In this document: positions 1-64,000 of the stretch, in pieces
Layout of the letters: each line of letters begins with the position of its first letter
Numbering within the stretch: position 1 is the stretch's first letter
Source of the DNA: Rhodanobacter soli
GTDB taxonomy: Bacteria > Pseudomonadota > Gammaproteobacteria > Xanthomonadales > Rhodanobacteraceae
Assembly (NCBI RefSeq): GCF_040548735.1
Contig: NZ_JBEPSD010000003.1
Location: forward strand, 496,001 to 560,000
Length of the DNA stretch: 64,000 bases
Reading direction: 5' to 3'
Made by a program: the position numbers and the translations under genes
The notes under the pieces: model-generated
What the model was told of the DNA's origin: nothing
Seen by the model: the letters and a program-made list of their open reading frames with translations, nothing else
The model's database searches: none

Positions 1-1
1 C

Positions 2-1018
2 CAGCGCAACATCACCACGGCCAACGCGCGGCTGGGACTGGAGGACCAGACCCTGTCCAACATCAGCGGTGTGCTGGGTCGCGTGCGCACGCTGCTGCTG
101 CAGGCCGCCAACGGCTCGCAGACCGACGAGACCCGCGGCGACATCGCCGCCGAGATGGTGCAGTTGCGCCAGCAGTTGCTCGGCCAGGCCAACAGCAAGG
201 ACGGCCAGGGCGACTACATCTTCGCGGGCAACCGTACCGGTACCGCGCCGTTCGCTTCGCAGAACGGCGTGAGCTACCTGGGCGACGACGGCCAGCGCAT
301 GGTGGCCGCCGGCCCCGGCCTGCAGGTGGCCACCGGCGATCCGGGCAGTGCGGTGTTCGCGGACATTCCCACCGGCAACGGCAAGTTCGCGATCAGCGCC
401 GGCGCGGTGAATACGGGCAGCGCGGTGGCCGGTGCCAGCAGCGTCAGCGATCCCAACGCGAATCCTTCGGCGTGGGACGGCGGCGACTACAGCATCGTGT
501 TCACCGCCGCCGATGCGTATGAAGTGCGCGACGGCACCGGCACGGTGCTGGACAGCGGCAGCTACGACGCAAGCAGCGGCGGCAGCATCACCTTCCGTGG
601 CGCGCAGGTGGCATTCAGCGGCGTGCCCGACGCCGGCGACACATTCTCGCTGGGAGCGTCCGCCAAACAGGACGTGTTCACCACGCTGGACAACATCATC
701 AACACGCTGCGCCAGCCCAACGGCGGCGGTGCCGACATGCAGAACGGCATCAACACGCAGTTCGCGAATCTCGACCAGGCGATCGACACGATCACGCGCA
801 CGCGCGGCATGGTCGGCGCGCGCATGAACGCGCTCGATCAGCAGAGCGGACTCAACGATGACCTGACCCTGCAGTACAAGAGCGCGCTGTCGGACGTGCA
901 GGATCTGAACTACTACGACGCGATCAGCCAGCTCGGTGCGCAGACCACGGCGCTGCAGGCGGCACAGCAGACATTCACCAAGATCCAGGGTTCAAAATTG
1001 TTCGATTATTTGCGTTGA
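2..1018 (+). CDS. flgL: Flagellar hook-filament junction protein FlgL (HAP3), 5' truncated by window edge
   Basis: The reading frame is open from base 2, so the start codon lies outside the window; the visible part is 338 codons. FlgL (HAP3) joins the hook to the filament and is exported by the flagellar type III system. The first visible residues read QRNITTANARLGLEDQTLSN, the flagellin-family N-terminal helix region. The C-terminal helix (DLNYYDAISQLGAQTTALQA, then QQTFTKIQGSKLFDYLR at the end) is typical of FlgL, and the middle is a variable Gly/Ser/Asp-rich domain. It lies directly upstream of fliC, as expected if flgK-flgL precede it outside the window. Family assignment is secure; total length cannot be given. 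Confidence 0.93.
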   Translation, partial: QRNITTANARLGLEDQTLSNISGVLGRVRTLLLQAANGSQTDETRGDIAAEMVQLRQQLLGQANSKDGQGDYIFAGNRTGTAPFASQNGVSYLGDDGQRMVAAGPGLQVATGDPGSAVFADIPTGNGKFAISAGAVNTGSAVAGASSVSDPNANPSAWDGGDYSIVFTAADAYEVRDGTGTVLDSGSYDASSGGSITFRGAQVAFSGVPDAGDTFSLGASAKQDVFTTLDNIINTLRQPNGGGADMQNGINTQFANLDQAIDTITRTRGMVGARMNALDQQSGLNDDLTLQYKSALSDVQDLNYYDAISQLGAQTTALQAAQQTFTKIQGSKLFDYLR

Positions 1019-1024
1019 CAAGGC

Positions 1025-1051
1025 TCAAGTTTCGGTGTTGTGGGTCGAAAC
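1025..1051 (+). promoter_or_regulatory. Sigma-28 (FliA) promoter of fliC
   Basis: TCAAGTTT (1025-1032), an 11-nt spacer, then GTCGAAAC (1044-1051). This closely matches the FliA consensus TAAAGTTT-N11-GCCGATAA, with the right spacing and the conserved CGA core. It lies about 95 bp upstream of the flagellin start codon, where a class-late promoter is expected. The fliA gene itself is at 24765-25493. Called from the sequence; no transcript data. Confidence 0.82.
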
Positions 1052-1101
1052 AGTTCACAAGGCGGATGCATTCAATGGTGAATCCCCGCCGGATTGTCTG
1101 A

Positions 1102-1118
1102 GCCGACCTCAAGTCGGC
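1102..1118 (+). other. Hairpin in the fliC leader
   Basis: GCCGAC, loop CTCAA, GTCGGC: a perfect 6-bp stem between the sigma-28 promoter and the flagellin ribosome binding site (GGAG, 1134-1137). There is no T-run after it, so it is not a terminator. It may stabilise the flagellin mRNA or mark a regulatory leader; this is inference. Confidence 0.45.
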
Positions 1119-1144
1119 ACACCACCCCGATTCGGAGAATTCCC

Positions 1145-2611
1145 ATGGTCATGAGCGTCATCACCAACATCAGCTCGCTGAATGCCCAGAAAAACCTGGC
1201 GACGTCACAGAGCAAGCTGGCCACCGCGATCTCGCGCCTCTCCTCTGGCATGCGCATCAACAGCGCCAAGGACGATGCTGCCGGTCTCGCCATTTCCACT
1301 CGCTTCACCACCCAGATCAACGGCCTCAACCAGGCCGTCAGCAACGCCAATGACGGCATCTCTCTGGCGCAGACCACCGAGTCGGCGCTGAACGAGGTGA
1401 CCAACAACATGCAGCGCATCCGCACGCTGGCGGTGCAGTCGGCCAACGCCACCAACTCCGACAGCGACCGCGCCGCGCTCGATGCCGAAGTGCAGCAGCG
1501 TCTGTCGGAAATCACCCGTATCTCCCAGCAGACCACGTTCAACGGCCGCCACGTGCTCGACGGCACCTTCGGCAGCGCCGCGTTCCAGATCGGTGCGAAC
1601 GTCGGCGAGACGATCTCGGTGAACCTGAGCCAGGGCGCCGGCGCCAAGCAGGTCGGTCAGATGGCCACCTCGGCGACCGGCGACATCAGCAGCCTGTTCA
1701 CTTCCGGCGGCAGCGCCGCAACCGCGTCGGTGGCCACGGCCACGGGCGTTGCGGGCTTTGACTACAGCGGCGCTGGATCCAAGAGCTTCAGCGTCGATGG
1801 CACCGCGGTTGTCCTGAATACGGCCGAGACCGACCAGGCGACCCTGGTGGCTGACGTGCAGAGCCAGTTGGATGCGGGCACCGGCGGTGCCGGTGTCTAC
1901 ACGGTCGCCGCCAGCGGCGCCACCGGCTTCACCATCACCACCACGGCCACGGGCGCCAGCAGCGCGATGACCATCGGCGGCACCGATGCAGCGTTCATCA
2001 CCGGCAACGTTGCCGGCGCGGATGCCGTCGCCGGTACCGCGTCCGACCTGGTCCTCGCCACTGGCGACCTGACCATCGACGGCACGGACATGGCGGGCAG
2101 CTACAAGGACGCTCAGAGCCTCGTCGATGCGATCAACAGCAAGGGCATTGCCGGCGTCTCCGCCTACTACGACAGCAGCAGCAAGGAAATGCATCTGAAC
2201 GCGCAGGCCGCGCTGACCGTGGACGGCACCAAGGCCGGTGCGGGCGCGGGCAACCTGGGCTTCTCCGGTGCCGGCGCCACCGCCATTGCCACCGGCGGTG
2301 ATCTGGCCAGCAGCAACGTGAAGACCGTGAGCGGCGCGAACGACACCATCAGCCGCATCGATGCCGCCTTGGGCACCATCAGCTCCATGCGCAGTGACCT
2401 CGGCGCGGTGCAGAACCGCTTCGATTCCACCATCGCCAACCTGCAGACCATCTCGCAGAACCTCAGCTCGTCGCGCAGCCAGATCCAGGATGCCGACTTC
2501 GCCGCGGAGACCGCGAACATGTCCAGCGCGAACATCCTGCAACAGGCCGGCGTCTCGGTGCTGGCGCAGGCCAACGCTTCCACCCAGAGCGTGCTCAAGC
2601 TGCTGCAGTAA
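1145..2611 (+). CDS. fliC: Flagellin FliC
   Basis: 488-residue flagellin, the filament subunit exported through the flagellar type III apparatus. The N-terminus (MVMSVITNISSLNAQKNLAT) and C-terminus (SSANILQQAGVSVLAQANAS, ending LKLLQ) are classical D0/D1 coiled-coil segments. The centre, about residues 180-390, is an Ala/Gly/Thr/Ser-rich surface domain with flagellin-insert-like repeats. Start chosen at 1145: GGAG at 1134-1137 lies 7 nt before it, while the upstream in-frame ATG at 1094 has no good Shine-Dalgarno and would precede the conserved N-terminus. Met3 at 1151 is a less well spaced alternative. Preceded by a sigma-28 promoter and followed by a strong hairpin. It is the only flagellin gene in the window. 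Confidence 0.97.
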   Translation: MVMSVITNISSLNAQKNLATSQSKLATAISRLSSGMRINSAKDDAAGLAISTRFTTQINGLNQAVSNANDGISLAQTTESALNEVTNNMQRIRTLAVQSANATNSDSDRAALDAEVQQRLSEITRISQQTTFNGRHVLDGTFGSAAFQIGANVGETISVNLSQGAGAKQVGQMATSATGDISSLFTSGGSAATASVATATGVAGFDYSGAGSKSFSVDGTAVVLNTAETDQATLVADVQSQLDAGTGGAGVYTVAASGATGFTITTTATGASSAMTIGGTDAAFITGNVAGADAVAGTASDLVLATGDLTIDGTDMAGSYKDAQSLVDAINSKGIAGVSAYYDSSSKEMHLNAQAALTVDGTKAGAGAGNLGFSGAGATAIATGGDLASSNVKTVSGANDTISRIDAALGTISSMRSDLGAVQNRFDSTIANLQTISQNLSSSRSQIQDADFAAETANMSSANILQQAGVSVLAQANASTQSVLKLLQ

Positions 2612-2620
2612 CTTGCCACC

Positions 2621-2654
2621 GGAACGGCCGCGGATGTCCGCGGCCGTTCCATTT
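2621..2654 (+). terminator. Hairpin terminator after fliC
   Basis: A perfect 14-bp inverted repeat, GGAACGGCCGCGGA (2621-2634), with a TG loop and its exact complement (2637-2650), followed by ATTT. It begins 10 nt after the fliC stop codon. The T-tract is short, so some read-through into fliD is plausible. Confidence 0.8.
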
Positions 2655-2674
2655 GAAACCAGGAAAGCCCGATC

Positions 2675-4069
2675 ATGGCGATTACCGTCAATTCCACGAC
2701 ACCCACCACGGGCCTGTTGACCTCGATGGGCGTCGGATCGGGCCTCGATGTGGCCACCCTGGTCAACCAGCTGGTGGCGGCCAAGAAGACTCCCCAGCAG
2801 AACCAGATCACCAGTCAGGCCGCTTCCGCCAACACCCAGCTTTCGGCCCTGGGCCAGATCAACGCCGCGCTTTCCGCGCTGCAGTCGGCCATGGCCTCGA
2901 TCAGCGACGGCAGTGCGTTCAGCGCGCACAGTGTCACCAGCAGCGATACCGACGTATTGAATGCCACCGCCACCGGCAATGCCGTGGCCGGCAGCTACAA
3001 GATCGAAGTGACCCAATTGGCCAGCGCCCTCAAGGCGTCCTCCGGCGCGTTCACCGACAGCAGCACCCAGATCGGCACGGGTACCCTCACCATCACGGTG
3101 GGCGGGCAAGCCATGAATCTTTCCATCGATGGCAGCAATGGTTCGCTGGCATCGATCCGCGACGCGATCAACAAGGCCAGCGACAATCCCGGCGTCAGCG
3201 CCACCATCGTCAACGGCACCGACGGCGCACACCTGGTGCTGAGCGGCACCCGCACCGGCGCGGCCAACGGCTTCACGGTGTCGAGCAGCGGTGGCGACGG
3301 CGGTCTTGCCGCGCTCAACTATGATCCGGCGGCCTCCAGCGGCAACGGGCTGAGCGTGATCAATGCGGCCAGCGACGCGCTCTACACCATCGACGGCCTG
3401 GCGGCGAACAGCGCCGGCAACAGCGTCAGCACGGCCATCGACGGCCTCACCCTCAACCTGTCCACGTTGGGTACCAGCACGGTCAGCGTGGCCGATGACC
3501 CGTCCAAGGCCACCAGCGCGCTGACCAACCTGGTCAATACCTACAACAGCTTCGTCGGCATCTATCAGAACCTGACCAAATACGATGCGACGAGCAAGGT
3601 CGCCGGCGCGATGATCGGCGACGCCACGCTCAACGGCATCAACAGCACCTTGTCGCGGATCATCGGCGGCAGCGCCAACGGCGCCACGCTGTCCTCGATC
3701 GGCATTTCGTTGCAGGTGGACGGCACCCTGAAGCTCGACAACGACAAGCTTTCCGCCGCACTCGGCGATGGCGGCAAGCAGGTCAGCGACCTGTTCGGCG
3801 GCGACAACGGCTTCTCCGCCCAACTGGGCGCGCAGCTGACCCAATGGGTGGGTGACGGCGGCGTGCTGGCCGGCCGCACCGACAGCATCAGCCAGCAGCT
3901 GAAGGACCTGGGTGACCAGCAGACCGCGCTGGACGCCCGCATGGACAGCCTCACCGCGCGCTACCAGGCGCAGTTCACCGCGCTCGACACGCTGATGTCC
4001 AAGCTCAACAGCACCAGCAGTTATCTGCAGCAGCAGTTCGACGTGCTCACCAACGCCAACAAGAAGTAG
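2675..4069 (+). CDS. fliD: Flagellar filament cap protein FliD (HAP2)
   Basis: 464 residues. FliD forms the cap under which flagellin monomers polymerise at the filament tip. The N-terminal family signature is clear (GLLTSMGVGSGLDVATLVNQ, about residues 13-32), as are the FliD_N region and the C-terminal helical FliD_C region ending STSSYLQQQFDVLTNANKK. The ribosome site AGGAAAG lies about 8 nt before the ATG. It follows the fliC terminator and precedes fliS-fliT, the usual fliC-D-S-T order. No separate promoter was recognised in the 63-bp gap. Confidence 0.96.
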   Translation: MAITVNSTTPTTGLLTSMGVGSGLDVATLVNQLVAAKKTPQQNQITSQAASANTQLSALGQINAALSALQSAMASISDGSAFSAHSVTSSDTDVLNATATGNAVAGSYKIEVTQLASALKASSGAFTDSSTQIGTGTLTITVGGQAMNLSIDGSNGSLASIRDAINKASDNPGVSATIVNGTDGAHLVLSGTRTGAANGFTVSSSGGDGGLAALNYDPAASSGNGLSVINAASDALYTIDGLAANSAGNSVSTAIDGLTLNLSTLGTSTVSVADDPSKATSALTNLVNTYNSFVGIYQNLTKYDATSKVAGAMIGDATLNGINSTLSRIIGGSANGATLSSIGISLQVDGTLKLDNDKLSAALGDGGKQVSDLFGGDNGFSAQLGAQLTQWVGDGGVLAGRTDSISQQLKDLGDQQTALDARMDSLTARYQAQFTALDTLMSKLNSTSSYLQQQFDVLTNANKK

Positions 4070-4100
4070 TTCTCAGGGATACCAGCAGGAGGATATGGTC

Positions 4101-4508
4101 ATGGCATTCGGCTACGGCGCAGGCGCCTATCAACAAGTTCGCTCGCATGGCGGCGTGGAGTCGGCGGACCCGCACGGCCTGATCACGCTGCTGATGGACG
4201 GTGCGCTGGAGCGGCTGGTGAAGGCCCGTGCGCACATGGTCCGTGGCGAAGTCGCCGCCAAGGGTGAAGCGATCTCGCGCTGCATCGAGATCCTCGGCGG
4301 ATTGCGCGGGAGCCTCGATCCCAAGGCCGACCCCGTGCTGGTCGAGCGGCTGGATTCGCTGTACGACTACATGAGCCGCCGCCTGCTGCAGGCCAACCTG
4401 CGCGACGATGCCGCCCTGATCGACGAGGTCAGCAACCTGCTGCAACCCATCCGCGACAGCTGGGTGAAGGTTGCCCCTGCTGCAGCCCAGCCTGCGGTCA
4501 GCGCGTGA
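4101..4508 (+). CDS. fliS: Flagellin-specific export chaperone FliS
   Basis: 135 residues. FliS binds the disordered C-terminus of flagellin in the cytoplasm and prevents premature polymerisation. The YQQV motif near the start (GAYQQVRSHGGVESADPHGL) and the following helix (LITLLMDGALERLVKARAHM) are family hallmarks. Two in-frame ATGs exist, 4095 and 4101. The Shine-Dalgarno GGAGG (4088-4092) is 8 nt from 4101 but only 2 nt from 4095, so 4101 is preferred. The stop overlaps the GTG start of fliT (GTGA), suggesting translational coupling. Confidence 0.94.
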   Translation: MAFGYGAGAYQQVRSHGGVESADPHGLITLLMDGALERLVKARAHMVRGEVAAKGEAISRCIEILGGLRGSLDPKADPVLVERLDSLYDYMSRRLLQANLRDDAALIDEVSNLLQPIRDSWVKVAPAAAQPAVSA

Positions 4509-4789
4509 GCATGGACATCCTGGAACACGCATTGCAGCTGACCCGCAGCATGCTGGACGCGGCACGCGCGCAGGAATGGTCCCGCCTGATCGAACTGGAG
4601 GTCGAGCGCGAACCGTTGCTGTTGCGCCGGCACGCATCCGACCCGGCCACCCTCGCACAGCTGGGCGAGATTCTGGCGTACGATCGCGAGCTGCAGGCGA
4701 TCGTCGGCGGCGCACGGGATTCGGCAGCCGAACAGTGGCAGCGGGAAACCGGTCGCGCCCGCGCGATCGCCGCCTACGCCCAGCCATGA
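4505..4789 (+). CDS. fliT: FliT-like flagellar protein
   Basis: 94 residues, all helical, starting at GTG 4505 inside the fliS stop (4-bp overlap); ATG 4511 is the alternative start. The position immediately after fliS, small size, and heptad-like pattern with many Glu/Arg/Leu (ARAQEWSRLIELEVEREPLL) fit the FliT family, the export chaperone for FliD. Sequence conservation in FliT is low, so the call relies partly on context. It is followed after 78 bp by the PilZ gene. Confidence 0.7.
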   Translation: MSMDILEHALQLTRSMLDAARAQEWSRLIELEVEREPLLLRRHASDPATLAQLGEILAYDRELQAIVGGARDSAAEQWQRETGRARAIAAYAQP

Positions 4790-4867
4790 CAGGCCGCGGC
4801 TGCTGATCTTCATCTCCGAAGCCGCCGGCGTGGCGGTCTCGGCATCACCGCGTCGCGGAGCCGCGCC

Positions 4868-5467
4868 ATGACCTCAGACAGCATGACTCCGGGCAGTACG
4901 ATCCCAGGCAGCCTGGCCCCCGGCGGCTGGGACGATTTCGAGCAACGGGTCAGCTGCGAAGAGAGCCTACACGCCGACTGCGAGCCGCTTGCCTGGCCGC
5001 CGTCGCACGCACAGCTGCAGCAGCTTTCCGAGCGCAACGCCAACACGTTGGCGGCCATCGCCGCGCTGGAGGAGCGCCGTGCCGATACCGGCGAGGACGA
5101 CAGCCCGCTGATGCAGGAAGTGCTGCGCATGGACGCCAAGCTCAACGTGCTCGTGGAAATCGTCAACAACCTGCTGGTACCCGGCAGCGTGCTGCCGCCG
5201 CGGCAACTGCTGCGCTTCAATGCGCTCGGCGCGATCCTGCCTGCGGGCCTGGCGCCGGCCGATGGCGGACTGTTGCTGCGCATCCGCTTCGATCTCTGCC
5301 GAAGCCTTCCGCTTGAACTCGCCGCGCGGGTGGAGCGTCAATTCGACGATGGTCGGGTGTTCGTGGTCTTTGCGCCGCTCGGCGATGCATTGGGTGACGC
5401 AATTGAGCGGCTGGTTTTCCGCCATCACCGACGCAAAGTGGCAGGGTCGCGTCAGCCGCTTGGTTGA
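4868..5467 (+). CDS. Atypical PilZ-domain protein (tPilZ type)
   Basis: 199 residues. The N-terminal two-thirds is acidic and helical with a central predicted coiled coil (about 45-100). The C-terminal part contains PilZ-like beta strands (LLRFNALGAILPAGLAPADG; FVVFAPLGDALGDAIERLVF). The RxxxR and (D/N)xSxxG residues that bind cyclic di-GMP in canonical PilZ domains are not visible. This matches the atypical, tetramer-forming PilZ type described in Xanthomonas beside fliS/fliT and fleQ. GGAG at 4857-4860 lies 7 nt before the ATG. A role in motility is inferred from position; cyclic di-GMP binding should not be assumed. Confidence 0.72.
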   Translation: MTSDSMTPGSTIPGSLAPGGWDDFEQRVSCEESLHADCEPLAWPPSHAQLQQLSERNANTLAAIAALEERRADTGEDDSPLMQEVLRMDAKLNVLVEIVNNLLVPGSVLPPRQLLRFNALGAILPAGLAPADGGLLLRIRFDLCRSLPLELAARVERQFDDGRVFVVFAPLGDALGDAIERLVFRHHRRKVAGSRQPLG

Positions 5468-5618
5468 GGCGCGATTTGGTCCACAAGTCAGATGTGATGC
5501 AGTTCGCAATTACGCAACCCGGTTGCCAGTTCCCTGGACGCCGGTCACACCTGGCACGCGCGCAGGGTCACGCTGCGGATATCCGGTAAACGGTTCATGT
5601 TTCATGCAGTTACAGGAC

Positions 5619-5642
5619 ACGCCGGCGCATGTTCGCCGGCGT
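5619..5642 (+). terminator. Hairpin downstream of the PilZ gene
   Basis: ACGCCGGCG, loop CATGTT, CGCCGGCGT: a perfect 9-bp stem about 150 nt after the PilZ stop. A loose T-rich stretch (TCTGCTTTT) follows about 8 nt later. It probably separates fliCDST-PilZ transcription from fleQ; termination is inferred. Confidence 0.45.
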
Positions 5643-5675
5643 GGCAGCGTCTGCTTTTCCGACAGGTGACGTTTT

Positions 5676-5689
5676 GCCGTCGCGACGGC
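5676..5689. promoter_or_regulatory. 14-bp palindrome upstream of fleQ
   Basis: GCCGTCGCGACGGC is a perfect 14-bp palindrome in the fleQ upstream region, 127 bp before the start codon, followed by CTGAAAAATTGG. A dyad of this kind could be an operator for the flagellar master regulator. No known regulator motif was recognised. Confidence 0.35.
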
Positions 5690-5815
5690 CTGAAAAATTG
5701 GCCTCCTTATTGCTCATGGTTCATCAGGCCGGCAACGGAAACCCGGCATCGATGAAAAAGCGGTTCCAACGGAAGCATGGGGCCGCCAAACAAGCAGTGT
5801 GGTAAGGAGAAAGCG

Positions 5816-7240
<1,425 letters not shown>

Positions 7241-7284
7241 CGCCGGCAATGGCGATGCCGGGAAGGGGGCGCCGGATCAGCACG

Positions 7285-7300
7285 TGGCACGGCTCGTGCT
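7285..7300 (+). promoter_or_regulatory. Sigma-54 promoter of the fliE operon
   Basis: TGGCACGGCTCGTGCT carries GG at -24 and GC at -12 with the correct 10-nt gap between them, and differs from TGGCACG-N4-TTGCT at one position. It lies 60 bp before the preferred fliE start, 44 bp after fleQ. FleQ is the expected activator. Confidence 0.88.
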
Positions 7301-7360
7301 TTTGTCCCTGGTAAACCCGTCACGCGCCGGGATTCCGTCATGAGTCAGGGGTCAATCGAC

Positions 7361-7687
7361 ATGAGCACCATCGACGTCAACAACCTGCTTTCCCAGATGC
7401 GTCAGATGACGGCGCAAGTGCGCCCGCCGGAAACCGCATTCAAGCCGGCGCCCGTCGGCGGGCAAGCCGATTTTTCCGACGTTCTCAAACAATCCATTTC
7501 CGCCGTGGGCCGCAGCCAGATGGAAGCCGGCCGCATGGCCGCGAGTTTCGAACGCGGCGATCCCGGTGCAGACCTCGGTCGCACGATGATCGCGGTGCAG
7601 AAGGCCGACCTCTCGCTGCGCACCATGGTCGAGGTGCGCAACAAGCTGGTCGATGCGTACAAGGAAATCATGAACATGCCGGTCTGA
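7361..7687 (+). CDS. fliE: Flagellar hook-basal body protein FliE
   Basis: 108 residues from the preferred start. FliE links the MS ring to the proximal rod and is an early export substrate. The C-terminal family pattern is clear: DLGRTMIAVQKADLSLRTMV followed by EVRNKLVDAYKEIMNMPV. Start: ATG 7361 has AGGGG at 7347-7351, 9 nt upstream, and gives a typical length; ATG 7340 (115 residues, weak GGGA) is the alternative. First gene of fliEFGHIJK, downstream of a sigma-54 promoter. Confidence 0.92.
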   Translation: MSTIDVNNLLSQMRQMTAQVRPPETAFKPAPVGGQADFSDVLKQSISAVGRSQMEAGRMAASFERGDPGADLGRTMIAVQKADLSLRTMVEVRNKLVDAYKEIMNMPV

Positions 7688-7734
7688 CGCGCACGCGTCG
7701 ATCCGACTTCGCCCCCTAGCCCAAGAGCAGCACC

Positions 7735-9438
7735 ATGGCAGACAACGCCATCGCGACGACCGGAGACAACGGTTCGCGCCTGGACCCCTTCAAACAGCTC
7801 GCGCGCAACCCGGCGACGCGGCAGCTCGTGCTGCTGGTGGCGGTGGCTGCAGCCGTGGCGCTGGGCGTGGCCGTGGTGCTGTGGTCGCGCGGCCCGAACT
7901 ACGGGCTGCTGTATGCCGGCCTGGAACAGAAGGACGCCTCGGCGATCACGCAGGAATTGCAGGCGGGCAATACGCCTTACCAGCTGAGCAGCGACGGCTC
8001 GTCGATCATGGCGCCGGCCGCCGACCTGGCTGCCCTGCGACTGAAGCTGGCCGCGAAAGGCCTGCCCCAGGGCAGCGCGGCCAGCAGCGCGCTGCCGGCC
8101 ACCGACTCGCCGTTCGGCATGAGCGACCTGGCCGAGCGCACCCGCTACCAGCAACTGCTGGAAGCCGATCTGGGTGCAACCATCGGCGGACTGCAGTCGG
8201 TGCGCGCGGCGCGCGTGCACCTGGCGCTGCCGAAGCCCTCCGCGTTCATCCGCGACAACCGGGAAGCCAGCGCGTCGGTGCTGGTCACCCTGTATCCGGG
8301 CCGCCAGCTCGATGCTGGCCAGGTGGCGGCGATCGTGCACCTGGTGGCGGCCAGCGTGCCGAACCTGGAAGCGGGCCAGGTTTCCGTGATCGACCAGCAG
8401 GGCCAGTTGCTGACCACCGATCCGGAAAGCCCGGGAGCGATAGGCGACAACCGCCTGCGCATCGCCACGCGAATCGAGAACACCTACGCACAGCGCATCG
8501 AGGAGCTGTTGATGCCGCTGGTCGGCCCCGGCCGGGTGCATGCGCAGGTGCATGCCGACCTGGATTTCAGCCGGACCGAGAAAGCCACCGAGACGTTCGG
8601 CCACGAACATCCGGCGCTGCGCAGCGAGCAGACCAGCAGCGAGCAGCACGGCGCGGAGGCCGCTGTCGGTGGCGTGCCCGGCGCGCTCAGCAACCAGCCG
8701 CCGACCATGGTCGCGCAACCCACGGCGGCCAAGCCGGACGCCGGCAAGACGGCGGCCGCGACGGCCACGGCGGCGGCCGCCAGCCCGGGCGAGAGCTCCA
8801 GCAGCGCCACCCGCAACTACGAGCTCGATCGCACCATCAGCCATGTCAGCGATCCGGCCGGGCGGCTGGCCCGGCTTACCGTGGCGGTGGTGCTGGACGA
8901 CAAACTGGTCAGTCCCGACAAGCCGGGCGATCCGGCCGACGATGCGGCGGCAGCGCCCAAGGCCGTGCCGTTCAGTGCGCAGGAGCTGCAGCACCTGACC
9001 GACCTGACCAAGAACGCCGTGGGCTTCGATGCGGCCCGCGGCGACAGCGTCAGCGTGGTCAACCAGGCATTCCAGCGCGGCCCGGCGCTCGATGCGTTGC
9101 CCGAAACCCCGCTGTGGGGACGACCGGGCGTGATGGACCTGATCAAGCAGGGGATCGGCGTGCTGATCGCGCTGCTGGTGGCGTTCGGCCTGCTGCGCCC
9201 GCTGCTGAAGGGATTGCTGCGCGGCGAAACGGCGGCGCGCGCGCTGCCGTCGCCGATGCCGCAGATCTCGGTGCGCGTCGACGACGATCCGGCAGCCAAC
9301 GAGCCGGCCCGACTGAGCGGTGTCATACCGACGCTCTCGTATGAACAACGCGTCGGCCAGGCACGGCGGATGGTCGGCGAAAACTCCAAACAGGTGGCGC
9401 AAGTCGTGAAGAACTGGGTGAGCGAAGATGGCAATTAA
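7735..9438 (+). CDS. fliF: Flagellar MS-ring protein FliF
   Basis: 567 residues. FliF forms the inner-membrane MS ring, the base of the motor and housing of the export gate. A first transmembrane helix lies near residues 31-50 (LVLLVAVAAAVALGVAVVLW), followed by periplasmic ring-building motifs (PNYGLLYAGLEQKDASAITQ; VRAARVHLALPKPSAFIRDN). An Ala/Pro-rich linker and a second transmembrane helix near 470-490 (IGVLIALLVAFGLLRPLL) come next. The cytoplasmic C-terminal tail that binds FliG ends VAQVVKNWVSEDGN. The stop overlaps fliG by 11 bp. Confidence 0.97.
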   Translation: MADNAIATTGDNGSRLDPFKQLARNPATRQLVLLVAVAAAVALGVAVVLWSRGPNYGLLYAGLEQKDASAITQELQAGNTPYQLSSDGSSIMAPAADLAALRLKLAAKGLPQGSAASSALPATDSPFGMSDLAERTRYQQLLEADLGATIGGLQSVRAARVHLALPKPSAFIRDNREASASVLVTLYPGRQLDAGQVAAIVHLVAASVPNLEAGQVSVIDQQGQLLTTDPESPGAIGDNRLRIATRIENTYAQRIEELLMPLVGPGRVHAQVHADLDFSRTEKATETFGHEHPALRSEQTSSEQHGAEAAVGGVPGALSNQPPTMVAQPTAAKPDAGKTAAATATAAAASPGESSSSATRNYELDRTISHVSDPAGRLARLTVAVVLDDKLVSPDKPGDPADDAAAAPKAVPFSAQELQHLTDLTKNAVGFDAARGDSVSVVNQAFQRGPALDALPETPLWGRPGVMDLIKQGIGVLIALLVAFGLLRPLLKGLLRGETAARALPSPMPQISVRVDDDPAANEPARLSGVIPTLSYEQRVGQARRMVGENSKQVAQVVKNWVSEDGN

Positions 9439-10444
9439 TCGTTCCGATGCGCCCATCAATGGTGCGCAGCGTGCGGCAATCCTGCTGCTGACGCTGGGTG
9501 AGCAGGACGCCGCCGAAGTGCTCAAGCACCTCAGTGCCCGCGACGTGCAGGCGGTCGGCACGGCGATGGCGGCGCTCAGCAGCGTATCGCGCGAACATGT
9601 CGAGCACGCGCTGGTCAAGCTCAACGAAGACATGGGCCGGCAGACCTCGCTGGGCGTCGGCACCGAGGAATACATTCGCAAGATCCTGGTCAATGCGCTG
9701 GGCGAGAACAAGGCCGGCGGGTTGATCGACCGCATCCTGCTCGGCCGCAGCAGCAAGGGGCTGGAGTCGCTCAAGTGGATGGAGAGCCGCGCCATCGCCG
9801 AGATGATCAACCAGGAACATCCGCAGATCATCGCGCTGGTGCTGGCGCACCTGGAGCCGGACCAGGCCGCCGAGGTGATCGGCTACCTGCCGCCGCGCGT
9901 CCGCTCCGACGCGGTGATGCGCATCGCCACGCTCGACGGCGTGCAGCCGCATGCGCTGAACGAGCTGGACGAGATCATGGAGCGCCAGTTCTCCGGCAAC
10001 ACCAAGAAACTCAAGTCCGCCAACGTCGGCGGGCTGAAGGCCGCCGCCGACATCCTCAACGCGATGGAAACCAGCCGCGAGACCGAATTGATGACGGCGA
10101 TCCGCAGCCTGGACGAGGCCCTGGGCGGACGCATCGAGGACCTGATGTTTGTGTTCGAGGATCTGGCCGAACTGGACGACCGCGGCATGCAGACCCTGCT
10201 GCGCGAAGTGCCGTCGGGAACCCTGATCACGGCGCTGAAGGGCGCCGAGCCGGAGGTGCGCGAGAAGATTTTCGCCAACATGTCCAAGCGCGCCGCCGAC
10301 ATGATGCGCGACGACCTCGAGGTGAAGGGGCCGGTGCGCCTGAGCGAGGTCGATGCGGCGCAGAAGGAAGTGCTGACCATCGCCCGCAAGCTTTCCGATG
10401 CCGGGCAGCTCAGCCTCGCTTCCGGCGGGGATGAATACGTCTGA
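9428..10444 (+). CDS. fliG: Flagellar motor switch protein FliG
   Basis: 338 residues. FliG sits on FliF, receives torque from the stators and sets rotation direction with FliM/FliN. Visible family motifs include the N-terminal GAQRAAILLLTLGEQDAAEV, the middle-domain EHPQIIALVLAHLEPDQAAE with its EHPQ motif, and the C-terminal torque helix (EDLMFVFEDLAELDDRGMQT) with alternating charges. It overlaps fliF by 11 bp and fliH by 1 bp (TGATG), a tightly coupled arrangement. Confidence 0.97.
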   Translation: MAINRSDAPINGAQRAAILLLTLGEQDAAEVLKHLSARDVQAVGTAMAALSSVSREHVEHALVKLNEDMGRQTSLGVGTEEYIRKILVNALGENKAGGLIDRILLGRSSKGLESLKWMESRAIAEMINQEHPQIIALVLAHLEPDQAAEVIGYLPPRVRSDAVMRIATLDGVQPHALNELDEIMERQFSGNTKKLKSANVGGLKAAADILNAMETSRETELMTAIRSLDEALGGRIEDLMFVFEDLAELDDRGMQTLLREVPSGTLITALKGAEPEVREKIFANMSKRAADMMRDDLEVKGPVRLSEVDAAQKEVLTIARKLSDAGQLSLASGGDEYV

Positions 10445-11073
10445 TGACCGCTACGACCCACAACGCGGCAGCGGATTTCCAGCGCTGGGAGCTGCCCAAC
10501 GTGGGCGTCCAGTCGACCGCGTCGAAGGCGGCCAACACGCCGCCGCAACCGACCGTGCGCGAGCTGGCGGCGCTCGAGCAGCAGGCGCGCGAGGAAGGTT
10601 ATGCGGCGGGCCGCGCCGAAGGATTGGCGGCGGCGCAGCAGCAGCTGCAACAGCGCATGGCCGAGCTCGACGCACTGTATGACGCGGCGGCGCGTCCGTT
10701 GCAGGTGCTCGACGAGCAGACCGGGCAGGAGCTGGCGCGCCTGGCCATGGTCGTGGCGCAGCGGGTGATCGCGCATGAGCTGCAGTTGTCACCTGCGCTG
10801 GTCATCCAGGCGGTGCGCCAGGCCGCCACCGCCTTGCCGGCCGCCACGCGCGAATTGCGAGTGCACCTGCACCCGGCCGACCTGGCCTTGCTGCGCGAAT
10901 CGGGCGCCGTCGAAGGCCATTGGCAACTGCTGGCCGATCCCTCACTGAACCGCGGCGACTGCCGTCTGGAGAGCGAACGCTCGCGACTGGACGCGCGGGT
11001 GGAAACCCGCCTGGCGGCAATGATCGACGCCGTGCTGGGCGAGGATGCCGATGACGGAGTGGCCGGCGCATGA
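10444..11073 (+). CDS. fliH: Flagellar export stator protein FliH
   Basis: 209 residues. FliH dimerises, binds the ATPase FliI and ties it to the C ring. Features: a Trp-containing N-terminus (FQRWELPNV), which in the family contacts the export gate or C ring; a Gly/Ala/Glu-rich coiled coil with G-x-x-x-G-like spacing ([20 protein letters not shown], about 48-67); and the C-terminal V-ATPase subunit E-like domain. It starts within the fliG stop and overlaps fliI by 4 bp. Confidence 0.93.
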
Positions 11074-12437
11074 GCATCGACGCCGTCAACGCCGCCCGGC
11101 AGACGCGCTGGCAACAGCAGCTGGCGCGCTGCAGCGACCGTGCCGAAGGCGGGCGCACGCTGGTGGTGGAAGGCAGCCTGCGCCGCGTGGTCGGCCTGAC
11201 GCTGGAGGCGGAAGGTTGCGAGGCCGCGCTGGGTGCGCGCTGCCTGGTCGATACGGCCGACGGCGCCACGCTCGAGACCGAAGTGGTCGGCTTTGCCGAT
11301 GAGCGCCTGCTGCTTATGCCGGTGGGCGACATGCATGGCGTGCTGCCGAATGCGCGGGTCCGCCCGTACGCGCGCAGCGGCGGCCTGCCGGTCGGCATGG
11401 GCTTGCTGGGCCGGGTGGTCGGTGCCGATGGCGTGCCGCTGGACGGGTTCGGTCCGCTGGAGTCGGACGAACACGCCGCGCTCAAGCGCGAACCGATCAA
11501 CCCGATGGCACGCAAGCCGATCGACGCGCCGCTGGACGTCGGCGTGCGTGCGATCAACGCGCTGCTTACCGTCGGCCGCGGCCAGCGGCTGGGCCTGTTC
11601 GCCGGTTCCGGTGTCGGCAAGTCGACCCTGCTCGGCATGATGACCCGCTACACCAACGCCGACGTGGTGGTGGTCGGCCTGATCGGCGAACGCGGCCGTG
11701 AAGTGAAGGAATTCGTCGAACACACGCTGGGCGAGGAAGGGCGGCGGCGCGCGGTGATCGTCGCGGCGCCGGCCGATGCGCCGCCGCTCAAGCGCCTGCG
11801 CGGCGCGCAGTACGCCACCGCGATCGCCGAGTGGTTTCGCGACCGCGGCCAGCGCGTGCTGCTGCTGATGGATTCGCTGACCCGCTATGCGCAGGCGCAG
11901 CGCGAGATCGCGCTGGCGATCGGCGAGCCGCCGGCGACCAAGGGTTACCCGCCGTCGGTGTTCGCGATGATGCCGGCCCTGGTCGAGCGCGCCGGCAACG
12001 ACGCCGACGGGCGCGGCTCGATCACCGCGTTCTACACCGTGCTTACCGAGGGCGACGATTATCGCCACGACCCGATTGCCGACGCGGCACGCGCGATTCT
12101 GGACGGCCATATCGTGCTGTCGCGCGATCTCGCCGAAGCCGGCCATTACCCGGCCATCGACATCGAGGCATCGATCAGCCGCGTGATGCCGGCGGTGGTG
12201 ACGCGCGAACACTTGCGCGCGGCGCAGCGTTTCCGCCAGGTCTATTCCGCCTATCGCCAGCAACGCGACCTGATCGCGGTGGGCGCGTACCAGAAGGGTT
12301 CCGATCCGCAGGTCGACCAGGCGATCGAGATGTGGCCGCAGCTGCGCGCTTTCCTGCAGCAGGAAGTGGACGAGCCGATGGCGCTTGAAGTGGCGATCGA
12401 AAAACTTGATGCCCTCGCCGGGCAGGTGGCCGGATGA
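11070..12437 (+). CDS. fliI: Flagellum-specific ATPase FliI
   Basis: 455 residues. Hexameric F1-beta-like ATPase that unfolds and delivers export substrates. Walker A is GSGVGKST at residues 179-186, and the Walker B aspartate is in [20 protein letters not shown]. The ATPase signature [17 protein letters not shown] and the C-terminal helical domain are intact. The ATGA overlap with both fliH and fliJ points to one translational unit for the export ATPase complex. Confidence 0.98.
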
Positions 12438-12859
12438 ACTCGCGTGCGCAGCAACTGCAGCCGGCGGTGGAGCAGGCCCGGCAGCGCAGCGAGGATGCGC
12501 TGGCGCAGCTGGCGACGCAGCAGCAACTGCTGGCCAGGGCCGAGCACCAGCTCAGCGAACTACAGCGCTATCGGCAGGAGTATGCGGCGGGCGGTGATGG
12601 CGCGCAGAGCGTGGCGGCGCTGCTCAACCGGCAGCAATTCGTGGAACGGATCGACCGGGCGATCCTGCAGCAGGAGGCCGAGGTGGCCCGGCAGAGCCGT
12701 CAGTTGGCGCAGGTGCGCGATCACTGGCGGCGTGCGCACGCCCGCGAAAGCGCGCTGGACAGCGTGGTCGCACAGCACCGCGAAGAAGAACGCCGCGCCG
12801 CGGACCGCCACGAGCAGGCCGAGGTCGACGAACGCATGCAATACCGGCGGCAGCGATGA
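12434..12859 (+). CDS. fliJ: Flagellar export protein FliJ
   Basis: 141 residues, almost entirely a predicted antiparallel coiled coil rich in Gln, Arg, Glu and Ala. FliJ is the central stalk of the FliI ring and links it to FlhA. The C-terminal motif region ([20 protein letters not shown]) is family-like. It overlaps fliI by 4 bp (ATGA). Identification relies on coiled-coil character, length and position, because FliJ sequences diverge quickly. Confidence 0.88.
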
Positions 12860-12960
12860 AGACCGCGGCCGCCTTGTCGTTGTCCCTCCGGATCGCGCGG
12901 TCTCGCCGCACATGCAGCGGCCAGCCGCACGCATTCATTGCCTGAAGGATTGTCTCCGCC

Positions 12961-14085
12961 ATGACCGCTTCCGCACCCGTTACCGCATCCAGCGTCGCCG
13001 CGACGGCCGGGTCGCGACCCGCCGCAGCCGCCGAGACGCGCGACGGCGCCGGCACGCCGGGCGGATTCGACAGCCAGTTGCATGCCGCACGGCAACGGCA
13101 TGACGCCAGAAGCACGAACGACGCATCGAACGATCAGGACGACCGCAGGCACCTGCCGACAGCGCAGCCACCGCTCAAGCCGCCAGCGGATTCCGCACCG
13201 CCGGCCGATCCGGGCGTCGTGCCGGCATCGCCACCGGCACCACCGGCGACCGCACAGGCGGCCGAGGCGGTCATGCCGGTGGCGGGCGAGCCGGCGGACA
13301 AGGCGGACAAGAGCGAACCGGACGACCAGCCGGCCTCCGCCATGGCAGGCGCCATGCTCGCCCTGCTGGGATCGTCGGTTGCGGGCTTGCCTCCTGTCGC
13401 CGGCGGAGCCGCGGCAGTCGCCGGAGCGCTGGCGCAGGCGGGCAAGACCGTGGCCAGCGACGCCAGGGCTGCCGCCATGCTCCAGCTCGGTGCAGCAGGC
13501 AGTGCGGCCGCCGCGCCCGTCAACACCATGCCGGTGGCGGCCAGCATGCTGGCGATGGCCCATGCCGTGTTGCCGGCGTCGACCGCTGCCGACAAGGATT
13601 CATCGGAGGGACGCGGGCTGGCTGCTGCGCTGCCCGCTCCCGCCGCTGCCACCGCGCCGGTGGCAGCGCATCAGCTGCAGCTGCCGTCGCCGCCCGGGAG
13701 CCAGTCGTTCGCCCAGGACCTGGGGCAGCAGGTGGCCTGGCTGGGCGGACAGAACATCAAGCAGGCGCGGATCCGCTTGCACCCCGAGGAACTGGGCTCG
13801 CTCGACGTGAGCGTCAGCGTGACGCAAGGGCGTGTCGACGTGGTGTTCAGCGCGCAACACCCCGCGGCGGTCTCGGCCGTGCAGCAGAGCCTGCCGCAGC
13901 TGGACCAGATGCTGGCGCGGCACGGCCTTTCGCTCGGCCACACCGAAGTCGGCCAGCACGATCGCGGCGACCGCCGCGGCCATGCCGGAGATGGCGGTAT
14001 GGCCGCGGTGGACGAGATCGGTGACGTCCATGGCGGCTTGCCCGTGTCGCTGGGCAAGGTCGGCCTGCTCGACGCGTTCGCCTGA
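12961..14085 (+). CDS. fliK: Flagellar hook-length control protein FliK
   Basis: 374 residues. FliK measures the hook and triggers the FlhB substrate switch. The N-terminal two-thirds is a disordered Pro/Ala-rich ruler region. The C-terminal Flg_hook domain (about 245-340) is clear: QVAWLGGQNIKQARIRLHPE, then ELGSLDVSVSVTQGRVDVVF. GAAGGA lies about 11 nt before the ATG, across a 101-bp gap from fliJ. A second, unlinked FliK-like gene is at 31404-32546. Confidence 0.93.
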   Translation: MTASAPVTASSVAATAGSRPAAAAETRDGAGTPGGFDSQLHAARQRHDARSTNDASNDQDDRRHLPTAQPPLKPPADSAPPADPGVVPASPPAPPATAQAAEAVMPVAGEPADKADKSEPDDQPASAMAGAMLALLGSSVAGLPPVAGGAAAVAGALAQAGKTVASDARAAAMLQLGAAGSAAAAPVNTMPVAASMLAMAHAVLPASTAADKDSSEGRGLAAALPAPAAATAPVAAHQLQLPSPPGSQSFAQDLGQQVAWLGGQNIKQARIRLHPEELGSLDVSVSVTQGRVDVVFSAQHPAAVSAVQQSLPQLDQMLARHGLSLGHTEVGQHDRGDRRGHAGDGGMAAVDEIGDVHGGLPVSLGKVGLLDAFA

Positions 14086-14288
14086 GTCCGCACGGAACAC
14101 CTCGCCGCCGGCTGCGTGGCATGGCCGGTCGTTTTCCCGTTCCCGTGTCGGCGGGGCGGGAGATGGTTTCGCGCTGACGGAAGACCCCGCCGTGATCGCG
14201 TCGCGACGACGCCTTGGCAGGCGTCAAGAAAGCGCCGCAAACGGATTTCGCCGGCTGCAAACCAAGCCGGGACAACGTTTCCCGCCGA

Positions 14289-14304
14289 TGGCACGCGGTT
14301 TGCT
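14289..14304 (+). promoter_or_regulatory. Sigma-54 promoter of the fliL operon
   Basis: TGGCACGCGGTTTGCT fits the -24/-12 consensus TGGCACG-N4-TTGCT at every fixed position. It lies 60 bp upstream of the fliL start, in the gap after fliK. It should start the fliLMNOPQR transcript under FleQ control. Confidence 0.93.
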
Positions 14305-14363
14305 TTTGCAATGGTGAGCGCGCCAGCGTGCGTGCCTTTCAATCATTGCAGATCGAGGTTTCC

Positions 14364-14864
14364 ATGGTCGATGACGGACAAACCGGTGAGGTGGTCGACA
14401 CCCCGCCGGAGCGCAAGAGCCGCAAGTTGCCGGTGATCGCGGTGTCGGCGGTTCTGCTGCTGGCGCTGGGCATCGGCGGCTATGCCTGGCAGTCAGGCCA
14501 GTCCGTGCCGGCCGGGGCCGGCAAGTCGACGCCGAAGGTTGTGGGCGTCGAACTCTACCTGCCGCTGGACCCGGCTTTCGTGGTGAATTTCCGCGATGCC
14601 GAATCGCTGCGCTACCTGCAGGTCGGGGTCACCCTGATGTCGCACGACCCCGCGGCGATCGAGGTGGCCAAGGCTGCCGACCCGGTGATCCGCGATGCGC
14701 TGGTGGCGCTGTTCAGCAACCAGGACTTCACGATCATCAGCGATGCCGCCGGGCGCCAGAAGCTCCAGGGCGAGGCGCTCGCCGCGGTGCGCAAGATCGT
14801 CCGTGCGCGGCTCGGCCGCCCCGGCATCGACGCGTTGTACTTCACCAGTTTCGTGATGCAGTAA
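14364..14864 (+). CDS. fliL: Flagellar basal body-associated protein FliL
   Basis: 166 residues. FliL is a single-pass membrane protein that surrounds and supports the stators. A transmembrane helix near residues 24-42 (VIAVSAVLLLALGIGGYAW) is followed by a periplasmic stomatin-like domain (YLPLDPAFVVNFRDAESLRY). Start chosen at 14364 with GAGG 5-6 nt upstream. The open frame extends further upstream to 14214, but that would place the sigma-54 promoter inside the gene. First gene of the fliLMNOP(QR) operon. Confidence 0.94.
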   Translation: MVDDGQTGEVVDTPPERKSRKLPVIAVSAVLLLALGIGGYAWQSGQSVPAGAGKSTPKVVGVELYLPLDPAFVVNFRDAESLRYLQVGVTLMSHDPAAIEVAKAADPVIRDALVALFSNQDFTIISDAAGRQKLQGEALAAVRKIVRARLGRPGIDALYFTSFVMQ

Positions 14865-14878
14865 GGGACGCCGCGCGC

Positions 14879-15895
14879 ATGAGCGATCTGCTTTCCCAGG
14901 ACGAAATCGACGCGCTGCTGGATGGCGTAAGCGGTGGCGCGGTGGCCACCGGCGGCGACGAGCCGTTGCCGAGCGATGCGGTGATCACGTACGACTTCAC
15001 CCAGCAGGACCGCATCGTGCGGGGACGCCTGCCCACGCTGGAAATGGTCAATGACCGTTTCGCGCGGTTTTTCCGCGCGGCGATCTTCAACGTGCTGCGC
15101 AAGACCTGCGAGGTCTCGGTGCTGGGCGTGAAGATGGTCAAGTTCGCCGAATACGTGCACAGCCTGGCGGTGCCGAGCAACCTGAACCTGGTGCGCATCA
15201 AGCCGCTGCGCGGCACCGCGTTGGTGGTGTTCGAGCCGCGCCTGGTGTTCACCGTGATCGACAACTTCTTCGGCGGCGATGGGCGCTTTCACGCCCGCAT
15301 CGAGGGCCGCGACTTCACTGCCACCGAGAACCGCGTGATCCAGATCATGCTGGAAGAACTGTTCGGTGCGATGACCGAAGCGTGGGCTCCGGTGCTGGAA
15401 CTGCAGTTCGATTACCAGAACTCCGAGATCAACCCGCAGTTCGCCAACATCGTCAGCCCGACCGAGACGGTGGTGGTGTCGCGCTTCCACGTCGAACTCG
15501 ACGGCGGCGGCGGCGAGATCCACCTGACCTTGCCCTACGCGATGGTCGAGCCGATCCGCACGCTGCTCGACGCCGGTGTGCAGAGCGACCGGGTCGACCG
15601 CGACGATCGCTGGGCCGAGTTGCTGCAGGAAGAGGTGCTCGATGCGGAAGTGGGCCTGAGCTCGCTGCTGCTCGAGGCGCAGCTGAGCCTGGGCGAGTTC
15701 CTGCGCCTGCGCCCCGGCGACGTGATCCCGGTGCAACTGCCGGAACTGGCCACCGTCTATGCCGAGGACGTGCCGGTATTCCGCGGCCGTTACGGCCAGT
15801 CCAACGGCTGCAACGCCGTACGTTTCCATGTCCAGGCCGGTCGCCGCGAAAGACGCTCGGCCGGCGACCATTTCCCAGAGAAGAATCCCGCATGA
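14879..15895 (+). CDS. fliM: Flagellar motor switch protein FliM
   Basis: 338 residues. FliM forms the C-ring wall and binds phosphorylated CheY. The N-terminal CheY-binding peptide is present (LLSQDEIDALLDGV, residues 4-17). The middle CheC-like domain carries FFRAAIFNVLRKTCEVSVLG and the GGDGRF region, and the C-terminal SpoA domain ends near residue 335. It lies 14 bp after fliL and overlaps fliN by 4 bp. Confidence 0.97.
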   Translation: MSDLLSQDEIDALLDGVSGGAVATGGDEPLPSDAVITYDFTQQDRIVRGRLPTLEMVNDRFARFFRAAIFNVLRKTCEVSVLGVKMVKFAEYVHSLAVPSNLNLVRIKPLRGTALVVFEPRLVFTVIDNFFGGDGRFHARIEGRDFTATENRVIQIMLEELFGAMTEAWAPVLELQFDYQNSEINPQFANIVSPTETVVVSRFHVELDGGGGEIHLTLPYAMVEPIRTLLDAGVQSDRVDRDDRWAELLQEEVLDAEVGLSSLLLEAQLSLGEFLRLRPGDVIPVQLPELATVYAEDVPVFRGRYGQSNGCNAVRFHVQAGRRERRSAGDHFPEKNPA

Positions 15896-16239
15896 GCCAG
15901 CACAGCGATAGCGCGTTCGCCGACACCGCCTCCCGCGTCGAACTTGATCCCCTGCACGGCGTCGCCGCGGATGGCGGCGAGGTCAACCTCGACATGATCC
16001 TCGACGTGCCGGTGACCCTGGCCATGGAAGTCGGGCGCACCCGAATCAGCATCCGCAACCTGCTGCAGCTGAACCAGGGCTCGGTGGTGGAGCTCGACCG
16101 TGCCGCCGGCGAGCCGCTGGACGTGTTCGTCAACGGCACCCTGGTGGCGCACGGCGAGGTGGTGGTGATCAACGAGAAGTTCGGCATCCGCCTGACTGAC
16201 GTGATCAGTCCGGCCGAACGCGTGCGCAAGCTGCGCTGA
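15892..16239 (+). CDS. fliN: Flagellar motor switch protein FliN
   Basis: 115 residues. FliN completes the C ring and docks FliH-FliI. The SpoA domain occupies the C-terminal 80 residues: [20 protein letters not shown], then [20 protein letters not shown] and the ending [12 protein letters not shown]. Start at ATG 15892, in an ATGA overlap with fliM; the open frame continues upstream inside fliM but has no coding meaning there. It overlaps fliO by 1 bp. Confidence 0.97.
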
Positions 16240-16631
16240 TGGGCACCCTGGCCCTCATGCTTGCCGCCGCGCCGGCGGCCGTGCCGGAATTCAATGCCGC
16301 CGGCGAACTCGTGCGCGTGGTGCTGAGCCTGCTGGGCATCATCGGGCTGATCCTGGCGGCCGGCTGGCTCACCCGGCGGATGCAGCGCCGCCATGGCGTG
16401 GCCGGACGGCGCATCCGTTGCGTGGAGACGTTTGCGGTGGGCGCGCGCGAGCGACTGCTGCTGCTCGATGCCGATGGCAAGCGCCTGCTGATCGGCATGG
16501 GGCCGGGCGGCATGCGCACGCTGCACGTCTACGACGGCGCGCCGGCCGAACCTGTCGCGATCGAACAACCTGCCGCTCCGCCGCTGCCCGCGTTCGGCGA
16601 ACTGCTGGCACGCTGGAAGCGCAGCGCATGA
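16239..16631 (+). CDS. fliO: Flagellar export protein FliO
   Basis: 130 residues. FliO assists assembly of the FliP ring in the export gate. A short periplasmic N-terminus is followed by one transmembrane helix near 27-45 ([20 protein letters not shown]) and a cytoplasmic domain with the family pattern [26 protein letters not shown]. It starts in TGATG with fliN and overlaps fliP by 4 bp. Confidence 0.92.
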
Positions 16632-17377
16632 AGACGTGGCGCTGGATCGTCGCCGGGTCGCTGCTGCTGTTGCCGCTGGCGGCACTGGCGGCGCCGCCGC
16701 CGGGCATTCCGCTGGTCAACGTGCAGAACGTGCCCGGTGGCGGCCAGAGCTGGACGCTGTCGCTGCAGGTACTGGCGCTGATGACGGCGCTGACGCTGCT
16801 GCCGGCGATCGCGCTGATGATGACCTCGTTCACCCGCATCATCATCGTGCTCGGTTTCCTGCGCCAGGCGCTGGGCACGCAATCGACCCCGCCGAACCAG
16901 GTGCTGCTGGGGCTGGCGTTGTTCCTCACCCTGTTCGTGATGTCGCCGGTGCTCAACCGCGCCTACGCCGACGGTGTGAAGCCTTATATGGACGGCCAGC
17001 TCGCCGCCGAGCAGGCGCTGCCGGCGGCCTCGGCGCCGTTCAAGCAGTTCATGCTCGACCAGACGCGCGAGGCCGACCTGGCGCTGTTCACCCGGCTGGC
17101 CGGCGAAAAGCCCTACGCGGGCAAGGCCGACGTGCCGTTCAAGGTGGCGATGCCGGCGTTCCTCACCAGCGAGCTGAAGACCGCGTTCCAGATGGGCTTC
17201 CTGCTGTTCATCCCGTTCCTGATCATCGACCTGGTGGTGGCCAGCGTGTTGATGTCGATGGGCATGATGATGGTCTCGCCGATGATCATCTCGCTACCGT
17301 TCAAGATCATGCTGTTCGTGCTGGTGGACGGCTGGACGCTGCTGCTCGGCACGCTGGCGGGGAGTTTCTACACGTGA
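16628..17377 (+). CDS. fliP: Flagellar export gate protein FliP
   Basis: 249 residues. FliP forms the pentameric core of the type III export gate. It has a cleavable signal peptide ([21 protein letters not shown]), then helices with FliP signatures: [40 protein letters not shown] and [20 protein letters not shown]. The ATG at 16628 overlaps the fliO stop; the longer open frame upstream lies inside fliO. A 755-bp palindromic repeat separates it from fliQ, breaking the usual few-base spacing. Confidence 0.97.
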
Positions 17378-17421
17378 CCGCGCTCCGGCTGGCCGCCAGG
17401 GATTTTCGCTCCACCGCAGCT

Positions 17422-18176
17422 GTAGGAGCGCGCTTGCGCTCGATGCTCTTGCTTGGCCGGGGGCAGGGCCTTCAGAGCAAGAGCTTTCGTCTGCCTTCGG
17501 CAGCCGAGTTACTTTCTCTTTGCGTGGCCAAAGAGAAAGTAACCCAAGAGAAAGGCCACCCCGATGGCGCGCCCTGCGGGCATCCTGCCCTCCGGGTGCG
17601 CGGGTGGGCTACGGGGTTTTTCGACAGCACATCCTGTGCTGGCGAAAAACTGGCCGGCATCCTTGCCGGCCACCCTGCGGGCTTTCCTTCGCCCACCCGC
17701 CGCGCCATAGGGGCCCCGGGTAGAGCAGCGCGCTCCCGGCGCGCACTCTTCGAAGGAGCCGGATCAAGAGCAGAAGCGAAGTCAGAGCAAAGCACCGCTT
17801 TGCTGTGGCTTTCGCTCTTTGCTTTTCGGCTTTCCACCGAGTGCGGGCCAGGATGGCCCGCTGCTCTACCCGGGGTCCCTTGTGCGGCGGTGAGTCGGGG
17901 TCGACAGGCCGCGCAGCGGGAACCGACAGGGATGTCGGTTCCTTTTCGCACGGGCAGGATGCCCGTTCGAAAAGCCCGGCCCCGGCTCACGGACTTGCCG
18001 GGCAGGATGCCCGGCAAGCGCCAAGCGGGGTGTCGTTTTCTCTTGGTTACTTCTCTTTTGGACAAGCAAAAGAGAAGTAACTCGGCCTCCGCAGGAGGAC
18101 GAAAGCTCTTGCCCCTGAGGTTCTTCGCTTTAAATGCGGTAAGAGCAAGAGCATCGCGCATGGAGTGCGCTCCTAC
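17422..18176. repeat. 755-bp palindromic repeat element between fliP and fliQ
   Basis: The whole segment is an imperfect palindrome centred near 17795. The outer arms 17422-17454 and 18141-18176 are near-complementary (GTAGGAGCGC.. / ..GCGCTCCTAC), as are 17475-17522 with 18067-18114. CCCCGGGTAGAGCAGCG (17714-17730) is exactly complementary to 17859-17875. Each half also has a perfect 15-bp-stem hairpin (17508-17543 and 18046-18081). Seven further hairpins share a CA-TCC-TG type loop on the left (17578-17590, 17625-17641, 17651-17672) and its complement, GGA or GGGA, on the right (17844-17860, 17919-17942, 17950-17966, 17995-18017). No convincing gene lies inside. It looks like a non-coding intergenic repeat of the kind dispersed in Xanthomonadales genomes; mobility is inference. 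Confidence 0.9.
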
Positions 18177-18239
18177 GGGAACAGGAGGGGAGGCGCCCTT
18201 CGCCATTCCTTCGGTGAACCGCAACGAAGGTACGTTCGC

Positions 18240-18509
18240 ATGACCCCCGAGTCCATCATGGAGATCGGTCAGCACGCGCTGTACGTGGCGATGCTGGTGG
18301 CCGCGCCGCTGCTGCTGACCGCGTTGGCGGTGGGCCTGCTGGTGGGCGTGATCCAGGCGGCCACGCAGATCAACGAGATGACCCTCTCCTTCATCCCCAA
18401 GCTGATCGCGATGGCGCTGGTGGCGCTGATCGCCGGGCCGTGGATGCTGCGCCTGCTGGTGCAGTACACCACGCAGCTGATCGAAAGCCTGCCGGGCGCG
18501 GTCAGATGA
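18240..18509 (+). CDS. fliQ: Flagellar export gate protein FliQ
   Basis: 89 residues with two transmembrane helices. FliQ packs around the FliP-FliR gate. Sequence signatures: MTPESIMEIGQHALYVAMLV, GVIQAATQINEMTLSFIPKL. GAAGG lies about 9 nt before ATG 18240; the longer open frame upstream runs into the palindromic repeat and is rejected. It overlaps fliR by 4 bp. It must be transcribed either through the repeat or from a promoter in its right arm or the 63 bp after it. Confidence 0.96.
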   Translation: MTPESIMEIGQHALYVAMLVAAPLLLTALAVGLLVGVIQAATQINEMTLSFIPKLIAMALVALIAGPWMLRLLVQYTTQLIESLPGAVR

Positions 18510-19276
18510 CGGCGCTGGACCTGGCGCAGTTGCCGCTGTGGCTTGGCAGCCTGTTCTGGGCGATCGGCAGGGTGAGCGGGCTGTGCCTGGTGGCGCCGGT
18601 GTTCAGTGCGACGGTGGTTTCGGCGCGTATCCGCATCGGCGTGGTGGTGGTGCTGTCGCTGGTGCTGGCACCGCTGGCGCCGGTGACGATCGACCCGCTC
18701 AGCGGCGACGGCGTGGCGACGATGGCCGGGCAAGTGCTGATCGGCGCGGCGGTGGGGTTCGTGCTGAAGCTGGTGTTCGAGGCGGTGTCGTTCGGCGGCG
18801 AGCTGGTGGGGCAGAGCATGAGCCTGGGTTTTGCCGAGGTGGTCAATCCGCAGGCCGGCGGCAGTTCGAATGTGCTGAGCCAGTTCTACCTGCTGCTGGT
18901 GACCTTGCTGTTCCTCGCGATGGACGGCCATTTGCGCCTCATCGCGCTGCTTGCCGACAGCTTCCACAGCCTGCCGCCGGGTGTGCCGGCGATCAACGCC
19001 AACGGCCTGCACGCGGTGGTCGGCTTCGCGGCGGAGCTGTTTGCCGGCGCCGTGCGCGTTGCCTTGCCGGCGATGACCTCGCTGCTGGTGGTGAACATCG
19101 GCTTTGCCGCGATCAGCCGCGCGGCGCCATCGATGAACCTGTTTGCGGTGGGCTTCCCGATCACCGTGTCGCTGGGCTTCATCGCCTTGTGGCTGGCGCT
19201 GCGCAGCCTGCCGGGCGCCTTCGAGGCGTTGCAGGATGACGCCTGGTCGCTGATGCGCCAGTTGCTGGGGGGCTGA
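18506..19276 (+). CDS. fliR: Flagellar export gate protein FliR
   Basis: 256 residues with about six transmembrane helices. FliR completes the FliP5Q4R1 gate. Family features include the N-terminal WLGSLFWAIGRVSGLCLVAP, the middle GELVGQSMSLGFAEVVNPQA and the C-terminal LALRSLPGAFEALQDDAW. ATG 18506 lies in an ATGA overlap with fliQ. flhB follows after 5 bp. Confidence 0.96.
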   Translation: MTALDLAQLPLWLGSLFWAIGRVSGLCLVAPVFSATVVSARIRIGVVVVLSLVLAPLAPVTIDPLSGDGVATMAGQVLIGAAVGFVLKLVFEAVSFGGELVGQSMSLGFAEVVNPQAGGSSNVLSQFYLLLVTLLFLAMDGHLRLIALLADSFHSLPPGVPAINANGLHAVVGFAAELFAGAVRVALPAMTSLLVVNIGFAAISRAAPSMNLFAVGFPITVSLGFIALWLALRSLPGAFEALQDDAWSLMRQLLGG

Positions 19277-19281
19277 CTGCG

Positions 19282-20418
19282 ATGTCCGACGACAGCGACC
19301 AGGAAAAAACCGAACAACCTACCGAAAAGAAGCAGCGCGAATCCCGCGAGAAGGGTGAGGTTCCGCGATCACGCGACCTGTCCGGCGCGATGGTGGTGCT
19401 GGCTGGCGTGGCCGCGTTGATGAACAGCGGCGAGAGCGCGTTCCTGCATGCCCGGCAGATCTTCTCGCTGGGCCTGGGCTATTCGCGCGAGGCGCTGTTC
19501 ACCGATGCGCTGCCGGGGCGCGCGCTGCACGCGGCGATGCACGAGGCGCTCATGCTGTTCGCGCCGGTGGCGGTGGCGACGATGCTGGCCACCCTGGCCG
19601 CGCCGCTGCTGCTGGGCGGGCTGAATTTCAGCGCGCAGGCGCTGCAGCCGAAGTTCGAGCGGCTCGATCCGATCAAGGGGCTGGGCAAGATTTTCGCGAT
19701 GCGCGGTCTGGTCGAGCTGGGCAAGGCGCTGCTGAAGTTGCTGTTCATCGGTGCGGTGCTTGGCCTGCTGCTGCGGCACTGGCAGGGCGAGTTGCAGGCC
19801 ACCGGCCGCGGCTCGGTCATGGCCGGGATAGCGCAGTCGATCGGCCTGCTCGGCCGCGCCGCGCTGTGGTTCGGCTCGATGCTGGCGCTGATCGGTGGCA
19901 TCGACGCCCTCTACCAGAAATTCGACCACGCCAAGAACCTGCGCATGACCAAGCAGGAGATCAAGGACGAGATGAAGGAAAGCGAAGGCAACCCCGAGAT
20001 GAAGGGGCGCATTAGGCAGGTGCAGCAGGCGCAGGCGCGCCGGCGAATGATGGAGGAACTGCCCCAGGCCGACGTGGTGGTGGTCAACCCAACCCACTTT
20101 GCTGTGGCCCTGCGCTACGACGACGGCCGCATGGGCGCGCCGCGGGTGATCGCCAAGGGCGTCGACGTGCTGGCTCAGCAGATCCGCCTGGTGGCGGGCT
20201 CGCATCGCATCCCCCTGGTCGAGGCGCCGCCGTTGGCACGCGCCTTGTATGCAACGACTGAACTGGGTCGGGAAATTCCCGCCGCACTGTATGTGGCGGT
20301 GGCCCAGGTCCTGGCCTACGTCTACCAGCTGAAGCAAGCCGCGGCGCAGGGCGAGACACCACCGGCAGCGCCAACCCCTGAGGTCGATCCCGACCTGATG
20401 GGGCCTTACCGCGAATAA
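19282..20418 (+). CDS. flhB: Flagellar export switch protein FlhB
   Basis: 378 residues. FlhB regulates substrate specificity and cleaves itself. It has an N-terminal basic segment (EKTEQPTEKKQRESREKGEV), four transmembrane helices, and the autocleavage motif NPTH at residues 269-272 in VVVVNPTHFAVALRYD. The C-terminal FlhBC domain runs to about 350, followed by a Pro-rich tail. Everything needed for cleavage is intact. A separate short FlhBC-like protein is encoded at 31153-31407. Confidence 0.97.
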   Translation: MSDDSDQEKTEQPTEKKQRESREKGEVPRSRDLSGAMVVLAGVAALMNSGESAFLHARQIFSLGLGYSREALFTDALPGRALHAAMHEALMLFAPVAVATMLATLAAPLLLGGLNFSAQALQPKFERLDPIKGLGKIFAMRGLVELGKALLKLLFIGAVLGLLLRHWQGELQATGRGSVMAGIAQSIGLLGRAALWFGSMLALIGGIDALYQKFDHAKNLRMTKQEIKDEMKESEGNPEMKGRIRQVQQAQARRRMMEELPQADVVVVNPTHFAVALRYDDGRMGAPRVIAKGVDVLAQQIRLVAGSHRIPLVEAPPLARALYATTELGREIPAALYVAVAQVLAYVYQLKQAAAQGETPPAAPTPEVDPDLMGPYRE

Positions 20419-20433
20419 CGACGAGTCAAATCC

Positions 20434-22527
20434 ATGACGGGTGCAGACGTACTGGGCAACTTCAAACACCTGGCGCGACGTGGCGTTGGCGCACCGGTGA
20501 TGATGCTGGTGATGCTGGCGATGCTGATGTTGCCGCTGCCGCCGTTCCTGCTCGACATGCTGTTCAGCTTCAACATCGCGCTGTCGCTGGTGATCCTGCT
20601 GGCGGTGGTCTACGTGATGCGCCCGTTGGAGTTCGCCGCGTTCCCCACCGTGGTGCTGATGGCCACCCTGCTGCGCCTCGCGCTGAACATCGCCTCCACC
20701 CGCGTCGTGCTGCTGCACGGCCATGACGGCCCCGGCGCCGCGGGCAAGGTGATCGAGGCGTTCGGCGAATTCGTCATCGGCGGCAATTTCGCGGTCGGCC
20801 TGGTGGTGTTCGCGATCATCACCATCATCAACTTCGTGGTGGTCACCAAGGGCGCCACCCGCGTGTCGGAAGTGACCGCGCGGTTCACCCTGGATGCGAT
20901 GCCCGGCAAGCAGATGGCGATTGACGCCGACCTCAACGCCGGCCTGCTGACCCAGGAGCAGGCGCGCGAGCGGCGCCAGGAAGTGCGCGAGGAAGCGGAC
21001 TTCTACGGCTCGATGGACGGCGCCTCGAAATTCGTGCGCGGCGATGCCACCGCCGGCATCCTGATCCTGATCATCAACATCGTCGGCGGCTTCTTCGTCG
21101 GCGTGATGCAGCACGGCCTGTCCGCCGGCGAAGCGGCCAAGACCTATACCCTGCTGACCATCGGCGACGGCCTGGTGGCGCAGGTGCCGGCGCTGATGCT
21201 GTCGGTGGCCGCGGCGATCATCGTGACCCGCGTGTCGAAGTCGCAGGACATGGGCAAGCAGGTGATCGGCCAGGTGTTCGGCCAGCCGCGTGCGCTCGGC
21301 GTGGCGGCAGTGGTGCTGATCGTGATGGGGGTGATCCCCGGCATGCCGAACGTGGCGTTCCTGCTGCTGGGCGCCAGCTGCGGCGGCGCGGCGTGGATGC
21401 TGCTCAAGCGCGAGCGCGATACCCGCGCCAAACTGGCGGAGTCGATCGCCGAGAAACCGGTCGCCACTACGCCGACCGAGCGCCTGGAGCTGGGCTGGGA
21501 GGACGTGGCCAGCGTCGATCCGCTGGGTCTGGAAGTGGGCTACCGGCTGATCCCGCTGGTCGACGTGCACCAGGGCGGCGAGCTGATGGGACGGATCAAG
21601 TCGGTGCGCCGCAAGCTGTCGCAGGAACTGGGCTTCCTGGTGCCGGCGGTGCACATCCGCGACAACCTCGACCTGGGCCCGAACACCTACCGGATCACCC
21701 TGATGGGCGTGCCGATGGGCGAGGCCGAGGTGCACAACGAGCGCCTGATGGCGATCAACCCGGGCCAGGTCCACGGCACCCTGCAGGGCATTGCCACGCA
21801 GGACCCGGCGTTCGGGCTGGAGGCGGTGTGGATCGAAAGCGGCCAGCGCGAGCTGGCGCAGAGTTACGGCTACACCGTGGTCGACCCGGCCACGGTGATC
21901 GCCACGCACCTGTCGCACATCCTGCAGGGCCACGCGCACGAGCTGCTCAGCCACCAGGACGTGCAGCAATTGCTGGACCGGCTCGCCGCCACGGCGCCGA
22001 AGCTGGTCGAGGACCTGGTACCCAAGCGGCTGTCGCTCGGCGTGGTGGTCAAGGTGCTGCAGAACCTGCTGGCCGAGCGGGTGCCGATCCGCAACATGCG
22101 CAGCATCGTCGAATCCTTGGCGGAGCACGCCGGGCAGAGTCAGGATCCCGGCGTTCTGACCGCCGCCGTACGCGTCGCGCTGGGCCGGCAGATCGTGCAG
22201 GAGATCACCGGGCTGGGTACCGAGGTGCCGGTGATCACGCTGGCGCCCGAGCTCGAACAGATCCTGCTGGGCTCGCTGTCCGGCGGCGGTGGCGTGGCCG
22301 GCGCTGCGGTGGAACCGGGCTTGGCCGACCGTCTGCAACAGAGCGTGGCCGAGGCTGCGCGCCGGCAGGAATTGAGCGGGGAACCGGCGGTGCTGCTGGT
22401 CGCGCCGCTGCTGCGGCCATGGCTCGCACGCTTCACCCGCCACGTGGCACAGAACCTGCACGTACTCGCTTACAACGAAGTGCCCGACAACCGTCGGGTG
22501 CGACTGGTACAGGCATTGGGTCGATGA
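20434..22527 (+). CDS. flhA: Flagellar export gate protein FlhA
   Basis: 697 residues, normal for FlhA. FlhA converts proton-motive force into export and docks chaperone-substrate complexes. The N-terminal half has about eight transmembrane helices with the FHIPEP signature region (RLALNIASTRVVLLHGHDGP; IVTKG-type loop VVTKGATRVSEVTARFTLDA). The C-terminal cytoplasmic domain forms the nonameric ring. It lies 15 bp after flhB and 22 bp before flhF. Confidence 0.97.
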   Translation: MTGADVLGNFKHLARRGVGAPVMMLVMLAMLMLPLPPFLLDMLFSFNIALSLVILLAVVYVMRPLEFAAFPTVVLMATLLRLALNIASTRVVLLHGHDGPGAAGKVIEAFGEFVIGGNFAVGLVVFAIITIINFVVVTKGATRVSEVTARFTLDAMPGKQMAIDADLNAGLLTQEQARERRQEVREEADFYGSMDGASKFVRGDATAGILILIINIVGGFFVGVMQHGLSAGEAAKTYTLLTIGDGLVAQVPALMLSVAAAIIVTRVSKSQDMGKQVIGQVFGQPRALGVAAVVLIVMGVIPGMPNVAFLLLGASCGGAAWMLLKRERDTRAKLAESIAEKPVATTPTERLELGWEDVASVDPLGLEVGYRLIPLVDVHQGGELMGRIKSVRRKLSQELGFLVPAVHIRDNLDLGPNTYRITLMGVPMGEAEVHNERLMAINPGQVHGTLQGIATQDPAFGLEAVWIESGQRELAQSYGYTVVDPATVIATHLSHILQGHAHELLSHQDVQQLLDRLAATAPKLVEDLVPKRLSLGVVVKVLQNLLAERVPIRNMRSIVESLAEHAGQSQDPGVLTAAVRVALGRQIVQEITGLGTEVPVITLAPELEQILLGSLSGGGGVAGAAVEPGLADRLQQSVAEAARRQELSGEPAVLLVAPLLRPWLARFTRHVAQNLHVLAYNEVPDNRRVRLVQALGR

Positions 22528-22549
22528 AAAGCCCCGCGCGGAGCAAGCA

Positions 22550-23818
22550 ATGAAGATCAAACGTTTCGTGGCGCCGGACATGCGCCAGGCGATGCGCGAG
22601 GTGCGCGAGGAGCAGGGGCCGGAAGCGGTGATCCTGTCCACGCGCCGGCTGGATGAAGGCATCGAGGTGGTTGCCGCGATCGACTACGACGAATCGCTGG
22701 TGCGCGAGGCGGCCCGGCACGGCGCACCGCTTGCGGCGGCGCTCGTCGAAGCGGAGGCGGCATCGAAACCGCGCGTCGCGGAGACGGCGCCCGCCGCGCT
22801 CCTGGCGCGCCCGCCCGTCGCCGTGGCCGTGCCGCCGCCGTTGTCCCCGGCGAACGACATGCCGGCGATGCGTCCGCTGGTGGAACAGGCCGCGCAGGAC
22901 ACAGCGCAGATGCGCAGCGAACTGGGCAGCCTGCGCGAGATGCTGGAAATGCAGTTGTCCAGCCTGGCCTGGAACGACATGGAGCGGCGTCAGCCGCTGC
23001 GCGCGCGGGTGCTGCGCGAGATGACGCGGCTGGGCATCGAAGCCGACGTGGCGCGGGCGCTGGTGGCCGAGCTGCCCGACCAGATCAGTGCCGAACAGGC
23101 GCGCTACCTGCCGCTGGGCATGCTCAGCCGCAGCCTGACGGTGAGCGGCCGCGACCTGTGCGGCGACGACAGCGGGGTCATCGCGCTGGTGGGGCCGACC
23201 GGCGTGGGCAAGACCACCACCATCGCCAAGCTGGCGGCCCGCGCGGTCATGCGCCATGGCGCCGACCGGGTGGCGCTGGTCAGCACCGATCACTACCGCA
23301 TCGGTGCCGCCGCGCAGCTGGAACATTACGGCCGGCTGCTCGGCGCGCGGGTCTATCCGGCCTACGACGCGGCAAGCCTGCGCAAGGTGCTGGAGATGTT
23401 GCGCGGCAGCCATACCGTGCTGATCGATACCGCCGGCGTCGCCGGCAGTGATCCGCGGCTCACCCAGCAACTGGAAATTCTGGCCGATGCCAGCGGCCTG
23501 CGTGCCTGCCTGGTATTGGCGGCGAACGCGCAGTCGCAGGCGCTGGACGAAGCGGTGCGCGCGTACCTGCCGCTGAAGCCGCACGCCTGCATCCTGACCA
23601 AGCTGGACGAAGCCCCGGCGCTGGGCGGCGCGTTGTCGGTGCTGATCCGCCACCGGCTGCCGCTGGACTACACCACCGACGGCCAGCGCGTGCCCGAGGA
23701 CATCGCCACGGCGGATGCGCGCGTGCTGGTATGCCGCGCCGCGCAGTCGCTGAAAAGCCAGATACCTGACGACGGCCTGATGGCCGAGCGCTTCGGCTTC
23801 GCGGTGGCAAGCGCATGA
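22550..23818 (+). CDS. flhF: Flagellar polar-localisation GTPase FlhF
   Basis: 422 residues. SRP-family GTPase that places the flagellum at the pole. Order: basic N-terminal B domain, Ala/Pro-rich linker, N domain helices, then the G domain with P-loop GPTGVGKTT (215-223), the STDHYRIGAAAQL motif, DTAGV and the TKLDEAPALGG segment. It overlaps flhG by 4 bp. The pair FlhF/FlhG implies polar, number-controlled flagella. Confidence 0.96.
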   Translation: MKIKRFVAPDMRQAMREVREEQGPEAVILSTRRLDEGIEVVAAIDYDESLVREAARHGAPLAAALVEAEAASKPRVAETAPAALLARPPVAVAVPPPLSPANDMPAMRPLVEQAAQDTAQMRSELGSLREMLEMQLSSLAWNDMERRQPLRARVLREMTRLGIEADVARALVAELPDQISAEQARYLPLGMLSRSLTVSGRDLCGDDSGVIALVGPTGVGKTTTIAKLAARAVMRHGADRVALVSTDHYRIGAAAQLEHYGRLLGARVYPAYDAASLRKVLEMLRGSHTVLIDTAGVAGSDPRLTQQLEILADASGLRACLVLAANAQSQALDEAVRAYLPLKPHACILTKLDEAPALGGALSVLIRHRLPLDYTTDGQRVPEDIATADARVLVCRAAQSLKSQIPDDGLMAERFGFAVASA

Positions 23819-24768
23819 GTGGAGTATTGGCAATGGACCAGGCTTTCGGGCTGAAGCAGATGTTGTCGGCCATGAGCAGCCGGCCCGCGGCGGACGTGCC
23901 GTCCGCCCACCAGGCCAGCAGCCTGCTGGCCGCCGCACCTGCCACCCGCCGGCATTGCCGCACCATCGCCGTGGCCGGCGGCAAGGGCGGCGTCGGCAAG
24001 AGCACGGTGGCGGTGAACCTGGGCATGTCGCTGTCGATGGCCGGACATGACGTGGTGCTGCTGGATGCCGACATGGGTCTGGCCAACGTCGACGTGATGC
24101 TGGGCCTCACGCCGTCGCGCCACGTGGGTCACCTGCTTGACGGCGAGTGCACGTTGGAAGAATTGATGCTGCCCGCGCCGCGCGGCCTGCGGGTAGTGCC
24201 GGCCGGTTCCGGCGCGCGCCGGCTGGCGCAGCTGGACAACGGCGAGCACGCGGCGATCATCCGCGCGTTCGACGAACTGGTGCAGCCGCCCGAATACCTG
24301 CTGGTGGATACCGCCGCCGGCCTCTCGGACAACGTGACGATGTTCGCCGCGGCCGCCGCCGAGGTGATCGTGGTGGTGTGCGACGAACCGGCGTCGCTGA
24401 CCGATGCCTACGGCCTGACCAAGGTGCTCAGCCGCGATTTCGGCGTGCGGCGCATCCGCATGGTCGCCAACATGGTGCGCAACGAGGGCGACGCGCGGGC
24501 GTTGCATCAGAAGCTGGCGCGGGTCAGCGACCGTTTCCTTGACGTGGTGATCGAGTTCGGCGGCTGGGTGCCGCACGACGAGCGCCTGCGCCAGGCCATT
24601 CGCCGACAGTGCGCGGTCGTCGACCTGTGGCCGTCGAGTCATTCCGCGCTGGCATTCAAGCAATTGGCGGGTGCGGTCGATAAGTGGGTGGAGCCCGACC
24701 GCGCGGGTCTCGACCGGATTGCTTTTTTTGGTGGCCGGACAACACCGGTGGGTGGGGTGCCGAGATGA
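23815..24768 (+). CDS. flhG: Flagellar number regulator FlhG/FleN (MinD-like ATPase)
   Basis: 317 residues. FlhG (FleN) limits flagellar number, antagonising FlhF and, in Pseudomonas, FleQ. The deviant Walker A is GGKGGVGKST (55-64) with signature lysine K57, followed by LLDADMGLANVDVMLGL and a DTAAGLSDNV switch. The N-terminal extension (FGLKQMLSAM) resembles the FlhF-activating DQAxxLR segment, which supports Met7 (MDQAFGLKQM) as conserved; the annotated ATG overlaps flhF by 4 bp. It also overlaps fliA by 4 bp. Confidence 0.95.
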   Translation: MSGVLAMDQAFGLKQMLSAMSSRPAADVPSAHQASSLLAAAPATRRHCRTIAVAGGKGGVGKSTVAVNLGMSLSMAGHDVVLLDADMGLANVDVMLGLTPSRHVGHLLDGECTLEELMLPAPRGLRVVPAGSGARRLAQLDNGEHAAIIRAFDELVQPPEYLLVDTAAGLSDNVTMFAAAAAEVIVVVCDEPASLTDAYGLTKVLSRDFGVRRIRMVANMVRNEGDARALHQKLARVSDRFLDVVIEFGGWVPHDERLRQAIRRQCAVVDLWPSSHSALAFKQLAGAVDKWVEPDRAGLDRIAFFGGRTTPVGGVPR

Positions 24769-25493
24769 GCGTGGCTTCGGAATATCTGCAACTTTCCCGC
24801 GAGAGTGCCGACGAACTGGTGCGTCGGCACGCGCCGTTGGTCCGGAGGATCGCCTATCACCTGATGGGGCGATTGCCGGCCAGTGTCGACGTGGGCGACC
24901 TGATCCAGGCAGGAATGATCGGTTTGCTGGAGGCGGCACGTCACTTCGCCCTCGATCGCGGGGCCAGCTTCGAGACGTATGCGGGCATCCGCATTCGTGG
25001 CGCCATGCTGGACGAATTGCGCCGCACCGACTGGACCCCGCGTTCGGTGCATCGCAAGACCCGCGAAGTGGCCGAGGTGATCCGCCAGATCGAGACCGAG
25101 ACCGGCGCCGAGGCCGACGACGCCGAAGTCATGCGTCGGCTGGGCATCAGCGCGGAGGAGTACCACCAGGTGCTCGCCGACGCGGCCTGCGTGCGCCTGC
25201 TCAGCCTCACCGCGTCAGATGACGGCGAGGAAAGCACGGTGCTCGACGTGGTCGACGAAGGCAGCCTGGGGCCATCGGAGAACATCGAGCGCGACGGCAT
25301 GCGCGAGGCGCTGGCCGAGGCGATCGGCGGCCTGCCCGAGCGCGAGCAGATGGTGATGTCGCTGTATTACGAACAGGAATTGAACCTCAAGGAGATCGGC
25401 GCCGTGCTCGGCGTGAGCGAGTCGCGCGTCTGCCAGATCCATGGACAGGCGGTCATCCGGCTTCGCGCACGGCTCACCGGCTGGCGCAGTTGA
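24765..25493 (+). CDS. fliA: Flagellar sigma factor FliA (sigma-28)
   Basis: 242 residues. It directs RNA polymerase to late flagellar and chemotaxis promoters. Regions 2.1-2.4 contain DLIQAGMIGLLEAARHF and FETYAGIRIRGAMLDELRRT; region 3 contains the DWTPRSVHRKTREV segment; region 4 ends with the helix-turn-helix NLKEIGAVLGVSESRVCQIH. Start at ATG 24765, in an ATGA overlap with flhG. Likely targets in the window are the sites at 1025 and 32682. No FlgM is encoded in the window. Confidence 0.96.
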   Translation: MSVASEYLQLSRESADELVRRHAPLVRRIAYHLMGRLPASVDVGDLIQAGMIGLLEAARHFALDRGASFETYAGIRIRGAMLDELRRTDWTPRSVHRKTREVAEVIRQIETETGAEADDAEVMRRLGISAEEYHQVLADAACVRLLSLTASDDGEESTVLDVVDEGSLGPSENIERDGMREALAEAIGGLPEREQMVMSLYYEQELNLKEIGAVLGVSESRVCQIHGQAVIRLRARLTGWRS

Positions 25494-25555
25494 TCCAGTA
25501 ACCCATTGAATCCCCGCGGCCGGACCTCGGCCTGTACCGCACGTGGAGAAAGCGT

Positions 25556-25963
25556 TTGGACAAGAACATGAAAATCCTGGTGGTGGACGATTTTTCCACC
25601 ATGCGGCGGATCGTCCGCAACCTGCTGGTCGAGCTGGGTTTCAGCAACCCGCTGATCCAGGAGGCCGACGACGGCGAGAACGCGCTGGTGCTGCTGCGCA
25701 GCCAGCCGTTCGACCTGGTGGTGACCGACTGGAACATGCCCAACATGACCGGCATCGACCTGCTGCGCGCGATCCGCGCGGAAGACTCGCTGAAAGGCCT
25801 GCCGGTGCTGATGGTCACGGCCGAGAACAACCGCGACCAGATCATCGCCGCCGCGCAGGCCGGCGTGAACGGCTACATCGTCAAGCCGTTCACCGCGGTC
25901 ACCCTCAAGGAAAAGCTCACCAAGATCTTCGAACGGATCGCCGCCAGCGGAGTCAGCGCATGA
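25556..25963 (+). CDS. cheY: Chemotaxis response regulator CheY (cluster 1)
   Basis: 135 residues. Single receiver domain that, when phosphorylated, binds FliM. Key residues: acidic pair D11/D12, phosphoacceptor D58 (VVTDWNMPN), conserved T88 and K110 (IVKPF). TTG 25556 is chosen as start because GGAG (25545-25548) lies 7 nt upstream and the resulting [20 protein letters not shown] matches related CheY proteins; ATG 25568 would be 19 nt from that site. It overlaps cheZ by 4 bp, the expected pairing of regulator and phosphatase. Confidence 0.95.
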
Positions 25964-26601
25964 ATCTCTCTTCCCCCCTCGCCATCGACGATACGCTGCC
26001 GACCGAACTGCGCGAACTGCTGAACAGTCCCGACGGCCCGGCGTTCGAGCAGGCGCTGGACGTGATGGTGCGCCAGCGCGAACAGCGCCTGTTCCGTGCG
26101 CTCGGCCAGCTGGCCCGCGACCTGCACGACGCGGTGCGCCGGCTCGGCGGCGAACTGACCCAGGAAGGCGTGCCCGGCATCGTGGCCGACGCGCGCCAGC
26201 ATCTGCAGGATGCATTGGAGATGAGCGCGCAGGCCGCGCATCGCAGCCTCGATTTCGCCGAGCGCATGCGGCCCCAGGCCGAATCGCTGACGCGCAATGC
26301 CGGCCAGGTGCTCGAGTGGACGAACGGCAACGATGCCGCCGCCGTACTGGCGCGCGAGGCCGTGGCGTTCGCCGGCAGCTGCCGCGACGGCCTCGCCGAC
26401 ATGGTGCTGGCGCAGTCGTGGCAGGACCTGACCGGACAGCGCATCAAGAAGGTCGCCAGCTTCATCGGCACGGTCGAATCGTCGCTGCTGGAGCTGGTGC
26501 GCCTGACCGGCGCACTGGCCGGCAGCGAGGCGCCGGCCAGCGCGGTCAAGGTGTCCAGCCAGGAAGATGCCGACCGCCTGCTCAGCGAATTCGGGTTTTG
26601 A
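25960..26601 (+). CDS. cheZ: CheY-P phosphatase CheZ
   Basis: 213 residues. It dephosphorylates CheY-P. The long helical hairpin carries the catalytic motif [10 protein letters not shown] with D156 and Q160, equivalent to D143/Q147 of E. coli CheZ. The C-terminal CheY-tethering peptide is intact (DRLLSEFGF at the end). It overlaps cheY by 4 bp, and cheA follows after 13 bp. It is the only complete CheZ in the window. Confidence 0.95.
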
Positions 26602-26614
26602 CGAGAACCTGGGG

Positions 26615-28480
26615 ATGAATGCGGAATTCGACAGCGAGCTGCGCCAGGATTTCCTGGTCGAGGCGGGTGAACTGCTGCAGCGACTGGGCGAGCAGCTGGT
26701 CGGGCTGGAAGCGGCGCCGGGTGATGGCGAACTGCTGAATGCGGTGTTCCGCGCCTTCCACACCGTCAAGGGCGGCGCCGGGTTCCTGGCGCTCGAACCG
26801 ATGGTGTTGCTGTGCCACCACGCCGAGGACCTGCTCAACGAGGCCCGCAACGGCAAGGTGGTACTCGGCGCCATCCACATGGATGCGTTGCTCGAGGCGC
26901 TCGACCTGCTCAACGACATGATGGCGGCGGTGAGCGCCGGGGCGCCGCTGGGCGTGCCGCCGGCGGCGCTGCTGGAATCGCTGTTGCCGGGAACCCGGCC
27001 GGCCCCGGTCGTCGTGCCAGCGGCCGCTCCGGCGCCGTCGGCGGATGGTGGCGCGATCGACGACAGCGAGTTCGAGGCCCTGCTGGACAGCATGTACGGC
27101 AGCGCCGCTCCGGGCACCGTTACGCCGGCACCGTTGCCGGCCACGTCCGCGACGATCGACGACGACGAATTCGAGGCCTTGCTGGACGCCTTGCACGGCA
27201 AGGCCGAGCAGCCGGCCGCGGCAGCCACGATGGCGCCGGCAGCGGTGGCCGAAACGGCTGCGGCGAAACCTGCCGCCGCCGCGGCGACGCATCAGGCGGC
27301 ACCGGTAGAGAACACCGTGCGGGTCGATACCGCGCGCCTGGACGTTCTGGTCAACCATGCCGGCGAACTGGTGCTGGTGCGCAATCGCCTGCTCAGCCTG
27401 GCCGCACGCAACGGCAGCGAGGCCCTGGTCGCTGCGGCCAACGAGCTGGACCGGGTCACCGACGAATTGCAGACCGCCGTCATGGGCATGCGCATGCAGC
27501 CGGTGGGCCGGCTGTTCCAGCGCTTCCCGCGGATCGTGCGCGACCTGGCACGCCAGCTCGGCAAGGAAGTGGAGCTGGTGCTGGAAGGCGAGGGCACCGA
27601 CCTCGATCGCAGCCTGGTCGAGGCGCTGGCCGATCCGCTGATCCACCTGCTGCGCAACGCGCTCGATCACGGCGTGGAGATGCCTGGCGAGCGCGAGCTT
27701 GCGGGCAAGCCGCGCAAGGGTCGGGTATGCCTGTCGGCCAGCCAGCGCGGCGAGCGCATCGTGATCGCGGTGAGCGACGACGGCCGCGGCATGGACCCGG
27801 ACATCCTGCGCCGCAAGGCGGTGGAGAAAGGGGTGATCGATGCCGTGCAGGCCTCGCGGCTGAGCGAAGGCGAATGCTACGAATTGATCTTCCGCCCCGG
27901 CTTCAGCACCGCCGCGGCGGTTTCCGACATCTCCGGCCGCGGGGTCGGCATGGACGTGGTGAAGACGCGCGTGGCCGAGCTCGGCGGCACCTTGCAGGTG
28001 CACTCGAGCCTGGGTGGTGGCAGCGAGCTGGAACTGACCGTGCCGCTGACCCTGGCGGTGTTGCGCGTGCTGATGGTGCGCGTGGACATGCGCCTGCTCG
28101 CGCTGCCGATGTGCAACGTGGAGGAGGTGTTCGAACTCGACGACGGCCAGGACTCCCTGCTGGACGGCCGCCTGGTCGCCCGGCACCGCGGCCGCGCCCT
28201 GCCGCTGGTCAACCTGGTCGGCTGGGCCGGCGCGGTGGCGGCCGCCGGCCGCCACGTGGCGGTGCTGCACATCGGCCACCAGCGGCTGGGCTGCCTGGTG
28301 CATGAGGTGCTCGGTCGCGAGGACGTCATCGTCAAGCCGCTCGGTCCCCTGTTCGACGGCGTGCCTGGCATCGCCGGGGCCACCGTCACCGGCGATGGCC
28401 GGCTGGCGCTGGTGATGGACCTGGCCGGCCTGGCCAGCGATGCCGGGCAACTTTCCACTTCACTGCAACTGACCGGCTGA
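26615..28480 (+). CDS. cheA: Chemotaxis histidine kinase CheA (cluster 1)
   Basis: 621 residues. The P1 HPt domain has phosphoacceptor H49 (AFHTVKGGAG). A Pro/Ala-rich linker carries two near-identical acidic motifs, IDDSEFEALLDSMYGS (148-163) and IDDDEFEALLDALHGK (181-196). Then come P3 dimerisation (about 232-300), P4 kinase with LLRNALDHG, DDGRGM and GRGVGMD boxes, and the P5 CheW-like domain. A separate P2 CheY-binding domain is not obvious; the motif repeats occupy its place. ATG 26615 is the usable start, although its Shine-Dalgarno is poor. Confidence 0.95.
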   Translation: MNAEFDSELRQDFLVEAGELLQRLGEQLVGLEAAPGDGELLNAVFRAFHTVKGGAGFLALEPMVLLCHHAEDLLNEARNGKVVLGAIHMDALLEALDLLNDMMAAVSAGAPLGVPPAALLESLLPGTRPAPVVVPAAAPAPSADGGAIDDSEFEALLDSMYGSAAPGTVTPAPLPATSATIDDDEFEALLDALHGKAEQPAAAATMAPAAVAETAAAKPAAAAATHQAAPVENTVRVDTARLDVLVNHAGELVLVRNRLLSLAARNGSEALVAAANELDRVTDELQTAVMGMRMQPVGRLFQRFPRIVRDLARQLGKEVELVLEGEGTDLDRSLVEALADPLIHLLRNALDHGVEMPGERELAGKPRKGRVCLSASQRGERIVIAVSDDGRGMDPDILRRKAVEKGVIDAVQASRLSEGECYELIFRPGFSTAAAVSDISGRGVGMDVVKTRVAELGGTLQVHSSLGGGSELELTVPLTLAVLRVLMVRVDMRLLALPMCNVEEVFELDDGQDSLLDGRLVARHRGRALPLVNLVGWAGAVAAAGRHVAVLHIGHQRLGCLVHEVLGREDVIVKPLGPLFDGVPGIAGATVTGDGRLALVMDLAGLASDAGQLSTSLQLTG

Positions 28481-28485
28481 CCGCC

Positions 28486-29226
28486 ATGGATCTGGTAAGC
28501 ATCATCGGCACCATTCTGGCCTTCGTGGTGATCATCGTCGGCACCGTTCTGAAGGGCTCCACCGTGGGTGCGCTGTGGAACGCGGCGGCGTTCGTGATCG
28601 TCTTTGCCGGCACGGCCGCGGCCCTGCTGGTGCAGACCCAGGGCAAGGTGCTCAAGCATGCGTTCAAGATGCTCTCGATGGTCTACCGGCCGCCCCAGCA
28701 CAGGCCGAGCGACCTGATCAGCCGGATCGTCGGCTGGAGCGAGATCTCGCGCCGGCAGGGCCTGCTCGGGCTGGAGCCGCAGATCGAGGCGGAGGTCGAC
28801 CCGTTCGTCAGCAAGGGTCTGCAACTGCTGGTCGACGGCGGCGAGCCGGAGGCGATCCGCAGCGTGCTGGAGGTGGACCTGGAAACCCGCGAGTCGATCG
28901 ACCTGGCCGGCGCCAAGGTGTACGAGATGGCCGGCATCTACTCGCCCACGCTGGGCATCATCGGCGCCGTGATGGGGCTGATGGCGGTGATGCAGAACCT
29001 GGCCGATCCGAGCAAGCTCGGCCACGGCATCGCCGCCGCCTTCGTGGCCACCATCTACGGCGTGGCGCTGGCCAACCTGTTCATGCTGCCGATGGCGGCG
29101 CGGCTGAAGGGCCTGATCCACAAGCAGACGCAGATGCGCGAGATCCTGATCGAGGGCCTGGTGTCGATCGCCCAGGGCGACAACCCGCGGCAGATCGAAG
29201 CGCGCCTGCAAGGTTACGTGGCATGA
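28486..29226 (+). CDS. motC: Flagellar motor stator protein MotC (MotA/PomA family)
   Basis: 246 residues with four transmembrane helices. It forms the proton- or sodium-driven stator with the MotB-type partner. N-terminal TM1 (VSIIGTILAFVVIIVGTVLK) and TM2 (ALWNAAAFVIVFAGTAAALL) are followed by a cytoplasmic loop with charged FliG-contact residues, then TM3/TM4 with GIYSPTLGIIGAVMGLMAVM. It is closest to Pseudomonas MotC, which sits in the same cheYZA-motCD context. It lies 5 bp after cheA and overlaps motD by 4 bp. Confidence 0.93.
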   Translation: MDLVSIIGTILAFVVIIVGTVLKGSTVGALWNAAAFVIVFAGTAAALLVQTQGKVLKHAFKMLSMVYRPPQHRPSDLISRIVGWSEISRRQGLLGLEPQIEAEVDPFVSKGLQLLVDGGEPEAIRSVLEVDLETRESIDLAGAKVYEMAGIYSPTLGIIGAVMGLMAVMQNLADPSKLGHGIAAAFVATIYGVALANLFMLPMAARLKGLIHKQTQMREILIEGLVSIAQGDNPRQIEARLQGYVA

Positions 29227-30251
29227 GAAGGCACAAGCACGAGGAACACATCAATCACGAGGCCTGGGCGATCCCCTATGCCGACCTGATGACCTTGCTG
29301 CTCGCGTTCTTCGTGGTGATGTATGCGGTCTCGGTGGTCAACGAAGGCAAGTTCCGGGTGATGTCCGAATCGCTGATCGAGGCGTTCAACGGCTCCAGCC
29401 ACGCCATCGCGCCGCTGCCGCCGACGCGGATCCGGCCGCACAACATCGCCCCGGCGATCGCCGCGCCGGCCGGCCAGTCGGGTTCGTCGATCGTGCCGAT
29501 CGCGGTGCCGATCCCGCCGCATCCGGTGCCGGCGAGCGGCGGCACCGGCCGCGAGGCGGGCCGCCAGTCGAAGCAGCAGGAAAACCTGGGGCGCATCGAG
29601 GACCAGGTGCGCAAGGCGCTGCAGCCGCTGATCGACCGCAAGCTGGTGGTGGTGCGGCACAAGCCGGACTGGCTGGAGATCGAGATCCGCACCGACATCC
29701 TGTTCCCCAGCGGCGTGGCGCAGCTGTCGGAGCCGGCCAATGCGGTGCTGCGCGACCTGGCGGCGATCCTGGCCCGCTTCGCCAACCCGCTGCGGGTGGA
29801 GGGTTTCACCGACGATGTGCCGATCAGCAACGCGTTGTATCCGTCGAACTGGGAACTGTCGGCGGCGCGCGCGGCCAGCGTGGCGCGCCTGTTCTCCATG
29901 ACCGGAATCGCCCCCGCGCGGCTCGGCATCATCGGCTGGGGCGAAATGCGCCCGATCGCCGACAACGCCACCGTGGAAGGCCGCAACCAGAACCGGCGCG
30001 TGCTGGTGGTGGTGATGAGCGATCGCCCGGCCGCGCCGCGCGATCACACCACGCCCGAGCACGTCGATGAGGTGACCGGACTGGCGGCCTCGCCGGCACC
30101 GGCCGTCGAGATGATGCCCACGGTGCGCGTCAGCAGTGGCAGCAGCGGCACGCCGGCCCAGGTGGCCGGCGGCGCCGAAAATCCCGCGCTGCCCGATGTC
30201 GTCGCCGGGCACGCCGGTGGGGCGGCTCACCGTACCAACTCGAGCAAGTGA
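29223..30251 (+). CDS. motD: Flagellar motor stator protein MotD (MotB/OmpA family)
   Basis: 342 residues. One transmembrane helix near 17-38 contains the ion-binding aspartate in YADLMTLLLAFFVVMYAVS. A plug/linker region rich in Pro and Ser follows, then an OmpA-like peptidoglycan-binding domain (about 150-265: EGFTDDVPISNALYPSNWEL, GRNQNRRV) and a disordered C-terminal tail. It overlaps motC by 4 bp. In related clusters ParC/ParP-type genes often follow motD; here cheW follows after 37 bp. Confidence 0.93.
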   Translation: MRRHKHEEHINHEAWAIPYADLMTLLLAFFVVMYAVSVVNEGKFRVMSESLIEAFNGSSHAIAPLPPTRIRPHNIAPAIAAPAGQSGSSIVPIAVPIPPHPVPASGGTGREAGRQSKQQENLGRIEDQVRKALQPLIDRKLVVVRHKPDWLEIEIRTDILFPSGVAQLSEPANAVLRDLAAILARFANPLRVEGFTDDVPISNALYPSNWELSAARAASVARLFSMTGIAPARLGIIGWGEMRPIADNATVEGRNQNRRVLVVVMSDRPAAPRDHTTPEHVDEVTGLAASPAPAVEMMPTVRVSSGSSGTPAQVAGGAENPALPDVVAGHAGGAAHRTNSSK

Positions 30252-30288
30252 AACCGATGACCGCATCCGCCGACCATGGAGTAAACGC

Positions 30289-30768
30289 ATGAATGCCGCC
30301 GCCGCCGCGCCCGAAGCACGCCCCCGGCACTGGCTGTCGTTCCGTATCGGGACGCAACTGTACGCGGCGCCGCTGGACAATGTCAGCGAAGTCATCCGCG
30401 ATGGCGACCTCACGCCGGTGCCGGGTGCCGCCCCCGACCTGCTGGGCGTGCGGCATCTGCGCGGGCGCATCGTGCCGGTCATGGACGGCCGCTGCCGGCT
30501 GGGCCTGCCGGCGCTGCCGGCGGCGAATCCGGTCACGGCCCGCGTGGTGATGCTGTCGCACGCCGGCCAGCGGGTTGGCCTGCTGGTGGACGCGGTCGGC
30601 GAACTGCTGTGCAGCGACGGCATCGACATCGCGCCGCCGCCGCCGGGACGGGCCAGCCGCGACGACGACCCGGTCAGCGGCGTGCTGGCCTGGCAAGGTG
30701 GCTTCGTGGCCTTGCTCGATGTCCGCCGGCTGTGCCGGGTGGACGATGGGAGCGGCCATGTGGCTTGA
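30289..30768 (+). CDS. cheW: CheW-like adaptor protein (cluster 1)
   Basis: 159 residues, one CheW domain. It couples receptors to CheA. Motifs: WLSFRIGTQLYAAPLDNVSE, the GVRHLRGRIVPVMDGRCRLG core (GxxxxRGxxxPVxD) and VGLLVDAVGE. Start ATG 30289 has GGAG 7 nt upstream; the longer open frame upstream lies inside motD. The 3' end overlaps the next gene by 11 bp. A second CheW is encoded at 35569-36090. Confidence 0.92.
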   Translation: MNAAAAAPEARPRHWLSFRIGTQLYAAPLDNVSEVIRDGDLTPVPGAAPDLLGVRHLRGRIVPVMDGRCRLGLPALPAANPVTARVVMLSHAGQRVGLLVDAVGELLCSDGIDIAPPPPGRASRDDDPVSGVLAWQGGFVALLDVRRLCRVDDGSGHVA

Positions 30769-31111
30769 GGCCGGCGTGGGCATCCTGCTGTTGCTGGCGC
30801 TGGCGCAGTCGGCGCTGCTGTTCCATGGCTGGCGGCAGTTGCGCGAGTTGCAACGGCAGGTTGCCGCACTGTCGCACGACGCCATCCATGCCGGTACCGA
30901 CGTGCCGACTTCGATGCTGGTGACGGCGCTGGGACGGCTGGAGCGTCAGGTGGGCCGGCTCGAGCAGCAACCGCCGCCGACCCGGCAATCCTACGAACTG
31001 GCCCAGCAACTGGCGCGCGAAGGCGCCGACGTGGAACAACTGGTCAGCCGCTGCGGCTTGTCGCGCGACGAGGCGAGGCTGGTCCTGCAGATGCATCCGG
31101 CCAATCCCTGA
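30758..31111 (+). CDS. DUF2802 protein
   Basis: 117 residues: an N-terminal transmembrane helix (LEAGVGILLLLALAQSALLF), a coiled coil, and a C-terminal helix-turn-helix-like segment (YELAQQLAREGADVEQLVSR, CGLSRDEARLVLQMH). This matches DUF2802 proteins found directly after cheW at the end of flagellar clusters in Pseudomonas and Xanthomonads. Function unknown. ATG 30758 is inside the end of cheW (11-bp overlap). The flhB-like gene on the other strand converges with it. Confidence 0.82.
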   Translation: MWLEAGVGILLLLALAQSALLFHGWRQLRELQRQVAALSHDAIHAGTDVPTSMLVTALGRLERQVGRLEQQPPPTRQSYELAQQLAREGADVEQLVSRCGLSRDEARLVLQMHPANP

Positions 31112-31136
31112 AATGCGGGTGCGGCGCGGTGGCCGG

Positions 31137-31152
31137 CTGGCCCCCCGGCCAG
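31137..31152. terminator. Hairpin between convergent genes
   Basis: CTGGCC, loop CCCC, GGCCAG in the 41-bp gap between the DUF2802 gene and the convergent FlhB-like gene, ending directly at the latter's stop codon. There is no T-run in either direction; bidirectional termination is a guess from position. Confidence 0.35.
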
Positions 31153-31407
31153 TCACTCCTCGGCCGCGTCGTAGACGGCGGCCAGCACCGAGGCGGCAGC
31201 CGCGTAGAGCAGCACAGGCACGTCGTCGCGCAACCGCAGCGATGCCAGCAAGGCGGCGATCTGGGGATCGTGATGCAGCGGCAGGCCCAGTGCCTGTGCG
31301 CGCGCCAGCAGGACTTCCAGCGACTCGGGCGGCATCGCCTTGATCTGCGCATGATTGCCGCTGGCCAGCCGCAGGCTGACCCGACGCGGAGGCGGGGGCG
31401 TATTCAT
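31153..31407 (-). CDS. Small FlhB C-terminal-domain homologue (FhlB/FlhX-like)
   Basis: 84 residues resembling only the post-cleavage half of the FlhB cytoplasmic domain: QIKAMPPESLEVLLARAQAL, GLPLHHDPQIAALLASLRLR, VPVLLYAAAASVLAAVYDA. The transmembrane part and NPTH cleavage motif of full FlhB are absent. Family members of this kind can partly replace FlhBC in export switching in some bacteria. It overlaps the FliK-like gene by 4 bp (ATGA), so a hook-length regulator and an export-switch fragment are made together. Confidence 0.8.
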   Translation of the reverse strand: MNTPPPPRRVSLRLASGNHAQIKAMPPESLEVLLARAQALGLPLHHDPQIAALLASLRLRDDVPVLLYAAAASVLAAVYDAAEE

Positions 31408-32546
31408 GCAGTGGCCTGCAGCAGCACGGAGCTGTGCCGGCCCTGCGGCTGCGGCAAGCCGACCTGGCAACTCAACTGGTCGAGCAGGATGCCGCAGGCG
31501 GCGAGCCGCTGGCGCAGCGGACCGAACTGGCGCTCCATCCGCTGTGCGGTCTCCGCCTGTTCGGCCCACAGGCGTACCGCCAGCCGCGGCTCGCGCAATT
31601 GCAGCTCGCCCTGCACCGGGCCCAGGGCAGGCAGATCCAGTGCGAAGCCGAGCGTCCAGCCGTGGGTGCCGTCGGCGAGGTCGGCGGCGAACTCCAGCTG
31701 GAGTTGCAGTACGTCGCGCCCGTCCTCTCCCTGCAGCGGAATCTCGATCATCCACGCCGGCAGCGGCTGGGTGCTGGCCTCCAGTTGGGCCACCTCCACC
31801 CGCGCCAGCGCCGCTTTCACGTCGCCATGCAGGCGATCCAGCAGCGGATCCACGCCGTCGTCGGCGGGCGCCAGCGGCAGCGGCAGGCGCGGCTGCGCCT
31901 GCACGCCGCGTTGCAGCAGCGGCGGCGCGGCGTCGCTGCGGCCCGGCGCCGGCGGCGCCGTGGCACGCCGGTCGAGCAAGCCGGCCAGGCGCAGCAGCGC
32001 ACCTTTCCAGTCGTCCTCGGCCAGTGCCACCAGATTGGCGTGCGGACTGGCCAGCCTGGATTCGAAGAACAGGCCGCTGCGACTGATGGCTTCGCGCAGA
32101 CCTTCGCCGCGGGTGATCTCGGCGGGCGTGCGCAGCGACTGCTCGAGCAAGGCCAGCGCCGTGCGCAGGTCCGGCGGCAACTGGCGCAATACCGGCCGCT
32201 GGGCCAGCGCGCCCAGCGTGGCCAGCAAGGGCGCATAGCCGTTCTGCTGGGGCAGGCGCTCGCGCAGCACGCGCTGGAATGTCGGGTCGGCGGGAAGCGA
32301 CAGCACCTCCAGTTGCGGTTGCGCGCCCAGGCTCAATACGCGGACCTGGAACTGCGCCGGCAACTGGCTGCCAGGCACGTCCGCTTCCACGGTGAGGGCG
32401 CCGATCTGCAAGACCAGCAGGCCTTGCGGGTTCACGCCCAGGGGCCGCGCCGACAGCACGGTGCCGATGCGCCAGCTTGGCGCGGTGGTGCCGGAGGCGG
32501 CACCGGCCCAGGTGAGGGCGGCCAGGCTGGTCGGTTGGATGATCAA
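31404..32546 (-). CDS. FliK-like hook-length control protein (second copy)
   Basis: 380 residues from TTG 32546, supported by AGGA about 7 nt upstream on the minus strand; no ATG lies nearby in frame, and the far upstream ATG would run into the STAS gene. The C-terminal third matches the Flg_hook domain: GEDGRDVLQLQLEFAADLAD, LGPVQGELQLREPRLAVRLW, RLAACGILLDQLSCQVG. The N-terminal part is beta-rich, then Pro/Ala/Leu-rich, and differs from the FliK at 12961. It is coupled to the FlhB-like gene and divergent from the second chemotaxis operon. Confidence 0.8.
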   Translation of the reverse strand: MIIQPTSLAALTWAGAASGTTAPSWRIGTVLSARPLGVNPQGLLVLQIGALTVEADVPGSQLPAQFQVRVLSLGAQPQLEVLSLPADPTFQRVLRERLPQQNGYAPLLATLGALAQRPVLRQLPPDLRTALALLEQSLRTPAEITRGEGLREAISRSGLFFESRLASPHANLVALAEDDWKGALLRLAGLLDRRATAPPAPGRSDAAPPLLQRGVQAQPRLPLPLAPADDGVDPLLDRLHGDVKAALARVEVAQLEASTQPLPAWMIEIPLQGEDGRDVLQLQLEFAADLADGTHGWTLGFALDLPALGPVQGELQLREPRLAVRLWAEQAETAQRMERQFGPLRQRLAACGILLDQLSCQVGLPQPQGRHSSVLLQATA

Positions 32547-32681
32547 GTCGGTTCCTGCACGCCGGCGCCGTGTGTGCGAATGGGTTCGTCCTGAAGGACA
32601 TCGGCCGCGCGCAGGCGAACTTGAGCCGAGGCCGGCGCCGGGCGCGCGGCGCCTGCGGCGGCAGATCGCGCCACGACGCCC

Positions 32682-32708
32682 TAAAGCGATCGCGCCCGTG
32701 GCCGATAA
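32682..32708 (+). promoter_or_regulatory. Sigma-28 (FliA) promoter of the second chemotaxis operon
   Basis: TAAAGCGA (32682-32689), an 11-nt spacer, then GCCGATAA (32701-32708). The -10 element is a perfect match to the FliA consensus and the -35 core TAAAG is exact. It lies 37 bp before the first gene (STAS, 32746). It should make the STAS-cheY-cheA-...-STAS operon a late flagellar transcript. Confidence 0.92.
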
Positions 32709-32745
32709 GTCCTCGTCAGCGCAGTAGCGCGAGTGGAGTGGCGGC

Positions 32746-33090
32746 ATGGCCGGCAAACGGGCGGCGAAGCAGAAAGATGACGGACAGCAGCTGGTGGCGG
32801 ACGGCGCGGCCGTGGTGGTGCTTCCGGCGGATTGCCGCATCGCCGCCCAGGCCGCGCTGAAGGCGGAACTGCTGGGTGTGCTGGAGAAAGGCGCCATCGT
32901 GGTGCTGGACGGCAGCCAGGTGGAGCGTGCCGACACCGCGGCCCTGCAATTGCTGGTGCTGTTCCGGCGCGAACTTCAGGCGCGCGGCGGCAGGCTGGGC
33001 TGGCGCGGCGCAAGCGAGGCTATCAACGAGGCGGCAGGCCTGCTCGGCTTGGCACAAATACTGGAACTGCCGGCCGCAGGGCTGGCCTGA
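32746..33090 (+). CDS. STAS-domain protein (first gene of chemotaxis operon 2)
   Basis: 114 residues: a basic N-terminal tail and one STAS domain (about 20-110). The usual phospho-serine position reads ERADTAALQLLVLF, with Thr rather than the DSSG of SpoIIAA, so it resembles MlaB-type STAS proteins. No anti-sigma kinase is encoded nearby. It is 13 bp upstream of cheY and is the first gene after the sigma-28 promoter. Its partner is unknown; CheA-operon STAS proteins may adjust signalling, but this is inference. Confidence 0.82.
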   Translation: MAGKRAAKQKDDGQQLVADGAAVVVLPADCRIAAQAALKAELLGVLEKGAIVVLDGSQVERADTAALQLLVLFRRELQARGGRLGWRGASEAINEAAGLLGLAQILELPAAGLA

Positions 33091-33103
33091 ACGAGGTGGC
33101 AGC

Positions 33104-33466
33104 ATGGCAAAGATTCTTGCAGTAGACGATTCGGTTTCGATGCGCGGCATGGTGGCGTTCACCCTGCGCGGCGCCGGGCACGAGGTGGCCGAAGCCGAAA
33201 ACGGGCAGTTGGCGCTGGACGTCGCGCGCGGCAGTTCGTTCGACCTGGTGCTGGCCGACGTCAACATGCCGGTGATGGACGGCATCGCGATGGTGCGCGA
33301 GTTGCGCGCGATGGATGCCTACAAGGGCGTGCCGATCCTGATGCTGACCACCGAGTCGCACACCGAGAAGAAGATGGAAGGCAAGGCGGCCGGCGCCACC
33401 GGCTGGCTGGTCAAGCCGTTCGATCCGGAGCAGCTGCTGGCCACCGTCAAGCGCGTGCTGGGTTAA
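33104..33466 (+). CDS. cheY: Chemotaxis response regulator CheY (cluster 2)
   Basis: 120 residues, single receiver domain. Acidic pair D8/D9, phosphoacceptor D52 (VLADVNMPVMDG), T82/T83 and K104 (LVKPF). The pattern around D52 (DVNMPVMDG) and TTESHTEKKMEGKAAGATGW is typical of CheY proteins encoded next to CheA in operons of this type, rather than the FliM-binding CheY at 25556. GAGG lies 7 nt before the ATG, and cheA follows after 8 bp. It may act as a phosphate sink or signal elsewhere. Confidence 0.93.
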   Translation: MAKILAVDDSVSMRGMVAFTLRGAGHEVAEAENGQLALDVARGSSFDLVLADVNMPVMDGIAMVRELRAMDAYKGVPILMLTTESHTEKKMEGKAAGATGWLVKPFDPEQLLATVKRVLG

Positions 33467-33474
33467 GGAGCGTC

Positions 33475-35469
33475 ATGAGCGCGGTCGACCTGACTCAGTT
33501 CCACAAGACATTCTTCGAGGAGAGTCGGGAAGGGCTCGACGCGATGGAGGCCGCGCTGCTGGCGCTGGATTCGGGCTCGACCGACCACGAGCTGGTGCAT
33601 ACCATCTTTCGCGCCGCGCATTCCATCAAGGGCGGCGCGGCGACGTTCGGCTTCGCCGACGTGGCCGCGTTCACCCATGTCGCCGAATCGCTGCTGGAGG
33701 AAGTGCGCAGCGAGCGGCGCGCGGTGGACTCTGGATTGATCGAGGTGTTGCTGCGCTCGGTCGACTGCATGCGCGCGATGCTGGAGCGGTCGAGCCTGGG
33801 CCAGCCGGTGGCCGATGCCGAGAGCGAGGCGCTGCGCGTCGAGCTGGTGCAGCTGGTCAGCGGCGAGATTGCCGCGCCGGCAGTTGCTGCCGCGTCGCTG
33901 GTTGCACCGGTGAGCGGGTGGAACATTGCGTTCACCGCGTTACCGCACCTGCTGCAGACCGGCAACGATCCGCTGCGGCTGTTTCGCGAACTGCAGCAAC
34001 TGGGTCGCCTGGAGGTCGTGCGCGCGTTCATCACCGACAGCGCGCCGGCGCAGCTGGCCGAACTCGACCCGAGCCAGTGCCACCTGGGCTGGGAGTTGCA
34101 CCTGCATGGCGCCGTCGCGCGCGGCGACGTCGACGCGGTATTCGACTGGCTCGACGGCGATTGCGAACTGACTATCGCGCCGATGGTCGAGCCTGCCGCG
34201 GCCGACGCGGTGCCGCTGACTTCGGATGCTCCCGTGCCGCCCGCCGCATCCGCGTCGCGACCGATCCGCGAGACAGCCACCGCCTCCAGTGAAGGCAGCT
34301 CGATCCGCGTGGGCATCGACAAGGTCGATGCGCTGATCAACATGATGGGCGAACTGGTGATCACCCAGTCGATGCTCAGCGACATCGGCGAAAAATTCGA
34401 ACTGTCCCAGCTGGGCCGGTTGCGCGACGGGCTGGTGCAGCTCGAACGCGCCACGCGCGAACTGCAGGAGAGCGTCATGCGCATCCGCATGCTGCCGATC
34501 GCCTCCGTGTTCAACCGCTTTCCGCGCCTGGTGCACGACCTGGAGCGCAAGCTCGACAAGCGGGTCAGGCTGGAGCTGCACGGCGAGCACACCGAGCTGG
34601 ACAAGACGGTGCTGGAGAAAATCGGCGACCCGCTGGTGCATCTGGTGCGCAACGCGATCGACCACGGCCTGGAGTCGCCGGCGCAACGCAAGGCCGCCGG
34701 CAAACCCGAAACCGGCACGCTCAAGCTCAACGCGTACCACGAAGGCGGCAACATCGTGGTGCAGATCAGCGATGACGGCGCCGGGCTCAACCATGCCGCG
34801 ATCGTGGCCAAGGCGCAGCAGCGCGGCCTGGTCGCCGCAGGGCAGGAGCTCAGCGACGCCGAGGTGGCCGAACTCATTTTCCAGCCGGGCTTTTCGACTG
34901 CCGCCCAGGCCACCGACCTTTCCGGCCGCGGCGTGGGCATGGACGTCGTGCGCCGCAACGTGCGCGATCTGGGCGGCAGCGTCGGCGTGCGCAGCGCGTC
35001 CGGCAAGGGCAGCACGTTCACGATCACCTTGCCGCTGACCCTGGCGATCATCGACGGCCTGGTCACGGCCGTGGGCCACGAACGTTACATCGTGCCGCTG
35101 ACTTCGATCGTCGAGTCGCTGCGCCTGCGTGCCGATGCGGTGCGCAAGATCGCCGGCGGCGGCGAGGTGTTCCACTTCCGCGACGAATACCTGCCGATCA
35201 TGCGGCTGCACCGCGCGTTCGCCTGCAGCGATGCGGTCACCGACATCGAACGCGGCATCGTGGTGGTGATCGAGGAAGACGGTCGGCGCGTGGGCCTGCT
35301 GGTCGACGACCTTCTCGGCCAGCAGCAGGCGGTCGTCAAGTCGCTGGAGGCGCATTACCGGCGCGTGCAGGGCATCTCCGGCGCGACCATCCTCAGCGAC
35401 GGCTCGGTCGCGCTGATCGTCGATGTGGGCGGCGTGGTGCGGCTGGGGCAGCACAGAAAGGCAGCCTAA
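33475..35469 (+). CDS. cheA: Chemotaxis histidine kinase CheA (cluster 2)
   Basis: 664 residues. HPt domain with H49 (RAAHSIKGGAAT), then a P2-like region (about 145-235) bearing ITDSAPAQLAELDPSQCHLG as in E. coli-type CheA. Next come P3 (about 275-345), the P4 kinase with LVRNAIDHG, DDGAGL and GRGVGMDVV boxes, and the P5 CheW-like domain (about 520-660). Unlike the CheA at 26615, it has a recognisable P2 and lacks the repeated acidic linker motif. It lies between cheY and cheW in the sigma-28 operon. Confidence 0.95.
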   Translation: MSAVDLTQFHKTFFEESREGLDAMEAALLALDSGSTDHELVHTIFRAAHSIKGGAATFGFADVAAFTHVAESLLEEVRSERRAVDSGLIEVLLRSVDCMRAMLERSSLGQPVADAESEALRVELVQLVSGEIAAPAVAAASLVAPVSGWNIAFTALPHLLQTGNDPLRLFRELQQLGRLEVVRAFITDSAPAQLAELDPSQCHLGWELHLHGAVARGDVDAVFDWLDGDCELTIAPMVEPAAADAVPLTSDAPVPPAASASRPIRETATASSEGSSIRVGIDKVDALINMMGELVITQSMLSDIGEKFELSQLGRLRDGLVQLERATRELQESVMRIRMLPIASVFNRFPRLVHDLERKLDKRVRLELHGEHTELDKTVLEKIGDPLVHLVRNAIDHGLESPAQRKAAGKPETGTLKLNAYHEGGNIVVQISDDGAGLNHAAIVAKAQQRGLVAAGQELSDAEVAELIFQPGFSTAAQATDLSGRGVGMDVVRRNVRDLGGSVGVRSASGKGSTFTITLPLTLAIIDGLVTAVGHERYIVPLTSIVESLRLRADAVRKIAGGGEVFHFRDEYLPIMRLHRAFACSDAVTDIERGIVVVIEEDGRRVGLLVDDLLGQQQAVVKSLEAHYRRVQGISGATILSDGSVALIVDVGGVVRLGQHRKAA

Positions 35470-35568
35470 TCAGCCTGACCGAACGCGCGCGGCACTCAAG
35501 TTCCCGGCGCTTGCGCCGACACAGACAAGGCAGCAGGGCGCGCAGACGTCCGTCACGAGGTTACGCCC

Positions 35569-36090
35569 ATGTACGAAGATCCCATGTACGAAGACAAACG
35601 GGCCGCGGCACCGCCGTTGCAGCAACTCACCTTCAGCCTGGCCGACGAAGAGTACGGCGTGGACATCCTGGTCGTACGCGAGATCCGCAGCTGGTCGCGC
35701 GTCACCCGCATTCCGCAGACGCCGGATTACGTGCTGGGCGTGCTGAACCTGCGTGGCGCGATCGTGCCGATCATGGATCTGCGCCTGCGCTTCGGCCTGC
35801 AGCGCGAAAGCTACGGCGACGACACCGTGGTGATCATCGTCGCCATCGCCGAGCGGCTGTTCGGCATCGTGGTGGATGCGGTATCCGACGTGGTCGACAT
35901 CGACCCGGCGGCGATCAAGCCGGTGCCCGACATGGGCGCGGTAGTGGACACCCGCTATCTGAAAGGGCTTGCCACCCACGTCGAACGCATGGTGATGCTG
36001 CTGGACGTGGAAAAACTGATGCGTCCAGAGGACGTGGAAACACTGGACGCGGCCTTGCCGGCCGTCCAGGACGTTGAAGTCGCCGCCTGA
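35569..36090 (+). CDS. cheW: Chemotaxis adaptor CheW (cluster 2)
   Basis: 173 residues, one CheW domain: [20 protein letters not shown], the [17 protein letters not shown] core and [17 protein letters not shown] (35557-35560) lies 8 nt before the ATG. The first codons are a small tandem duplication encoding [10 protein letters not shown], so an ATG at 35584 could also start translation. It follows cheA after 99 bp and precedes the MCP by 14 bp. Confidence 0.95.
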
Positions 36091-36104
36091 CCCGGGAAAT
36101 CGAG

Positions 36105-37847
36105 ATGAAGATGAAGAATTTGAAGGCTTACCTGGTTCGGCTGACCACGCTGACCGTCAAGATGCGCCTGATCGGCGTGCTCGGCCTGTTGTGCGTGATG
36201 TTGCTGGTAGGCGCCTGGATCGGACTGGGTGGCATGGCCAGGGCGAACGAAAGTGCACGCCTGATCTACCAGGATGAATTGATTCCGCTGACCAGCATCA
36301 ACGAGGTGGCGCGCGGATCGCTGAACAGTTTCATCTCGCTGAGCGAGGCGGCCTTCCACAAGGACGACAAGGCGATCGTCCAGCAGAAGCTCGCGGAGGT
36401 GGCCAAGGCTGGCGTGGCGGATGCGGCGCTGCTGAAGAAACTGGGTGCGGGCACGATGTCGCCGGCGGTCAAGAAGCAGTGGAGTGCGTTCGAGAGCGCC
36501 CGCGGCGACGTGGCCTCGTCGATGACCGAGATCACCGATGCGCTGAACCAGGCCGACGACGGCGCCAATGCGCTGCTTTACTCCGACGTGCTGCCGAACG
36601 TGACGATCATGAGCGCGGAGATGAACAAGCTCATCGCCATGCAGGTCGACGAAAGCCGGCAGCAGTACGAATCGGCCCTGAGCAGCTACCAGCGCATCCG
36701 CCTGATGACGTTCGGCGCGCTCGGCGCCGGCATGCTGCTGGCCGTGCTGATGGCGTTCTTCCTGATCCGCTCGATCGTCGGCACCCTCAACCGTGCGGTG
36801 CTGGTGGCGAACGCCATCTCGCAGGGCCAGTTGGGACACCACATCGTCACCCATCGCAAGGACGAACTGGGGCGCCTGCTGGAAGCGTTCCGGATGATGG
36901 ACGACCGGCTCACCCTCACCGTCGGTGAAGTTCGACGCGGCTCCGATGCAGTCAGCACGGCAGCACAGCAGATTGCGCACGGCAACGACGATCTCAGCCA
37001 GCGCACCCAGGAGCAGGCCTCCAGCCTGGAGGAAACCGCCTCGTCGATGGAGCAGATGACCTCGACCGTCAAGCAGAATGCCGAGAACGCCAGCCACGCC
37101 AACCAGCTTGCCCGCGGTGCCCGCGAACAGGCCGAGCGCGGTGGCGAGGTGGCCGGCAGGGCGATCATCGCGATGAGCGAAATCAATGCGTCCAGCGGCA
37201 AGATCGCCGACATCGTGGGGCTGATCCAGGAGATCGCCTTCCAGACCAACCTGCTGGCGCTGAACGCGGCCGTGGAAGCGGCTCGTGCCGGCGAACAGGG
37301 CCGCGGCTTTGCCGTGGTGGCCACCGAGGTGCGCAGCCTGGCCCAGCGCAGTGCCGGCGCCGCGAAGGAGATCAAGGCGCTGATCAACGACAGCGCGGAA
37401 AAAGTGCGCAGCGGCTCGGAGCTGGTGAACCAGTCGGGCAAGGCGCTGGCGGAGATCGTCGAGAGCGTGAAAAAAGTCACCGACATCGTGGCCGAGATCG
37501 CTGCTGCCAGCCAGGAACAGTCCGCCGGCATCGATCAGGTCAACAACGCCGTGATGCAGATGGATGAGATGACCCAGCAGAATGCCGCGCTGGTCGAGGA
37601 GGCTGCGGCCGCCGCCCGCGCCATGCATGAACAGGCGGGTGAGCTGACCCGTCAGGTGGGCTTCTTCCAGCTCAGCGACGACGGCGCCACATCCGTTGCG
37701 TCAGCCGCGCCCACGCGGGCGCAGACCGTGGCGGCTGAGGCCGAGGCGGTGTTCGCCGCCGTGCGCAACACCGCGCCGGCAGCCATCCGCCCGGCGCGCG
37801 CGCCCGTCGAACCCGCCAGCGCAACCGGTGTGTGGAAGGAGTTCTGA
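36105..37847 (+). CDS. Transmembrane methyl-accepting chemotaxis protein
   Basis: 580 residues. TM1 (about 21-43), a periplasmic four-helix-bundle sensor (about 44-199), TM2 (about 200-221), HAMP, then the cytoplasmic signalling domain with the hairpin tip [20 protein letters not shown] and methylation helices ([20 protein letters not shown]). It ends GVWKEF, close to the NWETF-type pentapeptide that tethers CheR and CheB, fitting its position beside cheR. The ligand cannot be predicted from sequence. Start ATG 36105 has GGGAAA about 5 nt upstream. Confidence 0.95.
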
Positions 37848-37848
37848 A

Positions 37849-38733
37849 GTGAATGCGGTGTCCGGCGTGCTCGATGACAACACTATCGCGATGGCCAGCG
37901 CCGGCCCGCTGTTGGGGAAGGCCGAGTTCGAATACCTGCGGGCCTTCGTGCTGGAGCATTGCGGCATCGCACTGGGCGAGCACAAGCATCAGCTGATGCA
38001 GGGCCGACTGCTGCGCCGACTGCGCGCACTGGGCCTGTCGAACTTCGCCAGCTATTGCGATTTGCTGCGGCGCGATCCATACAGCGAGCTGGGCGAGCTG
38101 GCCAGCGCCATCAGCACCAACGTGACGGCGTTCTTCCGCGAAGTGCACCATTACGATCTGCTGGTCAACGAGCTGCTGCCGCGCTGGCTGCACGAAAAAC
38201 GCCGTGAGGGCGATCGCCTGCGGATCTGGTCGGCGGGCTGCTCCACCGGCGAAGAGCCCTACGCGCTGGCGATGGTGCTGGCCGAGGCGATCGAGCAGAG
38301 CGGTAGCAAGGTGGACGCCAGAATCCTGGCCACTGACCTGTCGCCGCAGGCGTTGGAAACCGCACGCAAGGGCGTGTATCCGCTGGAGCGCCTCGCCGGC
38401 ATCAGCGCGGAGCGCTGCCGGCGCTGGATGCTGCGCGGCGAGGGCGAGTATGACGGGCTGGCGTGTGTGCATCCGCGCCTGCGCGAGCTGGTCACCATCG
38501 AGCCGCTGAACCTGCTGCACCCGTGGCCGATGCGCGGTCCGTTCGACGCGATCTTCTGCCGCAACGTGGTGATCTATTTCGACCAGCCGACCAAGCAGCG
38601 GCTGTTTCGCCGCTACGCCGAGTTGCTGCCGGTGGGTGGTTATCTGTTTCTCGGCCACTCCGAATCGCTGCACGGCGTCAACGACCAGTTCGAGCTCATC
38701 GGCCGCACGGTCCACCGGAAGATCGGCGGATGA
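37849..38733 (+). CDS. cheR: Chemotaxis methyltransferase CheR
   Basis: 294 residues. It transfers methyl groups from S-adenosylmethionine to receptor glutamates. N-terminal helical domain (FEYLRAFVLEHCGIALGEHK) and Rossmann domain with IWSAGCSTGEEPYALAMVL, ATDLSPQALETARKGVY and FDAIFCRNVVIYFDQPTKQR. Start is GTG 37849: AAGGAG (37836-37841) lies 7 nt upstream, 1 nt after the MCP stop. The longer frame from 37696 is inside the MCP gene. It overlaps cheD by 4 bp. Confidence 0.95.
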   Translation: MNAVSGVLDDNTIAMASAGPLLGKAEFEYLRAFVLEHCGIALGEHKHQLMQGRLLRRLRALGLSNFASYCDLLRRDPYSELGELASAISTNVTAFFREVHHYDLLVNELLPRWLHEKRREGDRLRIWSAGCSTGEEPYALAMVLAEAIEQSGSKVDARILATDLSPQALETARKGVYPLERLAGISAERCRRWMLRGEGEYDGLACVHPRLRELVTIEPLNLLHPWPMRGPFDAIFCRNVVIYFDQPTKQRLFRRYAELLPVGGYLFLGHSESLHGVNDQFELIGRTVHRKIGG

Positions 38734-39380
38734 CTCTGCTGGCCGATCGCCGCAAACCCTCGGCCGATCCCTCAGCGGTGCTGCCGGGCTTCGAGCATTT
38801 GCGGCGGTACTGGGATCCGGCGCAGGCATGCATGACGGTGAAAGTGCTGCCCGGCGAGTTCTACGTCAGCACGCAGAATGAGCTGGTTACCACCGTACTC
38901 GGCTCCTGCGTATCGGCGTGCATCCACGATGCGCGCCGCGGCATCGGCGGCATGAATCATTTCATGCTGCCGGAGCCGCGCGGCGAGCGCGACAGCTGGA
39001 CCGCCACTGCGAGCCGCGCGGCGCGCTACGGCAGCGATGCGATGGAACAGCTGATCAACGCCATCCTTGTCGCCGGCGGCCAGCGCGCCGACCTGCAGGT
39101 CAAGATATTCGGCGGTGGCCGGGTGCTGGCGCAGCTGACCGACATCGGCCAGCGCAATATCGATTTCGTGCAGCACTACATCGCCACCGAAAAACTGAAT
39201 CTGTGTGCGTCGGATCTCGGCGACGTGTATCCGCGGCAGGTGCAATTTTTTCCCAACAGCGGCCGCGCACGCGTGCGGCTGTTGCGTCGCCACGACGATG
39301 TGCAGTTGGTGGCCGATGAGCCCGGCTACCTCAAGCGTTTGGCAAATGACCCGATAAAGGGTGAGGTCGAGCTTTTCTAG
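38730..39380 (+). CDS. cheD: Chemoreceptor glutamine deamidase CheD
   Basis: 216 residues. It deamidates receptor glutamines to glutamates. Catalytic C60 and H77 lie in [12 protein letters not shown] and GGMNHFMLP. The C-terminal part includes [20 protein letters not shown]. It starts in an ATGA overlap with cheR. It is followed by an 82-bp gap before cheB. Confidence 0.95.
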
Positions 39381-39462
39381 TGGCGGCTTCATCGCGGAAA
39401 ACCGGCGAGGCCGCCGTCGATTGCGACGCGGCTTGAGCTTCATGGCAACGAGATGGATGGCA

Positions 39463-40554
39463 ATGGAAAGAGTGCGTGTTCTGGTGGTTGACGATTCGGC
39501 GTTGGTGCGCAAGCTGATGACGACGATGCTTGCCTGCGATCCGGCGATCGAGGTGGTCGGCACCGCGGCCGATCCGCTGATCGCGCGCGAGAAGATCAAG
39601 CTGCTCAATCCGGACGTATTGACGCTGGACGTCGAGATGCCGCACATGGATGGCCTGACGTTTCTGGAAAACCTGATGCGGCTGCGGCCGATGCCGGTGG
39701 TGATGGTGTCGTCGCTGACGGTGCAGGGTGCCGAAGTGACCTTGCGCGCGCTGGAGCTTGGCGCGGTGGATTTTCTGGCCAAGCCAAGCAGCGACCTGGC
39801 CAACAGCTTCGGTCAGAGTGCGCAGGAGATCTGCGCCAAGGTGAAGCTGGCTGCCAAGGCCAAGCCGCGTGCACGTACGGTGGTGCGCAGGCTGGACGTG
39901 CCCCCGCGCCTGTCGGCGGATGCGGTGTTGCCACGGGTGCAGACCTCGGGCAGCCGCGGAGGCAGTCCGATCATCGTTATCGGCGCCTCGACCGGCGGCA
40001 CCGAGGCGGTGCGCGTGGTGCTGGAATCGATGCCGCCCGATGCACCGCCGATCCTGGTGACCCAGCACATTCCCGAGGCTTTCAGCGGCCCGTTCGCGGA
40101 GCGGATGAACCGCTGTTCGGCGATGCGGGTCTGCGAGGCGCAGGACGGACAGCCGATCCAGACCGGCCATGCCTACATCGCGCCAGGCAGCCACCATTTG
40201 CTGGTGATGTGGGACGGCGCCAAGTACGTATGCCGGCTGCACGATGGCCCGCCGGTCAACCGGCACAAGCCCAGCGTGGACGTGCTGTTCCGCTCGATGG
40301 CGGCCAGCGCCGGCGTGGGCACCATCGCCGTGCTGCTGACCGGCATGGGCGACGACGGCGCGCGCGGCCTGCTCGAACTGAAACAGGCCGGCGCCGCGAC
40401 GCTGGTGCAGGACGAGGCCAGTTCGGTGGTATGGGGCATGCCCGGTGCTGCCTGGAAACTCGGTGCGGCCGCAGAGATGCTGCCGCTTGACCACATTGCC
40501 GCACGCCTGCTTGCACTGGCGCGCCAACCCCACGACGGTGTTTCACGCACCTGA
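39463..40554 (+). CDS. cheB: Chemotaxis methylesterase/deamidase CheB
   Basis: 363 residues. Receiver domain with phosphoacceptor D56 ([12 protein letters not shown]), a linker (about 125-165), and the methylesterase domain with catalytic Ser in [11 protein letters not shown], His in [12 protein letters not shown] and Asp in [12 protein letters not shown] 39463 gives the usual N-terminus [22 protein letters not shown] 39442 (seven residues longer) is possible, since Shine-Dalgarno evidence is weak for both. It is the only CheB in the window, so it may serve both arrays. Confidence 0.94.
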
Positions 40555-40570
40555 CCTCGGATATCGGCTC

Positions 40571-41758
40571 ATGGCTGTCCTATCTCACATTGCCCGGATC
40601 GTCGCCACCCATCCGCTCTACGGCTGGATCGCCAGTACGCTCGCGCTTTTGCTGGCGCTGCTGTGGCATCCGACATGGCTGGCGCCGTTGCTGATCGTCG
40701 TGCTCACCGCGGTATGGATCGTCGAGAGCCGGCGCCGGCCGCCGATCGCTGCACCGGTGGCCTTGCCCGGCAACAACGCTCCCGTGCGCGAGGCGCTGGA
40801 GGATGTGCGTGGCGCACTGGTCGACGAACTCGGCCATGCCACCCGCGAGCTGCACCAGGGACTCGACCTGTTGCGCGATGCGGTGTCCGAGCTGGGCGGC
40901 GGGTTCGACGGTTTGTCGCACAAGACGGGACTGCAGCAGTCGCTGCTGAAGCAGATCATCGACGTGCAGAACGGCGGCGTGTCGGTACAGGACTTTGCCG
41001 CCCGCACCAGCGACTTGTTGCAGCATTTCGTGGGCATGGTCGTGCAGATGTCGCGCGAAAGCCTGCGCATCGTCTACCGCATCGACGGCATGGCGAAGGA
41101 GATGGACGCGGTGTTCGGCCTGCTGAAGAACGTCAGCACGATCGCCGAGGAAACCAACCTGCTGGCGCTCAACGCCGCGATCGAGGCGGCCCGTGCAGGC
41201 GAGTCCGGCCGCGGCTTCGCCGTGGTGGCGGGCGAAATCCGCAGCCTGGCCAGCAACTCCAACCAGTTCAACGAACAGATCGGCAGCCACGTCGAGCGCG
41301 CCCGCGCGGCGATGGAGCAGTTGCGCGGCCTGGTCGGCGCGATGGCGTCGCAGGACCTCAACGTGGCGCTGTCGGCCAAGGGCGGCATCGACGCGATGAT
41401 GGCCCACGTCACCGAGAGCGACGCACGCACCAGCGCGGTCGCCGACCAGGTGGTCGAGATCAATCGCGGCCTGGGCAGCGACGTTTCCACCACCATCCGC
41501 TCGCTGCAGTTCGAGGACATCCTCAGCCAGCTGCTGCGGCAGACCCGCACCCGGCTGGTCGAGCTGCAGGAGGTCGTGGGCGAGTGCACGCGCGACATCG
41601 AGGAACTGGCCTGCGGCCCGATCGACGCCGATGCGCTGGCAGGACGCGCCCAACGGGTGCGCAGCCGGCTGGCGGTCCAGCGCGAAAAGGCACGCCTGCG
41701 CTCACGCGGTCCGGCCTTGCAGAGCTCGATGGACGCCGGCGAGATCGAATTGTTTTGA
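40571..41758 (+). CDS. MCP-like protein with CheZ-like phosphatase motif
   Basis: 395 residues. Two closely spaced N-terminal transmembrane helices (about 20-50) with almost no periplasmic part, then a coiled-coil signalling domain with the receptor tip [20 protein letters not shown] (191-210). After it comes [11 protein letters not shown] (312-322), whose D316 and Q320 have the D-x-x-x-Q spacing of CheZ (D156/Q160 in this window). No canonical methylation helices or CheR tether are obvious. It may be a receptor-like scaffold with CheY-P phosphatase activity. GTG/ATG alternatives are not needed; ATG 40571 lies 16 bp after cheB. Confidence 0.85.
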
Positions 41759-41768
41759 GGAGCACAGC

Positions 41769-42068
41769 ATGATCGTCCATCACGACAGCGAACACGATTG
41801 CCTGACCCTGCAACTGGGCCAGCGCTTCGACTTCAGCATCCATCGAGATTTCCATGAGGCCTGCCTGGACAGCGGCAAGGCGGCCCGCAGCTATGTCATC
41901 GATCTGGGCGAGGTGACCAGCATGGACAGCTCGGCGCTGGGCATGCTGCTGCTGCTGCGCGAGCATGCCGGCGCCGATCGCGCCGAGATCCGCATCGTCA
42001 ATGCCGGCAACGAATTGCGCAATACGCTGCGCGTGGCCGGCTTCGACAAGTTGTTCGTCCTGCATTGA
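41769..42068 (+). CDS. STAS-domain protein (last gene of chemotaxis operon 2)
   Basis: 99 residues, a single STAS domain. The phosphorylatable serine region is canonical (SMDSSALGMLLLLREH), as in SpoIIAA-type anti-anti-sigma factors. It lies 10 bp after the MCP-CheZ-like gene and is followed by a terminator. With the protein at 32746 it gives the operon a STAS gene at each end. No matching anti-sigma kinase or PP2C phosphatase is in the window. Confidence 0.87.
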   Translation: MIVHHDSEHDCLTLQLGQRFDFSIHRDFHEACLDSGKAARSYVIDLGEVTSMDSSALGMLLLLREHAGADRAEIRIVNAGNELRNTLRVAGFDKLFVLH

Positions 42069-42119
42069 AAGCTCCGCGGGGTTGACGGGCCGCCAGGGCC
42101 TCGCAAGCCAGACAGCAAA

Positions 42120-42146
42120 AAGGCCCCGTGCGGGGCCTTCTTGTTG
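42120..42146. terminator. Bidirectional rho-independent terminator
   Basis: AAGGCCCC, loop GTGC, GGGGCCTT (42120-42139) with A-rich sequence before and CTTGTTG after. It ends the second chemotaxis operon and, read on the other strand, the small gene at 42170-42532. Confidence 0.85.
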
Positions 42147-42169
42147 CGGCAGTCGCAGTATCGTCGGGT

Positions 42170-42532
42170 CTACCAGGCGCGCACGGAAATCACGGAGACC
42201 GTATAGGCGGCCATGTCCGACTGGTAGCGGAAACGCTTGCCGAAGTCGAACCTCGCTGTCGCACCAGGGGCGATGTTGGTGGTGCCGGCCGGCCATCCCT
42301 GCTTGCTCTGGATCACCTTGCCGCTGGCGTCCTTGACATCGATATTGATCTGCGCGGCGGCCGGCTCGGCGCAGTTGTTCACCAGTTCGCCGCTGAGGAC
42401 GAGTCGGGTCGTTCCCCCGGCACCATTGGCGGACAGCTTGACATCCTTGATGGCGAAATCGGTGGGCGCGCAGGCGGCGTGGGCGGCCAGCGGGAGGAAG
42501 AGCAGCGAGGCGGAGAGAAGCAGCGTTTTCAT
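42170..42532 (-). CDS. Small secreted protein, function unknown
   Basis: 120 residues. A signal peptide is clear: MKTLLLSASLLFLPLAAHA, with cleavage expected before ACAPTDF. The mature part is a beta-rich domain with two cysteines that could pair (ACAPTD; NNCAEP), and an FxLYD/Ig-like pattern (TRLVLSGELVNNCAEPAAAQ, INIDVKDASGKVI). I do not recognise a specific family. The start at 42532 is chosen for the signal peptide; the open frame continues upstream without support. It stands alone, convergent with the chemotaxis operon. Confidence 0.75.
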   Translation of the reverse strand: MKTLLLSASLLFLPLAAHAACAPTDFAIKDVKLSANGAGGTTRLVLSGELVNNCAEPAAAQINIDVKDASGKVIQSKQGWPAGTTNIAPGATARFDFGKRFRYQSDMAAYTVSVISVRAW

Positions 42533-42751
42533 GGGCACGAATCCGTAGGTCCAGGGAAGCCAGGTAGGGACCGGCCGGGGAGCGACAAAGGTCCACATCC
42601 TCAGAGTCGGCCGGCACGCCGGAATCTTTAGGCTCGCCATGAAGTCCGGTTCGTGCCGGGCGGTGCACGGCAACCCGCCGCGTGTTGCGCGGTGGTGGGT
42701 CGAGAAGGGCGGGATACGGGCGGTGCGCCGACCGGGGACCTTGTCGGGTCG

Positions 42752-43315
42752 TTACCGGTCGGGGTGCTCGATGAACCACAACCCGGCGAACAATTTCGGG
42801 TCGATCGAATAGCCCTCGGCGGCGCGCGCGAACAGCCAGGCGCCCGCCTCGCGGCGCGGGACCTCGTGCACCACGATGTTCTCGGTTTCGTCGCCGCCGC
42901 CGGGACCGACTTTTTCCAGTTCCCATGCGCGCACGAAGGTGATCATCTCGGTGCTCATGCCCGATGACGACGGACCGCGATGGACGAATTCCACCCGCTG
43001 GCAGCGCCAGCCGGTTTCTTCCTCCAGTTCGCGCTGGGCGGCCAGCAGCGCGCTTTCGTAGGCTTGTCCAGCCAGGTCGCCGACCAGGCCGGCCGGCATC
43101 TCGATGGTGTTCTGCAGGATCGACACGCGGTACTGCTCGACGAACAGCACCTTGTCCGCGGGCGTCACCGCCAGGATGATCACCGCGCCGCCAGGGTTGT
43201 TGCGTTCGGCGTACTCCCAGCGGCCGCGCCTGCGCAGGCTCAGCCAGCGGCCTTCATGCAGGGTTTCCACCGGGGCGTTGGCGTCGGCGGGGATGCGGCT
43301 GGCGGAGTCGTTCAT
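42752..43315 (-). CDS. NUDIX hydrolase (ADP-ribose pyrophosphatase-like)
   Basis: 187 residues. NUDIX hydrolases cleave nucleoside diphosphate derivatives. The NUDIX box is present in the form GLVGD...ESALLAAQRELEEETGW, with the REXXEEXG core REL-EEETG. The flanking AVIILAVTPADKVLFVEQYR strand is typical of the ADP-ribose/GDP-mannose pyrophosphatase group. The exact substrate cannot be set from sequence. It lies 93 bp downstream of corA on the same strand. Confidence 0.88.
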   Translation of the reverse strand: MNDSASRIPADANAPVETLHEGRWLSLRRRGRWEYAERNNPGGAVIILAVTPADKVLFVEQYRVSILQNTIEMPAGLVGDLAGQAYESALLAAQRELEEETGWRCQRVEFVHRGPSSSGMSTEMITFVRAWELEKVGPGGGDETENIVVHEVPRREAGAWLFARAAEGYSIDPKLFAGLWFIEHPDR

Positions 43316-43408
43316 CGGTCATCGGGTGCGGGAAAAACCAGCCGACATGGTGACCGTTCCCGGCGGCAGCGACAACCGGCTGGCCACGCCGGCAGGCGCG
43401 CCCCCGGG

Positions 43409-44425
43409 CTACAGCCACCGCGCGCGCTTGAGTCCGATGTAGATACCGCTGACGATGCTGGCCATCACCACGATGATTGCGGGGTAGGCCCATGGGCGGC
43501 TGAGCTCGGGCATGTGGGCGAAGTTCATGCCGTACCAACTGGTGAGCAGGGTCGGCGCGGCGAGCATGGCGGCCCAGCCGGCGAGCTTCTTCATCACCTC
43601 GTTCTGGCGCAGGCTGACCAGGGAGAGGTTCACGTTGATCGCGGCGGTGAGCATCTCGCGCATGGCGCCGATCGCCTCGTTGACGCGGAAGGCGTGGTCG
43701 TAGACGTCGCGGAAATACACGTGCAGTTCGTCGGGTATCAGGTTCGGGTGCAGCCGGATCAGCTGGTTGATGATGTCCTGCAGCGGCGCGACTGCCAGGC
43801 GCAGCGTCATCAGGTCACGCTGCATGTCGTACAGGCGGCGTATCGTGCTGCTCTTGAACGTCTCGCCGAAGATGTCGTGTTCCAGCTGGTGCACTTCCTC
43901 GCGGAAGTCGCGCACGATCGGCAGCAGGTTGTCGACGATGAAATCTAATACGCCGTACAGCCCGTAGCTGGGGCCGTTCGCCAGCAGCTCCGGCGCGTGT
44001 TCGCAGGTGCGCCGCGCCGGCGCGTAGGACTGCGAAGCGCCGTGGCGCACGGTGACCAGGTAGCGCGGGCCGAAGAAGATGTGCGTTTCGCCGAACGCCA
44101 GTTCGCCGCCGATCAGCTGCGCGGTCTGCACCACCAGGAACAGCGAGTCGCCGTAGGCCTCCAGCTTGGTGCGCTGGTGCGCGGCGTGCGCGTCCTCGAT
44201 CGCCAGGTCGTGCAGGCCGAATTCGTCCTGGATCTTTTCCAGCAGCTCTTCGTCCGGCTCGTACAGGCCGACCCAGACGAAGGTGTCCGGTTCGGCCAGC
44301 ACGTCGCTGATCGCGTCGATGGTGACGTCGCCGATCCGGCTGCCGTCCTTTCGGTAGGCGATGCAGTTGACCACCATGGGCTGGTCGCTGGTCGACGGTG
44401 CGCTCGACGGTGTGATCGGATTCAT
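43409..44425 (-). CDS. corA: CorA-family magnesium/cobalt transporter
   Basis: 338 residues. Large N-terminal cytoplasmic domain with long stalk helices (ELEHDIFGETFKSS... region) and two C-terminal transmembrane helices. The selectivity motif GMN is in SWYGMNFAHMPE between them. The C-terminus is basic (YIGLKRARWL). Start ATG 44425 is chosen because the upstream open frame (to 44593) reads into the DUF4105 gene on the same strand and lacks family similarity. Confidence 0.93.
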   Translation of the reverse strand: MNPITPSSAPSTSDQPMVVNCIAYRKDGSRIGDVTIDAISDVLAEPDTFVWVGLYEPDEELLEKIQDEFGLHDLAIEDAHAAHQRTKLEAYGDSLFLVVQTAQLIGGELAFGETHIFFGPRYLVTVRHGASQSYAPARRTCEHAPELLANGPSYGLYGVLDFIVDNLLPIVRDFREEVHQLEHDIFGETFKSSTIRRLYDMQRDLMTLRLAVAPLQDIINQLIRLHPNLIPDELHVYFRDVYDHAFRVNEAIGAMREMLTAAINVNLSLVSLRQNEVMKKLAGWAAMLAAPTLLTSWYGMNFAHMPELSRPWAYPAIIVVMASIVSGIYIGLKRARWL

Positions 44426-44465
44426 GCGCGCATCATGCCCCGCGCCAGTGGGCGGGGCAATTGGA

Positions 44466-45677
44466 TTACCGGCGATGGCGGCGCAGGCTCCAGGCCAGCG
44501 CCAGCCAGCACGGCAGGGCGAACAGCAGCCACGGCTGGTTCTGCTGCACGGTGCCGGGCAGCAGGTGCAGCAGCACGGCGACCATGCAGGCAAGCAATTG
44601 CAGAGCGATCACGCCGTCGATGAAGCGCGAGGCGGCGTAGCCGCGGCGCGATCGCCACAGCGTGGGCAGCAGCAGGAAGGCCAGCGGGTTGAACAGCAGC
44701 AGGTTCGCGTTGGCCCACGCCGAGTGGTGGGTGGTCAGCGTCCACAGCGTCAGCAGCAACAGGCCGACCAAGCCGGCCGCGAGCAGGTACAACGTGCCGA
44801 GCAGGGCGTAGCCGGCGGGCCACCAGCGGCGGCTGAGCACGATCAGCGCGGCCAGCAGCAGCCCGGCCAGGGCCAGCGGCAGGCGTAGGTCGGGTGCGGC
44901 CGGTGGCGGCGCGTCCAACCGGTTCGGCGAGAGGAGCTGTTCGCTCTGCACGAGCGGCTGCAGGTTGCCGTGGCCATCGTCGATGCGCACCTCGCGCAGT
45001 TGCGCCTGCAACACCTCGGGCAGGAAGCTTTCCTGCCAGGCATCCAGCGGCTGGTCGGCATACGGCCCCAGGCCCAGGTCGAGCACCAGCATCAGCCAGG
45101 GTTGCGCGCTCATCAGGCGGACGGTCTGCTGGCGGTAGGTCATGCCGCCGCGACGGGCCTTCAGCCGGGTTTCCAGCACGCCGCCCAGCGCCTTGTCCAG
45201 CGCGTCGCGCACGCGGGTGGTGCAGTTGTCGACGTAGTAGTCGTAGTCGTAGCCGGCGTTCTCCGGGCGCAGGTTCCACAGCAGGAAGTCGCGCAGCGCG
45301 GCGGCCTGGTCGGCAGTCATCGCCAGTTGCTGGCGGGTGATCGAGCGGCCGGCCTCGACGTAGAAATTCTCGTCGAGGCCGCTCGGCGCGGCGTCCATCA
45401 GGTAGTGCATGCGGCCGCGGGCGAAGTTCAGCAGGAAGTTCTTCTCGCTGAAATCGAACACGCCGTAGTTGAAGTTGATCGCTTCGCCCGAGGCCGTGTC
45501 GCGCAGCTCGATCGCGTCGTGGCCGAAGCGCTCCCAGTAGGTTTCGCCGGGGCCGTAGGTGACCAGCGAGACTTCGAGGTTGGCGCCGGGGGCGTTGGCG
45601 ACGCTGGCATGGGCAGGCGGGAGCAGGGCCAGCATCAACAGCGCGAGCAGCAGGAGGTTGCGGCCAATCAGGTTCAT
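44466..45677 (-). CDS. DUF4105 membrane protein
   Basis: 403 residues. Signal peptide (LIGRNLLLLALLMLALLPPAHA), then a periplasmic DUF4105 domain with the conserved GETYWERFGHDAIELRD and NFNYGVFDFSEKNFLLNFAR segments and YYVDNCTTRVRDALD (Cys-containing, papain-like fold). Three to four C-terminal transmembrane helices follow. DUF4105 is related to the N-terminal domain of Lnb-type lipoprotein acyltransferases. It starts 5 bp after corC, the position where lnt is found in many Gammaproteobacteria. Function here is inferred only. Confidence 0.83.
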   Translation of the reverse strand: MNLIGRNLLLLALLMLALLPPAHASVANAPGANLEVSLVTYGPGETYWERFGHDAIELRDTASGEAINFNYGVFDFSEKNFLLNFARGRMHYLMDAAPSGLDENFYVEAGRSITRQQLAMTADQAAALRDFLLWNLRPENAGYDYDYYVDNCTTRVRDALDKALGGVLETRLKARRGGMTYRQQTVRLMSAQPWLMLVLDLGLGPYADQPLDAWQESFLPEVLQAQLREVRIDDGHGNLQPLVQSEQLLSPNRLDAPPPAAPDLRLPLALAGLLLAALIVLSRRWWPAGYALLGTLYLLAAGLVGLLLLTLWTLTTHHSAWANANLLLFNPLAFLLLPTLWRSRRGYAASRFIDGVIALQLLACMVAVLLHLLPGTVQQNQPWLLFALPCWLALAWSLRRHRR

Positions 45678-45682
45678 GCGGC

Positions 45683-46522
45683 TTACTGCTTGACCACGCG
45701 GAACTGCTGCACGCGGCGGTCGTCGGCTTCGGTGACGTGGAACAGGTAGTCGCCGATGCCGACCTCTTCGCCGACCTCGGGCAAGTGGCCGAATTCGGAG
45801 GTGACCATGCCGCCCACGGTGTCGTACTCCTCGTCGGAAAAATCGGCGCCGGTCTGCTCGTTGAAATCCTCGATCGGGGTCAGCGCGCTGACCAGCCAGT
45901 CGCCGCCGGGTTGCTCGTGCATCAACTCGGGCTCTTCCCCGTCGTCGTGCTCGTCGTCGATCTCGCCGACGATCTCTTCCAGTACGTCCTCGATGGTGAT
46001 CAGGCCGGCGACGCCGCCGTACTCGTTGACCACCAGTGCCATGTGGTTGCGGCTGAGCCGGAATTCTTCCAGCAGCACGTTCAGGCGCATCGACTCGGGA
46101 ATCAACACGGCCGGGCGCAGGATCGCGCGGATGTCGAAGTGTTCGGCGGCGCCGAAGTACTTCAGCAGGTCCTTGGCCAACAGGATGCCGAGGATTTCGT
46201 CCTTGTCCTCGCCGTGCACGGGGAAGCGCGAGTGGCCGGATTCGACCACGGCGGCGAGGATGTCGGGCAGCGGCGACTCGGCCGCCAGCATCACGATCTG
46301 CGCGCGCGGCACCATCACGTCGTCCACGCTCAGTTCGGTGACCTTGATCGCACCCTCGACCATGGTGAGGGTGTTCACGGACAGCAGTCCGTTGGTCTGG
46401 GCGGAACGCAACTCCTCGATCAGTTCGTCGCGGTTGCGCGGTTCGCCGGAAAACATGTGGCCCAGTCGATCCCACCAGGTTCGGTGGGCCGGGCCGCTGG
46501 TACTGCCGGGGTCGTCGCTCAT
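45683..46522 (-). CDS. corC: CorC-type CBS-domain protein (Mg/Co efflux)
   Basis: 279 residues, cytoplasmic. Two CBS domains (VDDVMVPRAQIVMLAAESPL; GHSRFPVHGEDKDEILGILL; NHMALVVNEYGGVAGLITIE-DVLEEIVGEI) are followed by the C-terminal CorC_HlyC transporter-associated domain (DTVGGMVTSEFGHLPEVGEE). No transmembrane helices. It is associated with magnesium/cobalt tolerance together with CorA-type proteins, and corA lies nearby. In the usual order it follows ybeY; here a 160-bp gap with a small repeat separates them. Confidence 0.93.
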   Translation of the reverse strand: MSDDPGSTSGPAHRTWWDRLGHMFSGEPRNRDELIEELRSAQTNGLLSVNTLTMVEGAIKVTELSVDDVMVPRAQIVMLAAESPLPDILAAVVESGHSRFPVHGEDKDEILGILLAKDLLKYFGAAEHFDIRAILRPAVLIPESMRLNVLLEEFRLSRNHMALVVNEYGGVAGLITIEDVLEEIVGEIDDEHDDGEEPELMHEQPGGDWLVSALTPIEDFNEQTGADFSDEEYDTVGGMVTSEFGHLPEVGEEVGIGDYLFHVTEADDRRVQQFRVVKQ

Positions 46523-46642
46523 TACTCGTTGGGATTCTGCCCGAAACCGGGCGGAAGGCCGATTCTAGCGGAAAATTTTTGACGATTCAGGGCCTTCGCT
46601 TTCATTTCGATGGCGGTGCAGGCAAGAGCACCCCACCCCAGC

Positions 46643-46664
46643 CCTCCCTGCCGCGCGGGGGAGG
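46643..46664. repeat. Short GC-rich intergenic inverted repeat
   Basis: CCTCCC (46643-46648) pairs with GGGAGG (46659-46664) in a CCCCACCCCAGCCCTCCC context between ybeY and corC. C-rich/G-rich arms of this form occur as intergenic repeats in Xanthomonadales. Short, and low information on its own. Confidence 0.4.
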
Positions 46665-46682
46665 AAGCATGCCGAGCGCGGC

Positions 46683-47144
46683 TCAGGCGTACGGGTCGGC
46701 GATGCCCAAGCCCGCCAGGATGCGGGTTTCCAGCGCCTCCATCGCTTCGGCCTCGGTGTCCTCGATATGGTCGTAGCCGAGCAGGTGCAGTACGCCGTGG
46801 ACGGTCAGGTGGGCCCAGTGGTCGCGCGCCGATTTGCCCTGTTCGGCGGCCTCGCGCAGCACCACCGGGGCGCAGATCGCCAGGTCGCCGATCAGCGGCA
46901 GGGCCACGCCTGGCGGCAGTTCGACAGGGAATGACAGTACGTTGGTGGCGTAGTCCTTGCCGCGATAGTCGCGGTTGAGCGCGCGGCCTTCGTCGGCGTC
47001 GACGATGCGGATCGCCAGCTCGGCCGGCTTGCGCCGTTTCGCGCCGCGCAGCGCCGCCTCGACCCAGCGGCGGAAGCTGGCCGGCGCGGGCAGGCCAGCG
47101 CGCGGCACGGCATAGCCGACGGCGAGCGTCACCGGTCCGCTCAT
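46683..47144 (-). CDS. ybeY: Endoribonuclease YbeY
   Basis: 153 residues. YbeY is a zinc-dependent endoribonuclease for 16S rRNA 3' maturation and ribosome quality control. The metal site is intact: [11 protein letters not shown] (H-x3-H-x5-H), preceded by NVLSFPVE and [12 protein letters not shown]. Start ATG 47144 overlaps the phoH stop by 4 bp. The longer frame upstream lies inside phoH. Confidence 0.95.
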
Positions 47145-48121
47145 TCGCCGTCCTCGTCCTTCTGTTCGAACGCCTCGTAGGCGCGCACGATCTTCGCCAC
47201 CAGCGGGTGGCGCACCACGTCGCGCGAGGTGAAGAAGGTGAAGTTGATGCCGCTGACGCCGCGCAGCACCTCGATCGCCTGGCGCAGGCCCGAGCGCGTA
47301 TTGCGCGGCAGGTCGACCTGGGTGACGTCGCCGGTGATCACCGCCACCGTGCCGAAGCCGATGCGGGTGAGGAACATCTTCATCTGCTCGACCGTGGTGT
47401 TCTGCGCCTCGTCGAGGATCACGTAGGAATCGTTCAAGGTGCGCCCGCGCATGTAGGCCAGCGGCGCGATCTCGATCACGTTGCGCTCGATCAGCTTGGC
47501 CACCTTCTCGAAGCCGAGCATCTCGTACAGCGCGTCGTACAGCGGGCGCAGGTAGGGATCGACCTTCTGGCTGAGGTCGCCAGGCAGGAAGCCCAGCTTC
47601 TCGCCGGCCTCGACCGCAGGGCGCACCAGGATCAGCCGCTGCACCCGGTTCGCCTCCAGCGCCTCGACCGCACTGGCGACGGCCAGGTAGGTCTTGCCGG
47701 TACCGGCCGGGCCCACGCCGAAGTTGATGTCGTGGCTGGCGATCGCATGCAGGTAGCGCGCCTGGTTCGGGCCACGGCCCTTGATCACGCCGCGCTTGAC
47801 CTTGATCACCACTTCCTGGGCGCCTTCGGCGGCCGCGTCGGTGATCGCGTCGATGCCGGATTCGGCCAGTTGCAGGTTGATCCTCGCGCCGGTCAGTGCC
47901 TCGTCCTCGGTGGTGGCGTACAGCGCGCGCAACACCTTCTCGGTGGCCCTGGCGGGGGCATCCTCGCCGATCACCTGGAAGATGTTGCCGCGGTGGTTGA
48001 TCTCCACGCCGAGGCGCAGCTCGACCTGGCGCAGGTGTTCGTCGAATGGCCCGCACAGGTTGGCGAGGCGGGCGTTGTCTTCGGGGTCGAGAATGAAATC
48101 GCGTTGATTGAGTTCGCTCAT
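47141..48121 (-). CDS. phoH: PhoH-like ATPase
   Basis: 326 residues. Predicted RNA-associated ATPase of the PhoH/YbeZ type, functionally paired with YbeY. N-terminal KH-like part ([20 protein letters not shown]), then the P-loop domain with [12 protein letters not shown], Walker [12 protein letters not shown] and [13 protein letters not shown] 48121 is chosen to match the family N-terminus ([20 protein letters not shown]). In many relatives miaB lies directly upstream; here the TetR-ABC cassette intervenes. Confidence 0.94.
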
Positions 48122-48204
48122 AGGGGCGCGAGAGTAGCGCGCCGCTGCTGGAAGAGCCATGACGACCGTCGGCCGTGACGGTCGCGATTTCACGGTTGCG
48201 TACA

Positions 48205-48224
48205 ATTAAATATTAAATTAATTT
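48205..48224. promoter_or_regulatory. AT-only operator/promoter-like island before tetR
   Basis: A 20-bp stretch made only of A and T in a GC-rich genome, directly abutting the first tetR ATG. It contains two tandem ATTAAAT units (48205-48211 and 48212-48218) and the perfect palindrome AAATTAATTT (48215-48224). A dyad at the start of a TetR-type gene suggests autorepression. No clean -35/-10 pair was assigned. Confidence 0.5.
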
Positions 48225-48905
48225 ATGCGCATGGCTACCTCGACCAAGCGTGCGAAAGCCGGGCGCCGCGCCGGACGTCCCAGCGGCGACGACCTGGACC
48301 TGCGCGCGCGCCTGCTGGATGCCGCGATCGCGCAGTTCGCCCGGGTGGGCATAGGCGCGACCCCGCTGCGCGCGATCGCCAGCGAGGCGGAGGTCACGCC
48401 CGCGATGCTGCATTACTACTTCGGCGACAAGCCGCGGCTGGTCCAGGCGCTGGTCGAGGAGCGCCTGTTGCCGGCCCTGGCGCCGCTGCGCGTGCAACTG
48501 GAACAGGCCGGCGACGATCCGCGGGTATTGATCGAGACTTTCGTGCGCGGCATCGGCGAGGTGGTGGCGCGCCATCCATGGCTGCCGCCGCTATGGGTGC
48601 GCGAGGTGCTGTGCGATGGCGGCGCGTTGCGCGAAGTGCTGTTCGCCCAGGCCGTTCCGGGCGTGCCGCAACTGCTGGCCCGGCGCTTCGCGGCGGCGCA
48701 GGCGGATGGACGGCTGAATGCCGATCTCGATCCGCGTCTGCTGGTCGTCTCGCTGGTCGGGCTGACCCTGTTTCCCGCCGCCGGTGCGCCGATCTGGCGG
48801 CGCGCGTTCGGCGCCGAGGGGCTGGGGCCCGAGGCCATGCTCAGACACACGCTTGCGCTGCTCGATCGTGGCACGGGTGCAGCCGGATCCGGAGAAACCG
48901 CATGA
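48225..48905 (+). CDS. TetR-family transcriptional regulator
   Basis: 226 residues. Basic N-terminal tail, then a TetR DNA-binding domain (LLDAAIAQFARVGIGATPLR, AIASEAEVTPAMLHYYFGDK) and a ligand-binding domain of the AcrR/CecR-like type. It heads an export cassette and overlaps the membrane fusion gene by 4 bp; the likely target is its own operator at 48205-48224. ATG 48231 is an alternative start. The order TetR-HlyD-ATPase-permease resembles ybiH(cecR)-ybhGFSR of E. coli. Confidence 0.88.
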   Translation: MRMATSTKRAKAGRRAGRPSGDDLDLRARLLDAAIAQFARVGIGATPLRAIASEAEVTPAMLHYYFGDKPRLVQALVEERLLPALAPLRVQLEQAGDDPRVLIETFVRGIGEVVARHPWLPPLWVREVLCDGGALREVLFAQAVPGVPQLLARRFAAAQADGRLNADLDPRLLVVSLVGLTLFPAAGAPIWRRAFGAEGLGPEAMLRHTLALLDRGTGAAGSGETA

Positions 48906-49876
48906 ACGTCGCACGCACGATTCGTCGCTTGCCGCTGGCCATCCTGCTCGCGGTCGCCGGCCTTGCCGCCTGCAGCAAACAACCGCCGCAGGCGCTGGGC
49001 ACGCTCGAATATGACCGCATCACCCTGCCGGCACCGGCCGCCGAACGCATCGTGGCGATCCAGGTGCGCGAGGGCGAACAGGTCGCGGCCGGGCAGCCGC
49101 TGCTGCAGCTAGATCCCGCGCATACCCGGTCCGAACTCGCCGCGGCCCAGGCGCAGGTGCGGCAGCAGCATGAAGTGCTGGCCGAACTCGAGACCGGCCC
49201 GCGCGTGGAGGACATCGACAGGGCGCGGGCGAACCTGGCGTCCGCGCAGGCGCAGGCGCGCGAGGCGCGTGCCTATTACGACCGGCTGGCTCCGCTGAAG
49301 GGCAAGGGTTATGTGGCTGCGGCCGATCTCGATCGGGCCCGGGCTGCGGCCGGCAACGCCGCGGGCCAGGTGGCGGCGGCGCAGGCCGCGCTCGACGAGC
49401 TGTTGCACGGCACCCGTCCCGAGCAGATCGCCCAGGCGCAGGCCGCCGTCGCGGCGGCGGAGGCGCAGGCCAGCGCGCAGCAGGTGCTGCTGGGCAAGTT
49501 GAACATCCTGGCGCCGCGCGCCGGGCGCGTCGACAGCCTTCCGTACAAGCTGGGCGACCAGGCACCGGTCGGCGCGCCGGTGGCGATCCTGCTGGCCGGC
49601 GATGCGCCGTACGCGCGCATCTACGTGCCCGAGCCGCAGCGCGCCGGGGTACGTGTGGGCGATGCGATCCAGGTGTTCGTGGCCGGCCGCGAGCAGCCGT
49701 ATGCCGGCAAGGTGCGGATGATCCGCAGCGAGCCCGACTTCACCCCGTACTACGCGCTGATCGGTGACGACGCGGCGCGGCTGAGCTATCTCGCCGAGGT
49801 CGCGCTGGGCGCGGACGCGGCCGAGCTTCCGGCCGGCCTGCCGGTGCGCGTCGAATTCCGTGGGCCCGCGAAATGA
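48902..49876 (+). CDS. Lipoprotein membrane fusion protein (HlyD/YbhG-like)
   Basis: 324 residues. Lipoprotein signal with lipobox LAAC, cysteine at position 24. A barrel-sandwich/biotinyl-lipoyl half motif (IVAIQVREGEQVAAGQPLLQ) is followed by a long Ala/Gln-rich coiled-coil hairpin (about 75-200), the second lipoyl half (LNILAPRAGRVDSLPYKLGD) and a beta-barrel domain. It connects the ABC pump to the outer membrane. The tetR overlap (ATGA) and the abc overlap (ATGA) put all four genes in one unit. Confidence 0.87.
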   Translation: MNVARTIRRLPLAILLAVAGLAACSKQPPQALGTLEYDRITLPAPAAERIVAIQVREGEQVAAGQPLLQLDPAHTRSELAAAQAQVRQQHEVLAELETGPRVEDIDRARANLASAQAQAREARAYYDRLAPLKGKGYVAAADLDRARAAAGNAAGQVAAAQAALDELLHGTRPEQIAQAQAAVAAAEAQASAQQVLLGKLNILAPRAGRVDSLPYKLGDQAPVGAPVAILLAGDAPYARIYVPEPQRAGVRVGDAIQVFVAGREQPYAGKVRMIRSEPDFTPYYALIGDDAARLSYLAEVALGADAAELPAGLPVRVEFRGPAK

Positions 49877-50826
49877 CCACCGATGCCGACGGCGTGGCCA
49901 TCCGCGCGCGTGGCCTGACCCGGCGCTTCGGCAGACTGGTGGCGGTCGATCATGTCGACCTCGAAGTACCGGCCAGGCGCGTCTACGGCTTCCTCGGCCC
50001 GAACGGCTCGGGCAAGTCGACCACGATCCGCATGCTGTGCGGCCTGCTGACGCCGAGCGAGGGCGAGATCGAGGTGCTCGGCCTGCGCATCCCGGCGCAG
50101 GCCGACGAGCTGCGCCCGCACATCGGCTACATGACGCAGAAGTTCTCCCTGTTTGAGGACCTCAGCGTGCGCGAGAACCTGGAGTTCCTGGCCGCGATCC
50201 AGGGCGTGCCGAAGGCGAAGACGAAAGCCCGCATCGACGAACTGATCGGGCAGTACCACTTCGGCGACCGGCAGAAGCAGCTGGCCGGCACCATGAGCGG
50301 CGGCCAGAAGCAGCGCCTCGCGCTGGCCTGCGCGGTGATTCACGAACCGGAGCTGCTGTTCCTGGACGAGCCGACCAGCGCGGTCGACCCGGAATCGCGC
50401 CGCGATTTCTGGGAGAAGTTGTTCGAGCTGGCCGACATTGGCACCACGCTGCTGGTCTCCACCCACCTGATGGACGAGGCCGAGCGCTGCCATCGGCTGG
50501 CGATCCTCGACCGCGGCGCGCTGGTTGCCGACGGCACGCCGCATGAGCTGACCGCGCAACTGGAGGGGCGCACCTTCATCGTCGAAACGGACAACCCGCG
50601 CGCGGCCCAGCGCGTGCTGGTCGACGTGCCGGGCGTGCTCGGCGTGGCCCAGGTCGGCAATACCCTGCGCGTGCTGACCGATGCCGACGGCGCGACGCCG
50701 GACATGGACAAGGCGTTGGCCGCGGCCGGGCAGAAGGCCGGGCTGGCGGCGGCACCGCCGAACCTCGAAGACGTGTTCGTCGCCGCCACGCGCAAGGGTG
50801 ACGGTGGCGAGGAGCGCGCCGCATGA
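49873..50826 (+). CDS. ABC exporter ATP-binding protein
   Basis: 317 residues. Walker A GPNGSGKST (42-50), Q-loop MTQKFSLFEDL, signature MSGGQKQR, Walker B LLFLDEPTSAVD and the H-loop STHLMDEAERC are all intact. It has the C-terminal extension common to ABC-2 drug/antibiotic exporters (DrrA/YbhF type). Unlike E. coli YbhF, it has one nucleotide-binding domain. It overlaps both neighbours by 4 bp. Confidence 0.94.
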   Translation: MTTDADGVAIRARGLTRRFGRLVAVDHVDLEVPARRVYGFLGPNGSGKSTTIRMLCGLLTPSEGEIEVLGLRIPAQADELRPHIGYMTQKFSLFEDLSVRENLEFLAAIQGVPKAKTKARIDELIGQYHFGDRQKQLAGTMSGGQKQRLALACAVIHEPELLFLDEPTSAVDPESRRDFWEKLFELADIGTTLLVSTHLMDEAERCHRLAILDRGALVADGTPHELTAQLEGRTFIVETDNPRAAQRVLVDVPGVLGVAQVGNTLRVLTDADGATPDMDKALAAAGQKAGLAAAPPNLEDVFVAATRKGDGGEERAA

Positions 50827-51932
50827 ACTGGCGCCGGCTGTGGGCGATCGTGGTCAAGGAGCTGCGCCAGATGCGCCGCGACCGCGTCACGCTGGCGATG
50901 ATCGTGGGCATTCCGGTGATCCAGCTGGTCCTGTTCGGCTACGCGATCAACACCAACCTGCGCGGGCTCGATACCGGCGTCGTCGACCAGGCCAACACCG
51001 CCGGTTCGCGGGCGCTGGTGATGGACATGCTGGCCACCGGCGTGGTGGCGCCGGTAGCCAGGGCGGACACACCGCAGGAACTGATGGCGATGATCCGCCA
51101 AGGCCGCATCAGCATCGGCATCGTGGTGCCGCCGGATTTCGAGCGTCGCCGCATCGACGGCCGCGAACTGGCGCAGGTGCTGGTCGACGGCAGCGACACC
51201 GCGGTGCAGGGCGCCGCCGCGCAGCTTGCGCAGGTGCCGATCGACAGCGCCCGGCCGGACATGCGCGCGCCGCTGACCAGCACGCCGCCGGGCGGACGGA
51301 TCAGCGTGGTCAGTTTCTACAACCCGCAGCGGCGCTCGGCGGTCAACATCGTGCCCGGCCTGATCGGGGTGATCCTGACCATGACGATGGTGCTGTTCAC
51401 CGCCATCGCGATCGTGCGCGAACGCGAGCGCGGCAACATGGAATTGCTGATCGCCACGCCGCTGACCAGTTCCGAACTGATGGTCGGCAAGGTGCTGCCG
51501 TACGTCGCGATCGGCCTGGTGCAGACCAGCGTGGTGCTGGCGCTGGGCATGTGGCTGTTCGACGTGCCGATCCGTGGCAGCGTGCTCGACGTGTATCTCG
51601 CGTCCGGCCTGCTGATCCTGGCCAACCTCACGCTGGGCCTGCTGATTTCCACGCGTGCGCAGTCGCAGTTCCAGGCGATGCAGATGATGATCTTCGTGTT
51701 CCTGCCGTCGATCCTGCTGTCCGGCTTCATGTTCCCGTTCGCCGGCATGCCGAAGCTGGTGCAGTGGATCGCCGAGGTGTTGCCGCTGACCCACTTCCTG
51801 CGCCTGATCCGCGGCGTGATGCTGCGCGGCGCGGGCCTGTGGGAGATGTGGATCGACGTGCTCGCGCTGGCGGTGTTCACGCTGGTGATGATGGCGCTGG
51901 CGATACTGCGCTTTCGCAAGCGGCTGGATTGA
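50823..51932 (+). CDS. ABC-2 type exporter permease
   Basis: 369 residues. ABC-2 membrane protein with TM1 near residue 25 (VTLAMIVGIPVIQLVLFGYA), a large extracytoplasmic domain, and five more helices after residue 170. The family pattern RERERGNMELLIATPLTSSE and the LSGFMFPFAGMPKLVQWIAE segment are YhhJ/YbhR-like. Only one permease is present, whereas ybhS-ybhR is a pair, so it probably functions as a homodimer. Substrate unknown. Confidence 0.92.
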   Translation: MNWRRLWAIVVKELRQMRRDRVTLAMIVGIPVIQLVLFGYAINTNLRGLDTGVVDQANTAGSRALVMDMLATGVVAPVARADTPQELMAMIRQGRISIGIVVPPDFERRRIDGRELAQVLVDGSDTAVQGAAAQLAQVPIDSARPDMRAPLTSTPPGGRISVVSFYNPQRRSAVNIVPGLIGVILTMTMVLFTAIAIVRERERGNMELLIATPLTSSELMVGKVLPYVAIGLVQTSVVLALGMWLFDVPIRGSVLDVYLASGLLILANLTLGLLISTRAQSQFQAMQMMIFVFLPSILLSGFMFPFAGMPKLVQWIAEVLPLTHFLRLIRGVMLRGAGLWEMWIDVLALAVFTLVMMALAILRFRKRLD

Positions 51933-51959
51933 TCCGTTGCGCCGCGTGCGGCCAGTGGC

Positions 51960-52451
51960 TCACAGGGCGCGATGCATCACGTAGAGATCGGTCGGCCCGA
52001 GTTGTGCGTGACGGAACGCACCGGGCACCTGGCCGACGATGCGAAAGCCGTGGCGCTGCCACAGCCGCACGGCGGTGGTGTTGCTGGCGACGACGGCATT
52101 GAACTGCATCGCGGTGAAGCCGGCCTGTCGCGCCTGTTCCAGCGAGTGCTCGCATAACGTGGAGGCAATGCCCTGGCGGCGCGCTTGCGGCGCCACCATG
52201 TAGCTGCCGTTGGCCACGTGGTTACCCGGTCCCATCTGGTTGGGCGCCAGCCGGTAACAGCCCAGTACCTGGCCGTCGCGTTCGGCCACGAAGCAGCGTG
52301 CCGGCGGCGTGGTCCAGATGGTGCGGGCCTGTTCGAGGCTCATGTCGAGCGGGTAGGTGTAGGTGTCGCCGGCAGCAACGATGGCCTGGAAAAAGGGCCA
52401 CACGCGCACGAATTCATCCGCGCCGATTTCCCGGGTCACCAGATCGCTCAC
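51960..52451 (-). CDS. GNAT-family N-acetyltransferase
   Basis: 163 residues. Acetyl-CoA-dependent N-acetyltransferase; the substrate is unknown. The acetyl-CoA motif is visible in [20 protein letters not shown] (Q/R-x-x-G-x-A-type) and the [20 protein letters not shown] segment typical of GNATs of the Ribosomal/amino-acid group. Start is GTG 52451, which overlaps the miaB stop as GTGA, so translation is coupled to miaB. Convergent with the ABC permease, 27 bp away. Confidence 0.85.
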
Positions 52452-53830
52452 GAAGCGAGCGCCTCCGGTTCGTCGACCGGTTTCACCCGTCCGCGCAGCG
52501 AATTGCTCATCGCCTCGGTGATCTCCACGTCGACGAACTGGCCGATCAGGCGCGGGTTGCCGGCGAAGTTCACGTAGCGCATGTTCTCGGTGCGGCCGCT
52601 GAGTTCGTCCGGATTGCGCGTGCTTGGCTTTTCCACCAGCACGCGCTGCACGGAGCCGACCATCGCCTCGTTGATCTTCTTCGCGTTGGCGTTGATCGCG
52701 GCCTGCAGGCGCGCCAGCCGTTCGTGCTTCACCTCCATCGGGGTATCGTCGGCGAGCTTGGCCGCCGGCGTGCCGGGGCGGGCGGAGAAGATGAAGGAGA
52801 AGCTCTGGTCGAAGCCGACGTCGTCGATCAGCTTCATGGTCTTCTCGAAATCCGCTTCGGTCTCGCCAGGGAAGCCCACGATGAAGTCGGACGAGACGCA
52901 GATGTCCGGCCGCACCGCACGCAGCTTGCGGATCTTCTGCTTGAATTCCAGCGCGGTGTAGCCGCGCTTCATCGCGCCGAGGATGCGGTCGGAGCCGGCC
53001 TGCACCGGCAGGTGCAGGTAGTTCGCCAGCTGCGGCACGTTGGCGTAGGCCTCGATCAGCGAGTCGGAGAACTCCAGCGGGTGCGAGGTGGTGAAGCGGA
53101 TGCGGCCGATGCCGTCGATCTGCGCGATCGCGTGGATCAGCACGGCAAGATCGGCGATGCCGCCATCGTGGGTCGGGCCGCGGTAGGCGTTGACGTTCTG
53201 GCCGAGCAGGTTGACTTCGCGCACGCCCTGCGCCGCAAGCTTGGCCACTTCCACCAGCACGTCGTCGAAGGGACGGCTGATCTCCTCGCCGCGGGTGTAC
53301 GGCACCACGCAATAGCTGCAGTACTTCGAGCAGCCTTCCATGATCGAGACGAAGGCGGTCGGGCCCTCGGCGCGCGGCTCGGGCAGGCAGTCGAACTTCT
53401 CGATCTCCGGGAAGCTGATGTCGACCTGCGGCAAGCCGCTGGCACGCTGCGCCTCGATCAGCTGGGGCAGGCGATGCAGGGTCTGCGGCCCGAACACCAG
53501 GTCGACGTAGGGCGCGCGCTTGACGATCGCCGCGCCTTCCTGCGAGGCCACGCAGCCGCCGACGCCGATCAGTACCGGCTTGCCGTCCTTCTTGTGCTGC
53601 TTCCAGCGGCCGAGCTGGCTGAAGACCTTTTCCTGCGCCTTTTCGCGGATCGAACAGGTGTTGATCAGGATCACGTCCGCCTCGGACTCGTCCTGGGTCA
53701 GCTCCAGGCCATGCGAGGCCTTCAGCACGTCGGCCATCTTGGCCGAGTCGTACTCGTTCATCTGGCAGCCGTGGGTCTTGATGAAAAGCTTGCCGCTCAT
53801 GGCTTGAGGCACCGTGGTTTCGTGAGGCAT
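52448..53830 (-). CDS. miaB: tRNA 2-methylthio-N6-isopentenyladenosine synthase MiaB
   Basis: 460 residues. Radical-SAM methylthiotransferase acting on tRNA A37. The N-terminal UPF0004 domain has three cysteines ([20 protein letters not shown]); the radical-SAM cluster motif is CSKYCSYC; a TRAM domain ends the protein. Met11 ([19 protein letters not shown]) at 53800 is a likely alternative start. The usual downstream phoH-ybeY-corC genes are present but separated from it by the GNAT gene and the TetR-ABC cassette. Confidence 0.96.
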
Positions 53831-54036
53831 GACGCAGGGTCCGCCGAACCGCGCAGTTTACCCGCGTGAAGGCGCGCCTGCCAGTAATTCGACATGACGG
53901 ATCAAGCACTTGCGCCGGCCGGGCGTGGTCCCTCGGCAGTGCATGCTCCGACAAGCGCTGCATGGTTCGGAGCAGCGGTCCACAAAATCACCGGCGCGCA
54001 CTTGGCGATGACAGCGCATGGCGGCACACTGCGCCC

Positions 54037-55179
54037 ATGTTCGGCGTCGCAAGCCATGGGGGAAGCGCCGATCGGCCTGCCGGGGGCTTCCCATTACGTT
54101 CGATCCTTTGCGGGGTCGCGTTCGTCTGCGCGCTGCTGTGGTGGCCGGCGGCGCGAGCCGGTGTCCTGTATCAATGTGCCGGTGCCAGCGGCGAGACGGT
54201 ATTCAGCAGCAGCAAAGTCGGGTATCACCGCTGCAAGGCGATCAGCAGCTATGCCGCGCCCACGTCACGGCGTCGGGCGCCGCCGCCCCAGGCGTCGTTG
54301 ACCCGGGTGACCGGTTCGGTCGCGACCACAGCGCGCAACCTCTCGGCGGACGGTACCGAATCGACCTCGCTGACCGGCGTGCGCGGGACGGTCGAAACCA
54401 GCGCACTTCGCATCGGCGAAGCCCAGGCGGAACAGACGTCGCTGGCAGCGGTGCAGGGCTCGGCCGAGACCCGCACGAAACCTCCAGTGGCTGCTGCCGG
54501 CGTACCAGGGCAATGGAGCTACCGCGAATCGCATACGACCGCGGCAGCGGCTGCGCCGATGGCGGATGACTCGGCGGACAAGGTCCTGCGCGGCGCGGTG
54601 TACCGCATCGTGCGCGCGGACGGCAGCGTGGAGTACACCAACCTGCGTCCCGCTGGCGGCAAGGGCCATGCGGTGACCATGCTGTTCACCTATATCGCCA
54701 CCTGTGCCGCGTGCAACCTGCATTCGACGATACGCTGGGGCAGCGTGTCGCTCAACCTCACCGCGTACGCGGACACGATCCGCGCGGCCAGCATCGAGTA
54801 CGGCGTCGACGAGGCGTTCCTGCGCGCGATCATCCACGCCGAGAGCGCGTTCAATCCGCGCGCGCTGTCACTCAAGGGTGCGCAAGGGCTGATGCAATTG
54901 ATGCCGGGTACGGCCAGCGACATGGGCGTGCTGGATGCCTTCAATTCCGATCAGAACATCCGCGGCGGTGCGCGTTATCTGGGCCTGCTGCTGCGCGACT
55001 TCGACGGCAACGAGCGGCTGGCCGCCGCAGCCTACAACGCCGGTCCCGGTGCGGTGCAGCGTTACAAGGGCGTGCCGCCGTACGCCGAGACCCAGGTGTA
55101 TGTGGAGCGCGTGGACACCTTGCGCAGGCGCTACGGTGCAGCGATCCATCCGCCGCTGGCATCGCGCGGGCCGGGTTGA
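54037..55179 (+). CDS. Lytic transglycosylase with DUF4124-like N-terminus
   Basis: 380 residues. Cuts peptidoglycan glycan strands in the periplasm. A hydrophobic signal/anchor near 20-40 (ILCGVAFVCALLWWPAARAG) precedes a DUF4124-like segment (GVLYQCAGASGETVFSSSKV). A Thr/Ser-rich middle follows, then the SLT domain with the catalytic glutamate in AIIHAESAFNPRALSLKGAQ, plus GLMQLMPGTA and AAYNAGPGAV. ATG 54037 is chosen for the signal sequence; the frame is open to 53866, but residues encoded there look non-coding. Convergent with the protease gene. Confidence 0.85.
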   Translation: MFGVASHGGSADRPAGGFPLRSILCGVAFVCALLWWPAARAGVLYQCAGASGETVFSSSKVGYHRCKAISSYAAPTSRRRAPPPQASLTRVTGSVATTARNLSADGTESTSLTGVRGTVETSALRIGEAQAEQTSLAAVQGSAETRTKPPVAAAGVPGQWSYRESHTTAAAAAPMADDSADKVLRGAVYRIVRADGSVEYTNLRPAGGKGHAVTMLFTYIATCAACNLHSTIRWGSVSLNLTAYADTIRAASIEYGVDEAFLRAIIHAESAFNPRALSLKGAQGLMQLMPGTASDMGVLDAFNSDQNIRGGARYLGLLLRDFDGNERLAAAAYNAGPGAVQRYKGVPPYAETQVYVERVDTLRRRYGAAIHPPLASRGPG

Positions 55180-55209
55180 TTCCCGCCGGCGCCGGCCGGA
55201 TCCACGAAT

Positions 55210-56385
55210 TCAATTGTCCAGCTCGGCGCTGGCGCTCATGGCGGGGCGCTGGGCCAGGGTGACTTCGACGTGGAATGGATTGCCGTTGCGCAGGCCCGAG
55301 ACCTGCACCTTGCTGCCGGGCTTGAGCGCGGCCTCGTGCCGGCGCAGATCGGCCGGGTCGAGGATGTCGTCGGTGCCGATGCTGAGCAGGATGTCGCGCG
55401 GCCGGATGCCGGCCAGCGCGGCCGGGCTGCCGGGATAGACCACGGTGACCAGGGCGCCGCGCGCCGCTGCCGGCAGGCCGCCATTGGCCGCCACCGGCAC
55501 GAACGCGTAGTCGGCGCCGAGCCAGCCGCGCACCACGTGGCCGGTGGCGATGATCTGGTCCAGCACCTTCTTGGCGGTGGTGACCGGAATCGCGAAGCCG
55601 ATGCCTTCGGCGCCGGCGGCCTTGCCGATCAGCAAGGTATTGATGCCGACCAGCTCGCCTTCGGCGTTGACCAGCGCGCCGCCGGAATTTCCCAGGTTGA
55701 TGGCCGCGTCGGTCTGGATGAAATCCTCCGCGCTGGAACCATTGAGCTGGCGGCCGATCGCGCTGACGATGCCCATCGTGACGGTCTGGTTGAGGCCGAG
55801 CGGATTTCCGATCGCCAGCACCACGTCGCCGGGGCGCAGTTGCTGTTCGGCGATGTGGATCACCGGCAGGTTGCTGGCTTCGATCTTCAGCACCGCCAGG
55901 TCGGATTCCTCGTCCGCACCGACCAGGCTCGCCTTGGCGATGCGGCCGTCGTACAGCAGCACCTGGATGTCCGCGGCGTGCGCGATCACATGATTGTTGG
56001 TCAGCACATAGCCCTGTCCCTGGGCGCTGACGATGACACCGGAACCCAGGGTCTGCTCGCGGTGCTGGAAGGTGGTGGGCTGGCCGCCGAACAATTGCTG
56101 CAGCACCGGGTTGTCGTACATCCGCACGGCCTGCTCGGTGACGATCTTGTTCGCATAGATGTTGACCACCGACGGCGCCGCGGCAGCCACCGCGTCGGCG
56201 TACGAGACCGGGCCGTTGCCGACGTGGCCTTGGCTGGCGTGCTGTGCCGGCGGCGCGGTCAGGCCGAAGCGTTCGCGCAGACGTTCGCCGCTGCCGGGCC
56301 AGAACAGGCCGACCACGAAGGCCATGGCCAAGCCGAGGACGGCGAAGCGCGCGATGAAGAGGAGCGTGCCGGCGGCATGTTTCAT
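55210..56385 (-). CDS. DegS-like periplasmic serine protease (HtrA family)
   Basis: 391 residues. One N-terminal membrane anchor (about 9-30), a trypsin-like domain with catalytic H132 (TNNHVIAHAADI), D162 (EESDLAVLKI) and S234 (NLGNSGGALVN), and one C-terminal PDZ domain (RGWLGADYAFVPVAANGGLP; GIRPRDILLSIGTDDI). One PDZ and an uncleaved anchor are DegS-like rather than DegP-like, suggesting an envelope-stress sensor protease, though RseA is not in the window. It is divergent from petA. Confidence 0.9.
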   Translation of the reverse strand: MKHAAGTLLFIARFAVLGLAMAFVVGLFWPGSGERLRERFGLTAPPAQHASQGHVGNGPVSYADAVAAAAPSVVNIYANKIVTEQAVRMYDNPVLQQLFGGQPTTFQHREQTLGSGVIVSAQGQGYVLTNNHVIAHAADIQVLLYDGRIAKASLVGADEESDLAVLKIEASNLPVIHIAEQQLRPGDVVLAIGNPLGLNQTVTMGIVSAIGRQLNGSSAEDFIQTDAAINLGNSGGALVNAEGELVGINTLLIGKAAGAEGIGFAIPVTTAKKVLDQIIATGHVVRGWLGADYAFVPVAANGGLPAAARGALVTVVYPGSPAALAGIRPRDILLSIGTDDILDPADLRRHEAALKPGSKVQVSGLRNGNPFHVEVTLAQRPAMSASAELDN

Positions 56386-56455
56386 GTCGAAAGGAAAGGG
56401 TCCCGGCAATCGTGGCGAGTGTTGCGGCGGCTGGACTTCGCCGCGATGCGGTTTA

Positions 56456-56484
56456 TTGTACGGGGCGGGGCCTGACGCTACACT
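56456..56484 (+). promoter_or_regulatory. Sigma-70 promoter of petABC
   Basis: TTGTAC (56456-56461), 17-bp spacer, TACACT (56479-56484). It lies about 62 bp before the preferred petA start. On the other strand, TACAAT (56460-56455) could be the -10 of the divergent protease gene, overlapping this -35. Confidence 0.7.
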
Positions 56485-56546
56485 AACGCGATTTTTGCGG
56501 GGCCCCAAACCCCACTGGCATGACATTGCAAGTACCGGAGAGCCTG

Positions 56547-57152
56547 ATGGCGAACGAAGTCGTCGATCATGGCCGCCGCCGCTTCCTGACAGCAACCACC
56601 GCGGTGGTTGGTGGCATCGGAATCGTGTCGGCGGCTGTGCCCTTCATCAAGTCGTGGGAACCCAGCGCGCGCGCCAAGGCCGCTGGCGCTCCGGTCACCC
56701 AGTCGCTGGCCAAGATCGAGGCGGGGCAGATGCTGACCGTGTCGTGGCGCAGCCTGCCGGTGTTCGTGCTCAACCGCACCAAGGCACAGCTGGCCACGCT
56801 GCCGCAGGTCGATTCGCGCCTGGTGGACCCCAAGTCCGACGGCGCCTCCGCCGACCAGCAACCGAAGTACGCGCAGAACGAGGCACGCTCGATCAAGCCG
56901 GAATGGCTGGTGGTGATCGGCATCTGCACGCACCTGGGCTGCGTGCCCGACTTCGTGCCCGAGATCAAGCCCGAGCCGTTCGACCCGGAGTGGAAGGGCG
57001 GCTTCTACTGCCCCTGCCACAAGTCGCGCTACGACCTGGCCGGTCGCGTCTACGCCGGCGTGCCGGCGCCGAAGAACCTGCCGGTGCCGCCGTACCATTT
57101 CATCGACGACAGCACCATCCAGATTGGCGTGGATCCGAAGGAGGCTGGCTAA
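56547..57152 (+). CDS. petA: Ubiquinol-cytochrome c reductase Rieske iron-sulfur subunit
   Basis: 201 residues. Holds the 2Fe-2S cluster of the cytochrome bc1 complex. Tat-type N-terminus (GRRRFLTATTAVVGGIGIVS) acting as membrane anchor; Rieske motifs CTHLGC and CPCHKS are complete. GGAG (56537-56540) lies 6 nt before ATG 56547; ATG 56520 has no such site. First gene of petABC; the stop overlaps petB by 1 bp (TAATG). Confidence 0.97.
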   Translation: MANEVVDHGRRRFLTATTAVVGGIGIVSAAVPFIKSWEPSARAKAAGAPVTQSLAKIEAGQMLTVSWRSLPVFVLNRTKAQLATLPQVDSRLVDPKSDGASADQQPKYAQNEARSIKPEWLVVIGICTHLGCVPDFVPEIKPEPFDPEWKGGFYCPCHKSRYDLAGRVYAGVPAPKNLPVPPYHFIDDSTIQIGVDPKEAG

Positions 57153-58453
57153 TGGCCAACGTATTCACGAGCATCGGTGACTGGGTCAACGAGCGCGCAC
57201 CGGGCATGATGCCGATGTATCGCGCGCACATGACCGAATACTACGCACCGAAGAACTTCAACCTCTGGTACTACTTCGGTTCGCTGGCGCTGCTGGTGCT
57301 GGTCAACCAGATCGTCACCGGCATCTTCCTCACCATGAACTACAACCCGAGCGCGGCGGGAGCCTTCGCCTCGGTCGAGTACATCATGCGTGACGTGGAG
57401 TGGGGCTGGCTGATCCGCTACATGCACTCCACCGGCGCCTCGCTGTTCTTCGTGGTGGTGTTCCTGCACATGTTCCGCGGCATCATGTACGGCTCGTACA
57501 AGAAGCCGCGCGAGCTGGTGTGGCTGCTCGGCATGCTGATCTTCCTGGTGCTGATGGCCGAAGCGTTCATGGGCTACGTGCTGCCGTGGGGCAACATGTC
57601 GTTCTGGGGCGCCAAGGTGATCATCTCGCTGTTCGGCACGATTCCCTACATCGGCGGCGACCTGGTCGAGTGGATCATGGGCGACTTCCTGCCGGCCGAT
57701 GCCACGCTGAACCGCTTCTTCGCGCTGCACGTGATCGCGCTGCCGATCGTGCTGCTGCTGCTGGTGGTGCTGCACATCGCCGCGCTGCACGAGGTGGGCT
57801 CGAACAACCCGGACGGCGTGGAGATCAAGAAAGGTCCCAAGGGCAACCGCTGGGATGCGCTGAAGCCGACCGACGGCATCCCGTTCCATCCGTACTACAC
57901 GGTGAAGGACCTGGTCGGCGTGGGCTTCTTCCTGCTGATCGCCGCGTTCATCATCTTCTTCGCGCCGACCTTCGGCGGCTGGTTCCTGGAACACGACAAC
58001 TTCATTCCGGCGAACAACCTAGCGACACCGTCGCACATCAAGCCGGTGTGGTACTTCACCCCGTTCTACGCGATCGTGCGCATGATCCCGTCCTTCCTCG
58101 GCTCGGCCGTGTGGGGTGTGATCGCGATGTTCGGCTCGATCGGCGTGCTGTTCGCGATGCCGTGGCTGGATCGCGGCAAGGTCAAGTCGATCCGCTACCG
58201 CGGCACCGGCTTCAAGGTGGCGCTGGGCCTGTTCGTGCTGTCGTTCTTCATGCTCGGCGCGGTGGGCGCGGGCATCACCGCCGAGGTGATCCCGGTCTGG
58301 TTCGGCGACATCGACGTGACGTTCTGGGAGAACCTGTTCGGCCGCGTGATGACGGCGATCTACTTCGGGTTCTTCGCATTCCTTTGGGCCTATACATACT
58401 TCGGCTGGGAAAAGACCAAGCCGGTTCCGGAACGGGTGACGACGCATGACTAA
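57152..58453 (+). CDS. petB: Ubiquinol-cytochrome c reductase cytochrome b subunit
   Basis: 433 residues. Cytochrome b of complex III, with the two b-type hemes and the quinone sites. Heme-ligand His pairs are in IRYMHSTGASLFFVVVFLHM and LHVIALPIVLLLLVVLHIAA. PEWY-like and other quinol-site sequence lies between the later helices (NNLATPSHIKPVWYFTPFYA). It overlaps petA by 1 bp and petC by 8 bp. Confidence 0.97.
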   Translation: MANVFTSIGDWVNERAPGMMPMYRAHMTEYYAPKNFNLWYYFGSLALLVLVNQIVTGIFLTMNYNPSAAGAFASVEYIMRDVEWGWLIRYMHSTGASLFFVVVFLHMFRGIMYGSYKKPRELVWLLGMLIFLVLMAEAFMGYVLPWGNMSFWGAKVIISLFGTIPYIGGDLVEWIMGDFLPADATLNRFFALHVIALPIVLLLLVVLHIAALHEVGSNNPDGVEIKKGPKGNRWDALKPTDGIPFHPYYTVKDLVGVGFFLLIAAFIIFFAPTFGGWFLEHDNFIPANNLATPSHIKPVWYFTPFYAIVRMIPSFLGSAVWGVIAMFGSIGVLFAMPWLDRGKVKSIRYRGTGFKVALGLFVLSFFMLGAVGAGITAEVIPVWFGDIDVTFWENLFGRVMTAIYFGFFAFLWAYTYFGWEKTKPVPERVTTHD

Positions 58454-59207
58454 GCGGCAGCTGCTAATGAAGCGATACATCTTCCCGGTGGCGTTGGCGT
58501 TCAGTCTGATCGTCGGCAGCGTGTCGGTGCATGCGTCGGAGGAAGGCGGCCTGCCCCATGCCGGCACCAATGTGCAGGACCAGGCTTCGCTGCAGCGGGG
58601 CGCCAAGCTGTTCTTCAACTACTGCGTCGGCTGCCACTCGCTGAAGTACATGCGTTACGAGCGGATCGCCAGCGACCTGGGGCTGACCGAGCAGGACGTG
58701 ATGCAGAACCTCAACTTCACCGGCGCCAAGTTCGGTGAAACCGTGGTTTCGCACATGCCGGAAGAGTCGGCCGCCAAGTGGTTCGGCAAGGCTCCGCCGG
58801 ACCTGTCGCTGGAAGTGCGCGCAAAGGGCGCCGACTGGGTCTACGCCTACCTCAACTCGTTCTACCTGGACCCGAGCCGCCCGGTGGGTTGGAACAACAC
58901 GGTGTTCCCGAACGCGTCGATGCCGTTCCCGCTGTGGGAGCTGCAGGGCCTGCAGACTGCGGAAATGAAGCCGGCCAAGGCTGGCGAGGATCCGGCGGTG
59001 GAGAAGCTGGTGCTGTCGCAGCCGGGCAAGCTGACCCCGGTGCAGTTCCAGCAGGCCACTCGTGACCTGACGGCCTTCCTGGAATACGCTTCCGAACCGG
59101 CTGCTTTGCAGCGCCATCACTACGGTATCTGGGTGCTGCTGTTCCTGGCGTTCTTCACCTTCCTGGCCGCCATGCTGAAGAAGGAATACTGGAAGGACGT
59201 CCACTGA
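58446..59207 (+). CDS. petC: Ubiquinol-cytochrome c reductase cytochrome c1 subunit
   Basis: 253 residues. Signal peptide (YIFPVALAFSLIVGSVSVHA), single heme c motif CVGCH, the axial-Met region (NTVFPNASMPFPLWELQG), and a C-terminal membrane anchor (GIWVLLFLAFFTFLAAML). ATG 58446 overlaps petB by 8 bp; ATG 58467 (MKRYIFPV...) also gives a normal signal peptide, and the Shine-Dalgarno is weak for both. Followed by a 12-bp-stem hairpin. Confidence 0.95.
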   Translation: MTKRQLLMKRYIFPVALAFSLIVGSVSVHASEEGGLPHAGTNVQDQASLQRGAKLFFNYCVGCHSLKYMRYERIASDLGLTEQDVMQNLNFTGAKFGETVVSHMPEESAAKWFGKAPPDLSLEVRAKGADWVYAYLNSFYLDPSRPVGWNNTVFPNASMPFPLWELQGLQTAEMKPAKAGEDPAVEKLVLSQPGKLTPVQFQQATRDLTAFLEYASEPAALQRHHYGIWVLLFLAFFTFLAAMLKKEYWKDVH

Positions 59208-59225
59208 GCCCGGATGGCATTATCC

Positions 59226-59254
59226 GACTGCGGCGGCCACGAGCCGCCGCAGTC
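59226..59254 (+). terminator. Hairpin after petC
   Basis: GACTGCGGCGGC (59226-59237), loop CACGA, exact complement (59243-59254): a perfect 12-bp stem between petC and sspA. No T-run follows, so termination may be partial; sspA starts 24 bp later. Confidence 0.65.
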
Positions 59255-59277
59255 GTCTCACCGATGGGGAATCGCGC

Positions 59278-59916
59278 ATGGTCCCAAGCGCTCGCTCGCG
59301 TAGCGTACTGACGCTCTACACCACCGCCGACGACGTGCAATGTCATCGCGCCCGGCTGGTGCTGGCCGCCAAAGGGGTCAGCTATGAACGGGTCCTGGTG
59401 GATCCGGCCAAGCCGCCGGAAGACCTGGTCGACCTGAACCCGTATGCCAGTACGCCGACCCTGGTCGATCGCGACCTCACCCTGTTCGATACTTCGGTGG
59501 TCTGCGAATACCTCGACGAGCGCTACCCGCATCCGCCGCTGATGCCGATCGATCCGCAGTCGCGTGCGCGTCTGCGGGTGGCCGCGGTACGCATCGAGAA
59601 GGACTGGCTGACCGAGGTGGACATCATCCGCGCCGGCGGCCGGCCCGCGGATGCAGCGCGCAAGCGCCTGCGCGGACACCTGCTGTCCTCGGTCCCGCTG
59701 TTCAAGGCCGCGAAATTCTTTCTCAACCCGGAAATGAGCCTGGCCGACTGCCTGGTGGCGCCGGTGATCTGGCGGCTGCCCTGGCTGGGCGTGGATCTGG
59801 GGCGCGAGGGCAAGCCGGTGATCGATTACGGCGAGCGTTTGTTCCATAGTCAGGGTTTTGCGCGCAGCATGACCGATCAGGAAAAGGCGATGCGGCAAGT
59901 CCATGAGCAAGAATGA
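59278..59916 (+). CDS. sspA: Stringent starvation protein A
   Basis: 212 residues. Glutathione S-transferase-fold protein that binds RNA polymerase and influences stationary-phase and acid-stress transcription. N-terminal thioredoxin-like part (LTLYTTADDVQCHRARLVLA; NPYASTPTLVDRDLTLFDTS, VVCEYLDERYPHPPLMP), then the helical domain. It follows petABC and is coupled to sspB (14-bp overlap). Confidence 0.93.
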   Translation: MVPSARSRSVLTLYTTADDVQCHRARLVLAAKGVSYERVLVDPAKPPEDLVDLNPYASTPTLVDRDLTLFDTSVVCEYLDERYPHPPLMPIDPQSRARLRVAAVRIEKDWLTEVDIIRAGGRPADAARKRLRGHLLSSVPLFKAAKFFLNPEMSLADCLVAPVIWRLPWLGVDLGREGKPVIDYGERLFHSQGFARSMTDQEKAMRQVHEQE

Positions 59917-60358
59917 AGCAGTACCGATGACCACCAATCGCCCGTACCTTCTGCGGGCGATCTATGACTGGATCAGCGACAACAACCTGACCCCGTACGT
60001 GCTGGTCGACGCGGGGTTCGCCGGCGTGCGGGTGCCGCCGCAGGTGGTCAAGAACGGCCAGGTGGTGCTCAACCTGGCGATGCGCGCGGTGGCGAACCTC
60101 GATCTCGGCAACGAGTGGATCAGTTTCCAGGCGCGTTTCTCCGGGGTCAGCCAGGCGATCCAGATCCCGGTGCAGGCCGTGCTGGCGCTGTACGCGCAGG
60201 AGAACGGCCAGGGCATGATGTTCCCGGCCGAGGAGGAAGGCGGCGACACGCCGCCGCCCGCTCCAGGACCCGACGACACCACGCCGGCGCCGGGTGCCGA
60301 TGACGCTGGCGGCGACAAGCCGAAGCGCAGCACGCCGCATCTGCGGGTGGTCAAGTAG
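59903..60358 (+). CDS. sspB: ClpXP specificity factor SspB
   Basis: 151 residues. Adaptor delivering ssrA-tagged proteins to ClpXP. Core domain: RPYLLRAIYDWISDNNLTPY, VVLNLAMRAVANLDLGNEW, ISFQARFSGVSQAIQIPVQA; then a flexible acidic/Pro linker and the ClpX-binding tail HLRVVK, which is complete. It overlaps sspA by 14 bp; ATG 59927 (MTTNRPYLL) is an alternative start. Convergent with the DUF3301 gene. Confidence 0.95.
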   Translation: MSKNEAVPMTTNRPYLLRAIYDWISDNNLTPYVLVDAGFAGVRVPPQVVKNGQVVLNLAMRAVANLDLGNEWISFQARFSGVSQAIQIPVQAVLALYAQENGQGMMFPAEEEGGDTPPPAPGPDDTTPAPGADDAGGDKPKRSTPHLRVVK

Positions 60359-60370
60359 GAATCCGCCGCC

Positions 60371-60394
60371 GCGTTCGCCCGCTCCGGCGAACGC
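60371..60394. terminator. Hairpin between convergent sspB and DUF3301 genes
   Basis: GCGTTCGCC, loop CGCTCC, GGCGAACGC: a perfect 9-bp stem in the 45-bp convergent gap. No T-run; likely a bidirectional transcription end. Confidence 0.55.
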
Positions 60395-60403
60395 CAGCGG
60401 TGT

Positions 60404-60808
60404 TCAGTTCAACCGGTCGCGCGGACGCGGGCGCAGCGGCACGACGTTGCCGGATGGCGAGGGCAGGGTGCCCCTTGCGGCGACCTCCTGGTGCGGCAGC
60501 AGTTCGATCGTGGGCAGGCTCAGGCTGCTGAGCGCGTTGCCGATCATCCACAGCCGGCCCGGCTCGCGGTCGTGGCCGTCGATGCTCACCTCGAAGCCGT
60601 AGCAGCGCTCGATCACGCGCAAGCCGTTGACGCGGCGCAGGCGCACGCCGCGCAGGCCGACGGTTTCGTCGAGCAGTTGCAGGCCGTGCTGCTGGCATTG
60701 CTGGCGTGCCTCCTGCACGGCGCGTTCGCGCGCCGAGCTGAGCTTCAGCCACAGCCCCACGATGGCGCCAAGCGCCAGCAGCAGCAACAGGTTGGAAAGG
60801 TCGCTCAT
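60404..60808 (-). CDS. DUF3301 membrane-anchored protein
   Basis: 134 residues. One N-terminal transmembrane helix (LSNLLLLLALGAIVGLWLKL), then a cytoplasmic domain with the DUF3301 pattern ARQQCQQHGLQLLDETVGLR, GVRLRRVNG and RCYGFEVSIDGHDREPGRLW. Function unknown. ATG 60808 is chosen, placing the membrane segment at the N-terminus; the frame stays open to 60895 without similarity. It lies 43 bp downstream of nadC on the same strand. Confidence 0.83.
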   Translation of the reverse strand: MSDLSNLLLLLALGAIVGLWLKLSSARERAVQEARQQCQQHGLQLLDETVGLRGVRLRRVNGLRVIERCYGFEVSIDGHDREPGRLWMIGNALSSLSLPTIELLPHQEVAARGTLPSPSGNVVPLRPRPRDRLN

Positions 60809-60851
60809 CCCCGCAGTGTGTGGGCGCAAGCGACCGGGTGCAAGCTGGCGT

Positions 60852-61709
60852 TCAGTCCAGTTGCAGGCGCAGCGACAGGTCGACGGCGCGCACATGCTTG
60901 GTCAGTGCGCCGACCGAGATGAAGTCGACGCCGGTGTGCGCGTATTCGCCGATCGTGCGCAGATCGACGTTGCCGGATACCTCCAGCGGCACGCGGCCGG
61001 CGGTGTGCTGCACCGCCTCGCGCATCTGCGCCAGCTCGAAATTGTCCAGCATGATCCGGTCCACGCCGGCCTGCAGCGCCTGCTCCAGTTCGTCGAGGTT
61101 CTCGACCTCGACCTCGAGCAGCAGGTCCGGGTGCAGCCGACGTGCCGCCTGCACGGCGGCGGCGATGCTGCCGGCGGCGATGATGTGGTTTTCCTTGATC
61201 AGGATCGCGTCGTACAGGCCCATGCGCTGGTTGTGGCCGCCGCCGCAGCGCACCGCGTATTTCTGCGCCAGGCGCAGGCCGGGAATGGTCTTGCGGGTGT
61301 CCAGCACGCACACCGCGGTGCCGGCAACGGCGGCGACATACTCGGCGGTCACCGTGGCGGTGGCGGACAGCAGTTGCAGGAAGTTGAGCGCCGAGCGTTC
61401 CGCGGTCACCAGCGAACGGGCATGTCCGGACAGGCGGCAGATCACCGTGTCGGGGGCGACCCGGTCGCCGTCGCGGACCTGCCAGTCGATCCGCACGGCC
61501 GGGTCGAACCGGCGGAAGCAGGCGTCGAACCATGCTGTGCCGGCGATCACCGCCGCATCGCGGCAGGTCAGCACGGCGTGGGCCCGGGCGTCGATCGGCA
61601 GCAGTTCCGCGGTGGCGTCGCCCTGGCCGAGGTCTTCGGCGAGGGCACGTTCGATATCGATGGCGATCTGGGCGGCGTCCGGCGCCGCGAACGATGGAGC
61701 CTGGCTCAT
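60852..61709 (-). CDS. nadC: Nicotinate-nucleotide pyrophosphorylase (carboxylating)
   Basis: 285 residues. NadC (quinolinate phosphoribosyltransferase) converts quinolinate and PRPP to nicotinate mononucleotide in NAD synthesis. Motifs: ALAEDLGQGDATAELLPIDA, the ERSALNFLQLLSATATVTAE segment, VLDTRKTIPGLRLAQKYAVR-CGGGHNQRMGLYD, and the C-terminal VEVENLDELEQAL / DRIMLDNF / LEVSGNVDLRTI. It overlaps the DUF1631 stop by 4 bp (ATGA). Confidence 0.96.
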   Translation of the reverse strand: MSQAPSFAAPDAAQIAIDIERALAEDLGQGDATAELLPIDARAHAVLTCRDAAVIAGTAWFDACFRRFDPAVRIDWQVRDGDRVAPDTVICRLSGHARSLVTAERSALNFLQLLSATATVTAEYVAAVAGTAVCVLDTRKTIPGLRLAQKYAVRCGGGHNQRMGLYDAILIKENHIIAAGSIAAAVQAARRLHPDLLLEVEVENLDELEQALQAGVDRIMLDNFELAQMREAVQHTAGRVPLEVSGNVDLRTIGEYAHTGVDFISVGALTKHVRAVDLSLRLQLD

Positions 61710-63967
61710 TCGGCGGCCGTATCAGCGGGCGGCACGGCGTCGGGCTGGCTCAGCTTGTCGACGATGGCGCTCATCGCGCGGTCGAACAGCGCGTTGGCGG
61801 CGAGCATGCGGGCCTGGCCGTCGGTGAGCAGCGCGGTCAGCTCCTGCGGCGAGTAGTCCGCCACCTTCAGGCCGCGCCGGTTGACGAACAGGTAGCGGCC
61901 GCTCATCGGGCTGATCCACGACAGCTTGGCGCGGGTCATCGGCTCGTCGGGCAGGCAGAATTCCAGCCAGGTGCCGGGTTGCAATGCCTGCACCTGGTGC
62001 CATTCCGGGCTGTCCAGCGGCGCCTCGGCGAGGTCTTCTTCGACGCTGTCCTGCGGCGCGGTGCCCTGGTCGATGACCGGCTGGATGCTGTCGGGGATCG
62101 CCAGCATGGCGGCGTCTTCGTCGACGGCGACCACCTCGGCGGCATCCAGCGTTTCGCCCAGCTGCTGCCGGTAATAGGTATGCAACTGGCCCAGCAGGCG
62201 TTCGATGTCCTGTTCCTGGAATGCCACGTTGGCCAGGCCCTGGCGCAGCGCACGCTCGATCCCGGGCAGCATCTGCCGCAGCATCTGCCGGCTTTCCGGG
62301 CTGGTGGCCGGCTTGGTGCTGGCGATGAAGTCGTCGACGAAACGCAGCGCGCTCTTGAACTCGGGCGAGGTTTCGCCCTGGCGCAGCAGGGTCAGCACCA
62401 GATGGTTGGCCCAGGCGCGGGCCAGCACGCCGTGCACCAGCGGCGGCAGCTTGTGCTCGCCGATGCGGTCGAGGATCTCGCGGGCGGCGCGGCGGCGCGC
62501 CTGCTCGAGTTTTTCGCGGCCCCGGGTGGATTCGGCCACGCGCTGCTCGGCCAGTTCGGAGCGACGCTTGTTGACGTCCTGGAACTGCTGCAGATCGACC
62601 AGCAGGCGCTCGAAGACGCCCATGTCGTCGTCGAAGTCATGCAGCAACTGGTCGACGATCGACTTCACCTTGTCGTACAGGCGATGGTCCCGGTCGGATT
62701 CCTCCGACCAGCTCTTGGCCTGTTCGGCCAGGCAGTCCAGCAGCCGCCGCGCCGGATGCTGGCGATGCGCGAACAGCTTGCGGTCGAGGATCGCCGCCTT
62801 GAGGTAGGGGATCTGCAACCGCGCCAGCATGACTTGCATGGCGGCGGGCAGGTTGCGGTCTTCCAGGATGAATTCGAACAGCATGCCGACCAGGTCGATG
62901 GTGTCCTCATCGATGGTCGCGACATGGCTGGGTTTCTCGCCGCGCAGCGCGCCGATCTGGGTCAGCAACTGACCCTTCAGCTGCAGCACTTCGCGAGTGA
63001 GCGCGGCGGCATCGTCCGGCTGCGCGTACGGCAACGGGCCGGCGCTGGCAATCTGGCTCTGCAGCACGCTGAGCGCGCCGAGCAATTCGTTCGCCGACGG
63101 CAGCGGGCCGCTCGACAACGCGTGCATGCCGACGTTGCCGCCGACGGCCGGACCGCGGCGTGCGCTGAACAGCGCATGCAGGGTCTGCAGCAGGTCGCTG
63201 GGGATGTCGCCGGCGGCCTCGTCCGTCGCCTGGCCGGCGGCGCCTGCGGCCTTCGCGTCGCCACGCGGCACTTCGTGGCGCAACTGCGGCAGCACGCCGG
63301 CGCGCACCAGCTCGGTATTGATTTCCTGGTAGAGATCTTCCAGCGACGACAGCACGTAGCGGTCGAACAGCTTGTAGATGATCAGCTTGACCCGCATGTC
63401 GGCGCTGAGTTCGTGCAACGCCTGGCGGAATGCCTGCGCCAGGATCGCCGGAGCCACCGGATTGCTGGCGTCCTCGACCTTGCGGCCACCGCAGATCACC
63501 GACAGCCGCTGGTTGACCGCAAACAGGTCGCGCGACAGGCGCGATTCGTTCTTGCCGATCATGCTGGTGATCGCCAGCGACTCTTCCAGCTCGTTGTCGG
63601 CCACCAGCGTCAGTTCAACCGCGCCAAACGACGTCGACGAGCCGGACGACTGCTGCGGATGGGCCAGTTCGCCGATATGGCGGCTGATCGCGCCCAGGAA
63701 GCTGCGTTCCACCGCCGGACGGCGTTTGCGCACCTCGCGCATGCCGTCGAAGTAATGCATCTGGGCCGCATTGTTCTCGGCTTTCTCGGCCAGGTCGAAC
63801 AACGCGTCGTCGACGTGCTCGAAGGCGTTGCCCACCCATTGCTGCAAGCGCTTGCTGGCGATGCTGCGCACGGCACCCAGCAACTCGCCGACGCGCTCGC
63901 TGGCCGGGTCCAGGCGCTGGCTCAGATTGATGACTCGGGATGGATCACTGGCTTCGTTCATCGCCAA
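61706..63967 (-). CDS. DUF1631 family protein
   Basis: 753 residues, largely helical and cytoplasmic; no signal peptide or transmembrane segment. The N-terminal region (ELLGAVRSIASKRLQQWVGN, FLGAISRHIGELAHPQQSSG, FGAVELTLVADNELEESLAI) and the C-terminal PilZ-like tail (LEFCLPDEPMTRAKLSWISP, MSGRYLFVNRRGLKVADYSP) are the DUF1631 pattern. Some members have been linked to cyclic di-GMP signalling, but the role here is unknown. Start 63967 (or Met3, 63961). It is coupled to nadC by a 4-bp overlap, in an order common in this lineage. Confidence 0.88.
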   Translation of the reverse strand: MAMNEASDPSRVINLSQRLDPASERVGELLGAVRSIASKRLQQWVGNAFEHVDDALFDLAEKAENNAAQMHYFDGMREVRKRRPAVERSFLGAISRHIGELAHPQQSSGSSTSFGAVELTLVADNELEESLAITSMIGKNESRLSRDLFAVNQRLSVICGGRKVEDASNPVAPAILAQAFRQALHELSADMRVKLIIYKLFDRYVLSSLEDLYQEINTELVRAGVLPQLRHEVPRGDAKAAGAAGQATDEAAGDIPSDLLQTLHALFSARRGPAVGGNVGMHALSSGPLPSANELLGALSVLQSQIASAGPLPYAQPDDAAALTREVLQLKGQLLTQIGALRGEKPSHVATIDEDTIDLVGMLFEFILEDRNLPAAMQVMLARLQIPYLKAAILDRKLFAHRQHPARRLLDCLAEQAKSWSEESDRDHRLYDKVKSIVDQLLHDFDDDMGVFERLLVDLQQFQDVNKRRSELAEQRVAESTRGREKLEQARRRAAREILDRIGEHKLPPLVHGVLARAWANHLVLTLLRQGETSPEFKSALRFVDDFIASTKPATSPESRQMLRQMLPGIERALRQGLANVAFQEQDIERLLGQLHTYYRQQLGETLDAAEVVAVDEDAAMLAIPDSIQPVIDQGTAPQDSVEEDLAEAPLDSPEWHQVQALQPGTWLEFCLPDEPMTRAKLSWISPMSGRYLFVNRRGLKVADYSPQELTALLTDGQARMLAANALFDRAMSAIVDKLSQPDAVPPADTAAE

Positions 63968-64000
63968 ACCCCTGAAGCATTGCGATGCGCAGCTGAACCC

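Follow-up and report, generated by a model that had tools for sequence, protein, structure and literature searches.

In the window, i.e., the whole 64-kb stretch of Rhodanobacter soli DNA analyzed here, a 755-bp element (17422..18176, assigned to no strand) lies between fliP upstream (16628..17377, + strand; FliP PF00813, E 4.7e-82) and fliQ downstream (18240..18509, + strand; FliQ PF01313, E 1.6e-29), and it is composed of flanking REP-like ends, an inverted B half-unit, a core, and an A half-unit. An earlier note, made from the letters of the sequence, had described a near-palindrome at 17422-18176 between the two genes, with the right coordinates, and its inverted structure was borne out by both the arms and the folds. 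Inverted arms were found at 17477-17563/18026-18112 (87 nt, 75%), 17709-17733/17856-17880 (92%), 17438-17453/18144-18159 (94%), and 17422-17434/18164-18176 (92%), and the 17-bp pair 17714-17730/17859-17875 was identical in full. Against its own minus strand, the element gave a best match of 234 bits, while 81 further stretches of the window, each 755 bp long, gave at most 46.4 bits. Moreover, its RNA minimum free energy was -510.7 kcal/mol versus -334.8 for shuffles (sd 6.7; z -26, 0 of 20 shuffles as good), and its DNA fold reached z -20 (0 of 20 shuffles as good), in line with the suggestion of a highly structured molecule in that one strand is strongly structured, a function as RNA being the part that we infer. 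As the note had also stated, the element contained no credible gene: three ORF frames were scanned inside it without a Pfam match at E 0.01, and a protein-coding element was rejected on that basis. A search of 17000-18600 against Rfam 15 listed 15 matches, none at gathering score (RsmY, among the weak ones, scored 13.7 bits versus the 57 needed), and membership of a known RNA family was thus rejected for the element region.

The two arms correspond to half-units of ~275 bp, namely A (17835..18112, + as the GGA strand; RNA fold at z -8.05, equaled by 0 of 200 shuffles) and B (17478..17748, - as the GGA strand), with a core at 17749..17834 between them (no strand; family median 82 bp). Outside the half-units, a REP-like end starting GTAGGAGCG at 17422..17444 is accessory and was not observed at most copies, and a second accessory end, starting GTAGGAGCG on the reverse complement, is located at 18150..18176. 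A half-unit profile run over the fetched loci gave 220 matches (192 near-full), with some copies fetched twice, and in this sample, in which the fetch favored long matches, 113 distinct copies comprised 74 inverted pairs, 35 copies with one half by the rule used, and 4 with none. The inverted pairs were typed as A+B in 61 cases, AA in 3, BB in 1, and unclear in 9. The 35 copies scored as single (28 A, 5 B, 2 unclear) also took in L135 and L138, in which a long core separates the two halves, and L117, L118, L124, L128, L130, and L139, which are truncated pairs but have their partner visible upstream, so that by eye at least 8 of them are truncated or split pairs and true singles are fewer than 35. 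Some single A units (e.g., L121, L226, L227) were seen by eye to begin with an extra hairpin with a GCA-type loop and swapped stems, which occupies the place of the core and the B half in full elements.

The identity of the halves, taken from the best local alignment as the number of identical positions divided by the shorter length, was 0.64 within one element (74 pairs) and 0.66 between A and B of different elements, compared with 0.86 for A-A and 0.83 for B-B in random pairs across elements. Since identity within elements was no higher than between them, the near-palindrome unites two paralogous modules in a fixed pairing and is not being homogenised, and homogenisation of the arms by gene conversion was rejected on the same figures. 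Consequently, the inversion in the "one large inverted structure" of the earlier note stands, and a single homogenised palindrome does not, the structure being two diverged inverted modules around a ~85-bp core. Extrusion of one long palindrome as a cruciform is likewise not supported as the key property, as the arms are paralogous half-units and it is the local hairpins and the pseudoknot-triplex that are conserved.

The genome and its relatives were searched as the note had proposed, and dispersed copies were found, identifying a dispersed, non-coding, non-autonomous repeat with copies across genomes and empty sites in relatives rather than a locus-specific leader. The genome itself held three near-full copies (the window copy, C1:987836, and C1:2018852), one large single half, and fragments. 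Within the genus, at least 44 of 45 genomes had matches at E 1e-10 or better, mostly away from fliP-fliQ among the matches listed, in which both strands of one copy were counted separately. This genus is probably Rhodanobacter: by FliP, the closest named relatives include Rhodanobacter, Frateuria, Dyella, and Luteibacter, and the Rhodanobacter MAG locus L020 shares its junction with genome G020 (L135) of the genus. At the level of the order, an A half-unit was present in 60 of 299 sampled genomes, of which 13 belonged to the same genus, 32 to other genera of the family, and 15 to other families. Among 30 genus loci fetched for the fliP-fliQ junction, 26 had a complete junction; the element was found in 17, only REP or hairpin remnants in 2, and nothing in 7. 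The outcome that the note had named as speaking against a dispersed element, one shared position in all relatives with no copy elsewhere, was thus not found, given 17 occupied junctions of 26 and matches in at least 44 of 45 genomes, most of those listed being at other places. Orientation at the 17 occupied junctions, judged by the best match and in some cases nearly even, was as in the window in 11 and reversed in 6. At the junctions of L023 (Dyella sedimenti) and in the 5' part of L136 (genome G040), BoxC/TM-like G/C-rich triplex repeats of the CCCTCTCCCC...GGGGAGAGGG type were seen by eye, and the fliP-fliQ spacer therefore holds triplex-type repeats of different families.

Empty sites were searched for at the two other own-genome copies in 24 relatives, and presence and absence at orthologous sites, a hallmark of MITEs, were observed at both. 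At own-genome locus B, where the gap is 840 bp, both flanks lay on one contig in 12 other genomes, of which 5 were near-contiguous (18-40 bp beyond the joined flanks) and 7 retained 88-265 bp. At locus A, with a gap of ~900 bp, 1 of 11 other genomes having both flanks on one contig was occupied (G010, 811 bp) and 10 had 82-270 bp. In a search for target-site duplications at the two loci, the spacers were too diverged for any junction to be placed. At locus B of genome G010, just an outer hairpin is left, as would be expected after deletion of the inner palindrome.

Such a remnant would suit a REP/BIME- or BoxC-like DNA repeat, whose single-stranded DNA structures would act in replication (transposase recognition, polymerase arrest, supercoiling, or instability), with any RNA being incidental. 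This explanation is also favored by the GTAG REP-like ends that flank the window copy, and we regard it as a possible, though not the probable, account of the element. It is weakened by the distribution of these ends, which are accessory to the repeat family: within 130 bp of the 74 full copies, GTAG[GA]AGC ends occurred on both sides in only 6, on one side in 22, and on neither in 46. Furthermore, Y1_Tnp (PF01797), present in 36 of the 45 genus genomes, was not found in this genome or in the 8 others, all of which had element matches. A RAYT-driven REPIN was rejected on both counts, i.e., no PF01797 found in the genome and no GTAG ends seen at most copies. That the PF01797 profile found no mobilising enzyme in this genome also counts against the explanation preferred below, in which copies would be spread in trans.

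Each half-unit carries four hairpins on one strand, mostly with a constant loop CA(N)GGATG and changing, compensating stems. In A, on the + strand, these are H1 (17843..17861), H3 (17950..17966), and H4 (17994..18018), all with the loop CAGGATG, and H2 (ACAGGGATGT, 17919..17942), whose hexaloop is AGGGAU and which fits ACARGGAUGU, the core of the consensus obtained for CsrA by SELEX. In B, on the - strand, they include H3 (17625..17641, loop CAGGATG), H2 (17651..17672, loop CAAGGATG), and H4 (17573..17597, loop CAGGATG), the last recognized by eye with an imperfect outer stem. GGA (255), GGGA (110), and TGGA (85) were the most frequent hairpin loops in the 113 distinct copies and stood on many stems; CGA (78) came next. 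For the loops CAGGATG (267 cases) and CANGGATG (226 cases), the first three stem positions were 97-99% Watson-Crick, with 48 and 43 left/right combinations of 5-nt stems, respectively, a few of them mismatched. GNA triloop hairpins (GAA 71, GCA 68, GTA 18) showed similar stem swapping. In 60 loci, CA(N)GGAXG anchors formed hairpin loops in 270 of 329 cases inside elements versus 2 of 192 in the flanks, and 6 of the 7 CA(N)GGAXG hairpins of the 64-kb window fall in the element. Among 92 half-units, GGA was in the loop of H1 in 56 (36 having H1 without GGA), H2 in 91, H3 in 84, and H4 in 86; at least one C-ANGGAX-G hexaloop was present in 89, and H2 took that form in 76. In some GGA hairpins (the tips of L002, L004, L009, and L010, and L228 1924-2197), a nested insertion of ~30 nt of the GAGTTGAGGCAACGCAGGAGCAGTTGCC type was noticed, which forms a GGA-loop hairpin of its own and makes the tip branched.

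These loops resemble known ligands of RsmA/CsrA, for which, according to the available text of PMC4005645, the best form is a hexaloop ANGGAX on a stem, bound with high affinity, and for which the available text of PMC7652899 gives the SELEX consensus RUACARGGAUGU. RNA-level binding of RsmA by the element is thus plausible from its sequence, and the fit of the loops to the consensus of an RNA-binding protein argues against a purely DNA-level repeat. Counting against the CsrA assignment, GGA is missing from H1 in the 36 half-units mentioned above, and many element stems exceed four pairs, whereas most SELEX ligands had stems of at most four pairs (PMC7652899, available text). The genome encodes one CsrA gene.

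The fold was further examined with RNAalifold on 92 half-units (drawn from 151 dereplicated), which gave 69 pairs, 40 of them with kept two-sided changes. On the GGA strand, G.U exceeded A.C at pairs 10-26 (25 vs 1), 47-204 (21 vs 0), 67-153 (24 vs 0), and 226-258 (31 vs 0), the covariation and wobble counts alike being inflated by shared ancestry. This lean of the wobbles to one strand speaks for RNA and against a DNA repeat. By contrast, C.A exceeded U.G at two S2 pairs, 234-251 (8 vs 4) and 236-249 (9 vs 3), which counts against the preferred explanation; both fall within S2, in a stretch of variable tract length and uncertain alignment. When one S2 pair was counted separately, U.G was found in 67, U-A in 63, and C.A in 0 cases, with the left arm not found in 34 further cases.

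On the 3' side of H4, each half-unit continues in the order S1a, a pyrimidine tract (Y1), and the S2 hairpin (Y2-loop-R), with S1b in its loop. In A, on the + strand, S1a (TGTC, 18031..18034) pairs with S1b (GACA, 18061-18064), Y1 (TTTTCTCTT, 18036..18044) is the predicted Hoogsteen third strand, matching the purine strand 18068-18076 (AAAAGAGAA) in parallel at 9 of 9 positions, and S2 (18046..18081) is a 15-bp hairpin (18046-18060/18067-18081). The corresponding module of B (17508..17559, - strand) comprises S1a (17554-17559), Y1 (17545-17553), and S2 (17529-17543/17508-17522, - strand) with the loop 17523-17528. The three consecutive tracts of a triplex, judged at the sequence level, therefore give triads at 9/9 positions in A and 8/9 in B.

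The S1a-S1b helix was supported by several measures: 98.6% of cells were paired, compared with 84.8 ± 1.1 in shuffles and at most 49.7% in slid controls; two-sided changes occurred in 40 cells versus 10.6 shuffled; and the covariation score was 0.329 versus 0.078 ± 0.013. Two of the five measures did not exceed shuffles: 148 of 500 shuffles had at least as many changing S1 pairs (2), and 500 of 500 at least as many pair types (4). Over all fetched loci, 45 of 57 distinct S1a/loop combinations had at least 4 contiguous Watson-Crick pairs, compared with a shuffled mean of 14.8 and a maximum of 25 in 300.

For the third strand, 108 modules were kept and 107 scored, of which 25 were informative by a strict rule and 82 near-symmetric. 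Among the 25, Y1 was the mirror of Y2, and hence the parallel Hoogsteen partner of R, in 22, with 0 direct repeats and 3 ties, which led us to reject a direct-repeat switch hairpin in place of the triplex. The 82 near-symmetric modules divided into 31 mirror, 21 direct, and 30 neither, and a looser rule applied to 85 modules gave 47 mirror, 8 direct, and 30 equal. By type, AAGAGAAA and AAAGAAAA favored the mirror in 25 of 27 cases, and AAAGAAAG, which counts against the preferred explanation, leaned to the direct repeat (19 of 23 cases) by one base beside a symmetric core. When Y1 was shuffled, the mean P of an equal mirror match was 0.01-0.06 for the main types, 0.31 for AAGAAAAG, and up to 0.52 for rare types. 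Outside the genus, asymmetry came mainly from the type AAAGAAAA, with the mirror in 10 of 10. In L217, a T in the purine strand is faced by G in the third strand, and G in the third strand is a known pyrimidine-motif answer to such a T inversion.

As templated repair cannot make mirror repeats, selection on a three-stranded fold appears to be the simplest reading of the third strand. The same evidence bears on the idea that the copies are neutral debris of a once-mobile element, their hairpins being kept perfect by templated repair (quasi-palindrome correction) instead of selection. Template switching is able to generate compensating stem changes, and copies do decay and rearrange, down to an outer hairpin at one site. 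Nevertheless, the mirror-repeat third strand (22 of 25) is beyond templated copying, the two arms are not homogenised, and the loops stay near-constant while the stems vary, making neutral debris improbable. A structured composite repeat, i.e., an inverted pair of paralogous half-units with covarying hairpins, a pseudoknot, and a third strand, is well supported.

The triplex-pseudoknot module was also detected in named betaproteobacterial loci, where its S1 pairs and tracts differ. A class-wide pattern search found it in 10 of 369 sampled genomes (reversed control 0 among the matches listed) with a pattern strict enough to miss the window's own genome, and some of the S1 helices found were only 3 bp. 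In the betaproteobacterial flagellar loci L025-L070 (~8.7 kb each), such modules numbered up to two per locus; a GCCCCGCACAGGGGC-type hairpin follows many of them, which suggests a separate repeat family that is abundant in Burkholderiales. Rfam searches of 8 related loci returned only RF02421, outside the triplex modules; it is the Burkholderia sRNA Bp1_684, at L033 355-466 in Caballeronia grimmiae (44.6 bits, barely above the threshold of 44).

Whether RNA can form the triplex depends on its type: the available text of PMC4666352 states that RNA can form the pyrimidine type and cannot form the purine type, and that A-rich purine tracts favor the former. Here, the GGA strand would yield a pyrimidine-type triplex and the opposite strand a purine-type one, and the A-rich purine strand, in favoring a motif possible for RNA, is a further argument against the DNA repeat. 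On the other side, intrastrand DNA triplexes are known from BoxC/PIT repeats (PMC4666352, available text), and full elements avoid divergent promoters, with 25 in convergent, 32 in codirectional, and 4 in divergent contexts (n = 61), both of which favor it. In these contexts, 82 of 122 flanking genes had the 3' end facing the full element. Also, the two halves could pair in a full transcript, as in the fold described above, and so hide the loops, which counts against an RNA reading. Single-stranded DNA could also be the selected molecule instead of RNA.

For 20 half-units scored as single, 3 of them parts of split pairs, the 3' end of the triplex-side gene faced the element in 18, by crude gene calling (e.g., the right neighbor of L133 was scored on the wrong strand). 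The GGA strand is accordingly antisense to the triplex-side gene in 18 of 20, and a transcript running on from that gene would carry the non-GGA strand, which counts against the preferred explanation. The orientation of single units came out as the opposite of what a simple sense element in the 3'-UTR would show. Alternatively, single A units could be an independent small-RNA gene family, later duplicated as the inverted A+B pair. The four GGA hairpins do resemble those of CsrB/RsmZ, and in the codirectional case the core-side gene lies 170-390 bp from several single units, leaving room for a promoter. No conserved promoter was seen by eye upstream of single half-units, which also counts against the explanation preferred below, a T-run after the last hairpin is absent in the window copy, and 74 of the 113 fetched copies are inverted pairs, although the fetch favored long matches; on balance, a small-RNA gene origin seems very unlikely.

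Taken together, the explanation that we tentatively prefer, as the leading candidate and somewhat short of probable, is a non-autonomous composite repeat selected for its single-strand, probably RNA, structure, which would bind RsmA/CsrA and be capped by a triple helix. We infer that a single-strand fold is under selection and that RNA is the acting molecule. Read-through from flanking genes would produce a transcript tail in which the GGA-hairpin cluster, closed by the triple helix, may bind RsmA/CsrA locally or as a decoy, the triplex might guard the 3' side against exonucleases or help to end the transcript, and new copies could spread in trans by some enzyme or by recombination. A broader proposal, which we consider rather unlikely, is that the repeats form a genome-distributed RsmA/CsrA-binding RNA system of Rhodanobacteraceae and that the module is a widespread, uncatalogued proteobacterial motif. 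Mobile half-units would then append GGA-hairpin arrays, capped by the covarying triple-helix pseudoknot, to many transcripts, and the repeat population, rather than one CsrB/RsmZ gene, might buffer or localise the regulator.

To our knowledge, natural triple helices backed by sequence covariation are rare, and in this family, changes in the stem are matched across genera by changes in the pseudoknot clamp and in the third strand. Provided that the RNA is made, a mobile repeat would have spread an element that binds a regulator and ends in a triplex, and the family would be a candidate for the CsrB/RsmZ-type decoys of this lineage; in the available text of a Xanthomonas study (2020; PMC7694677), that genus has no CsrB/RsmZ homologue and uses a different decoy, RsmU. 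Should the family act as DNA, a new class of sequence would be added to the triplex repeats of the BoxC type. No paper describing this repeat family was found within a partial coverage of the literature, and a full-text search with motif strings returned only unrelated papers.

Among known systems, REP/BIME/REPIN repeats (GTAG class, RAYT) share with this family extragenic palindromes and the GTAGGAGC ends that flank the window copy. In contrast to their short GTAG-foot palindromes with a cognate Y1 transposase, the unit here is the 275-bp half-unit, and the element spans 755 bp and consists of two structured halves that are paralogous; its REP ends are not integral, and no Y1 transposase was found in its genome. 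Xanthomonas and Rhodanobacter are not named in the available text of the GTAG-repeat paper PMC3733652. Similar to the CsrB/RsmY/RsmZ decoy RNAs, the element presents multiple A(N)GGAX-loop hairpins, several of them exposing CA(N)GGAUG loops that fit the CsrA consensus, but it is a dispersed DNA repeat with no known promoter, a triplex-pseudoknot end, long stems, and no Rfam match at gathering score. Major-groove triplex pseudoknots occur in telomerase RNA and in the SAM-II and preQ1-II riboswitches, which share the H-type pseudoknot with the first pyrimidine loop in the deep groove of stem 2; here, instead, there are many dispersed proteobacterial copies with predicted C.G-C and U.A-U triples and no known ligand. 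The nearest known kind is BoxC/PIT, as BoxC/PIT/TM repeats (Holder 2015; PMC4666352, available text) are likewise dispersed and intergenic, with three consecutive tracts, a one-strand triplex, and sometimes inverted pairs. BoxC is G/C-rich with a Y-R-R order (class II, purine motif), whereas the GGA strand here is class IV, with T/C tracts over an A-rich purine strand that do not follow the BoxC consensus CCCTCNCCC-GGGNGAGGG-GGGNGAGGG; unlike BoxC, this family has a covarying pseudoknot clamp within a ~275-bp domain, and the strings pseudoknot, Xanthomon, and Burkholderia are absent from the available main text of PMC4666352. What distinguishes this family from both REP/BIME and BoxC/PIT is its covarying clamp on the pseudoknot, together with the T/C tracts and the loops that fit the CsrA consensus.
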